Shown piece after piece: positions 1 to 46,382 of a stretch of 46,382 nt of DNA. The notes beneath the pieces are model-generated. The model did not search any database, was not told the DNA's origin, and saw only the letters and a program-made list of their open reading frames with translations. The stretch is from Ignavibacteria bacterium. Lineage in GTDB: Bacteria > Bacteroidota > Ignavibacteria > Kapaibacteriales > Kapaibacteriaceae. The translations under genes were made by a program, and so were the position numbers. Location: contig CANHFG010000008.1 in the NCBI GenBank assembly GCA_947459875.1, positions 1 through 46,382 on the forward strand. Direction: 5' to 3'. Each line of letters begins with the position of its first letter. Positions within the stretch are counted from its first letter, which is position 1.

Positions 1-1356
1 ACGTATGCCCCAACCAGCCTGGTGAGTGATATATCGTGGACCAAGACAATGATCCGTGCCGGTGTGGTGATCTCATACTCACCGATCGAGGAAGAAGAAC
101 CGATCTCCGACTTTGAACTCTTTGAGATCGCCCGTACAACGCTTTTGCGTCCAACAGATGAGGCACGTCCGGTACTTGTACCAACAGTCAGGGTGTCCGG
201 CCTGTCAGACAACGGAACGGTACTCGACCGGTCACAGATCCGTATAGAAGAGTTCGCATCAACGCGTATTCGCCCCCTATTGCCATATGTGTTCTTTGAT
301 GAGCAGTCGTATGCTCTATCGCCACGATACCGACAGCTTTCACGTGAGCAGGTCGAAGCATATTCGCTGGCGAATTTCTACAATCTCGATGCGATGGTCA
401 CCTATTATCAGGTTCTGAACGTTCTCGGAAAGCGCCTTCAGGAAAAGCCAGATGCTACCATCACGCTTACCGGGTGCACTGATTCCAAAGAGTCGCAGTC
501 CAGTGAGGACCTCGGCAAGCGTCGTGCTCAGGTTGTCAAGAACTACCTCGTTGACACTTGGGGCGTAAGCGCTTCACGCATTGCTGTTGAGGGACGCGGT
601 CTTCCGTCGGCGGCTTCCAATGAGTCTGAGGCCGATGGGGCTAGCGAGAACCGCCGTGTTGAGATCGTCAGTTCTGACCCTTCCCTACTGTCGGCCGTTG
701 AATCCAAGGACACCATGCGGGTGTTTGATCCTCCGGCGCTGCGGTTTTCTCCGTCACTTTCTGACACGAGCCGTGTCAAGCAATGGACTGTGTTTGTCTC
801 TGAGAGTGATCGTATCATCCGGACGTTCCATGGTACGGGTGCTCCTCCTTCGGCCGTCGACTGGCGCATCGAAGAACAATCACGTCTGCTTCCGCGTGGC
901 ATTCGCAACGTGGAGTACATGGTAGTGGTGCAGGACTCAAACGGTACGGTCATTCCGTCGGAAACCGCAACGGTACCTGTCACCGAGCGCACGCTGGCCG
1001 AGAAGGGCTCATCAGGCGGGACAGACAAGACAGTTGACCGCTACTCGCTCATTCTCTTCGGATTCGACCGGTCGGAACTCACCGACCAGCATAAGCTCCT
1101 GATCGATAACGTCAAGACGCGTCTCACCCCAACCTCGAAGGTGTCTATCACAGGATATACAGATCGCACCGGTTCGGATGATTACAACCTTCGTCTCAGC
1201 GAGCAGCGGGCACGGGCCGTTGCAACCGGCCTCGGTGTGCAGCGTGCAACCATCACGGGTCAGGGCGAGAAGTTACCTCTTTACAACAATGACACTCCCG
1301 AAGGTCGATTCTACTCGCGCACAGTGGAGATTGTTGTGGAGACGCCGCTTCGCTGA
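1..1356 (+). CDS. OmpA-family outer-membrane protein with two OmpA domains (5' partial)
   Basis: The frame is open through the left edge of the window, so the true start probably lies upstream; an in-frame GTG at 22 is the first possible internal start. Numbered from that GTG (444 residues), two OmpA/MotB-like peptidoglycan-binding domains are visible. The first is at about residues 75-215, containing LTGCTDSKESQSSEDLGKRR and ending SENRRVEIV. The second is at about 340-440, containing ILFGFDRSELT, ITGYTDRTGSDDYNLRLSEQ and a terminal RTVEIVVETP. Between them lies a beta-rich segment (about 225-330) resembling the Ig-like spacers of FCB-group OmpA proteins. The family anchors the outer membrane to peptidoglycan. 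The stop codon overlaps the next start as TGATG, so it is probably co-transcribed with the glycosyltransferase. No signal peptide can be assessed because the N-terminus is missing. Confidence 0.85.
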   Translation, partial: TYAPTSLVSDISWTKTMIRAGVVISYSPIEEEEPISDFELFEIARTTLLRPTDEARPVLVPTVRVSGLSDNGTVLDRSQIRIEEFASTRIRPLLPYVFFDEQSYALSPRYRQLSREQVEAYSLANFYNLDAMVTYYQVLNVLGKRLQEKPDATITLTGCTDSKESQSSEDLGKRRAQVVKNYLVDTWGVSASRIAVEGRGLPSAASNESEADGASENRRVEIVSSDPSLLSAVESKDTMRVFDPPALRFSPSLSDTSRVKQWTVFVSESDRIIRTFHGTGAPPSAVDWRIEEQSRLLPRGIRNVEYMVVVQDSNGTVIPSETATVPVTERTLAEKGSSGGTDKTVDRYSLILFGFDRSELTDQHKLLIDNVKTRLTPTSKVSITGYTDRTGSDDYNLRLSEQRARAVATGLGVQRATITGQGEKLPLYNNDTPEGRFYSRTVEIVVETPLR

Positions 1357-2474
1357 TGCGGATCGTCGTCTTCAACTGGCAGGACAGGCTGCATCCCCAG
1401 GCCGGGGGTGCTGAGACTCATCTTCATGAGATCTTTTCACGAATGGTCCGCAAGGGTCATGACGTGACACTTGTTTCGTGCCGGTTTCCCGGCGCGTCAG
1501 ATGCCGAGATAATCGACGGTCTGAAGGTGATCCGCATCGGCTCGCGCAGCACCTACAACGTTGCTGCTGCCCTGTGGTGGCTTGGTACGGGGGCGAAGCA
1601 GTCGTTTGATCTGGTCGTAGACGACATCAACAAGATCCCCCTGATGCTGCCGCTTCTGTGTCGCGCACCGGTCATGGGGCTGATCCATCACCTATTCGGG
1701 ACGAGCATCTATCAGGAAGCCGGGCCGATTGCAGGATCTTACGTACGAATTGCCGAACTCTGCATACCGAGCGTCTATCGCCATACGCCCCTTGTGGTCG
1801 TGTCTGAGAGCACGCGCGCCGAGTGTATCGCTGCTGGTTTGCCTGCCGGGAACATTCGTGTGATCCACAACGGCATCGATCCATCGGTCTTCCCTATGGC
1901 CGTTAGTGGAAAGGCCGAACATCCCACGATCGTTTACTTTGGGCGACTCAAGCGCTATAAGTCTGTCGATCATGTCATTGATGCTCTTCGTATCGTGCGA
2001 CGATCAATACCGCAAGCACGGCTGGAGATTGTCGGTCGCGGGGATGACGAGCTGCGTCTGAGGAGTCTTATCAGGAGCCACGGTCTGGAAGACTGCGTAG
2101 TCTTTCATGGCTTTGTCGATGAGCAGACAAAGATCCGTCTGCTCTCTGCGGCACACGTTGCTGTTAATCCCTCGCGTAAAGAGGGATGGGGCATCACCAA
2201 CATCGAATCAAATGCCTGCGGCACTCCGGTGGTGTCTGCTGACTCGCCCGGACTTCGCGACTCGATAAGTAATGGCGTATCGGGTCTTCTGTACCCGTAT
2301 GGTAACATTGCGGATCTTGCTCAGCAGATGGTCCGTGTTCTGTCAGACGGCGAATTGCGATCGGCACTCTCCCGCGGTGCCGTTGAATGGGCACGCTCTT
2401 TTTCGTGGGATGAATCTGCACGGGTGATGGAACAAACATGCACAGAGGTCGTATCCGGTTCATTTGGCTCATAG
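1356..2474 (+). CDS. Glycosyltransferase family 4
   Basis: A 372-residue GT-B fold retaining glycosyltransferase that transfers a sugar from a nucleotide-activated donor, presumably to a surface glycan; the acceptor cannot be told from sequence. The N-terminal domain has the GT4 acceptor-side motif GGAETHLHEIFSRM (about residues 14-27). The donor domain starts near residue 190 with TIVYFGRLKRYKSVDHVIDA and carries the EX7E motif in SRKEGWGITNIESNACGTPVV (about 275-295). No membrane segment is apparent, so it is cytoplasmic or peripheral. Its start overlaps the OmpA stop (TGATG) and its 3' end overlaps the next gene by 37 bp, which suggests one transcription unit. The family is certain; the substrate is unknown. 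Confidence 0.9.
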   Translation: MRIVVFNWQDRLHPQAGGAETHLHEIFSRMVRKGHDVTLVSCRFPGASDAEIIDGLKVIRIGSRSTYNVAAALWWLGTGAKQSFDLVVDDINKIPLMLPLLCRAPVMGLIHHLFGTSIYQEAGPIAGSYVRIAELCIPSVYRHTPLVVVSESTRAECIAAGLPAGNIRVIHNGIDPSVFPMAVSGKAEHPTIVYFGRLKRYKSVDHVIDALRIVRRSIPQARLEIVGRGDDELRLRSLIRSHGLEDCVVFHGFVDEQTKIRLLSAAHVAVNPSRKEGWGITNIESNACGTPVVSADSPGLRDSISNGVSGLLYPYGNIADLAQQMVRVLSDGELRSALSRGAVEWARSFSWDESARVMEQTCTEVVSGSFGS

Positions 2475-4423
2475 CGGCACTCTGCCTTCTCTGCTGCGAT
2501 ACACTCGCCCAGGGGTTGCGCGACAGTCGGGGTCGGGACTTTTGGCTGGCCATTCCACCGAGCGAGTTCACGTCCGGCCAGACCGACAACGAGCGCTTTC
2601 TGTCGCTGCTCTTTGCCAGTGACTCTGTGCAGACCTCCATCGTCATTGCCGCACGAAGGCTCAACGGTACGATCGACACCATCCGTGCTACCGTTGCACC
2701 CGGTACACTTCGCGAGGTGCGGATTAATGACTACGAAAGGTATCAACTTGAAGGCGTAGAGAATGTCGGAGGCGGCAGTCGCGACGGCGAGGTTGCATCT
2801 CCGGCCAGTATTCACGTCGCGACCAGCCATGACGTATCGCTCTATGCCGTGCTGCGGTCGCCCAAGTCGAGTGATGCCTGGCTTGTGCTGCCGACTGATG
2901 CGCTTTCGACCGACTACATGGTGGCGTCATACACGTCAGACCTTGTGCAGGAGATTTTCAGTGCAAGGGCCTACCCCAGTCAGTTTGTGGTGGTTTCAAC
3001 GGAGGATTCAACAACGGTCAACATCGAGCTGAGTACCGATCGCTCCGACCGGCGCACGGGAAGCAAGAGATCGATTCAGCTTCAGCGCGGTCAGTCGTAT
3101 CTCGTACAGGCGTACATCAACAACCGTCGCCGCGACGATCTTACCGGGACACTCATCAGCTCATCGAAGCCCGTTGTTGTCATCGGCGGACATCGTCGTA
3201 GTCAGGTTCCGGTGCTGCTGCCGGGTGCCTCTCGTGACCTTCTTGTCGAGCAGATGCCCGGTATTGAAACATGGGGACGTCGCATCCTCGTGCCACCACT
3301 CGCGCTGCCATCAGACTATGTGCAGTACTCAGTTGATGACATACCGGTGTGCCGTGTCATCGCCTCAGCCGATTCGACATCCGTGCTGGTGAACGCACAA
3401 CCTGCGTATATGCTCGACAAGGGTAAGTTCTGGGATCTTCCCCTTGACGTGCCACTGGTAATCGATGCTACCAAGCCGATCCTGGTGGTCATACTCGATC
3501 GGTCGGCAAATCGCACCGGTGGCGGTCGTACCGGCGACCCATCGATGATCGTCGTGCCGCCCACGGAGCAGTTTCTGCGATCCTACACCATCGGATGTGT
3601 GGCATCGAACGTTTCGGGCGCTGAGCTCTACCGCGAGCATTTCATCACGGCACTTGTTCCAACATCGGCTGTTTCCTCTCTCGAGGTGAACGGGTCGAAG
3701 AACTTTGCCGCGACGGTTCGATCGATCCTCGGTACATCAAGTTCCATCGTCACCATACCAGTGAGATCGGGTGCACATCGATTGCGCGCCGATTCGGCCT
3801 TTGGCGTGTTTGTCTACGGTTATGGCAATGCCGAATCCTACGGCTATACCGGGGGCATGGCCTTTGAGCGCCTGTACGACCCCGTGCTTCGCCTGCGAGC
3901 GCTGAGCGCCCGGGGTCAACCGGGCCAGGATGACACCATTGCCGTTATCCTCGACAGCATCGACCAGCGCAACATTGAAGGTCTGACAGGCATTCGCAGC
4001 GTGCGATTCACGGTAGCGTTCGATGCCTCATCATTCGTTCCATCCAGTCGAGGCCGACGTGACACATCAAGCACGACGATGTTCATCGACATAACCAGCC
4101 CGATCTCCGCGCTCCGTCTTGGTGATACGCTAGGGCTTGTCGCCGGGCGGCATACGCTTGGTCTTTCAGACTCGTCATCGATCAGCGTCGACTCGGCAAC
4201 CTGGTCTGATGGTGCCGGACTGGCCCTCCGGGTGGTGACGCGGTACATTCCCGGAGACCTCGTCACGACGTCTGTTTGCGATGCGGATGATCGTAAGCGT
4301 CTCTTCGATCCGCGATCCCCGGAGCCATTTTCTGTCGGACTGCGCGGCTACTATGATCTGCGCGGACAGTACGTTGGCACGTCACTCGAGGGTCAGCCGA
4401 TCGGCGTGTATTTCCTGAGATGA
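2438..4423 (+). CDS. Secreted IgGFc-binding-like protein with T9SS-like C-terminus
   Basis: A 661-residue exported protein. An N-terminal signal peptide (about residues 1-25, hydrophobic FIWLIAALCLLCC then AQG) is followed by SRGRDFWLAIPPSEF, the opening signature of the IgGFc-binding N-terminal domain. That domain continues with VVVSTEDSTTVNIEL (about 187-201) and IYIN/VQAY-type strands. The last 25 residues (YDLRGQYVG ... GVYFLR) resemble the terminal strands of a type A T9SS sorting domain, so delivery to the cell surface is inferred. In Bacteroidota this domain is common in large surface proteins; binding to antibody is not implied. The start overlaps the glycosyltransferase by 37 bp; the ATG at 2438 is kept because it gives a complete signal peptide. 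The stop overlaps the next ATG (ATGA). Confidence 0.75.
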   Translation: MHRGRIRFIWLIAALCLLCCDTLAQGLRDSRGRDFWLAIPPSEFTSGQTDNERFLSLLFASDSVQTSIVIAARRLNGTIDTIRATVAPGTLREVRINDYERYQLEGVENVGGGSRDGEVASPASIHVATSHDVSLYAVLRSPKSSDAWLVLPTDALSTDYMVASYTSDLVQEIFSARAYPSQFVVVSTEDSTTVNIELSTDRSDRRTGSKRSIQLQRGQSYLVQAYINNRRRDDLTGTLISSSKPVVVIGGHRRSQVPVLLPGASRDLLVEQMPGIETWGRRILVPPLALPSDYVQYSVDDIPVCRVIASADSTSVLVNAQPAYMLDKGKFWDLPLDVPLVIDATKPILVVILDRSANRTGGGRTGDPSMIVVPPTEQFLRSYTIGCVASNVSGAELYREHFITALVPTSAVSSLEVNGSKNFAATVRSILGTSSSIVTIPVRSGAHRLRADSAFGVFVYGYGNAESYGYTGGMAFERLYDPVLRLRALSARGQPGQDDTIAVILDSIDQRNIEGLTGIRSVRFTVAFDASSFVPSSRGRRDTSSTTMFIDITSPISALRLGDTLGLVAGRHTLGLSDSSSISVDSATWSDGAGLALRVVTRYIPGDLVTTSVCDADDRKRLFDPRSPEPFSVGLRGYYDLRGQYVGTSLEGQPIGVYFLR

Positions 4424-4995
4424 TCATCGCTTTTTACAAGCCCTTCGGTGTGCTATCACAGTTCACACCCGAACCGGGCAGCACAAGCCAAACACTAGCT
4501 GATTATGGCTTCCCCGCCGGGGTCTATCCCGTAGGAAGACTCGATGCCGACAGTGAGGGCCTGCTTCTATTGTCGGATGAAAAGGGGCTTGTAGCTCCCC
4601 TTTTGGAGCCCGACCGGCGGCATCCACGCTCATATTGGGTACAGGTGGAAGGGCAGCCTCAAGAGTACGAACTCGACCCCATGCGACATGGTCTGCGCCT
4701 CAGGATGTTTCATGCACTTCCGTGCACCGTCTGCATCATGGACCAGCCCCCACCGATCGCCGAGCGCGAGCCCCCTATCAGGGTTAGAAAGTCCATCCCC
4801 ACGACATGGCTTGACATGACGCTGTACGAGGGGAAGAACCGACAGGTACGCAAAATGACGGCACACATCGGATTTCCGACGTTGCGCCTTGTGCGTCACT
4901 CAAGTGGCGGACTCAGACTGGTCGACCTTGCTCTGAGCGTCGGCAGCTGGCGTGAGATCAGCGCTCGAGAGAGACGCCTTCTTCTTGAGGGCTGA
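4420..4995 (+). CDS. RluE/RsuA-type rRNA pseudouridine synthase
   Basis: A 191-residue protein that isomerises a specific uridine in rRNA to pseudouridine. The sequence opens with IIAFYKPFGVLSQFT, typical of the catalytic domain start, and contains PVGRLDADSEGLLLL (about 38-52), where Asp42 is the catalytic residue. ERKN/GKNRQVRKMTAHIGFPTLRLVR (about 147-167) is the second conserved motif. No N-terminal S4 domain is present, which matches the short RluE subgroup (23S rRNA helix 88 region in E. coli) rather than RsuA or RluB. The start overlaps the upstream stop as ATGA. The 3' end overlaps the convergent ccmF by 96 bp, so part of this C-terminus is read on both strands. Confidence 0.88.
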   Translation: MIIAFYKPFGVLSQFTPEPGSTSQTLADYGFPAGVYPVGRLDADSEGLLLLSDEKGLVAPLLEPDRRHPRSYWVQVEGQPQEYELDPMRHGLRLRMFHALPCTVCIMDQPPPIAEREPPIRVRKSIPTTWLDMTLYEGKNRQVRKMTAHIGFPTLRLVRHSSGGLRLVDLALSVGSWREISARERRLLLEG

Positions 4996-7266
4996 GACCG
5001 CGCGTCCAATGGACAGACCAAACCCTGCAACCATGGCGATCACTCCAAACCACACCAGAGATATCAGAGGTTTGTCACTGAACTCTACGGTAAACTCCTC
5101 ACGGGCTCGCGGCATCGGTTTCGATGCATCATAGAAGGCGACCGTGCCTGTCGACTTCGTCGGATCGTCATTATTCCGGCGGATATCGATCAGACCGACC
5201 GAATACGTAGACCCCGGGAGTGGCACCCAGACAGGATCGAAAGCCGGCCCGGAAGATGTCGTACTGATGCGCGTCAGCAGACGCAGTGAGCTCGTCTGGC
5301 CGTTGCGCGTAGCTGTGACAAGACCGGCCATCTGCATGCGGCCATCCACAGAGGCCCCCTCCTCCATCGGCATCGTAAAACGTTCGAGAGCTAACGTCAA
5401 AGAGGTGTCGACCGGAGCTTTGATGCTGCCGCCGCGCATGATCGTCGTAGCATTGAGCACGTCTTCGCGCCCCGTTGCTTTGGGCGAGACGTAGAGATCG
5501 TTCAGCAATCCCCAGCGAATGCCGGGCTCAAGAAAGGCCGATTGACGCTGATTGAAGTCGCTCCAGTAGAGCACCGGCGCAACCACCCGACGCTGCCCGT
5601 CACGCTCGATTCGCACATAGTAGCGGAACTTTTCCCGATCCTTGAAATGCCTCTCCACCTGCTCTTTGCCGAGATAGGTCAGCGTGTACGGTCCGACATT
5701 CTGCGGCTTCCCGTGCACAAGGACCGCGTGATAGGTCGTCGAATAGGAGGCCGTACAGATCACCCCGAACATCAAAAGTGCAATGCCTGTGTGAGAGACA
5801 TATGCGCCGATCATCGACGGACCCGACCTGGCCAGTCTCGCCGCTTCACGTACGTTGATGGCCAGCGAAAACCATGCAGCAAATCCCAGAGCAAGGGGCC
5901 AGAGATCGCGAATACCAAAGGCGGCAAGCAGCACCGTGCCAGCCACGGCAACAATAGCAGCAGGTAGGACTCCGCGCTTGAGCCGATCGATAGACGTTGA
6001 CCGCCAGAGAACCACCAGCGAAAGACCATTGACAATCAGTACGGCCGGCACGAGATAGCGGTGGATCTGATTGTAGAAATCGATAGCCACAGCAACCTTA
6101 GGAAGGTTCAGAACCTCCATGATGACGGGCCATGAGGTTCCGATCGTCACAAAGACAGCGCTTGCCATGGTGAGTGACGCGCCGATCGAGAGCATGAACT
6201 CGCGGGTCTTGACGCCGAACTCTTCGCGGTTGACATTCATGTCGCGTCTGCGGGCTATGACTAGCCCCGTTCCAAGGATAGTGAACACGACCATGAAGAT
6301 CAGCAGGATCCAGAAAGCGAACTTCCCGGGGTCGACAAATGAATGCACCGACGTATCACCAAGCACTCCACTGCGCGTCAAAAACGTCGAGTAGAGCACC
6401 ATAACAAAGCTGACAACGGCCAGTACCATGTTTGTCTTGACGAGTCCGCGGGTGCGCTTCTGGACAAGCATGGTGTGAACAAGGGCCACGACAACCAGCC
6501 AAGGAATCAGCGACGAGTTTTCCACCGGATCCCAGCCCCAGAAGCCACCCCATCCAAGGGTTTCGTAGGCCCAGAATCCACCCAGCATGATCCCGAAACC
6601 CAGAACTGCCGTTCCAAAAAGCGTCCACGGCAGAGCGATGTCGATCCACCGATGATACTCCCGGCGGATCAGTCCGGCCATGGCAAAGGCAAAGCTCACG
6701 GACATCGAAGCAAAACCAGTGAACAGGATCGGCGGGTGGATGGTGATCCAGGCATTGTGCAGCAACGGGTTCAGCCCCCTGCCGTTTTCCGGCAGATCGG
6801 CCATTGTCAGCCCGTTGGCTGCGAAGGTCTCGTGGTAGTAGGCAAAGGGGTTCTTGGCCACCATCAGAAGCGTCAGGAAACTCAGGATCAACCCGTAAAA
6901 GAGCATCACGCTGGATTCGTACCCATGACGTCGGGCATATGGTTGAAGCACGCTACCGATGCCGGCCACCAGCAGCGTCCACAGAAGGATGCTCCCTTCC
7001 TGGCCGGAGTAAAAACAAGCCACCAGCAGATGCAGCGGAAGCTCCCGTGAGGAGTAGTTCCAGACATAGGTGAACTCGAATCGGTGCGTTACGATGAGCC
7101 ATACAAGCGCAGCTGCCGAAACAAGAAGTCCGGCCGTCAGCGTCCGAAACAGCCACCGGCCGATGGTCTCAAGGTCGGCCGACGCGCGGCGCATGGCAAG
7201 ACCGTACATGACGGTTGCCGCTACGGAGATGCCGAAGAGGATATGGATTCCGAGCTGACCGATCAT
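4900..7266 (-). CDS. ccmF: Cytochrome c haem lyase subunit CcmF
   Basis: A 788-residue polytopic membrane protein of the haem-handling family, the haem lyase of System I cytochrome c maturation; it receives haem from CcmE and attaches it to apocytochrome at the periplasmic side. The tryptophan-rich motif WGGFWGWDPVEN lies at about 239-250. The conserved stretch HNAWITIHPPILFTG (about 170-184) supplies a haem-ligand histidine, and TFLTRSGVLGDTSVHSF follows. A large periplasmic domain (about 520-730) precedes a last membrane helix (about 738-757). It is longer than E. coli CcmF (about 647), mostly in that domain and a C-terminal tail. It is the last gene of a five-gene operon, with start ATG overlapping the previous stop (ATGA) and a tail-to-tail overlap with the pseudouridine synthase gene. 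Confidence 0.95.
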   Translation of the reverse strand: MIGQLGIHILFGISVAATVMYGLAMRRASADLETIGRWLFRTLTAGLLVSAAALVWLIVTHRFEFTYVWNYSSRELPLHLLVACFYSGQEGSILLWTLLVAGIGSVLQPYARRHGYESSVMLFYGLILSFLTLLMVAKNPFAYYHETFAANGLTMADLPENGRGLNPLLHNAWITIHPPILFTGFASMSVSFAFAMAGLIRREYHRWIDIALPWTLFGTAVLGFGIMLGGFWAYETLGWGGFWGWDPVENSSLIPWLVVVALVHTMLVQKRTRGLVKTNMVLAVVSFVMVLYSTFLTRSGVLGDTSVHSFVDPGKFAFWILLIFMVVFTILGTGLVIARRRDMNVNREEFGVKTREFMLSIGASLTMASAVFVTIGTSWPVIMEVLNLPKVAVAIDFYNQIHRYLVPAVLIVNGLSLVVLWRSTSIDRLKRGVLPAAIVAVAGTVLLAAFGIRDLWPLALGFAAWFSLAINVREAARLARSGPSMIGAYVSHTGIALLMFGVICTASYSTTYHAVLVHGKPQNVGPYTLTYLGKEQVERHFKDREKFRYYVRIERDGQRRVVAPVLYWSDFNQRQSAFLEPGIRWGLLNDLYVSPKATGREDVLNATTIMRGGSIKAPVDTSLTLALERFTMPMEEGASVDGRMQMAGLVTATRNGQTSSLRLLTRISTTSSGPAFDPVWVPLPGSTYSVGLIDIRRNNDDPTKSTGTVAFYDASKPMPRAREEFTVEFSDKPLISLVWFGVIAMVAGFGLSIGRAVSALKKKASLSSADLTPAADAQSKVDQSESAT

Positions 7267-7616
7267 TTGCTCAGCGCCTGGGTTGCATGAAACAATGGTG
7301 GCGTGCCGCCGTGAACGTGGCCGACAAGTTGAAGGCGCATACCGGGTGTGAAGGGACTCTGCGGTGCCGTACCTGTGTATTCGACACGAAAGACAATGCC
7401 TTTTGAATCCTTTGCCGTCATATCCGACGCAGACTCAACGGCAATGACTTCGGCTTCGACCAGTACCTTGGCTGCCGGATCCGACTCGCTGGTATGCTGC
7501 GTGCGCTCGATGGCCTCGTCGAAGCTCACCGAAGGGGGCTGACCATGAGTTAGTGCCATGTAGATGATCACAGGAAGGCACACGGCCGCGCCGATGATGA
7601 CGATTTTCCTGATCAC
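7263..7616 (-). CDS. CcmE-like OB-fold protein lacking the haem-binding tail
   Basis: A 117-residue protein with one N-terminal membrane anchor (about 4-22) and a soluble part that follows the order of CcmE strands: VLVEAEVIAVES, then GIVFRVEYTGTAPQSPFTPGMRLQLVGHV, then PLFHATQALSK. The last stretch aligns with the end of the neighbouring CcmE (GVFQASSVLTKCPSKY), but the protein stops exactly before the Cys-x-x-x-Tyr haem site. It therefore looks like a paralogue or fragment of CcmE that cannot bind haem covalently. The start is GTG overlapping the ccmE stop (GTGA), and its stop overlaps the ccmF start. The operon position suggests a role in cytochrome c maturation, for example handing haem on or supporting CcmF. 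Homology is inferred by eye; function is unknown. Confidence 0.65.
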   Translation of the reverse strand: MIRKIVIIGAAVCLPVIIYMALTHGQPPSVSFDEAIERTQHTSESDPAAKVLVEAEVIAVESASDMTAKDSKGIVFRVEYTGTAPQSPFTPGMRLQLVGHVHGGTPPLFHATQALSK

Positions 7617-8014
7617 TGTTCGGCCTGCCCTTCATACTTCGATGGGCACTTGGTCAGCACGGAGGAGGCCTGAAACACACCATTCTCCATTCGCCCCTTG
7701 GCAACAACGCTGACAGCGATCTCAAAGTTGTTCGGTTTTGCTCCGGCCAGTACTACCGGAACGATCTTCCCCTGCTGATCGCGAAGAGAAAAGGAAAAGG
7801 TATTTCGATACTGGTCATACGTCGACCCGCTCTCCTTAACCCATGTTCCGACAACCTGAACGGTCTTGCCGAGTTTCTCGGCACGTTCAACGTTGGTGTA
7901 TTCAACAGAGCTCGACATGAGCGATGTGATGCCGAGAACCCCGAAGCCGATGATCACCAGGGCCGTGATGATAGTCTTCCAGGGCAGCCCGCGCGGAGAA
8001 GGTTGTTGTGTCAT
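7613..8014 (-). CDS. ccmE: Cytochrome c maturation haem chaperone CcmE (CxxxY type)
   Basis: A 133-residue periplasmic haem chaperone that binds haem covalently and passes it to CcmF. An N-terminal anchor (about 12-33) is followed by the OB-fold: TVQVVGTWVKESGS, FSFSLRDQQGKIVPVVLAG, KPNNFEIAVSVVAKGRM, GVFQASSVLTK. The haem site is CPSKY (Cys123 to Tyr127) in place of the enterobacterial His-x-x-x-Tyr. CxxxY CcmE proteins are known from archaea, Desulfovibrio-like bacteria and others, so Cys rather than His is the probable haem attachment point. The ATG at 8014 lies eight bases after the ccmD stop. It overlaps the downstream gene by GTGA. Confidence 0.92.
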   Translation of the reverse strand: MTQQPSPRGLPWKTIITALVIIGFGVLGITSLMSSSVEYTNVERAEKLGKTVQVVGTWVKESGSTYDQYRNTFSFSLRDQQGKIVPVVLAGAKPNNFEIAVSVVAKGRMENGVFQASSVLTKCPSKYEGQAEQ

Positions 8015-8021
8015 GACGCTC

Positions 8022-8156
8022 TTAACGATCGTTGCTCTGTTCTAGTTCGCTGACGCGTGTGTCGATGCGTTGCAAGTACCCGGCGATGCCGATCCATACC
8101 ACGAGCACGGTCGTAAGCACAACGTATAGCGGGTGGTCGGTCAGAAACTGTATCAC
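8022..8156 (-). CDS. ccmD: Haem exporter accessory protein CcmD
   Basis: A 44-residue ORF found by reading the minus strand between ccmC and ccmE. It starts at a GTG that overlaps the ccmC stop (GTGA) and sits five bases after a strong GGAGG Shine-Dalgarno sequence. The translation has a short polar start (IQFLTDHP), one membrane helix (LYVVLTTVLVVWIGIAGYL, about 10-28) and a charged coiled tail (QRIDTRVSELEQ). Size, single helix with conserved Tyr near each end, and position between ccmC and ccmE are those of CcmD, which helps release holo-CcmE from the CcmABCD complex. Confidence 0.85.
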   Translation of the reverse strand: MIQFLTDHPLYVVLTTVLVVWIGIAGYLQRIDTRVSELEQSNDR

Positions 8157-9211
8157 GCTGCCTCCGAACGAAAAGCCCGACGTCTCTCCATTCGCGCAAG
8201 GCGCAGGCGAATGTTCACAAGCCAGGCAAAAACAAGGGTGAAGGAAAACAATGCCAGTCCAAACACGGCAGTTTTGATCGGATTGATCGCATCGGAACGC
8301 GGACTAAGCAGCGGTCCGAGATTGGTATCATCAGCGCTGCCCGGGTGCAAGCCCGGCAATAGCCGCGGCAGAACAAAGATCAGAAATGGCACTGTCGGAA
8401 AGGCAATGATGGCATACACGGATCCAAGCCGCGCCCGGCGGTCGGGATCCTCAATCGTGGAGCGAAGAAGAAAGTAGGCTGCATAGATCAACATGAGCAG
8501 CATGATCGACGTCTGGCGCGGATCCCAGTTCCAGAACGTCCCCCAGTTAAACTTCGCCCAAACCGCACCGGTAAGTGTTGCAAGAACGGTGAAGAGTGTT
8601 CCAAGAGCTGCCGTGACCACGGCCACATCATCATGCTCAAGACGCCGCGTGCGAAGATGCCTGATCGATGCCAGCATGGTAAGGAAGTAGGCGATCGTTG
8701 CGATCCATGATAGCGGCACATGAAAAAACATGATGCGTGCCCGCTCCTCAAGGCCAACGATGTACGGCATGGTGATAAGGGGCTTGACGGCAACAACCGA
8801 GCTGATCTCAAAGATGTTGTCACGATCCAGGCGTTTGAGGCCGAGAACAAGATCGGCGCCCTGAGGCAGTCCGGCAAGCTCAACATATACGTCTGGCGAC
8901 GGGCGACCATCGACCACGACGCGCTGGTCGCGAGCATCCGTAAGCGTCACGATACCCGGCTCAGCACCCGCCGTGTTTGGCACAATACGCACGAGCGCAG
9001 GGACAACCTTGAGCGAGTCGGCACGGTGCTGTATGACCACATCCGTGATGCTACCTGCCAGCGGTGGAAAGAGTCCAACGATGCAAGTCAATACCATGGA
9101 CAGCACCGTCAGAAGCTTCCACCAGCTGGGCTTTGCACGATCTATCCCTCCGGGGAAGGACATCAGCACGAGGCCGCCGAGGATACCGACGAGCATGACG
9201 ACGAGTTTCAT
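8153..9211 (-). CDS. ccmC: Haem-handling protein CcmC with an extra periplasmic domain
   Basis: A 352-residue membrane protein that presents haem to CcmE. The family motifs are clear: RIMFFHVPLSW (His164) and the tryptophan-rich WGTFWNWDPRQT (223-234), followed by GSVYAIIAFPTVPF. Usual CcmC proteins are about 230-250 residues. Here the first membrane helices (about 3-20 and 33-50) are followed by roughly 95 residues of beta-rich, soluble sequence (about 55-150: VVPALVRIVPN, GIVTLTDARDQRVVVDG, DVYVELAGLPQGADLVLGLKRL) before the helix that normally starts the conserved core. That insert should lie in the periplasm. It is the first gene of the operon; the ATG is only a few bases after a TAACTTTG promoter-like element. 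Confidence 0.9.
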   Translation of the reverse strand: MKLVVMLVGILGGLVLMSFPGGIDRAKPSWWKLLTVLSMVLTCIVGLFPPLAGSITDVVIQHRADSLKVVPALVRIVPNTAGAEPGIVTLTDARDQRVVVDGRPSPDVYVELAGLPQGADLVLGLKRLDRDNIFEISSVVAVKPLITMPYIVGLEERARIMFFHVPLSWIATIAYFLTMLASIRHLRTRRLEHDDVAVVTAALGTLFTVLATLTGAVWAKFNWGTFWNWDPRQTSIMLLMLIYAAYFLLRSTIEDPDRRARLGSVYAIIAFPTVPFLIFVLPRLLPGLHPGSADDTNLGPLLSPRSDAINPIKTAVFGLALFSFTLVFAWLVNIRLRLARMERRRAFRSEAA

Positions 9212-9215
9212 GACG

Positions 9216-9223
9216 CAAAGTTA
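9216..9223 (-). promoter_or_regulatory. Putative -7 promoter element (TAACTTTG) for the ccm operon
   Basis: Read on the minus strand this is TAACTTTG, an exact match to the Bacteroidota -7 consensus TAnnTTTG. It ends four bases before the ccmC ATG, so the transcript would be nearly leaderless. No convincing -33 TTTG is seen at the usual distance, which lowers confidence. Confidence 0.35.
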
Positions 9224-9253
9224 CGATTGTGCCGCAAGGCGGTTACTAGCAGA

Positions 9254-9634
9254 TCATTCCCCAAGAAGCTGAACTCCTACGGCACGCAGCTCGGGTACGC
9301 GGTTCTTACCGATCACGGTATCGCGAACAACAGCACGCACACGCGCTCGACCCTTGCTGATAACCGGAATGCCCAGACCGTTGTCGGCCACATACCGGAC
9401 CGTAATCTCGCTGGTGTCGTCAGCAAGAATGAACCAGCACCCCTCATCACGGCAAACCTCATGGATCGATCCCTCCACGGTGAGGGTTCTACCGACAGAA
9501 CGGTGATCGAGAGCTGTACCGACGCTCACGGACGAACCGGTTACGGGTTCGCCAAACTCCGTTGTCGACTCGCATCCTGCAATCACAGCGATGCTGGCGA
9601 CCACTAATAGAACGATGATCATGCGATGGGCCAT
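9254..9634 (-). CDS. DUF4920-type lipoprotein
   Basis: A 126-residue lipoprotein. The lipobox VIAGC puts the lipidated Cys at residue 21, so the mature protein is membrane anchored. The rest matches the DUF4920 pattern: FGEPV (about 27-31), then LTVEGSIHEVCRDEGCWFIL (about 51-70) with Cys61 and Cys66-Trp67, then ITVRYVADNGLGIPVISKGRARVRAVV. This is an OB-like beta fold of unknown function, sometimes found near metal or redox proteins. The frame stays open to 9700, but that would run through the tRNA terminator and add residues before the signal peptide, so ATG 9634 is chosen. It lies between the ccm operon and tRNA-Thr on the same strand. Confidence 0.8.
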   Translation of the reverse strand: MAHRMIIVLLVVASIAVIAGCESTTEFGEPVTGSSVSVGTALDHRSVGRTLTVEGSIHEVCRDEGCWFILADDTSEITVRYVADNGLGIPVISKGRARVRAVVRDTVIGKNRVPELRAVGVQLLGE

Positions 9635-9673
9635 CTCGTAGAGGATTGGCAATACCGGATCGATCCGTGGTAG

Positions 9674-9707
9674 AAAAAAGCCCCTTAGACGAATTGTCAA
9701 GGGGCTT
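9674..9707 (-). terminator. Rho-independent terminator after tRNA-Thr
   Basis: On the minus strand the sequence directly after the tRNA 3' CCA is AAGCCCCTTGAC, a five-base loop, GTCTAAGGGGCTT and then a run of T. The stem is GC-rich with one unpaired T, and the T run (9674-9679) makes it a standard intrinsic terminator. Confidence 0.85.
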
Positions 9708-9783
9708 TGGAGCCAATGACCGGACTTGAACCGGTGACCTGCTCATTACGAATGAGCTGCTCTACCAGCTGAGCTACATTGGC
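9708..9783 (-). tRNA. tRNA-Thr (anticodon CGT)
   Basis: Seventy-six bases form a full cloverleaf on the minus strand: acceptor GCCAATG/CATTGGC, D stem GCTC/GAGC with AGCTGGTA loop, anticodon stem GCTCA/TGAGC with loop TTCGTAA, and T stem ACCGG/CCGGT with loop TTCAAGT. The anticodon is CGT, reading the Thr codon ACG. Discriminator T and CCA are encoded. A promoter lies upstream and an intrinsic terminator immediately downstream, so it is a single-gene unit. Confidence 0.97.
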
Positions 9784-9794
9784 TTTTGGGACTG

Positions 9795-9826
9795 CGAAAA
9801 TACATGCGTGAGGCTGAATGACCAAA
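9795..9826 (-). promoter_or_regulatory. Putative promoter of tRNA-Thr (TTTG-N20-TATTTTCG)
   Basis: On the minus strand TTTG (9823-9826) is followed after 20 bases by TATTTTCG (9795-9802), a 7/8 match to TAnnTTTG. Spacing fits the Bacteroidota -33/-7 promoter, and the tRNA begins 11 bases further on. Confidence 0.5.
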
Positions 9827-9853
9827 CCCGGCGCATGACTGATCAGGAGTCTT

Positions 9854-12800
9854 CTACCGTCTGATGACGACCGGCAACATCCAGCGAGCGGTCTCGGAGC
9901 TGACTTCGAGCATGACCACACCTTCTGAAAAACCGGCAACACTGAGTGTTGTTATGTGATCACCGGCATTGATAAGGCCCAGAGAAAGCGCGGTAAGCAC
10001 CCGACCCTGTGCATCAAAGAATCGAGCTGTAAGGTCCTGCGGACGGACCAGTTGAAGGCCGATCGTGACCGCATCGACAGCCGGCTGCGGGCCGACGACT
10101 GTCATTCGTCCAGCAACTGATTCAACTTCCAGGACGGACGTTCCGCTGTTGACCTTGACAATGGCGGCCTGAGTGCTCACGCTGCCGCAGGACCCTGCGA
10201 CTTCGCAGACGTACGAGCCTTCATCGGCCTTGGTCGCACTGCCAATGCTGAGTGTCGGAGTTGTCGCACCATTGATGCTTGCACCATCTCTCTTCCACTG
10301 ATAGGAAAGCCCTACACCTGTGGCCACGACGCTCAGTGAAAGGGGCTTGCCTTCGTCGACGGTCTGTGAAACGGGCTGCGTTGTAACCGCCGGACGCTGC
10401 GTAACGGTAACTGTTGCCGGTTGTGTTGTTATGGCCGGCGGACATTCGCCGGTGATGACGCAGTCGTATCTGCCAGCGCTGGATGCGGCAGCTGTATCGA
10501 CCGTCAGGGTCGCACTGGTCGCCCCCTGAATGTTCACACCATCTTTGCGCCATTGATACTTTGAGGCGACGCTGGAGGACGTTACCGAAAGCGACAGCCG
10601 AGCCCCCTGACACACGACTGTCGAGGTCGGCTGCTTGGTAATGGTCGGTGCTACATCAATGGTGAACGGTGTGGTGAGCGTACTTACATGCCCATTGACG
10701 GTCGAAATACGGAGAATGTAGGAGCCCGCGGGAATGTTCGCCGGAATCTTCCACAGATAGGAACGTCCTCCGACGCTCTTGACCAGTTCACTCCATTTGC
10801 CCGAGCCCTCGAGCGAATACTCGATGCGGAACTTTGTCGTGTCCGTCACTCCCGATGCATCCCATGCAAGGGGCCTGCTGGCACCAACGCAGTAGACTTC
10901 CCCACCCTTCGGAGTGACGATCTCAAGACTCCCCGGGGCAAACTTCGTCAGGTATCCGTCAGACGCACCGGAATATCCGGCATAAGCCGAGTCATGCTTG
11001 AAGAGATTCGTCGATGTTGAGTTTGCTGCGATGAGGATGTCGCCACGGAAATCCAGTACGGCGTCGACGACCGTGTCGGACTCAAGACCGGTCAGCAACG
11101 TCGAGACAGTCAGCGATGCAAAATTCATCATCGTCACGAAGCCATCCGTCAGACCGAAACGCTCCGTAGTAACTCCGAAGCCTTCGGTCGGGAAGTCGCT
11201 GGAAGAAGTTGAGCCGGAGACCAGAAACGCCGAAGTACGATTGCTTGGACGGACCTTTCGCACGATGTCGTTCCCGCTACCGCCGATATACGTGCATCCC
11301 AGCACCTGCGTGCCATTGTCGGCGATCTGCGCAACGAATCCATCTTGCTGTCCAAGCGGCGTAGAATAGACCGATCCGGACGTTGGCATGTTTGTGGAGG
11401 TTGTGTTTCCGCCGATGTATATCCGGCCGTCGGCATCAAGCCACATGGAGGTAGTTTCTTCTTCCCTATTACCGCCAAAGAGGGTTGAGAACGTTACACC
11501 ATCGGTCTGCGAAAAAGTCAGGCCACTTGTCATCTTCAGAACGAAAACGTCTGTCGTACCGCCGTTGAAGGTTCGGTCATACGGAAGTCGACCGTTCCAT
11601 GTTGCATCGGCAATTGGCACCGACTCAAAGCTTGAAGACGTTGTGGTGCCTGTCAGAACGACATAACCGCGACTGTCAACGGCCACGCCCGTGAATGTTT
11701 CATTACCCTCACGTCCGTAGTATCGGGACCTCTGCATGCTACCCGTTGCCGAGTATATCGCAACAAATCCATCCTGCTGACCGAGATTCAGATTGCCGCT
11801 CGAGATGGGAACGGTCCTTGTCCTTGTATCGCGACCGTCCTGATACTGCCATACCAGATTGGCCGTTGCAGGCATGTTGTTCGGGAAATTGGCCGTAGAG
11901 GTTGTGCCTCCGGCGAGGTAGATCAGACCGGACTCGTCGACATCAATGCCGCGTGGAATGTCCTCGCGGTTACCACCATGATAAAAACCTGTCAGTAGCT
12001 TGGTAAGCGTCGAATCGAACTTGGCGACGTACGCGTCGGTTCCGGCTTTCAGCGTTTTGAATTGCGCAGCCGGTGTCGTCGGCATGTCATTCGAAGTCGT
12101 TTCAATGGCCAGGTACACATTCTGTGTCCCGTCCACATTCATTGCCCTTGTACGATCAGCAGCATTGCCACCGATTAATGTCATGGCAACTATCCTCTGG
12201 AACTTGGGATCGCACAAAAGCACGAAGGCATCGACATCGGCCTTGATCGATTTTGAATAGCCCCCTACCCCTGCCGGTACTGTCAGTTGTGCGGTGCTAC
12301 CAGAAACAAGAACGTTGCCAGTAGCGGCAAGTTCAATTCCGGAGATCGCGTCAAAGGCACCGCCACCGATGTAGGAGCCGTACACAAACGAACCGGCCTT
12401 GGTAGCATCGTTGAACTCATGGCCTCGCCCGCCGAATCGCTTAATGGTCACCGTGCTGGCAAGTGATTCCTGCCCCGACTCCAACGCGCGAACAACGCGG
12501 CCGTCCGGCCCAACCGAAAGTGCAAGAACTGCACCCGAAGGATACCGGAAACGCACGGCCTGCAACGGTGAAGCGAAGGTTGTCAGAGGCACCGTCGAGC
12601 CGCCTCGGAAGAAGCAGACTCGGGTTCGCTCGGCATCGCCGGTCAGATCGAGAGGCTCTGCAGCGACAAACAACTCCTGATAGACAACGCCCGTGCGGAC
12701 ACCATCGCGGATCGTATACTCGTCGCAGATCACACCGGTGGTGGTGATCCAGAGGTCGACGCCCCTTGTGCGAGAAACAGCGATCACATGCTCAGGCCAC

Positions 12801-12916
12801 TGACCACCGTTGAACATTAGTCCGATACGAAGCGCGGACGGATCGATTTGCCCGGCTTGTGCAAATGAAAAGGACGTAACGGTCAACGCAACCGCCACAA
12901 GAATGCGTAATGTCAT
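9854..12916 (-). CDS. Secreted SBBP/beta-propeller and Ig-repeat protein with T9SS-like C-terminus
   Basis: A 1020-residue exported protein. Signal peptide at about 1-21 (cleavage near AQAG). Residues about 170-660 contain repeated SBBP-type units with patterns such as GSYIGGGAFDAISGIELAAT, YIGGSGNDIV and DGFVAQIADNG, which usually build beta-propellers. An Fn3/Ser-Thr-type module (about 660-757) follows, then two Ig-like domains (about 758-841 and 842-926), each with YQWRKDG/YQWKRDG, a late Tyr-x-Cys and Cys pairs. The last 90 residues (GPQPAVDAV, ARFFDAQGRV, GVVMLEVSS, MLPVVIRR) follow the plan of a T9SS sorting domain. Role is probably surface exposed, adhesive or structural; no catalytic site is visible. 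It sits alone between a SIMPL protein and tRNA-Thr on the same strand. Confidence 0.8.
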   Translation of the reverse strand: MTLRILVAVALTVTSFSFAQAGQIDPSALRIGLMFNGGQWPEHVIAVSRTRGVDLWITTTGVICDEYTIRDGVRTGVVYQELFVAAEPLDLTGDAERTRVCFFRGGSTVPLTTFASPLQAVRFRYPSGAVLALSVGPDGRVVRALESGQESLASTVTIKRFGGRGHEFNDATKAGSFVYGSYIGGGAFDAISGIELAATGNVLVSGSTAQLTVPAGVGGYSKSIKADVDAFVLLCDPKFQRIVAMTLIGGNAADRTRAMNVDGTQNVYLAIETTSNDMPTTPAAQFKTLKAGTDAYVAKFDSTLTKLLTGFYHGGNREDIPRGIDVDESGLIYLAGGTTSTANFPNNMPATANLVWQYQDGRDTRTRTVPISSGNLNLGQQDGFVAIYSATGSMQRSRYYGREGNETFTGVAVDSRGYVVLTGTTTSSSFESVPIADATWNGRLPYDRTFNGGTTDVFVLKMTSGLTFSQTDGVTFSTLFGGNREEETTSMWLDADGRIYIGGNTTSTNMPTSGSVYSTPLGQQDGFVAQIADNGTQVLGCTYIGGSGNDIVRKVRPSNRTSAFLVSGSTSSSDFPTEGFGVTTERFGLTDGFVTMMNFASLTVSTLLTGLESDTVVDAVLDFRGDILIAANSTSTNLFKHDSAYAGYSGASDGYLTKFAPGSLEIVTPKGGEVYCVGASRPLAWDASGVTDTTKFRIEYSLEGSGKWSELVKSVGGRSYLWKIPANIPAGSYILRISTVNGHVSTLTTPFTIDVAPTITKQPTSTVVCQGARLSLSVTSSSVASKYQWRKDGVNIQGATSATLTVDTAAASSAGRYDCVITGECPPAITTQPATVTVTQRPAVTTQPVSQTVDEGKPLSLSVVATGVGLSYQWKRDGASINGATTPTLSIGSATKADEGSYVCEVAGSCGSVSTQAAIVKVNSGTSVLEVESVAGRMTVVGPQPAVDAVTIGLQLVRPQDLTARFFDAQGRVLTALSLGLINAGDHITTLSVAGFSEGVVMLEVSSETARWMLPVVIRR

Positions 12917-12972
12917 GATCTACCCCAGAATTTCGCGCGTAAATTACCGAGGGATTCAGTCTTGTCTATCCT

Positions 12973-13701
12973 CTATTTCACAAGAAAGTCCATACGCACC
13001 GTAACGCTTGCTGTTTTTCGGCGGCTGGTGGTGTTGAATGCCCCACCCCAGGTGTACTGCTCATCGCTGTTTGGGGCCGTGATCTGGAAGGTCCCCATAT
13101 CGGAACGGTAGAGTTTGCCAAGCGTGCTGCCCGAGTTCTCAGCGATGGTCTCGGCTCTCAGTCGTCCGTCGGCGGAGGCCTTTGCCAGCAGATCGATCTT
13201 GAGCTCGTTGAGCTTTGAGTAGTAGTAGAGAGGCACCTGCGACTGAAGCTCAACGCCCATGTTCAAAAGTTCCGAGATCTGACGACCGACGCTCTCGATG
13301 TGATCCACATTTCGGCTCTCGATCTTGACGCTTTGAGTGAGCAGGTATCCGTCGAACTCGCGCACGATGTTGTCACCTACGGGCACATCCCGAAACGACT
13401 TATTGATCTCCACCGCTCCAAAGACGATCTCCTTTGCGTCAACGCTGCGCTCCTGAAGGTACCGTCGTATGACATCCGCGTCGTTCTTGATAAGTGCATA
13501 GGCCTGGCTCAGAACCATGGCCTTGCGCTCGTAGCTTCCGCGCCAGACGATCACATCGCTCGTAAAATCCCGTTGGGCAAGCCCCGTAACAGAGATCTTC
13601 TCGTGACGTTCACGGGTATCAGACCACGATGAGCCAAGAATACTGGCCGTGGAAACAATGGCGATGGCGATCAGGGCCGTAGGAATCCATTCAAGTTTCA
13701 T
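12973..13701 (-). CDS. SIMPL-domain (DUF541) protein
   Basis: A 242-residue protein with an N-terminal membrane anchor or signal (about 5-24, IPTALIAIAIVSTASILG) and a SIMPL/DUF541 domain. Recognisable parts are ISVTGLAQRDFTSDVIVWRG, the alpha segment LIKNDADVIRRYLQE, GYLLTQSVKIESRNVDHIESVGRQISELLNMGV and a final SVTVRMDFLVK. Family members are periplasmic or membrane-anchored and are linked with stress or signalling; the molecular role is not known. A GTG at 13713 would add four residues; ATG 13701 is preferred. It is divergent from the glycosyltransferase at 13756, leaving only about 54 bp for both promoters. Confidence 0.85.
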   Translation of the reverse strand: MKLEWIPTALIAIAIVSTASILGSSWSDTRERHEKISVTGLAQRDFTSDVIVWRGSYERKAMVLSQAYALIKNDADVIRRYLQERSVDAKEIVFGAVEINKSFRDVPVGDNIVREFDGYLLTQSVKIESRNVDHIESVGRQISELLNMGVELQSQVPLYYYSKLNELKIDLLAKASADGRLRAETIAENSGSTLGKLYRSDMGTFQITAPNSDEQYTWGGAFNTTSRRKTASVTVRMDFLVK

Positions 13702-13755
13702 ATCTGTCGGCACAACTGCAGTGTGATTGTGGAAGCGTGACTATTATTGAGGTCA

Positions 13756-14904
13756 ATGAAGGGGCTGAACATACACCTGTTTGTTCACGACGTCAACGAC
13801 GCCGCCGTTCACCGCCGCGCGGCAATGCTTGCTGCGTCTGGTGCAAACGTAACAACTCTTGGCTTCGTACGGGGCGAGGTCCACCGCAAGCCGGTAGGCA
13901 CCACCACGGTAGTTCTCGGCCGGACCCATAACGCCCGATTCCTCCACCGCATCGGTGCCGTGTTGCGGCAGCTGTTAACGATCGGCCGAAAGAGCACATC
14001 GGCGAACGACGCCGACCTTATCATCGCCCGCAATCTGGAAATGCTGCTGCTGGGGGTTGTTGCTGCCAGGCGAACAGGAAGGCAGACGCCTGTCGTGTAT
14101 GAATGTCTCGATATTCACCGCCTGATGCTCGGTGGGGGTATCATTGCCCGGCTACTGCGAGCACTTGAACGGCGATTAGCGGCCTCATGCGTCGGGATCA
14201 TTACAAGTTCACCCGCCTATGTCGAACACTACTTTCACAGTACAGCTCGCATCAACCTTCCCGTGGTGCTCATTGAGAACCGCGTGTTTGGGCTCGCCCC
14301 CTTGTCAGCATCACGTCCCCCAGCCGATGCCCCTCCATGGGTGATCGCCTGGAACGGTGCGATACGATGTGCGAAAAGTCTTGCGATTCTGAATGAGGTG
14401 ACCATGCGCGGCGAAGGCAGCATCCGCGTGGTGATCCGTGGTCGCGTGTCGTATGATCAGATTCCCGACTTTGACCTTGTCGTGACGGCTAATCCATGGA
14501 TCGATTTTCGCGGAGCGTACAGGTATCCGGACGATCTTGATGCCATCTATGATCAGGTACACTTCAACTGGACGATCGACATGTTCTGGGAAGGTCAGAA
14601 TTCTACCTGGGCTCTGGCAAATCGCATCTATGAAGGGGGCCGCGCAGGTGTCGTACCTATGGCGCAGCGATCGGTCGAGACCGGCCACTTTTATGAGAGG
14701 CTCGGCATTGGCATACTGCTCGATGAGCTTACAGCATTGAGCGTTGAGCGCGCGATCCTGTCGATGGCTACCGAGGACTATGCCGCGATGCGGCGCGATG
14801 CGGCCGCCGTTGCGAAAGGCGTGTGGACCATGGGAGAGGCCGAATGCAGGCAGCTTTCCTCCGAGCTTCAGGCTCTGATACCCCCCAAGCTATCCAAGGA
14901 CTGA
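13756..14904 (+). CDS. Glycosyltransferase (GT4/ExoL-like)
   Basis: A 382-residue protein resembling GT-B glycosyltransferases of the ExoL type used in exopolysaccharide assembly. The N-terminal domain has HRRAAMLAASGANVTTLGFVRG, then ADLIIARNLEMLLLGVVAAR and VVYECLDIHRLM (about 110-121). The second half has VIAWNGAIRCAKSLAILNE, IDFRGAYRYPDDLDAIYDQVHFNW and a C-terminal glycine-rich stretch ALANRIYEGGRAGVVPMAQ. No membrane segment is seen. A TTG nine bases earlier is in frame, but ATG 13756 has a GAGG ribosome site four bases upstream. The 3' end overlaps the convergent glycosylase gene by 15 bp. The substrate is unknown. Confidence 0.75.
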   Translation: MKGLNIHLFVHDVNDAAVHRRAAMLAASGANVTTLGFVRGEVHRKPVGTTTVVLGRTHNARFLHRIGAVLRQLLTIGRKSTSANDADLIIARNLEMLLLGVVAARRTGRQTPVVYECLDIHRLMLGGGIIARLLRALERRLAASCVGIITSSPAYVEHYFHSTARINLPVVLIENRVFGLAPLSASRPPADAPPWVIAWNGAIRCAKSLAILNEVTMRGEGSIRVVIRGRVSYDQIPDFDLVVTANPWIDFRGAYRYPDDLDAIYDQVHFNWTIDMFWEGQNSTWALANRIYEGGRAGVVPMAQRSVETGHFYERLGIGILLDELTALSVERAILSMATEDYAAMRRDAAAVAKGVWTMGEAECRQLSSELQALIPPKLSKD

Positions 14905-15588
14905 GCTGCAGCACGAGCGGATGGTCTTGACGTACAACTCGACGTACGCCTCCAGGTCACGCCGTCTGTACTGCATGATGTAGCGAGGATGATCCAGATA
15001 GATGACCTCGGCAATCCCGACGTCGGATCGTATGTGTTTGTCCATGTAGGAGCGAAGTTTTCCCGCTCCAAGTACGATGGTCACATCGCGTCGCACTCCG
15101 GCATCCAGGGCCTGCGTCATCCACTCGATGATCTTCGGTCGCATGGTCTGGGCAAGCTGCGTATCGTCATAGAAGTTGATGTTCACGTCATGACGGGTAA
15201 AGCCCAGAGGGCAAAGTGCTGACATATACACGTCACGGTAGAACGCCTGCGGTCCGCCGTAAGCAGCTATCACACGCGAGATGAAGTCGGCCGATAACTC
15301 ACGCCTACCTTCAAGCGTGGTCGCGATGCCAAGATCGTTCGTAACGGCCCAAGGATCAGTAAACGAAAGCCCCGTAACACCTGCGCCAAAACGTCCGGGG
15401 TTGATGCCCCACACGCCAACACGAGGATGCGCCCCGGCGTAATAGCTCCGGCACATCAGGTGAAGCACTCTCTGCACTTCCGGATCAGTGTACGGCCGGA
15501 GCACCTGAACGTCTACCGGTAGATCGACTCCGATGGTGACCTTCGTGAGGAATTGTTCGACGAAACAGCCAAAGTCCTCAGAAGCCAT
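14890..15588 (-). CDS. SMUG2-type uracil-DNA glycosylase family protein (DUF4918)
   Basis: A 232-residue protein of the uracil-DNA glycosylase superfamily, removing damaged or deaminated bases at the start of base excision repair. The active-site motif is GINPGRFGAGVTGLSFTDP (about 61-79, with Asn63). The C-terminal LDHPRYIMQY corresponds to the second catalytic/DNA-binding loop, and ALCPLGF lies in the middle. The frame is open from 15630, but ATG 15588 starts the conserved part; it still overlaps the upstream carboxypeptidase by 11 bp, which suggests coupling. Exact lesion specificity cannot be read from the sequence. Confidence 0.85.
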   Translation of the reverse strand: MASEDFGCFVEQFLTKVTIGVDLPVDVQVLRPYTDPEVQRVLHLMCRSYYAGAHPRVGVWGINPGRFGAGVTGLSFTDPWAVTNDLGIATTLEGRRELSADFISRVIAAYGGPQAFYRDVYMSALCPLGFTRHDVNINFYDDTQLAQTMRPKIIEWMTQALDAGVRRDVTIVLGAGKLRSYMDKHIRSDVGIAEVIYLDHPRYIMQYRRRDLEAYVELYVKTIRSCCSSVLG

Positions 15589-17074
15589 ACACGTCGCGTG
15601 CCTTGGCACCAACGTAGGCAAGGAAATCACCCGCCGTCAGGGGGCGAGAACATACACGCCGGATGATCTCATCGGGAGTTTCCGTGCGGCCACATGAATG
15701 GATATTTGTGCGCAGCCAGGCCAGGATCTCATCAAACTTCCCGCTGGCGATCTGCTGCCGCACGGTCGGTATCGCTACCTGCATGGCATTCCACTCCATG
15801 GCCGCATAGAGCTTGCCGAGCGTGTAGGACGGGAAGTATCCGATGCCTCCGAAGGACCAATGCACGTCCTGCAGACATCCTTCGGCATCGTTTGGAGGCA
15901 CGACGCCCAGCGACGTGCGCATCTTTTCATTCCAGACTTCCGGAATGTCGGCAACCGACAGCGTACCGTCGATCAGATCACGCTCGATCTCGAAACGCAA
16001 GATGATGTGCAGGTTATATGTCAGCTCGTCGCTCTCCACCCGATTGAGCGATGGACGCATGGAGTTTATAGCGCAATAGAACGATCGCACGGTCTCACCG
16101 GCGAGCTGCTCCGGAAAACGGTCTCTGAGGATTGGGAAGGCCCACGTCCAGAACTCTTCGCTGCGTGCAACGACGTTCTCCCAGAACAGTGACTGAGACT
16201 CGTGAATCCCCATGCTCGCACCGCCCCCTGCCGAGGTACGGTTGAGGTCATCGGAAATCCCCTGTTCATACATGCCATGACCGGCTTCGTGAATCAGTCC
16301 GAAAAGGCACGAGCGCAGGTCGTTCTGCCGAATCCGCGTCGTGAGGCGTACGTCACGATTACCGAAGTTGGTGCAGAACGGATGTGCCGAAAGGTCTACA
16401 CGACCCGTATTGAGGTCGAAACCGAGGCGACTGATGATCGATGTGGCTACTGACTGCTGCTCGGCTGTTGGATACGTTCGGTACAGAACTGCGTCGGAAA
16501 CCCTGTCCTGTACCTGCCCGATCTGTCCGATGAGTTCCACCGTGCCGGCACGGAGCTCTTCAAAGACCGGTGCCAGCCCCTTCACTGTAAGGCCGGGCTC
16601 GAACTGGTCGAGAAGCGCGTCATACGGATGTTCGGTCGGTCCGAGCAGGTCAGCTTCTCGACGTTTCAGATCGACAATGTGCTGAAGAAGGGGCTGGAAG
16701 ATCGAGAAATCGGATGCTGCGCGCGCACGCTTCCAAGCGTCCTGCGCCATTGCAGCGGTCCGCGCCATGTCTTCAACATGGTCGGCCGGCAGCTTCTTGG
16801 ACATGTCATAGTCCCGCAAAAACGCCCTGCTGATGCCCTGTTGCCTGTGTGGATACTGGTTCATCTCGCCGCGCACACGTTCGGCGATCTCGGCCGTTCG
16901 TGGTCCGGTCATCGCTTCGTGAATCACCGACGAGAGCGTGCCCATCTGGTCGGCTCGTCCTTGCACCGAGCCCTCGGGCATGTATGTCTCCTGATCCCAT
17001 CCAAGCACGGCAGCGGCCGCACTGAGATCAGCGGCCGTGTTCATCACGCGCTGCAGCTCTGCAAATGCACTCAT
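15578..17074 (-). CDS. M32-family metallocarboxypeptidase (carboxypeptidase Taq)
   Basis: A 498-residue cytoplasmic zinc carboxypeptidase that trims C-terminal residues from peptides. The zinc motif is HEAGH (His262 to His266) inside LIHEAGHGMYEQG, followed by GIHESQSLFWEN carrying the third ligand Glu, and later GIGYFPSYTLG. The N-terminus LGWDQETYMPEG is typical for the family and the length matches. The start ATG 17074 is preceded by AGGAGA at good distance. A perfect 6-bp-arm palindrome (CTAAGC-N6-GCTTAG, 17112-17129) overlaps the queA stop upstream but lacks a T run. It is probably in one unit with queA and the glycosylase. Confidence 0.95.
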   Translation of the reverse strand: MSAFAELQRVMNTAADLSAAAAVLGWDQETYMPEGSVQGRADQMGTLSSVIHEAMTGPRTAEIAERVRGEMNQYPHRQQGISRAFLRDYDMSKKLPADHVEDMARTAAMAQDAWKRARAASDFSIFQPLLQHIVDLKRREADLLGPTEHPYDALLDQFEPGLTVKGLAPVFEELRAGTVELIGQIGQVQDRVSDAVLYRTYPTAEQQSVATSIISRLGFDLNTGRVDLSAHPFCTNFGNRDVRLTTRIRQNDLRSCLFGLIHEAGHGMYEQGISDDLNRTSAGGGASMGIHESQSLFWENVVARSEEFWTWAFPILRDRFPEQLAGETVRSFYCAINSMRPSLNRVESDELTYNLHIILRFEIERDLIDGTLSVADIPEVWNEKMRTSLGVVPPNDAEGCLQDVHWSFGGIGYFPSYTLGKLYAAMEWNAMQVAIPTVRQQIASGKFDEILAWLRTNIHSCGRTETPDEIIRRVCSRPLTAGDFLAYVGAKARDVYGF

Positions 17075-17125
17075 TTGATGTCTCCTGTTTTCTTGACGTG
17101 TCGGGTGACCGCTAAGCAGCTGCGC

Positions 17126-18172
17126 TTAGATGATCATGAGCGCGTCACCGTAGGCAAACAGACGGTAATCGCTCTTCATTGCACGCTTGTAGGCCTTGAA
17201 CATCGCATCCTTGCCGCCAGCATAGGCAGTGGCCACGAGCAGCGACGGCGATGCCGGTTGATGGAAGTTGGTGATGAACCGGTTGGCGATCTTGAACTCA
17301 TACGGCGGATGAATGAACTTATCGGTCCACCCCTTGTTGGGCTTTACGATTCCGCTTGTCAGAACGCTCGATTCAAGCGCACGGACGACGCTGCAGCCCA
17401 CGGCGTAGACGTTCCGCTTCGACTTGAGCGCCTTGTTGATGACATCGGCCGAATCCTTCGTGATCTCAAAATACTCGCTGTACATGCGGTGCTTTGTGAG
17501 GTCCTCGACTTCGATGGTCTCAAACACTCCCTGACCGATGTTCAGCTGCACCGTAGCGATCTTGACACCCTTCTTTTCGGCAGCCTTTAGAAGCTTATCG
17601 GAAAAGTGCAGACCAGCCGTCGGAGGTGCGATCGATCCAACCTTTGCCGGGTTGGCAAACACGCACTGGTAGTCCTTTTTGTCGTCTTCGGTCGGCTCAC
17701 GCTTAATGTACTCGGGGATCGGCATCTGGCCGATGGTCTCGATCACCTCGTGCAGGTCGCCGTCGTAAGAAAAGCGCACCGTGCGGCCGCGGGAGGTCGT
17801 GTTGTCGATGATCTCGCAGTAAAAACGGTTGTTGTCGAAGTAGATCTTGTTACCGATCCGCACCTTTCGGGCCGGCTCTACCAGCACGTCCCAGATGCGC
17901 TCCTGTGCCTTCAACTCACGAAGGAGCATGACCTCGATCTTGGCGTTGGTCTTTTCCTTCTTACCGAACAGCCGTGCCGGGAAGACCTTTGTGTCGTTCA
18001 GAACAATCACGTCGCCGGCGTTCATATACGACAAGATGTCTTTGAAGGTCTTGTCCTCCATTTCCCCCGTCTCCCGGTTTAGCACCATCATCTTGGCGCT
18101 CTCACGGGGCGTGACTGGATTCTTGGCAATGGAATTCTTGGGGACGGAGAACTTGAACTCGGAGAGCTTCAT
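17126..18172 (-). CDS. queA: tRNA preQ1(34) S-adenosylmethionine ribosyltransferase-isomerase QueA
   Basis: A 348-residue enzyme that transfers and isomerises the ribosyl group of S-adenosylmethionine onto preQ1 at tRNA position 34, making epoxyqueuosine. Family motifs are KLSEFKFSVPKNSIA at the start, VIVLNDTKVFPARLFG, IAPPTAGLHFS and IVKPNKGWTDKFIHPPYEF, and FITNFHQPASPSLLVATAYAG near the C-terminus. The reading frame extends 22 codons further upstream, but ATG 18172 matches the family start and follows a TATCTTTG promoter-like element. The gene is followed by the M32 carboxypeptidase on the same strand. Confidence 0.96.
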   Translation of the reverse strand: MKLSEFKFSVPKNSIAKNPVTPRESAKMMVLNRETGEMEDKTFKDILSYMNAGDVIVLNDTKVFPARLFGKKEKTNAKIEVMLLRELKAQERIWDVLVEPARKVRIGNKIYFDNNRFYCEIIDNTTSRGRTVRFSYDGDLHEVIETIGQMPIPEYIKREPTEDDKKDYQCVFANPAKVGSIAPPTAGLHFSDKLLKAAEKKGVKIATVQLNIGQGVFETIEVEDLTKHRMYSEYFEITKDSADVINKALKSKRNVYAVGCSVVRALESSVLTSGIVKPNKGWTDKFIHPPYEFKIANRFITNFHQPASPSLLVATAYAGGKDAMFKAYKRAMKSDYRLFAYGDALMII

Positions 18173-18206
18173 GTAGCAGCGGCTCGCTAACAGTTTGGAA
18201 AGGCGG

Positions 18207-18214
18207 CAAAGATA
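18207..18214 (-). promoter_or_regulatory. Putative -7 promoter element (TATCTTTG) for queA
   Basis: On the minus strand this reads TATCTTTG, an exact match to TAnnTTTG. Transcription would start about 25-30 bases before the queA ATG. No clear -33 TTTG is present at the usual spacing. Confidence 0.35.
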
Positions 18215-18256
18215 CGGCGTTTTAGAGCCGTTCGCCACTCTTTTCCCACCCCCAAT

Positions 18257-19666
18257 TTAGCGGAGGATCACGAGGTTGTAGAGGTGTTCAGCTTGAACAA
18301 ATGCCGCAGCAATAGCCATGATTATCAACACCTTGCGGCGTTTTCCGAAGAAGTCCGCACCGTGAGTTGACGGGTCGACAAGCCACGAACCGACAATGCC
18401 CGAGGCGCAGATCATGACGGGCACAAGGGGCAAATGGTACTTGGCAAGGGCAAATGCCGCGATATGCGGGGCGATAATCGCCGCCAGGAGCGCAATATGG
18501 AACCATCGGCCGGGTGACGGCGCCCCCTGGCCCCCTACGAAAAAGACCAGCCAGCCGCACAGAACGAGCAGGAAAAAGCCACCTTCGGCGATCATCACGA
18601 GTCCAAAAACGGCATCCGAAAAGCCAAAAACCAGCTGGAGCTCCCGCGCCGCCGTGTAGTCACAGCCGAAAAATCCGCGCAGGCGGTTAGACATTCTCCA
18701 AGCGGTCCGACCCGGATTCTGAGCGATGTAGCTCCGGGCGGAATCCAGCATAGCCTCCCGTTGCAGCCGTGTGGCATTTTCGGCTGTCTCGCCGTCAAAG
18801 AATCTGCGGATGTAAATCTCGGCCTCAGGATCAAGATCCGAAAGCGCCCGCTGCCCGAAATGTCCGGTCTTGTAATCCGGAGTATAGCGGTTGTTGGCCA
18901 GCAGAAGATTCCATTCGGAATTGGTCGCCACTACGCTGCCATGCCCCCTGCCGGCGTGGAATAACATAACAGGCAGCATCATGAGGCCAACGATCGTGAC
19001 CATGATCACCGCACCAACCGGGGTGAGACGCCAGCGATCGGGTCGATACCGGATCATCGACCAGCCCAAGATCAACAGCAAGGGCGCCATCAAAAGCGTC
19101 CCCGGCCGTGTCAGAACGGCAAGGCCGCAGAACAGCGACGCCAGACACCAGTGCCTGAGCGAGAGGGTCCGGGCGGCTCGTAAAGCGGCTCCAACGGCCA
19201 TGCTTACACAGACGGCCGTAAGGGGCAAGGACGATATTTGGGCGCTTGAGAGAACAACATGCGGGTAGATAGCAGCGATCAATGCTGCCAGGTAGGTGGC
19301 CTGACCGGAAAGCTGCATGGACCTGGCCAGATAGACGGTGCTGAGCAGAAAGCCGATCGAGATCATGACACCGGCCAGGTGTTCGGCCGTTACGGAAAAA
19401 CCCAGCAGCCCGAAAACGGGCATGGTAACCAGTGCCGTACCCGGCGGAAAATAGAAGTGATCCAGCGAACCGGCGAATATCTGTTGCACCTGTCGAACGT
19501 ACGCCGGACCGTCCCCCATCTGCTGCATCTGGGGCACGATTGCCAGAGCCATAACAAGACGCAGCAGGATGCCGAGAAGAACGACGCGCAGAATCCTGCG
19601 CTGCCAGTCATTCTCGGACGAAGCGTGAAAGAAGGAGCCCCATGTCATACTGCGAATATCGCTCAT
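18257..19666 (-). CDS. GT-C-type membrane glycosyltransferase (ArnT/PMT-like)
   Basis: A protein of about 469 residues with ten or more predicted membrane helices. The first periplasmic loop contains [16 protein letters not shown], where the Asp of GDGPAY sits where GT-C enzymes carry their catalytic acidic residue, and then FYFPPGTAL. Such enzymes use polyprenyl-phosphate sugars on the periplasmic side to modify lipids, glycans or proteins. Other features are [18 protein letters not shown] and a later [11 protein letters not shown]. Start choice is uncertain: ATG 19666, ATG 19648 and an upstream GTG 19702 are all in frame. It is divergent from uvrB with under 50 bp between the starts. Confidence 0.75.
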
Positions 19667-19713
19667 TGGCCGTACGTTCGCAGTCCTGCCCCCTCCCAAC
19701 ACCGCTGGTTACC

Positions 19714-21744
19714 ATGTCCGCCTTTGAACTCGTTACCAAGTATCTGCCCTCGGGCGATCAGCCAAAGGCTATTGCCGAACTCGTTGATGGCCTTCAGACG
19801 GGACGACGTGAACAGACGCTTCTGGGCGTGACAGGTTCGGGAAAGACGTTTACTGTTTCGAACGTTATAACCCAGGTGCAGCGACCAACGCTCGTCATAT
19901 CGCCAAACAAGACTCTGGCGGCGCAGCTCTACGGCGAGTTCAAGTCGTTCTTCCCGAACAACGCCGTCGAGTTCTTCATCTCGTATTATGACTACTACCA
20001 GCCCGAGGCCTACGTCCCGCAGACGGACCTGTTTATTGAAAAGGATTTTTCGATCAATGACGAGATCGATAGGCTTCGACTTCGGGCCACCACAGCACTT
20101 GTGGAGGGCCGACGCGACGTGATCGTGGTTGCGTCGGTGTCGTGCATTTACGGCATTGGCGCCAAGGCCGACTTTAAAGAGCAGCTGCTGCTGCTCAAGG
20201 AAGGAATGGAGATCAGCCGTCAGCGACTGCTGTATCGACTGAACGACATCCACTATTCACGGAACGACTTCGAATTCGTGCGTGGCACCTTCCGGGTGCG
20301 CGGCGACGTGGTGGATATCGTTCCTGCCGGCGAGGACACCCGGGCGTTGCGCGTGGAGATCTTCGACGATGTGATCGAGAAGGTCTCGTGGATCGACCGA
20401 CGCGATGGACGGGTGATCGAACGCGCCGAAAGCATCCTGCTCTATCCCGCCCGCCTGTTCGTGACCTCTCAATCGCAGCTTTCACGGGCCATGGTCGACA
20501 TCAAGGACGAGCTGGTTTCGCGACTCGGCGAACTCCGCGAACTCGATAAGGGGCTTGAGGCGCAGCGACTCGAACAGCGAACACTCTACGACCTGGAGAT
20601 GATGAAAGAGGTCGGCTACTGCTCCGGTATTGAGAACTACTCGATGCACCTGTCCGGTCGCAAGCCGGGCGATGCACCGAACTGTCTCATGGATTACTTC
20701 CCAGAGGATTTCCTTCTGGTGATCGATGAGAGTCATGCCACTATTCCTCAATTGCGGGCCATGTACAACGGTGACCGGCAGCGTAAGATGACGCTTGTCG
20801 AACATGGCTTTCGTCTGCCGAGCGCTCTGGAAAATCGTCCACTGAGATTTGAAGAGTTCGAATCCCACATACACCAGGCGATATACGTATCGGCCACACC
20901 GGGCGATTACGAGCTTGAGAAAAGCATGGGGGTTGTGACCGAGCAGATCATTCGTCCCACAGGGCTGCTGGATCCGAAGATCGACATCCGTCCCGTGCAC
21001 AATCAGATCGACGACCTTGTCGGCGAGATCCGCAAACGAGTGGTCAAGAGCGAACGTGTGCTGGTGACGACCCTCACAAAGAGAATGGCAGAGGATCTGA
21101 CGGAGTACCTTGCAAATCTCTCGATTCGCGTCACCTACATCCACAGTGATGTCGATTCGCTTGAACGCGTAGAGATCATCCGCAACCTACGCCTCGGACA
21201 TTTCGACGTGCTTGTCGGGGTAAACCTGCTCAGAGAGGGACTTGACCTTCCGGAGGTATCACTCGTGGCGATCCTTGACGCCGATCGGGAAGGGTTCCTG
21301 CGCAGTGAACGCTCACTGATGCAAACGGCGGGCAGGACGGCGCGAAACGTCGACGGCCTGGTGATCTTCTACGCCGACACGATCACGCGCTCGATGCGGG
21401 CGGTGATCGATGAGACCAATCGCCGGCGCGAGCTGCAGCACGCCTACAATCTTGAGCATGGCATCGAGCCCCGTACGGTCTTCAAGTCACTGGCCGAGAT
21501 CCTTGAATCGACCAGCGTGGCCGACATCCAGGCTTCACGAGCCCAGAAAAGTGCCGAAAAGGTCAGGACACCTGTCCGGGCTGCTGCTGAGCCCCTTATC
21601 GGCTACCTGCCGGCCGAAGAGCGACAGGCGGCAATTGATCAGATGTTTGCCGAAATGAAGGCTGCGGCAAGGGATCTCGACTTCGAACGGGCGGCCGATC
21701 TGCGTGATCAGATCCAGAGGCTCCGTGATGTGGTAGATAGCTGA
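19714..21744 (+). CDS. uvrB: Excinuclease ABC subunit B
   Basis: A 676-residue DNA helicase-like subunit of nucleotide excision repair that verifies damage handed over by UvrA and recruits UvrC. Walker A is GVTGSGKT (38-45). The damage-probing beta-hairpin region [15 protein letters not shown] follows; the DEAD-like box is VIDESH, and helicase motif VI is [11 protein letters not shown]-terminal UVR domain ([20 protein letters not shown]) is present for UvrC/UvrA contact. Upstream codons to 19642 are in frame, but ATG 19714 fits the conserved start [17 protein letters not shown]. UvrA is encoded 18 kb away in this window, so the pair is not an operon. Confidence 0.98.
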
Positions 21745-21774
21745 CGGCACACGCGTTTGACGCCGGCGGCGTCG

Positions 21775-21782
21775 TAACTTTG
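21775..21782 (+). promoter_or_regulatory. Putative -7 promoter element (TAACTTTG) for the polysaccharide/PBP2 operon
   Basis: TAACTTTG is an exact match to TAnnTTTG, 29 bases before the ATG at 21812. A TTTG occurs 15 bases upstream, shorter than the usual spacer. Between the two lies a perfect small hairpin, GACGCC-GGC-GGCGTC (21759-21773), which could weakly terminate uvrB. Confidence 0.35.
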
Positions 21783-21811
21783 CCCAACTTCTAACCCCTT
21801 CTGCCTGCTCT

Positions 21812-22948
21812 ATGACCGACACGTTTCCGACGGCTGACGTTCTGCGCTATGTGCTGCGTTTCAAATGGCTTATCATCGGCTGCGCCGCCGTGGCCGCGAT
21901 CGTTGGATATCTCTACGCGTACTCGCTTCCGCCCTACTACAAGTCGACCGTTAACTGTGTTCCCCCGTCGTCTGACGTCGGCGGACTGGGTGGCGCTCTT
22001 GGCGGCATCTCCTCAACGCTGAAAGACATCGGTCTTTCAAAGCTAGGGGGCAAGTCCGGCGAGAGCTATGAGCTTATCGCCTTGCTGTTTTCGCGCACCA
22101 TTCGCGACTCGATGATCTCACAGTTCGATCTGCGCAATGAATATGGCCTGGCGGGAAAGCCGATGGATGATGTGCGCGACGAATTTGAAGACAATATGGA
22201 GGTGAATCTGCACGCCGAGGGCAATTACGAGATCAGCATGTGGAGCAAGGATCCCAAGAAGGCCGTGACCATGTGCACGCATTTCGTCTCTCACGTAAAC
22301 GAGATTGCCAACCGTATTGCCCGGACGGAAGCGACCAAGAATGCATCCTACCTCGAGACACGTGTCGGCATGATGGATTCAACACTTAGTGCTCTGACGG
22401 ATTCACTGAGTCAGTATTCGCGTCAGTACCGTGTGTACTCGCCCCTTGATCAGGCTTCGGCCTCGGCAAAGGCCCTGGCAGAGGTCAAGGGCGAGCTTCT
22501 CAAACAGGAGACCGTTCTTGGCATTCTCGAGCAGAACTATGGCAAGAATGATCCGCAGGTGCGCAATGCCGCAGCTCTTGTTGAACGCCTGAAGACGCAG
22601 TACGAAGAGGCCCAGACAAAACCGGGTTTCGCCGGCAACTTTGCTCTTAGCGACGCTGCCGGAATCGGCGCCGAGTATCTGCGCATGTATGCAGAGTTCG
22701 AAGCGTTCACCAAGCTGAAAGCATTTCTTCTGCCATCGCTTGAGCAGGCACGACTGGACATGAACAAGACCGCACCGGTTCTGCTGGTTGTTGATGAACC
22801 GATCCCTGCCGAAGAAAAGGATAAGCCCCGGCGCATGGTGATCGCTCTCGGTGCCGGCGTTGGGATGTTCGTGACGATGCTCATTGCCCTGCTTCTTAGC
22901 CGTGCCTGGAAGCTCACAATGAGTTCTCCCGGAGAGGCCCGTGCTTGA
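21812..22948 (+). CDS. Polysaccharide chain-length determinant (Wzz/GNVR-type copolymerase)
   Basis: A 378-residue inner-membrane protein with the classic copolymerase plan: one helix near the N-terminus (about 17-36), a long periplasmic helical region (about 45-340) and a second helix near the C-terminus (about 345-366). The N-terminal part YYKSTVNCVPPSSDVGG and the PXP-like tail VVDEPIPAEEKDKPRRMVIAL just before the last helix are typical of the Wzz/GNVR family. Such proteins set the length of polymer made by Wzy-type polymerases; no cytoplasmic tyrosine-kinase domain is fused. The 3' end overlaps the polymerase gene by 8 bp. A glycine-rich stretch (GGLGGALGGISS) follows the first strand. 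Confidence 0.85.
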   Translation: MTDTFPTADVLRYVLRFKWLIIGCAAVAAIVGYLYAYSLPPYYKSTVNCVPPSSDVGGLGGALGGISSTLKDIGLSKLGGKSGESYELIALLFSRTIRDSMISQFDLRNEYGLAGKPMDDVRDEFEDNMEVNLHAEGNYEISMWSKDPKKAVTMCTHFVSHVNEIANRIARTEATKNASYLETRVGMMDSTLSALTDSLSQYSRQYRVYSPLDQASASAKALAEVKGELLKQETVLGILEQNYGKNDPQVRNAAALVERLKTQYEEAQTKPGFAGNFALSDAAGIGAEYLRMYAEFEAFTKLKAFLLPSLEQARLDMNKTAPVLLVVDEPIPAEEKDKPRRMVIALGAGVGMFVTMLIALLLSRAWKLTMSSPGEARA

Positions 22949-24305
22949 TGGCACATTGCTGCCGGTGGTTGTCATTCCGGTACTTGCCGCGGCCGTTGGC
23001 CTGCTGGCGCTGCTCATGGCACGACCAAGGATATGGCTCGGCCTGTTCATGGCAACGGTCCCTTTCTTCGCGTCGGACACCGGCCAGGGACTGACTGCGT
23101 CCGAGGCCATCACAGGCGGCCTCCTGCTGTCGAGCATCGCGATCTGGTTTTCCTGGCATGTCGCCTCGAGGTCAAGGCCGCTGCTGAGATCGTGGGCAGA
23201 CTTCCTGCTGGTGACCTTTATCGCCGTAGCCGTGCTGAATCTTGGTATCGCGCTGGCCAATGACATCGAGATCTTCGGGTGGACCGTTGACTGGTCCTAC
23301 TTCATCCTCATGCTGTATTACTTTCCACTTCGAGAAGAATTCGGCAAGGACCTGCCCTCACTCAAGCAGTTTGTGAGCATCATCGGCGCGATCAGCCTGA
23401 TCATGTCCGTGCAGAGTGCGTTGAACTTCAAGAACCGTCTGGCGGAGAATCTTGTCTACGCCTATCAGATCGTGGCTTCACGTTCAACACTTCTGGGCCC
23501 GTTCTTCCTCCTAGCCGTGTGTATCTCGCTGATCCTTGCCGTTACCGCCGAGGAGCGCAGGACCAAGATCCTGTCGTTCCTGATCGCCATGGCTAATCTC
23601 GCTGCCCTTGCGCTGACGTTCACGCGCACGATCTGGGTGTTTGCCGTGGCCTGCATCACGCTTTCGATGCTGTTCTTACGCTATCGTGACAACCTTCGCA
23701 TGATCGCACGACTGGCCGTCATCGGAGTTGTGGCCTTCGCCGCCGCCTATGCCTACAATCCACGGATAACCGGTGTGATCGTTGCAATGGTGAAGACACG
23801 TTTCGCCTCGTCTACACAGCTCTCAGGGGGCGATCGGTCATTCGAAACGCGTGTGATCGAGGTCAACGACGTGCTCCGAAAGGTCCGCCAAGCCCCCTTA
23901 GGAGGAAGCGGACTGCGAGCAACATTTGTGACCTGGGCACCGATCGACCAGGCACACCACATCACATCGTACGTCCACATCGGTTACGTTGGTCTTATCC
24001 ACAAGCTAGGCCTGCCGACAGCGCTGTTGATGTTCGCCGTGATCGTGATCTTTGCGTATCGCAGTCTGCGCGTTGCCTGGCGCTCACGCGCACCCAATGT
24101 TGATGTCCGCCTGCGGGCCCTTGCCGTCGGAACGTTCGTGTACTACCCTGCCATGCTGGCGGTGATCTTCATGTCGGGCATGTTTGATCAGCGTCACGGA
24201 AATGCCCTCTTTGCCTTCATGTTCGCTTCCATAGCCATATGCGAGGGACTGCTTCCAACGACGCAGCGCCCAACCGACAATGTTTCCGCCGGAGAGACAC
24301 GATGA
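22941..24305 (+). CDS. O-antigen polymerase/ligase-like membrane protein (Wzy/WaaL superfamily)
   Basis: A 454-residue polytopic protein with about ten to twelve predicted helices. It has the usual large periplasmic loop late in the sequence (about 295-345), containing SFETRVIEVNDVLRKVRQAPLGGSGLRAT and AHHITSYVHIGYVGLIHKLGLP, similar to the GxG-H-N-x-Y pattern of the Wzy_C domain. It either polymerises polysaccharide repeat units or ligates glycan to a lipid. Context beside a chain-length determinant favours polymerase. The start is GTG 22941, behind a purine-rich GGAGAGG and overlapping the previous stop; the stop overlaps the PBP2 start (ATGA). Confidence 0.8.
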   Translation: MLDGTLLPVVVIPVLAAAVGLLALLMARPRIWLGLFMATVPFFASDTGQGLTASEAITGGLLLSSIAIWFSWHVASRSRPLLRSWADFLLVTFIAVAVLNLGIALANDIEIFGWTVDWSYFILMLYYFPLREEFGKDLPSLKQFVSIIGAISLIMSVQSALNFKNRLAENLVYAYQIVASRSTLLGPFFLLAVCISLILAVTAEERRTKILSFLIAMANLAALALTFTRTIWVFAVACITLSMLFLRYRDNLRMIARLAVIGVVAFAAAYAYNPRITGVIVAMVKTRFASSTQLSGGDRSFETRVIEVNDVLRKVRQAPLGGSGLRATFVTWAPIDQAHHITSYVHIGYVGLIHKLGLPTALLMFAVIVIFAYRSLRVAWRSRAPNVDVRLRALAVGTFVYYPAMLAVIFMSGMFDQRHGNALFAFMFASIAICEGLLPTTQRPTDNVSAGETR

Positions 24306-26275
24306 GTTTCAAGAATCAGGACCGGTCGTTTGCCTCCGAAGAGCGATATCGAATCTTCCGCTACGCCGTGCTTGCCGTATGCTTGATCTTTGCCGGACGT
24401 CTGGCGTGGCTGCAGATCATTCAGGGTAATCGCTACCGACTTAAAGCCGAGGCACAGGCGATCAAACAGATATCCACAGAGCCATTCCGAGGAATGATCT
24501 TCGATCGTAATGGTCGTGCCATTGTCCAGAATGCTCCGGGCTTTTCGATCACCATCACGCCCTATGAATTCACGCGCGTCTCCTGCGAGCGCCTAAGCGC
24601 CATACTCGGCGTATCGGACTCTCTGCTGTGGAATGAAGCACGTAAGGCTGCGCGGTACAACAAATTCGCGGCAACGAAGCTCTCGTATGGTCGCGATGTT
24701 TCGTTTGACATCGTTTCTCGTATCGAAGAACTGCGCGACTCGCTCCCTGGCGTCGACATGATCATCGACCCGAAGCGGCTCTATGCCTTTGATGGTAACG
24801 GGGCTCACCTGCTTGGCTTTACACGCGAGGTAGCTGAATGGGAGCTCAAGGAGCTTGGTAACGCCTATGCGCCCGGTGACGTGACCGGCAAGGCCGGCCT
24901 GGAAAAGTCGTACGAGGCCGCAATCCGCGGTCAGAAGGGTTTGCAGTTTGTCGCCGTCAACAAGAACGGCCAGAAGGTAGCAAGCTTCAACGACGGTAAG
25001 AGTGATACGCCGGGACTCGAAGGAGACGATCTCTATCTCGGTATTGATACTGACCTGCAGGAGCTTGCCGAGAAGCTTCTCAGCGGTGCTCGCGGATCTG
25101 TCGTGGCAATCGACCCTGCAACGGGTGAGATACTCTGCTACGCCAGTAAGCCCGACTTTGATCTGCGGAAGTTCACCGGAAAAACGGCGCGTTCATACTA
25201 CAACGAGCTGGCCAGTGACCCATCAATACCGATGCTCAATCGTGCCAGCAATTCGATGTATCACCCAGGTTCGACGTGGAAACCGCTCATGACGCTCATG
25301 GCCCTGCAGGAGGGCGTCATCACGCCGACAACGAAGCTCATGTGTGCTGGTGGCTATACCTACGGCAATCGTTTTGCACTCTGCCACGGTGGTGTTCACG
25401 GGATGATCGACTGCTCGTACGCACTTCAGGTGTCGTGCAACTCGTTCTATTACCAGCTAGGACTGAAGATGGGCGTCGAACGATTCACGAAGTATGGCGC
25501 GATGTTCGGTTTTGGTGCTCGAACAAAGGTTGACATTCCCTCGGGTGAAGATGGTCGCGGCATTCTTCCGTCGAAGCAATACATGGACCGAGCCTACGGC
25601 GCGAAGAACTGGACGCAGTATGCCCTGATGAACTGGGGCATTGGGCAGGGCGAGGTAAACGTTACGCCCCTCCAGCTTGCCGCCTACACGGCAGCGATCG
25701 CCAACGGTGGAACGTGGAATCAGCCCCATGCCGTGCGAGCCATCTATAGCAAGACACTCCAGCGCAAGAATCTTGTGGCGTACGAAACGCGTAAGATTCC
25801 CATTAACACCGAGTACTTCGACATCGTGAAGAAGGCCATGCGCCTTGTTGTCAGCAGCGGCACAGCTCGTGGTGCAGACATTCCCGGCCAGGACGTCTGT
25901 GGAAAGACCGGTACGGCACAGACCTCAGGGGGCAAGCAGGATCAGTCATGGTTCATCTGCTTTGCTCCGATGAATAATCCGAAGATTGCCATGGTCGTTA
26001 CCGGTGAAGGCAAGGGCTTCGGCGCTCAGTTTGCCGTGCCGATCGCGCAGAAGCTGCTCGACCTTTACCTGAATCGCCGCTGGCCCGCAGATGTTGCCCG
26101 CGATTCTACCTGGCGCGTCAAGCCCGGCGTCACACCGCAGCGCCAGCAGCGCGCGGCGCCGGATTCGCAGCCTGCGAATGAAGGGCCGTTTGCACGACTC
26201 GAGTCGCCTAAGGTTGTTGCTCGCAAGCCGGCCGACACGATCGCGGTGGCCGCAACGCAGCAACCGGTGCGATGA
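24302..26275 (+). CDS. mrdA: Penicillin-binding protein 2 (peptidoglycan D,D-transpeptidase MrdA)
   Basis: A 657-residue class B penicillin-binding protein that crosslinks peptidoglycan during cell elongation. One N-terminal helix (about 17-36) anchors it. The pedestal domain begins with EPFRGMIFDRNGRAIVQN. The transpeptidase active site is complete: STWK (Ser324 to Lys327), SCN (378-380) and KTGT (535-538). A basic, Pro/Gln-rich tail of about 60 residues extends past the domain. Start ATG 24302 overlaps the polymerase stop and follows GGAGAG; the frame is open further upstream inside that gene. No rodA is adjacent. Its stop overlaps the start of a sugar-binding lipoprotein gene. Confidence 0.95.
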   Translation: MSFKNQDRSFASEERYRIFRYAVLAVCLIFAGRLAWLQIIQGNRYRLKAEAQAIKQISTEPFRGMIFDRNGRAIVQNAPGFSITITPYEFTRVSCERLSAILGVSDSLLWNEARKAARYNKFAATKLSYGRDVSFDIVSRIEELRDSLPGVDMIIDPKRLYAFDGNGAHLLGFTREVAEWELKELGNAYAPGDVTGKAGLEKSYEAAIRGQKGLQFVAVNKNGQKVASFNDGKSDTPGLEGDDLYLGIDTDLQELAEKLLSGARGSVVAIDPATGEILCYASKPDFDLRKFTGKTARSYYNELASDPSIPMLNRASNSMYHPGSTWKPLMTLMALQEGVITPTTKLMCAGGYTYGNRFALCHGGVHGMIDCSYALQVSCNSFYYQLGLKMGVERFTKYGAMFGFGARTKVDIPSGEDGRGILPSKQYMDRAYGAKNWTQYALMNWGIGQGEVNVTPLQLAAYTAAIANGGTWNQPHAVRAIYSKTLQRKNLVAYETRKIPINTEYFDIVKKAMRLVVSSGTARGADIPGQDVCGKTGTAQTSGGKQDQSWFICFAPMNNPKIAMVVTGEGKGFGAQFAVPIAQKLLDLYLNRRWPADVARDSTWRVKPGVTPQRQQRAAPDSQPANEGPFARLESPKVVARKPADTIAVAATQQPVR

Positions 26276-27357
26276 ACTCATCCATGCGCTGGATCGTGCT
26301 GTCTTGTGCCTGGTGCATGATCATGATCGGGTGTGCATCGAAGGATGACCGCCAGGTCGTTACCTTCTGGCACTTCTGGTCGGAACCTGCGCAGCGAGCT
26401 GCTCTGGATGCACTGGTCGAGACATTTGAACGACAGAACCCGACCATCGACGTTCAACAGACGGCTCTTTCCTGGGCGGACGGAAAAGCAAAGCTGCAGG
26501 TCGCCTTCAACTCCGGCTCGGGTCCTGACGTTGTGCATCTCGGTGGTGACTGGTTTGATGAGTTTGATAGCGCCCCACTATTCGAGGTGATGCCACAGGA
26601 ACATCGGCGTGAAACCGATCGAGCGCTCAGGTGGCTCGTCAACGCACGTGCTCTTGTCTTTGACGAGCGGCGTTCAACGGGACTCCCGATCGGTGGACTT
26701 TGCGTGTCTGACCCGCACAACGTGATCAAACGCGTCCTCCCGCTGCTGTGGCTCAATGGAAGCAAGCTCTATCAGCGCCTGCCGATTTCAGCCGACCTCA
26801 CCGATTCCCTTGCTGAAGGCATCTGGAAAGTCTTGACGTCGTCCGAGCGTGCCATCCGTGATCGATCGCGACAGCTTGATGAGCAACTTCTGCGCGGCCA
26901 GATCGGTTCGCTCTTCACGGGTGCGTGGATCGTCGACATGGCTCGTCGGCAGAACAACACATCTCTGCGTGTTCAGCCAATGGAGTCGATCCTGAACACT
27001 GATCTGCTCGCTTTCAGCAAGACCTCCCAATCAAAGCACGCGGCGCTGGACCTGATTTTGTTTCTCTGTCGATACGAAAACGCGAGAGCATTCTGCGTCT
27101 CGGTAAGCGATGCCGGTTTCCCGGCTGACCTTTGGACGGCCTCGCAGGATTCAGTTTTCATGCACGATTCCCTGCAGCGCGGATTTCTTCTCACGGCCCG
27201 GATGTCGAGGCCGCTTGTCACATCGCCGAAGCTTCTCAGCATCGAACCCATCGTCGAGGACATGCTCGAACGGTGCTACGGGGCCACGAATAAAGAAGAA
27301 GTTGCGGCGTTTGTCAGAAGCGCACGACAGAAGGTACTGCTGGCCGAATCACGCTGA
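26272..27357 (+). CDS. Extracellular sugar-type solute-binding lipoprotein (orphan)
   Basis: A 361-residue lipoprotein: lipobox MIGC places the modified Cys at residue 21. The mature part starts QVVTFWHFWSEPAQRAALDALVETFERQNPTIDV, typical of family 1 solute-binding proteins, then FNSGSGPDVVHLGGDWF, LFTGAWIVDM and a C-terminal EDMLERCYGATNKEEV. It is shorter than the usual 400-440 residues: the segment after WLVNARALVFDERR, where relatives carry the PPKTWDEL region, is reduced to a few residues. No ABC permease or ATPase of sugar type is nearby. It overlaps the mrdA stop (ATGA), so it is co-translated with the PBP2 gene. It may sense or bind a glycan rather than serve import; that is inference. 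Confidence 0.75.
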   Translation: MNSSMRWIVLSCAWCMIMIGCASKDDRQVVTFWHFWSEPAQRAALDALVETFERQNPTIDVQQTALSWADGKAKLQVAFNSGSGPDVVHLGGDWFDEFDSAPLFEVMPQEHRRETDRALRWLVNARALVFDERRSTGLPIGGLCVSDPHNVIKRVLPLLWLNGSKLYQRLPISADLTDSLAEGIWKVLTSSERAIRDRSRQLDEQLLRGQIGSLFTGAWIVDMARRQNNTSLRVQPMESILNTDLLAFSKTSQSKHAALDLILFLCRYENARAFCVSVSDAGFPADLWTASQDSVFMHDSLQRGFLLTARMSRPLVTSPKLLSIEPIVEDMLERCYGATNKEEVAAFVRSARQKVLLAESR

Positions 27358-27798
27358 TTCGAGGAGCTTCTTGGTGGTTGCCTGACGGTATGTGAACATC
27401 TTCTCTATCTGACGTCGGATCACCAGAGCGTTGACGATGCGGCCAAGCGGACCAAACGGTGCTTCGTACTCGACGATGTCCGTCAGTTCCGTTCCACCCA
27501 CGACCTGACGCAGGCGACGCGTTTGCTTCCACGTTCGAAAAGGGCCTGACACCTGCTCATCAACCATTAGCACGGGGGGCTCATAGACGGTGATCTTTAC
27601 ATGCCAGCGCATGACGAACACCATAAACTGCCGAACCTTCAGTGTTACCTCATAGCCAAGACCCGGAGAGCCCATCGTTTCGATGCTGACTTTGATGTCA
27701 GGGGGCGTGATCTTCAGGAGATTCCGCGTATCGTCGTGAAAGTGAAAAACCTTCTCGATTGGGGCATTTATACGTACTGTGCGCTCAAGACGTTCCAT
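27349..27798 (-). CDS. SRPBCC (START-like) family protein
   Basis: A 149-residue protein with the helix-grip fold pattern of polyketide cyclase/ligand-binding proteins: an opening strand RTVRINAPIEKVFHFHDD, then LKITPPDIKVSIETMG, a central ITVYEPPVLMVDEQVSGPFRTWKQTRRL and a C-terminal helix LGRIVNALVIRRQIEKMFTYRQ. Members bind small hydrophobic ligands; no ligand can be named. It overlaps the upstream NUDIX gene by 31 bp, suggesting an operon. Its 3' end overlaps the convergent solute-binding protein gene by 9 bp. Confidence 0.8.
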   Translation of the reverse strand: MERLERTVRINAPIEKVFHFHDDTRNLLKITPPDIKVSIETMGSPGLGYEVTLKVRQFMVFVMRWHVKITVYEPPVLMVDEQVSGPFRTWKQTRRLRQVVGGTELTDIVEYEAPFGPLGRIVNALVIRRQIEKMFTYRQATTKKLLESA

Positions 27799-28343
27799 TT
27801 GCGTGCCATGCGGAGCATGGATTCTTCGTTGGTGAAATCAGTTATCCGATCGACGGGTACCCATGCCAAGTCAAACGACTCCAGCCCAACGACATGATCA
27901 GCGTGCCCGGCGAGCACGACGTAACGCACGTCGAAGTGCAGATGTTCCGCCTCCGACGAACGGGCCGGAATGACGTGGATGTCAAGATCAAAAATCTCCG
28001 GATGCAGCAAGCGTACGTCTGCGATGCCGGACTCTTCACGAGCCTCTGTCAGGGCAACGCGTACGACGTCGTGATCACCATCGGCGTGACCTCCAAGCTG
28101 CAACCACTTGTCCAGCTTTCGGTGATGCGTCAGCAGGGTATGGCTGCCGCGAGTGTCCACAACCCACGCCGACCCCGTTACATGACCCTCGAGTGTGCTC
28201 CTATGGAAGCAACCAGGCTCACGTCTCACAAAGTCGAGAAATCTCTCGCACGTGTCAGATTCTTCGGGATGGCTCTGCATATAGCGCTCAATGGCATCAG
28301 CAAGTGTCATCCTCCCGATCTCAAGTTCCCTATCTTGGTGCAT
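27768..28343 (-). CDS. NUDIX hydrolase
   Basis: A 191-residue hydrolase of nucleoside diphosphate-linked compounds. The NUDIX box is GGHADGDHDVVRVALTEARE followed by ESGI (about 87-110). It keeps the metal-binding EAREESG core, but the first Glu of the consensus is His and the Arg is Thr, a variation common in the GGHxDGD subgroup. Substrate unknown. The ATG at 28343 is complementary to the truA ATG at 28342: the two start codons share the palindrome CATG. A later in-frame ATG at 28310 directly follows GGGAGG and could be the real start, shortening the protein by 11 residues. Confidence 0.85.
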   Translation of the reverse strand: MHQDRELEIGRMTLADAIERYMQSHPEESDTCERFLDFVRREPGCFHRSTLEGHVTGSAWVVDTRGSHTLLTHHRKLDKWLQLGGHADGDHDVVRVALTEAREESGIADVRLLHPEIFDLDIHVIPARSSEAEHLHFDVRYVVLAGHADHVVGLESFDLAWVPVDRITDFTNEESMLRMARKWNVLSAQYV

Positions 28344-29121
28344 GGCACGATTCCGAATGACGGTTGAATACGAAGGTACGCGGTATTCCGGTTGGCAGGC
28401 GCAGAAGAATGCTCGGACTGTTCAGGGTGAGATCATCGGCGCGATGAGAACCGTTCTCGGCAGCGATGACTTCGAGTTCATGGGTTCGGGTCGCACCGAC
28501 GCGGGCGTTCATGCACTTGCTCAGGTTGCACACCTCGAGGCCCGCACGATGCTCTCTCCGGCAATCTTGCAGATGAAGATCAATGATCTTCTGCCGGCCG
28601 ACATCAACATCCTGCAAACCGAAAAAGCTCATCCCCGATTTCACGCCCGGCACAACGCGATATCGCGCTCGTACATCTATCAGATCTCGCAGCGCCGAAC
28701 TGCCTTCGGCAAGCGCTACGTCTGGTGGATCAAGGACCGCCTTGATCTGGATATGATGCAGGGGGCTTGCGGGATCTTTGAGGGGTTTCATGACTTTCGC
28801 TCGTTCACGCAGGACGACCCCGAGGCAAAATCGACGACGGTCGACCTTGAGGCATGTCGTATGTACACGTGGGGCCCCACCATTCTGATCAATGTTCGTG
28901 GCTCGCATTTCCTCTGGCGCATGGTTCGCCAGATGGTCGGCATGATCGTCGAATGCGGTCGCCGGACCGTTACGCCGGATCAGCTGCGTGAACTTTTGTC
29001 GACACAGTCATCGTTTCCAGCCACAAAGACGGCTCCACCCTCGGGACTGTTTCTGCATCACGTGCAGTATGACCGGAGTGAAAAGCCCCCTGAGATCTCA
29101 CCAACTGTTCTTATCCGATGA
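28342..29121 (+). CDS. truA: tRNA pseudouridine(38-40) synthase TruA
   Basis: A 259-residue enzyme that makes pseudouridine at positions 38-40 of the tRNA anticodon stem-loop. The start [17 protein letters not shown] is the family signature, the catalytic Asp53 lies in [14 protein letters not shown], and the later RSYIYQIS and [14 protein letters not shown] motifs are present. In-frame codons extend upstream to 28291, but ATG 28342 fits the conserved N-terminus. The start overlaps head to head with the NUDIX gene and the stop overlaps the msrB start (ATGA). Confidence 0.96.
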
Positions 29122-29645
29122 GTATCATCACACTGCTGATGCTGGCAACGTTTACCATTGCCTGCACGCCCCCTACCAACGGCCAGACAGGATCGAAGTC
29201 TGGCACGAAGACCGTCACGATCTATTCTACCGCAACCAGGAAGGCAACACCGATGAACCGCATACAGAAGACCGACGATGAGTGGCGCAAGGAACTCTCC
29301 GACGAGGAGTTCCGCATCGCTCGCAAGAAAGGGACTGAACGTGCCTTCACGGGCAAGTACTGGAACCACCACGACGAGGGTATCTACCTCTGCCGCTGTT
29401 GCGGAACGGAGCTCTTTCCAAGCGGCACCAAGTTTGAATCCGGTTCTGGCTGGCCGTCTTTCTTTGATCCTGTGGCAAAGACCAACGTGGAACTTCACGA
29501 GGACAATTCACTCATGATGGAACGCACCGAGGTGCTTTGTGCCCGTTGCGGGGCGCACCTCGGTCACGTATTCGACGACGGTCCAAAACCTACTGGCCTG
29601 CGCTATTGTATCAACAGCGCTTCACTCGACTTCAAGAAGAAGTAA
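29118..29645 (+). CDS. msrB: Peptide-methionine (R)-S-oxide reductase MsrB (lipoprotein form)
   Basis: A 175-residue enzyme that reduces the R form of methionine sulfoxide in proteins. The N-terminus has a lipobox (FTIAC, Cys16), so it should be exported and lipid anchored rather than cytoplasmic. The MsrB domain is complete: zinc cysteines Cys92/Cys95 and Cys141/Cys144, [11 protein letters not shown] (about 108-118), [10 protein letters not shown] and the catalytic Cys164 in RYCINSASL. An internal ATG (residue 46) would give a cytoplasmic form, but the first ATG overlaps the truA stop and gives a good signal. It overlaps the convergent RND gene by 14 bp. Confidence 0.93.
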
Positions 29646-32600
29646 GAGCTTCGGCAGCACGCTCGGCACGAGCACGGCGCAGTTGTCGCTTGATGCCACG
29701 CCGTGCCAGGATGTAATACATACACGGCACGACAACGAGCGTAAGAAAGGTCGAGAAGCCCAGACCATAGACGATGGCCCATGCCAGCGGACCCCAGAAC
29801 GCCACACTGTCGGAGCCGATGTGGAAGTGCGGGTTACGCAGATTGATCAGCTCCCAGAAGTCCACGTTCAGTCCAATGGCCAGCGGCACTAGCCCGAGGA
29901 TCGTCGCCCCTGCCGTGAGGATAACAGGATTGAAGCGGATCGCGCCCCCTTCGATGACGGCACGGCGCAGACTCCATCCCTGCGACAGAAGAACATCCGT
30001 GAAGTCCAGAAGCACAATACCATTGCGCACGACGATCCCACCAAGAGCAACAATGCCCACACCGGTGATGGCGATCGAGAATGTCATCTGGAAGATCACA
30101 AAGCCCAGCAGGACGCCGATAAGACTGAAGACCACCGTCACCATCACAAGCAGCGGTTTGGCAACGGAGTTGAACTGCGTGACCATGATCAGGAAGATCA
30201 GTAGAGCGGCAATGAGGAACGCAAAGCCGAGGAAGCTTGCGCTTTCCTGCTGCTCTTCCTGTGCACCAGTGAGCTTTACCGTGTAACCGTCCGGTAGCGC
30301 ATAGCCCTGCAGGGCGGCTCGGATCTCTGTGTTGACAGCGTTCTCATTGTATCCTTCGAGCAGGTTCGACCCCAGTGTCACGACGCGACGCTGGTTCTTT
30401 CGATTGATGCCCGCATACGTCGATGTGTATTGCAGCGTTGCAATGGAAGCCACCGGCACCTGGCGATACTGTCCGGTGCTCATGTCCATGAACGACACCG
30501 GCTGATTCATCAGCGCTTCGGCGTCGCTGCGCACGCGCTCGATCGATCGGACCTGCACGGGATACTCGTCTTCTCCGGAACGGAACTTGGTTGCCTCGGA
30601 GCCATACATGCTGCTACGCAGCATCATGCCCACCTGAACAGTGCTGATACCCTCGGCATTGGCCTTCTGGCGGTCTATGATAACCGCTAGCTCGGGCTTG
30701 TTGCGCACAAGGTCACTGCGAAGACGCTCAACACCGGCGATCTTCGCCGTATCGGTCAGATATACACGGATCTGCTCGGCCAGTGCCGTCAGTGTCTCAA
30801 AGTCGTCGCCGGCGATCTCAATATTCACCGGCTTTCCGGTTGGTGGTCCGTTGGATTCCTTGTCGACCACGATCTCTACACCCGGCAGATCAGCGAGCAC
30901 CTTACGGAAGCGGCCGAGATATTCACCCGTGCTCTTGCCACCACGTTTCTGATACTCGACAAAGGCCACCGTGACCTTGCCCTTGTGCGGTGTGACCGTG
31001 CGATCCGGGTTACGAGGATCGCCGGCACCCAAGCCAACGTTGGAAATCACGGACTTGACGAGCGGGTTCGATGGCCCCAGTTCCTTCTGTATGCGCTGCT
31101 CGACGATCTTGACGACGCTATCGGTTTCAACGGCGTCAGTACCGATCGGCAACTGAACGTACACGAAGGCGTTGTTGGGCTCTCCTTCCGGGAAAAACGT
31201 CGGCGGACGCATGGCTACGATCGTGATGGCAAATGTTGCGATCAGAAGGGCAACCATCGAAGCAAGGATCAAATACGGCCGCTTTCCATGAAGAGACCAA
31301 CGCAGCGTGGATCGATATGCCGACATGATAGCCGGCAACGTCCGGTGCTGAAACGGCAGGATCAGACGCGGCGTAATGTAACGACGGTTCACGTACCAGA
31401 AGACCACTGTGAAGAGCGCCAGCGTCGTGATCCACAACTGACCGCTCACAATACCGAGCGCCGCGAGCAGGCCAACACCGCCGCCAGTGATCAACAGGCG
31501 TCGCTGCGTCATCACCACCGGACGTCTTTCCATGAAATCAACGGCAAACACCGGATTCATGATGTAGGCAACAATGAGCGAGGCCGTTAGCGTAATGATC
31601 AATACAGCCGGCAGATAGACCATGAACTCGCCAACGAGGCCGGGCCAGAAGAGCAGCGGAAAGAATGGCGCAAGTGTCGTAAGCGTGCCGGCAACCACGG
31701 GCGCGAAGACCTCGGCTGCAGCATACTTCGTGGCTGTCTTCACGTCGAGGTCATGCTTGGTGTGCAGACGGTGCGTGTTCTCGATCACCACGATGGCATC
31801 ATCGACAACGATTCCCAGAGCCAGCAGGAAGGCAAAAGTCACCACGATGTTGAACGTGAAGTCAAGCCCCGGCATCACCAGGAAGGCCATGAAAGAAGAA
31901 AGGGGCGTGGCAAGACCAACAAACAGGGCATTTTGTACGCCCATGAAGAACATCAGCACGATGGTCACAAGCAGGAAGCCAATGATGATCGTATTTATCA
32001 GATCGGCAAGATTGATCCGTGTGGCCGTAGACTGGTCGTTGGTGATCGTGATCTTGACCGTTGACGGCAGACGCTTTTCGCTGTACTCGCTGACGATCTC
32101 CTGGATCTTGTCCGAGGCGGCGATCAGATTCTCACCGGCCTTCTTGAGCACTGCGAGCGTGACGACTTCCTTGCCGTCCAGGCGCGCAAAACTCTGCTGC
32201 TCTTTCGTGGTTTCGCGCACCGAAGCCACATCACGTACATAGGCCGTCACGCCCCGAAAGCTGCGCACGACAACACTGTTGATCTGCTCGACAGAGGCAA
32301 ACTCACCGCTGACCTGCAGATTGCGCCGCACACCGGCGTTGAGCAGTTCACCTCCGGAGATGTTCACGTTCTCCGAACCGATCGCACGCGACACGTCATC
32401 GAACGACAAACCGAGAGCCTGCAATCGATAGGGATCCACATCTACACGGATCTCACGCTCGAGCGCGCCGATGACATCAGTCCGCCGGATCTCCGGTAGC
32501 GCTTCGAGCTTGTCCTTGAGCTCGTCGGCGTATTGCTTGAGTGCCTCGAGACCAACCGTTCCCGAGATGTTGATGTTCATGATCGGGAACTCCGAGAAGT

Positions 32601-33015
32601 CGATCTCAGCTACCTGCGGTTCCTTTGTCAGCTGCGTCGGCAACTCGGTGCGGGCACGGTCGACTGCGTCATTCACACGTTGCTTGGCCACCACCGGATC
32701 GATGTCCGTGGTGAACTCAACAACGACGATCGAGGCATCCTGGATGCTATTGCTGGTGACCTTCTTTACGTCCGCCACCGACTTCATCTGCTTCTCGATC
32801 GGGCGAGTGATCAGATTCTCGATGTCCGTCGGGGAAGTACCGGCGTTGATCGTCGACACCAGAATGGTCGGAACGACGATATCAGGAAACTGCTCCTTGG
32901 GTAGCCTGATATAGGTCAGAATCCCAAGTACGCTGATGATGACCATGAGCACGTAGATCGTCGTACGGTTTTCGACGGCCCACGCGGTGATGGGAAAGCT
33001 TTTATGGTGTTGCAT
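29632..33015 (-). CDS. RND efflux pump inner-membrane subunit (AcrB/HAE1 family)
   Basis: A 1127-residue proton-driven exporter. The first helix [25 protein letters not shown] and the proton-relay motif [18 protein letters not shown] (with the Asp pair) are diagnostic. Two large periplasmic domains and a second helix bundle ([34 protein letters not shown]) complete the repeat structure. Between the two halves, at about residues 503-545, an additional hydrophobic pair ([19 protein letters not shown] and [14 protein letters not shown]) appears, suggesting two extra membrane helices compared with AcrB. It is the last gene of a seven-gene efflux operon, eight bases after its adaptor. The substrate is unknown, probably drugs, bile-like compounds or lipids. 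Confidence 0.95.
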
Positions 33016-33023
33016 GATGCGTC

Positions 33024-34139
33024 TTACCCCACGATCCGAACGTTTTGACCAGCAGAGACCATGGTAGCCCCCTTGACGATCACGCGCTGACCGCGCTCGA
33101 GACCGGTGGTGATCTGCACGTTTCCACCCGAGGCAAGTCCCGTCACAACATTTGAACGTCGCACAAGCCCCTTGTCATCGACGCAGTACACATACGACCC
33201 CTGATTGTCCTGCAACACGGCCGAGAGCGGAAGCACAAGCACATTCTTCAGCGTGACATCATTGATGGAGACGCGGCAGGTCGTGTTCGGGCGCAGTGAA
33301 GATGGAACGGGGCTGATCGGGATCTCAAGCCGGAAGGTGCGACTGGACGGGTTGACCAGACGGGAGACCGCCTTGATGGCCGTTGTGAGCGTGTCACCGA
33401 TCTCCGGAAACTCTATTATCACTCTATCTCCGAGCGTGACCGTTGACAGGAACGTCTCGGCAACATCCACAACAACCCGTACGTCGCTCATGTTGACGAT
33501 GGTCAGCGCCGGCATTCCCGGCATGGCCATTTCACCAACCTTGGCCATGATGTTCTCGGCAAATCCGCTGCGCGGGGCGGTGATACGCGACATCGTCTGC
33601 TGCTCGCGGAGCGATTCCATACGACGCTCAAGCGCTTCAAGCTGATTCTTGGCCGTCAGGTACTGGATCTCACTACCGGCCTTCTGCTCGAAGATCCGCT
33701 TCTGCTTCTCAAACAGGGTGCGGGCGAAGTCCAATTGAACCTCAATCTCCTTGATCCCCTTACGGATCAGTTCATCGTCCATCTCAACCAGCACCTGGCC
33801 GGCAGTCACGGCCTGACCGGGCGTGACGTTGACGCGTGTGATACGACCACCCATCTGTGGTGACAGGGTGATGGTTGAGCGTGCATCGACCGTGCCCTTG
33901 ACGTCGACAAGGTGCACGAGATCGGACGTCGTGACATCGACCACCGACACCGGCATTGCGGAGGAGCCGTTCTGGTCGTCCGGAAGCGATGCTTCAAGCG
34001 CCTTGATCTCATTCTCGATGCGGAGCTTCTCCGTCCGCAGCTGATCAAGTCGTTGTTTCGGTGAGGGGTTCTCCGACTCACCGCAGGAGATCAGAAGAAC
34101 GAAAAGAGGTAGCAGCCAGAGTGGTCGCTTCATAAACAT
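33024..34139 (-). CDS. RND efflux periplasmic adaptor lipoprotein
   Basis: A 371-residue membrane-fusion protein with lipobox LISC (Cys19). After a short coiled segment (KQRLDQLRTEKLRIENEIKALEAS) comes the lipoyl half-motif GGRITRVNVTPGQAVTAGQVLVEMDD, the helical hairpin (about 135-185), the second lipoyl half TAPRSGFAENIMAKVGEMAMPG, and beta-barrel and membrane-proximal domains ending GLERGQRVIVKGATMVSAG. It links the adjacent RND pump to a TolC channel. The start overlaps the ABC ATPase stop as TGATG; ATG 34133 is a possible alternative. Confidence 0.92.
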   Translation of the reverse strand: MFMKRPLWLLPLFVLLISCGESENPSPKQRLDQLRTEKLRIENEIKALEASLPDDQNGSSAMPVSVVDVTTSDLVHLVDVKGTVDARSTITLSPQMGGRITRVNVTPGQAVTAGQVLVEMDDELIRKGIKEIEVQLDFARTLFEKQKRIFEQKAGSEIQYLTAKNQLEALERRMESLREQQTMSRITAPRSGFAENIMAKVGEMAMPGMPALTIVNMSDVRVVVDVAETFLSTVTLGDRVIIEFPEIGDTLTTAIKAVSRLVNPSSRTFRLEIPISPVPSSLRPNTTCRVSINDVTLKNVLVLPLSAVLQDNQGSYVYCVDDKGLVRRSNVVTGLASGGNVQITTGLERGQRVIVKGATMVSAGQNVRIVG

Positions 34140-34849
34140 CAGTGTGATGATGGTGAATAATGTTCTTCGTTGCCAACGATCCGTCCGTCACGGATCGATA
34201 TGATTCGGTCAGCGCGACGTGCGAACTGCACATCGTGCGTGACCATCAGAATGGTCTGGTTGAATTCCGCCTTGAGCTCATTGAGAATGTCGAGCACCAG
34301 ACCGGTGTTCTTTGTGTCGAGATTCCCCGTGGGCTCATCACCGAAAATGATCTTGGGCTCGTTGATCAGTGCGCGCGCAATGGCCACACGTTGCTGCTGT
34401 CCACCGGAAAGCTTGCTGGACTTCTTTTTAGCCTGATCAGCAACACCGAGCATTGAGAGAGTCTTCATTGCGCGGTCTTCCATTTCTTCTGCCGAAAGAA
34501 TACCCCGACGCTGAGCCGGCAGCATGACGTTCTGAAGCACCGTGAAATCCGGCAGCAGGTAGTGGAACTGAAACACAAATCCGATCATTGAGTTTCGGAA
34601 ATCCGCGATGGCGTCCTTATCAAGACTGCGTACATCAATGCCATCAATCGTGATCGAACCGTCGTAATCGGTATCCAGCGTCGACAGTGCATACATGAGC
34701 GTCGTCTTACCGCTTCCTGATGGACCGACAAGTACCACGAACTCTCCCCTATTGACCGTCAGGGAGATATCTTTCAGGACCTTGAACTCCACCGGTTCGG
34801 TGAAGGTCTTGGTGACATGTGTCGCAGTAATGATAGGTGAACTCATCAT
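34139..34849 (-). CDS. ABC transporter ATP-binding protein (LolD/MacB type)
   Basis: A 236-residue ATPase with all catalytic motifs: Walker A GPSGSGKTT (42-50), Q-loop FVFQFHYLLPDFTVLQNV, signature LSGGQQQRVAIARAL, Walker B KIIFGDEPTGNLD and switch VTHD. The FQFHYLLP-type Q-loop is typical of the LolD/MacB/FtsE group that energises mechanotransmission permeases. It partners with the FtsX-like permease directly upstream, the two genes overlapping by ATGA. The full set of motifs contrasts with the degenerate exporter ATPase at 42407-44596. Confidence 0.95.
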   Translation of the reverse strand: MMSSPIITATHVTKTFTEPVEFKVLKDISLTVNRGEFVVLVGPSGSGKTTLMYALSTLDTDYDGSITIDGIDVRSLDKDAIADFRNSMIGFVFQFHYLLPDFTVLQNVMLPAQRRGILSAEEMEDRAMKTLSMLGVADQAKKKSSKLSGGQQQRVAIARALINEPKIIFGDEPTGNLDTKNTGLVLDILNELKAEFNQTILMVTHDVQFARRADRIISIRDGRIVGNEEHYSPSSH

Positions 34850-36117
34850 CGGCTCCGTATGATCTCCACCGGGTCGAATCGTGCCGCCTTTCGAGCCGGG
34901 AAGTATCCTGCGACGGTTGTGGAAACGAGCGCGAAACCAAAGGCTGCCAGATAGAACAGCGGATTGAAGTTGATGATCAGATACTGGACACTGACAAACC
35001 CCTGGATGTTCAGCGGAATCATTCCGACGATCTTGGAAGTAATGAAACCGAGCAGAAGTCCCAGCAGTCCGCCCGTAGTGCCAATGGCGACCGATTCAAG
35101 AAGGAACACCCGCCGGATGTCCCTATCACGATATCCCATCGCCTTGAGAATAGCGATGTCGGGCATCTTCTCGTAGATGATGGTCATGAGGATATTGAAG
35201 ATGCCGAAGCCCGACACGACAAGGATCGAAATGATCACAAACAAAACCGTCAGGTTCTGGATGCGAAAGATCCCGAAGACGTTGGCGTTGGCGGCCTTCC
35301 AGTCTTCGGCCTTATAGCCGAATACACTCTGATACTCGGTGGCGATCGACTGCGCGACGTCCACATCGCGAAGCCGTACGTTGATGTCCGTGATATACGC
35401 TGCCGACTGCTGCAGCAGACGCTGGGCGTTGCGGATGGAGATGTATGCTCGTGAATTATCCTGCAAGGTGATGCCGGTCTTGGATATCCCGACAACCTTC
35501 ATATCCAACGAAACACCACGCGAAGAAATCACAGTGATGTTGTCGTTGAGTCGCGCCCCGAGTTTCTCGGCCAGTCCTGATCCCAGGATCACGGCATTTG
35601 GAAGTGTCTCCATGCGCACAAGCTCACCGGCGATCAGATTTTCGGCCACATGAAACAGCTGATCCTCGCGCTGCACATCGATGCCGGCAAGCGTGCCGGC
35701 CTGCTGCGACATACCATAGCGCAGGATGCCCTGCAGACCGAGATAAGGAGCCACGCCTTCAACGCGTGCGTCGCGTTCAATCTCGCGCAGTATCTGATAG
35801 CCGTTGCGCAGCCGACGTTCCTCATCACGGGGCTTCTGGTTGCGAACCACGGTCCATGTGCTCGCTGTATCCGACTCGAGATCCAGCACGTTGGGCCGCG
35901 CCACACGAACGTCGTTGTAGATATGCACGTGGGCTGTGGTGTTGACGGTCTTTTCGATGAAGTAGCTCTGCAGACCCGTCAGCAGACCGGCCTGAAAGAT
36001 GAACACCGTAACCCCGAACATCACCCCGAGCATTGCCACAACGGTTTGCCTCTTCTTGCTGATGAGGTGCACCCATGCAATATTGAGGAGGGGGCTTCTG
36101 GTGGACGTCTTTTTCAC
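34846..36117 (-). CDS. ABC transporter permease (MacB/LolE-like, FtsX domain)
   Basis: A 423-residue permease with one N-terminal helix (about 23-48, QTVVAMLGVMFGVTVFIFQAGL), a large periplasmic domain (about 55-285) and three C-terminal helices (VLFVIISILVVSGFGIFNILM, SVAIGTTGGLLGLLLGFI, FYLAAFGFALVSTTVAGYFPARKAARFDPVEIIR). The terminal ARKAARFDPVEIIR is the FtsX-family hallmark. With the separate ATPase it forms a split MacB or Lol-type complex. The start is GTG, overlapping the adaptor stop by GTGA. Confidence 0.92.
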   Translation of the reverse strand: MKKTSTRSPLLNIAWVHLISKKRQTVVAMLGVMFGVTVFIFQAGLLTGLQSYFIEKTVNTTAHVHIYNDVRVARPNVLDLESDTASTWTVVRNQKPRDEERRLRNGYQILREIERDARVEGVAPYLGLQGILRYGMSQQAGTLAGIDVQREDQLFHVAENLIAGELVRMETLPNAVILGSGLAEKLGARLNDNITVISSRGVSLDMKVVGISKTGITLQDNSRAYISIRNAQRLLQQSAAYITDINVRLRDVDVAQSIATEYQSVFGYKAEDWKAANANVFGIFRIQNLTVLFVIISILVVSGFGIFNILMTIIYEKMPDIAILKAMGYRDRDIRRVFLLESVAIGTTGGLLGLLLGFITSKIVGMIPLNIQGFVSVQYLIINFNPLFYLAAFGFALVSTTVAGYFPARKAARFDPVEIIRSR

Positions 36118-37229
36118 AGAACAACCTCGTCGGTCTCGTTGAGGCCTGAGAGAATCTCGACGAACCGCAGATCTTCAATGCCGACGTTCAACCGCACCCG
36201 CTGCTCGGTACCATCACGACGAACGGTCACGATCCTATCGGCTGGGACAAATTCTCTGGGAAGCACCAGCGCGCGCTCTTTGCGAGACACGACGATGTTG
36301 GCTTCGAGGGACATACCCGGCAGCAGCTGCATTCCATCGGATTCTATACTGGCGCTTACGCTTACTGTCTTGTCCATGCCCGATACCCGTGGCGTGATCG
36401 ACGTAACCGTGCCGGAGAACACCCGCCCCTTGAGCGCGTCGATGGCAAATGCAACACGCTGACCGACGGCCACAAGAGCAATGTCGCTTTCATCGATGGC
36501 AAGCTCCACCTCGATGCTCTCAGCCTGGCCGATCTCAATAAGTGGCTGTTGCGGCATGACCAATTCACCGACCTTCGGTAAGACATCGTAAACACGTCCC
36601 GCCGCTGAAGCCGTTACGATGAAGTCATCGCGCAGCGATCGTTGGATAGATACGTTGAGTTCGGCTGTGCGCCGCTCGGTTGCCAGACGTCGACGCGTGG
36701 ATTCATACACGTCGCGTGCCTTTTCGTACTGACGCTGAGAGACCTCATACTGCGTCTTTGCCGCGTCATACGTCGATTGCGAGGTTGCCTGTTGCGACAG
36801 AAGTCGCTTTGTGCGCGCGGCCGTCATGGAATCGAGTTCGAGCTTCGCGCGGGTTGCTTCGAGTTCGGCAACTACCGACCGTAGAACAGCCCCCTGATCA
36901 TTGGCATTCTCCCGGGCAAGTCCATAGACCGTCTGGGCTGACTCAACGGCAAGATCTGATGATGTGGCACGGATCCGCAGAAGGGGCTGTCCGGTCGTGA
37001 CCAGATCGCCGGGTTGGACCAGGATCTCCTGCACGATTCCGGGCATCTTCGATGATGCACGATGAAAACCCACCGGGAAGATCTTTCCCGACGCGTAGAC
37101 GGCCTGGGTGATCGAGCGACGCTGCGGACGAACCGTCTTGTCGGACGTATCACATCCGGTGAGACCGGACGCCATGAGAGCTGTCAGCACGAAGGCCGCG
37201 CACCACCCGGAAACAACAATGGTTCTCAT
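36114..37229 (-). CDS. MacA-like periplasmic adaptor lipoprotein
   Basis: A 371-residue HlyD-family adaptor with lipobox LTGC (Cys26). Motifs: MPGIVQEILVQPGDLVTTGQPLLRI (first lipoyl half), a long coiled-coil hairpin (about 105-200, with SQQATSQSTYDAAKTQYEVSQ), VTASAAGRVYDVLPKVGELVMP (second half), and barrel plus terminal domain VRLNVGIEDLRFVEILSGLNETDEVV. It directly precedes the FtsX-type permease, so it most likely serves the ABC pump, while the second adaptor serves the RND pump. Start ATG 37229 lies five bases after the tetR stop. Confidence 0.9.
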   Translation of the reverse strand: MRTIVVSGWCAAFVLTALMASGLTGCDTSDKTVRPQRRSITQAVYASGKIFPVGFHRASSKMPGIVQEILVQPGDLVTTGQPLLRIRATSSDLAVESAQTVYGLARENANDQGAVLRSVVAELEATRAKLELDSMTAARTKRLLSQQATSQSTYDAAKTQYEVSQRQYEKARDVYESTRRRLATERRTAELNVSIQRSLRDDFIVTASAAGRVYDVLPKVGELVMPQQPLIEIGQAESIEVELAIDESDIALVAVGQRVAFAIDALKGRVFSGTVTSITPRVSGMDKTVSVSASIESDGMQLLPGMSLEANIVVSRKERALVLPREFVPADRIVTVRRDGTEQRVRLNVGIEDLRFVEILSGLNETDEVVL

Positions 37230-37234
37230 ATCAG

Positions 37235-37894
37235 TCAGTTGGCCTGTGTAGGTGAAGGTGAGCGACCGAGTCCACGTATGATCAGCTGAACGATGTCGTG
37301 CAGGATCACCTGCTCCGGCTCGGTAACCCAGCCCGGTGGAATGAGATTGTTACGCAGGATCATGACGGAGCCCTTCATGGCAATGATGATCTCTGCCACT
37401 ACGGTCCGTATCGGACCATGAAGGAAGAAATATCCTGCAGCCACGCCCTCGCTGACGATGCCCTCTACCAGCGAGATCAGACGCTCATTTACACTTATGA
37501 AGTCTGCGATGATCGATGTTTCGCAGTTTGGTTGAAGCAGCAGCCCAATATTCGTCTGCGTCATGACCTGATAGAAGAACTGGTTCTCCTGGGAGTAGGT
37601 GTAGAACGTGCGAAACGCCGATGCGAGCTTCTCCGGAGGTGCAAGAGGGCTTTCCGCCACCGTCGTCATCGACGCTGTCAGCGCTGCTAGGTCATCTGCC
37701 AGAAGCCCCATAAGCAGCTCTTCCCTGCTTCGGAAATAGAGATAGAGCGTGCCTTTGGCCAGCTCCGCTTCCTGAGCGATGCGCTCCATCGTTGTGGTAG
37801 CAATACCGTGTTTAACAAAGGCAGCCCGCGCCGAGGCCAGGATGGCCTTGCGGCGTTGATCACGCTCGCGTTCTTTGCGCTGGATCGTTCCCAT
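37235..37894 (-). CDS. TetR-family transcriptional regulator
   Basis: A 219-residue repressor. The N-terminal DNA-binding domain is complete: RKAILASARAAFVKHGIATTTMERIAQEAELAKGTLYLYFRSREELL (about 15-60), with the helix-turn-helix in the middle. The C-terminal ligand-binding helical domain (about 75-210) is of the kind that senses small molecules. The frame is open much further upstream over tolC, but ATG 37894 is 11 bases after the tolC stop and begins the conserved domain. Being the second gene of the efflux operon, it would be made together with the pump it controls; three palindromes in front of tolC are its likely operators. Confidence 0.93.
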   Translation of the reverse strand: MGTIQRKERERDQRRKAILASARAAFVKHGIATTTMERIAQEAELAKGTLYLYFRSREELLMGLLADDLAALTASMTTVAESPLAPPEKLASAFRTFYTYSQENQFFYQVMTQTNIGLLLQPNCETSIIADFISVNERLISLVEGIVSEGVAAGYFFLHGPIRTVVAEIIIAMKGSVMILRNNLIPPGWVTEPEQVILHDIVQLIIRGLGRSPSPTQAN

Positions 37895-37904
37895 TGTCGC
37901 CGTG

Positions 37905-39254
37905 CTACTTTGATTCCTGACGCAAAAAGCGCCAGTAAGAGCGGTCGATCTGACCGGTGGCCCGGTCGAAATCAGCTCGCGTGACGTGATAATCCACCAG
38001 TGCCGAAATGGCATTAAGCCTTGCCTGCGCCAGAGATGTCTCCGCATCATTGATCTCGAGCAGGCTTCCGGTGCCCTCACGATAGCGCACACGGGCGATC
38101 TCAAAACCGCGCTGTGCCTGGTCCACCGTGGAGCGCTGCGCCAAAGAACGCTGACGGGCCGACTCGAGCTGATTGATCAGCGTACGCACCTGAAGATTGA
38201 TCAGGTTTGAGACCTGATTAAGTCGCTCTCGCGCAGATTGCACGTCGATCTGTGCCTGCTCGACTTTTTCGCTCGTACGCAGACCGTCGAACAGATTCAT
38301 CGAAAAGCTCAGCCCGACGACCGTACTGGAGGCACTCTGCCAGCCGCTGAGAGATTCACTCTGCCCCTGGTTCTGCCACTGTCCAAAGGCCGCAAGCGTT
38401 GGATAGAAGTCCGACCGGCTGAGGTCAACCATGCGAGTGCCGACATCGATCTGATGGCGCAGGGCCCGTAGGTCGAGATTTTCGTTAACGGCCTGTGTAA
38501 TGGACCGTTCGGCATCGGGTGTCTCGGCGATCGCTGGGAAGCCCCCTTCCGACACAACGATGGAGTCAGCAAGACTCATGCCGATGTAGGTCTGCAGGGC
38601 CGCCAGTGCGGCGTACTTGCCCGACTTGGCCTGAAGCACCATCGGACGAGCATTCGCTACGGCGACATCGGCTCTGATCTTGTCAAATTCAGCAACAAGT
38701 CCCTCTCCGAACAGGGCCGTGATATTGCGCTGCAGCTCGATAATGTTCGTCAGCGAGGCCTCAGCCACCGTTGCATAGCCGCTTGCGGCCACGGCCTGGT
38801 AGTATCGCTTCTTGGTTTCGGTGACCACTTCGGCAACCGCAGCATCAAGTTGCGCCTCAGCTGCATCACTGTAGAGCTTCGAGGCGGATATCGCCGTGAA
38901 CACTGAATTGTTGAAGAGGATCTGCTGGATCTGTGTGGTGACGTTATAGGCATTCGTCAGACCAAACCGCAGTGGTGATATCTCCCCCGTTGCTGGATTC
39001 GGGAAGAAGAACACCGGCAGCTGGATGTTGTGATTAAAGCCGGCCGAGACGTTCAGCGAAGGCAATGCCGTGCCGCGGGCCTCGCGTACCTGCGACTCGG
39101 CCCGCTTGACGCCAAGGCGTGCTACGGCAATTGTCTCGTTCTGCTTGATCGCCATCTCAATGGCAGCATCGAGCGAAAGCTGCCGAACCTGCGCTGTGGC
39201 CAGCATGGAAAGAGCGGCTAGGGCTGCCGCGAGACTCAGGGCAAAACGTGTCAT
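37905..39254 (-). CDS. TolC-family outer-membrane efflux protein
   Basis: A 449-residue outer-membrane channel. Signal peptide at about 1-21 (AALAALSMLATAQ). Two OEP repeats are visible: LSLDAAIEMAIKQNETIAVARLGVKRAESQVREARGTALPSLNVSAGF, and a second starting near residue 225 with ALRHQIDVGTRMVDLSRSDFYPTLAAFGQW, followed by MNLFDGLRTSEKVEQAQIDV and GTGSLLEINDAETSLAQARL. It forms the trimeric exit duct, probably shared by the ABC and RND pumps of the operon since no second tolC is present in it. An AAGGA ribosome site precedes the ATG. It is the first gene of the unit, behind three operator-like palindromes. Confidence 0.93.
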   Translation of the reverse strand: MTRFALSLAAALAALSMLATAQVRQLSLDAAIEMAIKQNETIAVARLGVKRAESQVREARGTALPSLNVSAGFNHNIQLPVFFFPNPATGEISPLRFGLTNAYNVTTQIQQILFNNSVFTAISASKLYSDAAEAQLDAAVAEVVTETKKRYYQAVAASGYATVAEASLTNIIELQRNITALFGEGLVAEFDKIRADVAVANARPMVLQAKSGKYAALAALQTYIGMSLADSIVVSEGGFPAIAETPDAERSITQAVNENLDLRALRHQIDVGTRMVDLSRSDFYPTLAAFGQWQNQGQSESLSGWQSASSTVVGLSFSMNLFDGLRTSEKVEQAQIDVQSARERLNQVSNLINLQVRTLINQLESARQRSLAQRSTVDQAQRGFEIARVRYREGTGSLLEINDAETSLAQARLNAISALVDYHVTRADFDRATGQIDRSYWRFLRQESK

Positions 39255-39272
39255 GGAGACGTCCTTGTGCTA

Positions 39273-39285
39273 TGACCAGTGGTCA
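39273..39285. promoter_or_regulatory. Operator-like palindrome O1 (TGACCAGTGGTCA)
   Basis: A perfect inverted repeat of six-base arms around one central base, located 19 bases upstream of the tolC start. It is the proximal member of a set of three with 19-bp centre-to-centre spacing. Likely a TetR-type regulator site (inference). Confidence 0.75.
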
Positions 39286-39291
39286 ATATTC

Positions 39292-39304
39292 TGACTATGG
39301 GTCG
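39292..39304. promoter_or_regulatory. Operator-like degenerate site O2 (TGACTATGGGTCG)
   Basis: It keeps the half-sites TGAC and GGTC at the same spacing as O1 and O3, but the centre and last base differ. Its centre is exactly 19 bp from the centres of both neighbours, so it is probably a weaker third site rather than chance. Confidence 0.5.
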
Positions 39305-39335
39305 CAAAAATGACCAATGGTCAGGTTTTATACAA
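39305..39335 (-). promoter_or_regulatory. Putative promoter of the efflux operon (TTG-N20-CATTTTTG)
   Basis: Minus strand: TTG (39333-39335), 20 bases, then CATTTTTG (39305-39312), a 7/8 match to TAnnTTTG. O3 fills the spacer and O2 covers the expected start of transcription. Confidence 0.4.
39311..39323. promoter_or_regulatory. Operator-like palindrome O3 (TGACCAATGGTCA)
   Basis: A perfect inverted repeat identical to O1 except for the central base. It lies between the proposed -33 and -7 elements of the tolC promoter, a position where a bound repressor would block RNA polymerase. Confidence 0.75.
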
Positions 39336-39357
39336 GTAGTCATCTGCTAATAGAGGG

Positions 39358-39365
39358 TAGATTTG
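39358..39365 (+). promoter_or_regulatory. Putative -7 promoter element (TAGATTTG) for uvrA
   Basis: An exact TAnnTTTG match 22 bases before the uvrA ATG. No clear -33 element is seen. It lies outside the operator cluster, so uvrA may be independent of the TetR regulator. Confidence 0.35.
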
Positions 39366-39387
39366 CCAGATTATCTCCAGCAAAGCG

Positions 39388-42279
39388 ATGACAACCAGCA
39401 CCTTACCCGAGTCTTCCACATTTGATGAGACCGAGATCACAACGATCTCGATCCGGGGTGCTCGTGAGCATAATCTCAAAGGCATCGACCTGGATATTCC
39501 CCGTGACAAGCTGGTGGTCATTACGGGGCTCAGTGGTTCGGGCAAGTCCTCGATCGCCTTCGACACGATCTTTGCTGAAGGTCAGCGCCGCTACGTCGAG
39601 AGCCTTTCGGCCTATGCGCGGCAGTTTCTGGGGGTGATGAAGAAGCCCGACATCGACACCATCGAGGGGCTTTCCCCGGCAATATCCATCGAGCAGAAGA
39701 GCACCGGCATGAGTCCGCGCTCAACGGTGGGGACGGTTACGGAGATATACGACTACATGCGCCTGCTGTTTGCCAAGGTGGGCATTCAGCACTGCGTAAC
39801 ATGCAACATCCCCGTGCAGCAGCAAACGGTCGATCAGATCATCAGTGCGATCCTTGCGCTTGGTATCGGTCGCCGAATACAGATACTTTCACCCGTGGTA
39901 AAGGGACGCAAAGGACACTACCGCGAGCAACTCGAGTCATACAGACGTCAGGGCTACACGCGCGTACGCATTGATGGCGAGTTGACGGAGATCACGCAGG
40001 GTATGCAGCTGGCTCGGTATAAGATGCATACCATCGAGCTGGTCATTGACCGGCTTGTTGTAGAGGCAGAACCGACCAAGCGGATGACCGACAGCATCGA
40101 GATGGCTCTTCAGCTTGGCGAAGGGGGCATCACTATTCTGCACGAAGAAGAGCCCGATATCTGGGCCGAACGATTCTTCAGCACCAGCTATGCCTGTCCA
40201 CAGTGCGGCACGTCATACGAGACACCGGCCCCAAACATGTTCTCCTTCAACTCTCCCTACGGTGCCTGCGCCACGTGCGATGGGCTCGGAGAGCTGCAGG
40301 ATTTCGACCCGGCTCTGGTGCTTCCAGACCGGTCGGTCTCGCTGGCCTCAGGAGCCATAGCACCCCTTGGACCTCGTCGCGATACGTGGCTGTGGAAGCA
40401 GGTACTTGCCTGGTGCGAGCTTCGGAAGATCTCGACCACCGTCCCTGTGAACACGATCGATGAAGCACTGCTGGACGAGTTGCTTTACGGAGATGCCGAT
40501 ATGCGTTTGCAGACGCAGCATCGCGGAACATCTGCTCGTCATGCCTTCATCGGTGTGCTTCCGTCGATCCGTCATCAGTACGAGCAGACATCATCAACGG
40601 CCGTTCGGAAGTCGGTAGAGAAGCACTTCTCCACCATTACCTGCCGCACATGTGACGGTGGACGTCTGAAGATTCCGCACATGCACGTGCTTGTTGCCGG
40701 CGAGAACATCGTCAGCCTCGGTCGGCTGGACATCATCGAAACACGTTCATGGTTTGCCGATCTCCACACGCGCCTTAACGAACGTCAGAACACGATCGCC
40801 TTTCTGATCCTCAAGGAGATCAATCAACGACTGCAGTTTCTCGATGATGTGGGCCTGAGTTACCTGACGCTCGACAGAAGTGCTCGCAGCCTCTCTGGCG
40901 GAGAGTCTCAGCGCATCCGGCTGGCATCACAGATCGGCTCGCATCTTGTGGGGGTGACGTATGTGCTCGATGAGCCATCGATCGGACTGCATCAGCATGA
41001 CAATCGAAAGCTGATCGAATCACTCAAGAGGCTGCGCGACATCGGCAACACCGTCCTCGTGGTGGAACACGACCGGGAGATGATCGAAGAGTCGGATACG
41101 ATGATCGACGTCGGTCCGGGTGCCGGTGTCCACGGTGGCTCGATCGTGGCGGTGAAATCTTCGGAAGAAATCGGAGACATCATCCGACGGGGCGACGCTT
41201 CGGGCTCCTCGTCGATCACTCTTCAGTACCTCAGCGGACAGCGGCGCGTGTATCGTCCCGAGACGCGTCGAACCGGAAACGGCAAGGTCCTTGAACTGAA
41301 AGGGGCTCGCGGCAACAACCTCAAGAACGTCGATCTGCAAGTCCCAATCGGAACCTTTACCTGCATCACCGGTATGAGCGGATCGGGGAAGAGTTCGCTG
41401 GTCAATGATACACTATACCCAATCCTTGCCGCCCGGCTTCATCGGTCGGAGCTTCGGCCTTTGGAATATTCGTCTATCCATGGACTGGAGTTCGTTGACA
41501 AGGTCATCGAAATAGATCAGTCCCCTATCGGTCGCACACCAAGGTCGAATCCGGCCACGTACACGGGGCTGTTCACGCTCATCCGCGACTTTTTCACGAT
41601 GCTACCCGAGGCACGAATCCGCGGCTACCAGGCCGGTCGTTTTTCCTTCAATGTCTCCGGTGGACGTTGCGAAGAGTGCGAAGGGGTGGGTCTGAAGAAG
41701 ATCGAGATGAATTTCCTGCCCGACGTCTACGTACCGTGCGAAACGTGTGCCGGACAGCGATACAATGCCGAAACACTCGTCGTGAAGTTCAAAGGCAAGT
41801 CCATCTCTGATGTTCTGGATATGACCGTCGAAGAGGCACGGGAGTTCTTCTCCGAGATCCCCCGCATCTCATCGCGGTTGCAAACACTCATGGATGTTGG
41901 CCTGTCCTACATCAGCCTGGGGCAGCAGGCAACAACGCTCTCAGGGGGCGAGGCACAGCGCGTAAAGCTCGCTACGGAGCTTGCCAAGTCATACACTGGC
42001 AAGACCCTGTATCTGCTTGATGAGCCCACGACCGGACTGCATTTTGAGGATATCAGCGTGCTGATGAAACTCCTGCACCGACTGGTCGATCGTGGCAATA
42101 CCGTGGTGGTGATCGAGCACAACCTCGATGTCATCGTCAGCGCCGACCATATCATCGATCTCGGTCCGGGTGGCGGCCGTGATGGTGGACGCGTGGTTGC
42201 AACCGGGACACCCGAAGATGTGGCCGCTGCTATGGGGTCGCTTACGGGACAATATCTGGCAGCGGAACTGAGAAAATAA
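39388..42279 (+). CDS. uvrA: Excinuclease ABC subunit A
   Basis: A 963-residue damage-sensing ATPase of nucleotide excision repair that loads UvrB. Two ABC cassettes are complete: Walker A GLSGSGKS (47-54) and [19 protein letters not shown] in the second half, signatures [18 protein letters not shown] and [18 protein letters not shown], Walker [14 protein letters not shown] and [13 protein letters not shown]. Zinc modules are CPQCGTSYE...CATCDGLG and [11 protein letters not shown]...[10 protein letters not shown]. Length is normal. It is divergent from the efflux operon with 133 bp between the starts. No Shine-Dalgarno sequence is obvious. Confidence 0.98.
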
Positions 42280-42338
42280 TCCCCATGTTTGCTTTCGTGC
42301 ATGATTCAAACGGGCATTTCGTCTAGGGGCCTCGCAAC

Positions 42339-42410
42339 ATGAAGACTACACTCTGGTACATCGACGGTACGCTGCACGAGTTCCGCCGCGGGGGGCATTG
42401 CACCTCATGA
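42339..42410 (+). CDS. Possible 23-residue peptide upstream of the ABC exporter
   Basis: A short ORF starting at ATG 42339, about ten bases after AGGGG, and ending in a TGA that overlaps the exporter ATG (ATGA). Its C-terminal part is EFRRGGHCTS, with a Gly-Gly four residues before the end. It may be a leader peptide for translational coupling, or a tiny double-glycine peptide linked to the exporter; equally it may be a chance ORF. A 13-codon ORF (ATG 42284) precedes it. Confidence 0.3.
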   Translation: MKTTLWYIDGTLHEFRRGGHCTS

Positions 42411-44596
42411 GGCCACTACGTCAGCAGCTGCAGCAATGTCTGCACCGTACAGCAGAACGTTCAAACATCTCCGACATCAACGTCACCATTTTCAACCGTG
42501 TTGACGAGTGCATCGGAGCGCAATCCATCTCGCTTGAGCGCCTGACGGCGATCCTGCGTGACATCGGCATTGTTGCCTCGCTCCGCCGCAGAGGCGGATC
42601 TCTGGCCGACGATCCGGCAATGCTCATCTGGGTGGACAGTTCGGGACATGTTCGGCATGCCGAACGGAAGGGATCCTCCGCCTACCTCGTCACGCAGTTT
42701 TCAGATGGCACGGAAGAGACGACCACCTGGTCGAAACTTCGCTCGGAGATCGAGTCCTACGACTGCATCGTGATCCCTATAGCGCAGCACTCGTTCCTCA
42801 AAGCCGAAGATTCCGGTCTTCCAAGCTCGGGAGCATATGGGGCCAAGGGCGGCGCTAAGAAGTCTGTGCGGTTCCGTGATGTCTGGCCGCTGATGAAGAC
42901 GCTCCTGCTTGCCGAGAAGCGCGACATTCTCATTGTCGTGGTTTACTCAACGTTCATAAGTCTCCTCGGACTGGTCGTCCCGCTCAGCAGTCAGGCAGTG
43001 GTCAATGCTGTTGCGCTTGGCGTATTCAGCCGCCAGCTCGTTGTGCTCTGTGTCGTGGTCTTCATCTCCATGCTGGCCATTGCCGTCATGATGGTTCTTG
43101 AGCGCCACGTGATTGATTACATCCAGCGTCGACTGTTTGTGACGACGGCCTTTGATATCGTGCAGCGCATCCCACGCCTGCGTGAAGATGCCATTCGCGG
43201 GATGTATGTGCCGGAGCTTGTCAACCGGTTCTTCGATGTCATCACCGTTCAGAAAGTGATCGGCAAGTTCCTCCTGGAAGGCGTCGGTGCTTTGCTCATG
43301 CTCCTGACGGGTCTGTTGGTACTGTTTCTCTACCACCCGTTCTTCCTCGTGTACGATTTGATCTTTCTGGCTTTCATCCCAGTTTTGGTCTTCCTACTCG
43401 GGCGCGGCGCTCTGACGACTTCGCTGGCGGTTTCAAATGCCAAATACTCCACGGCGGCATGGCTCGAAGAGGTCGCCCGGAATCAGCGCTCGATCAAACT
43501 TGACGGTGCGGCAGATTATGCAGCCGACCGGCTGGATGTACTCAACGTGGAGTACGTCGATGCCAAGGCCCGCCATTTCCGCATCATGGCGCGCCAGATG
43601 CTCGGCTCATACATCTTCAAGGCCTTTGCAACTGTCGGGATTCTGGCACTGGGAGGGATCCTGGTGCTCGAAGAAGCGATCTCGCTCGGACAGCTTGTAG
43701 CTGCCGAGATCATCATCGTGATGATCATCGGTGCGATCGAGAAGCTTCTGGTGCAGTTCGATGACTTCTACGACTTTGCCGCGGCGATCTACAAACTGCA
43801 GACCATCACAAAGCTGCCGACCGAACACGGCGTCGGACAGATCGTGCCGCCCACCAGCGATTCAGAATCAGTCGTGTTGGAGAACGTCTCATTCACCGAT
43901 GGGTCGTCGTCCGTGCTTCGCGATGTATCGCTGAGCATCAGTGCCGGTGAACACGTCAGCATCGTCGGCGGAAGTGGTAGTGGTAAGTCGACGATCGCGA
44001 AACTGATCATCGGTCTGTTGCTGCCCACGCGCGGTCAGGTCCGTATTAACGGTGTCGATACCAAGCTGGCAGATCTGGCGTCGCTTCGCCAGCACGTTGG
44101 GTATTTGGATCCTGACGACGCCCTGGTTCCGGGAAGCGTCCGCGACAACATCACGCTCGGACGCATGGTATCCGAGGCAGACATCGAAGAGGTGATGAAT
44201 CTCTGCCTACTGCGTGATGAAGTTCGCCGCCTTCCCCGTGGCCAGGAGACCGAGGTCCTCGCCCTTGGAGCGAACCTTTCGTACAGTGTGCGACGTCGCA
44301 TTCTTCTGGCTCGCGTTCTGCTTGGAAAGCCGGCCATCATCATCATCGACAGTGCCTTCCAGGGCCTGGAAGATGGTCTGAAGATGCGCCTGGTTGACTC
44401 GCTGATGAAGATGACCTCGTGCACAGTTGTGAACATCTCGTTCGACACTGACATCATCAGTGCGACCAGCAGGGTGCACGTACTCTCGCAGGGGTCTCTT
44501 GTCTGCTCCGGTACGCTTGATGAGGTCTGCGCTGAACGTGAAGATGTCCGCTCGCTGATCCTTCGCCGGCAATCTCCAGGTGGAGGTGCACAATGA
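42407..44596 (+). CDS. Type-I-secretion-like ABC exporter with degenerate ATPase domain
   Basis: A 729-residue fused exporter. Residues 1-130 lack membrane helices and vaguely follow the layout of a C39-like domain (ISLERLTAILRDIGIVASL, then IESYDCIVIPIAQ) but show no catalytic Cys motif. A six-helix ABC domain (about 165-450) follows. In the nucleotide-binding domain Walker A is intact (GGSGSGKS, 521-528), but the Q-loop Gln is Pro569, the signature is LSYSV (624-628) instead of LSGGQ, Walker B is IIIIDS with Ser649 in place of the catalytic Glu, and the switch His is Phe679. It is followed by an HlyD-type adaptor and a TolC protein, so it is an export system. Start ATG 42407 is chosen; TTG 42398 is in frame. 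Confidence 0.85.
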   Translation: MRPLRQQLQQCLHRTAERSNISDINVTIFNRVDECIGAQSISLERLTAILRDIGIVASLRRRGGSLADDPAMLIWVDSSGHVRHAERKGSSAYLVTQFSDGTEETTTWSKLRSEIESYDCIVIPIAQHSFLKAEDSGLPSSGAYGAKGGAKKSVRFRDVWPLMKTLLLAEKRDILIVVVYSTFISLLGLVVPLSSQAVVNAVALGVFSRQLVVLCVVVFISMLAIAVMMVLERHVIDYIQRRLFVTTAFDIVQRIPRLREDAIRGMYVPELVNRFFDVITVQKVIGKFLLEGVGALLMLLTGLLVLFLYHPFFLVYDLIFLAFIPVLVFLLGRGALTTSLAVSNAKYSTAAWLEEVARNQRSIKLDGAADYAADRLDVLNVEYVDAKARHFRIMARQMLGSYIFKAFATVGILALGGILVLEEAISLGQLVAAEIIIVMIIGAIEKLLVQFDDFYDFAAAIYKLQTITKLPTEHGVGQIVPPTSDSESVVLENVSFTDGSSSVLRDVSLSISAGEHVSIVGGSGSGKSTIAKLIIGLLLPTRGQVRINGVDTKLADLASLRQHVGYLDPDDALVPGSVRDNITLGRMVSEADIEEVMNLCLLRDEVRRLPRGQETEVLALGANLSYSVRRRILLARVLLGKPAIIIIDSAFQGLEDGLKMRLVDSLMKMTSCTVVNISFDTDIISATSRVHVLSQGSLVCSGTLDEVCAEREDVRSLILRRQSPGGGAQ

Positions 44597-45819
44597 CATC
44601 GAATCGCTTTTCGATGGACCTGCTCGGCAGTCCGTCAGTGCATCGCCCCCTTGTTATCATCCTGCTGTCATTCCTTTTCGGATCGATCCTGTTTCTTGTC
44701 TTCGTCCCATGGCAGCAGTCTGTGGTCGGCAGTGGACGCGTGACGTCATTTACGCCGCAGGCACGACCTCAGGCGGTTGAGAGCGCCATCAGCGGTCGTA
44801 TCACCCGATGGTACGTCAAAGAAGGAGATCGCGTCAACAAGGGCGACACCATTCTTGTGATGGCTGATATCAACGTCAACTTCATGGACACCGAGATCAT
44901 CGAACGTCTTCAACTGCTGCGTGGGCGCACCTTTGCTGCCCAGGAGCAGTCCATCGAAGTCGCCATGCAACGTCGACGTCAGGCCGAACAGCGCTATGAA
45001 GCTGCCAAGGCGCGCTTCGATAATGCCAAGATCGAAGCATCGACAGCGCGCATTCGATACGATCGGGCCGACACGCTATTCAAACAGGACCTTGTGGCCC
45101 GAAGGGAGCTTGAATCGGCACAGCTCGGCCTGCAAAAGGCTGTTGCCGATTCGGTGTCCGCATGGACGGGGCTTACGGCGGCCCGCCAGGATATCGAAGC
45201 TTTCTCTGCTGAAGAAGAGCGCGTGGTCAACCAGGCCTATTCAAACATGCACGAAATGGACATCCGCGTGTCGAACGCCGAGGGTCGGCGCGGCGCCGGT
45301 GTGGTCCTTGCACCGATCTCCGGTGTGATCGTTCGCATTGAGAAGTTTGGCGAAGGCATGACCGTCAAAGAAGGTACGCCCCTTGCGCTGATCGTTCCGG
45401 CTGGAGACGATCGTGCTGTTGAGCTGTACGTTGGCAGCATGGATGCAGCACTGGTCGAACCCGGACGCCTGGTTTCCCTGCAGTTCAGCGGCTTCCCTGC
45501 TTTTCAGTTCTCAGGCTGGCAGGCACTTCAGGTGGGTGTGTTTCATGGTCGTGTCAAGGTCGTGGATGCAACCGATGACGGCTCGGGTCGTTTCCGGGTG
45601 CTTATCGTGCCGGCTGAAGAATCCCGATACGGACGCTGGCCAAGCAACCGTTATCTGCGTCAGGGCACCGACGCTACCGGATGGGTATTGCTGGATGACG
45701 TGGCCATAGGCTTCGAGCTCTGGCGTCAGCTCATGGGCTTCCCACCGCAGTACCCGGTTGCGCCTTCCAAGGAGGCAGGAAAACCAGCGGCCAAGCCTGA
45801 CAAAAAGGAGCAGCAGTGA
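44593..45819 (+). CDS. HlyD-family adaptor of the ABC exporter
   Basis: A 408-residue membrane-fusion protein anchored by one N-terminal helix (about 20-38, IILLSFLFGSILFLVFVP) rather than a lipobox, as in type I secretion. The first lipoyl half is ESAISGRITRWYVKEGDRVNKGDTILVMAD; a long coiled coil (about 95-215) follows; the second half is LAPISGVIVRIEKFGEGMTVKEGTPLALIV. A barrel domain and a charged Lys/Pro-rich tail end the protein. The start overlaps the exporter stop (ATGA) and the stop overlaps the next start (GTGA), so the three genes form one translationally coupled unit. Confidence 0.92.
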   Translation: MTSNRFSMDLLGSPSVHRPLVIILLSFLFGSILFLVFVPWQQSVVGSGRVTSFTPQARPQAVESAISGRITRWYVKEGDRVNKGDTILVMADINVNFMDTEIIERLQLLRGRTFAAQEQSIEVAMQRRRQAEQRYEAAKARFDNAKIEASTARIRYDRADTLFKQDLVARRELESAQLGLQKAVADSVSAWTGLTAARQDIEAFSAEEERVVNQAYSNMHEMDIRVSNAEGRRGAGVVLAPISGVIVRIEKFGEGMTVKEGTPLALIVPAGDDRAVELYVGSMDAALVEPGRLVSLQFSGFPAFQFSGWQALQVGVFHGRVKVVDATDDGSGRFRVLIVPAEESRYGRWPSNRYLRQGTDATGWVLLDDVAIGFELWRQLMGFPPQYPVAPSKEAGKPAAKPDKKEQQ

Positions 45820-46382
45820 TAACGGCATTCCGTTTCCTGTTCCTTTTCCTCGTGATGGCAATGGCGCATCGAGCCGCTGTAGCTCAGCGTACGGTCAGCC
45901 TGCGTGATTTCCTTGATCTCGTCGAGACGAATCACCCGACGATCCGGGCGGCCAATCTCGAACCTGAGCTCGCTGATGCCGAACTGCGCTCCGCTTTGGG
46001 CCGCTTCGATCCGCTGCTGGCGCTGAACTATGAATCAAAGCTCAAGTCCGGTGCCGATAAGCTCACGATCCTCGAGGGGTCGATCGAGCAGCCCCTTGAC
46101 CTTCTCTTCGGACCGAAGATCAAGGCGGGATTTCAGCGTGGCACGGGTACATCGATCAACCCCGAGGACCTGACAACAACCACCGGCGAGGCATCGCTGG
46201 GAGTTAGCATGCCACTGCTGCAGGGGATCTTCACCGATGCCCGGCGAAACCAGCTTCGGAAAGCAGAGCTGCGTCCTGACTTTGCCGTTGCACAGCAGAA
46301 ACTTGAACGCAATGCCCTTCTTCGCTCGGCAGCGCTACGTTTTCTTGACTGGAGTGAATCGTATGAACTCGTCAGCGTTGCC
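45816..46382 (+). CDS. TolC-family outer-membrane protein (3' partial)
   Basis: A frame open to the window end, starting at GTG 45816 six bases after GGAG and overlapping the adaptor stop by GTGA. At least 189 residues are present. A signal peptide (ITAFRFLFLFLVMAMAHRAAVAQ region, about 1-24) is followed by VSLRDFLDLVETNHPTIRAA and ADAELRSALGRFDPLLALNY, the opening of an OEP domain. It would be the outer-membrane duct of this type-I-like system. The rest lies outside the window. Confidence 0.85.
   Translation, partial: MITAFRFLFLFLVMAMAHRAAVAQRTVSLRDFLDLVETNHPTIRAANLEPELADAELRSALGRFDPLLALNYESKLKSGADKLTILEGSIEQPLDLLFGPKIKAGFQRGTGTSINPEDLTTTTGEASLGVSMPLLQGIFTDARRNQLRKAELRPDFAVAQQKLERNALLRSAALRFLDWSESYELVSVA

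Follow-up and report, generated by a model that had tools for sequence, protein, structure and literature searches.

In EmrAB-TolC, tripartite export by way of an HlyD-type adaptor and TolC is driven by an ion gradient, and the inner-membrane part belongs to the MFS, unrelated to ABC transporters. Among ABC proteins, SbmA is a membrane domain without a cassette that uses protons, passed along a ladder of glutamates, to move peptides (PMC13316013), and for LmrA of Lactococcus it was concluded that the membrane domain by itself acts as a secondary-active translocator, the currents of LmrA requiring ATP binding and not hydrolysis (PMC6155054). Well-known cases of degenerate ABC halves teamed with an active one are TmrAB, TM287/288 and BmrCD (PMC8277102). 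The exporter described here has an ABC protein as its inner-membrane part, unlike EmrAB-TolC, and belongs to a family that shares its fold, domain order, and HlyD and TolC partners with the HlyB, PrtD and LssB-type and PCAT exporters (TIGR03375, TIGR01842, TIGR01846). Like one half of TmrAB, BmrCD and TM287/288, it carries a cassette with altered catalytic residues; in those exporters, however, the active partner half is encoded next door, and we found none here. On balance we favor, with somewhat more confidence than doubt, the reading that it is a tripartite exporter without ATP hydrolysis, probably driven by an ion gradient as in SbmA, an energy source that we infer.

The window, one entire contig of 46,382 nucleotides, contains the operon listed in Table 1, the TolC gene of which runs off the contig end. 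The 729-residue protein matches Pfam ABC_membrane with 37.6 bits (cut-off 28) and ABC_tran with 90.7 bits (1.6e-25; cut-off 25), two matches that make it by ancestry an ABC exporter of the type IV fold. Its best family matches are the HlyB, PrtD and LssB-type and PCAT models, and it falls far below every curated cut-off for type I secretion exporters (206.2 versus 693.1 bits for the ABC subunit model TIGR03375, and 192.1 versus 510.2 bits for TIGR01842). Genes for an adaptor and an outer-membrane factor directly downstream mark it as part of a tripartite HlyD-TolC exporter. An earlier, sequence-only reading had noted that the window holds no second half-transporter; we likewise found none beside the ABC gene, and thus no adjoining intact half that would make a heterodimer.

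Table 1. Coordinates of the exporter operon and of the cassette motifs in the window.
Feature	Position	Strand	Remarks
ABC half-exporter, 729 aa, non-canonical nucleotide-binding domain	42407..44596	+	read from ATG 42407
N-terminal cytosolic domain, residues 1-123	42407..42775	+	helices then beta sheet (AlphaFold, Foldseek)
Membrane domain, residues 160-475	42884..43831	+	family alignment
Walker A GGSGSGKS, intact, including Lys527	43967..43990	+	
Q-loop position: Pro569 for Gln	44111..44113	+	
Signature position: LSYSV (L624-V628) for LSGGQ	44276..44290	+	
Walker B: Asp648 retained, Ser649 for catalytic Glu	44348..44353	+	
Switch position: Phe679 for His	44441..44443	+	
HlyD-type periplasmic adaptor	44593..45819	+	start overlaps ABC stop; Pfam HlyD_3 1.3e-10
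TolC-type outer-membrane factor, cut by contig end	45816..46382	+	Pfam OEP 7.9e-9

The N-terminal domain is suspected to be C39-peptidase-like, as its best Foldseek matches are HlyB and PCAT1; the AlphaFold model, built from three input sequences, was poor overall (pLDDT 44) and usable only for residues 1-122, with a pLDDT of about 70-84 over most of residues 1-123 only. This domain is the fastest-evolving part of the protein (dN/dS 0.15-0.36, several times above the rest) and is missing from most relatives. The window also contains a second efflux cluster at 29632-39254 on the - strand, with an RND pump, two HlyD-type adaptors, a TetR regulator, TolC, and a MacB-like FtsX permease paired with an ABC ATPase of its own.

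When aligned with solved ABC exporters, the cassette shows no gaps from the Q-loop to the Walker B region, and every change that the sequence-only reading had reported is present: Pro569, LSYSV, Ser649 and Phe679 stand where ATP-hydrolyzing ABC transporters, type I secretion exporters among them, have the Q-loop Gln, the signature, the catalytic Glu and the switch His. The retention of Walker A and of the Walker B Asp also holds (K527 and D648 in the frame from 42407). Beyond these positions, the A-loop aromatic seems lost too (FTD, versus FRY or FSY in controls), the D-loop Asp is Glu655, and the signature Ser625 is retained. Such losses exceed chance, since K, Q, D, E and H are kept in all 30 ordinary exporters sampled across the phylum, and they are also kept in 12 of 12 exporters of the type I secretion type. 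Four to five further half-exporters are encoded in the same genome, none above 28% identity to the 729-residue protein; among the five that were aligned, Gln, the Walker B Asp and His are all present, one (L003) has Asp instead of the catalytic Glu, and the signature is altered in two (SVGQ and SQGQ). Relatives at 94% and 80% identity show exactly the losses of the window protein, and a third (66% identical) shares them except for Val, not Phe, at the switch; being common to close relatives, the losses are not sequencing errors. The 80% identical relative, which matches over the 729-residue protein, carries the label Candidatus Kapaibacterium.

Relatives occur in 31 of 60 related genomes (E <= 1e-60) and, at a threshold of 1e-45, in 75 of 296 Bacteroidota genomes, which bears out the earlier suggestion that divergent cassettes of this kind are widespread in Bacteroidota. 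The gene order ABC, HlyD, TolC is found at nearly all family loci, and a gene of TetR length lies just upstream in many operons (the one tested was TetR); because many homologous operons begin with such a gene, the substrate is likely a small molecule or peptide. Among the closest Kapabacteria the genes run UvrA, ABC, HlyD, TolC, with three more behind them that we judged by eye to encode EtfB, EtfA and a bifunctional nuclease. The operon is also found on sphingomonad plasmids, of Sphingobium and Novosphingobium (L263, L264), where the cassette has decayed still further, Walker A included, and where one protein is annotated only as a transmembrane-domain protein. In family f7 (L068-L072, L075), no HlyD or TolC gene is nearby and RecG adjoins most members, whose cassettes have Asn for the switch His and keep Glu. 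At another locus (L066, 8467-10530 in G011), an in-frame TAG separates membrane domain from cassette and leaves frames of 467 and 211 residues, either a split gene or an error. Literature searches, which reached few subscription papers, found no published description of the family, and a seemingly related Zymomonas paper deals with other pumps. The family is thus widespread and previously unremarked. Annotation pipelines label members with a nucleotide-binding domain as ATP-binding exporters, for example in Aureibacter, a label that would mislead in cases of a dead or absent engine.

Across the family, cassettes fall into a decay series in which Glu and His are kept with an altered signature (24 sequences), then His is lost, then Glu (81 sequences), then Walker A (L065 and L149, and also sphingomonads and Aureibacter), and finally the cassette is absent. 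The members nearest the canonical state have LSTGQ, Asp-Glu and His and no Q-loop Gln; LSFGM-type signatures with Glu and His still present come next, followed by the change of His to Asn, and once Glu is lost the Walker B Asp is often Glu or Asn. Loss of the Q-loop Gln is not universal, as about ten sequences with a nucleotide-binding domain have it, mostly in groups without Glu and His. In the window protein and three relatives, Glu is lost and Walker A retained. Homologues with the canonical Glu, His and LSGGQ were what the sequence-only reading had taken to speak against a lost engine; those at 45-55% identity do keep Glu and His, but not LSGGQ or Gln, which makes the window protein a recent end point of the decay series and not one example of a family-wide dead enzyme. 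In a tree built on the membrane domain alone, the window clade (support 100/99) falls within Kapabacteria whose Glu and His are intact, joined with its Walker A-less sister L065 at 98/98 and with the next Glu- and His-bearing group at 99/89. Since it is nested in this way, its loss was independent of that in the large cassette-free clade described below, and the catalytic loss in the window lineage is a separate, recent event.

The sequence-only reading missed a cassette-free branch, which in our view speaks more strongly against any need for ATP hydrolysis and which further sets the family apart from type I secretion exporters. Four matches in the Bacteroidota survey spanned the membrane domain only, and family-wide searches gave 51 cassette-free rows for analysis, in three families. 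In the membrane-domain tree these rows group as a single clade (100/100) that sits among rows whose cassettes are decayed, and we therefore rejected repeated independent loss of the whole cassette; the cassette-bearing neighbors of the clade often have Asn, Asp or His for the magnesium-holding Ser/Thr of Walker A. All 51 rows have an HlyD frame within 118 nt after the gene, overlapping it by 8-14 nt in 38, and a search of the downstream DNA found a nucleotide-binding domain in none of the 51. Nor did we find a split-off family cassette elsewhere in 12 cassette-free genomes, where the best cassette matches reached 1e-19 to 1e-26, versus 1e-55 to 1e-164 in four controls, and lay nearly all in frames of ordinary exporter size, about 600 residues. 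Assembly error is excluded for this form because several of the genomes are single contigs and the trait is common across genera. Some genomes (G585 and G553) encode both cassette-free and cassette-bearing members, making mixed dimers possible. Neither the window protein nor the cassette-free members match Pfam SbmA_BacA; the match found is ABC_membrane.

The membrane domain is gapless at 307 aligned positions in almost the entire family, and cassette-free members keep all, or all but one, of these. Within its hydrophobic membrane stretches lie eight conserved charged positions (K287, D/E291, H310, K/R405, E434, E445, K446 and D456), as against none in 21 ordinary exporters (mean membrane-domain identity 0.40, versus 0.45 in the family). 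A plain count of conserved charged residues did not discriminate (18 in the family versus 14 in one control draw), and only placement in membrane stretches separated the two sets. Family-specific conserved residues lie both in the membrane and in cytoplasmic loops, and the loop residues that normally contact the cassette are close to 100% conserved even in cassette-free members, so that an ATPase partner could still dock there. The same eight charged residues occur in members with Glu and His intact, and may thus serve substrate binding or adaptor contact, not ion coupling.

As the sequence-only reading held, the gene is intact and coupled to HlyD and TolC genes, and its cassette is under purifying selection, with a dN/dS of about 0.05. 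The ratio is 0.049 when the window is paired with the 94% relative and 0.038-0.070 where the 80% relative is involved; the 0.038 belongs to the window's own pair with that relative and is approximate, as dS there exceeds 1. The corresponding values are 0.016-0.030 for the membrane domain (0.016-0.025 in the two window pairs), to which the cassette thus comes close while lying well below the N-terminal domain, and 0.03-0.10 for dead cassettes of other lineages. Among the 81 homologues without Glu, Walker A Gly526 and Lys527 are 98% conserved, while signature, Glu and His drift. Selection of this strength on the window's dead cassette indicates that the decayed domain has a function, which on the conservation pattern is probably, as the simplest reading, ATP binding.

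Because the engine has decayed or been deleted while the rest of the pump is tightly conserved, at least some of these pumps cannot depend on hydrolyzing ATP themselves and must run on something else. In the reading we favor, the gene would encode the inner-membrane part of a three-part exporter made of membrane domain, HlyD adaptor and TolC channel, with a cassette that may no longer hydrolyze ATP at a useful rate and probably still binds it, holding or gating the dimer. Transport of the substrate would fall to the membrane domain, which would draw on an ion gradient, probably of protons, with the conserved charged residues in TM3, TM5 and TM6 as the putative coupling route, and in one large clade, with the cassette deleted, the membrane domain would work alone. 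LmrA resembles this proposal in that its membrane domain is reported to work alone on ion gradients and nucleotide binding opens its currents; it has a normal ATPase, however, and its domain-only form was made in the laboratory. SbmA and BacA (SLiPTs) resemble the cassette-free branch as exporter membrane domains minus the cassette and, like the family, have charged residues in the membrane, a likeness drawn without matching positions one by one. They are peptide importers, whereas the family is an exporter with HlyD and TolC and no added TM0; SLiPTs such as SbmA have lost the coupling helices, whereas the family retains its cytoplasmic coupling loops, and the family is of separate origin, with decaying intermediates still alive.

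Hydrolysis might instead come from a partner whose gene lies elsewhere, either an intact half-exporter or a free ATPase; the sequence-only reading had also raised a partner of this kind. The precedents of TmrAB, TM287/288 and BmrCD (PMC8277102), the other half-exporters of the genome, and the cytoplasmic loops conserved even without a cassette all speak for such pairing. We nevertheless consider it unlikely, given that almost no family locus has an adjoining partner (only L129 and L159 have an unclassified ABC gene of half-exporter size nearby), that the own-genome exporters are at most 28% identical, and that the 12 cassette-free genomes yielded no diverged family cassette. It is also relevant that the halves of known heterodimeric exporters are usually encoded together. 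Neighborhoods therefore lend the partner no support, and we retain it as a rival.

We give a lower probability to the absence of an energized pump, in which the membrane domain would serve HlyD-TolC as a regulated channel, a scaffold or a sensor, switched by ATP binding; this would fit the retention of ATP-binding but not hydrolysis residues, and the f7 genes that stand apart from HlyD and TolC, but the charged membrane residues and gapless length conservation resemble a transporter with moving parts. Lower again we place a slow ATPase that uses other residues, the changes merely tuning its activity. The intact Walker A and Walker B Asp, the retained Ser625 and the purifying selection on the cassette are consistent with residual hydrolysis, yet Glu, His, Gln, the signature Gly and probably the A-loop aromatic have gone together, the sister lineage L065 has lost Walker A too, and one clade has lost the entire domain. 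Simultaneous loss of several catalytic residues might also point to a decaying pseudogene or sequencing artefact, an explanation to which we give almost no credence, as it is refuted by the conservation data: an intact frame, the same losses in relatives, low dN/dS and a conserved operon.

How a primary (ATP-driven) transporter can turn into a secondary (gradient-driven) one has until now been argued chiefly from SbmA, whose intermediates are gone. More tentatively than our reading of the window protein itself, and short of regarding it as probable, we suggest that this exporter lineage as a whole may have been converted from ATP-driven to ion-gradient-driven, an independent repeat of the SbmA transition inside an HlyD-TolC machine, with living intermediates that would run from a near-normal cassette, through an ATP-binding-only form as in the window, to none. 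Because the family keeps its intermediates in living species, and in an operon open to deletion in a laboratory strain, each step of such a conversion can be tested.
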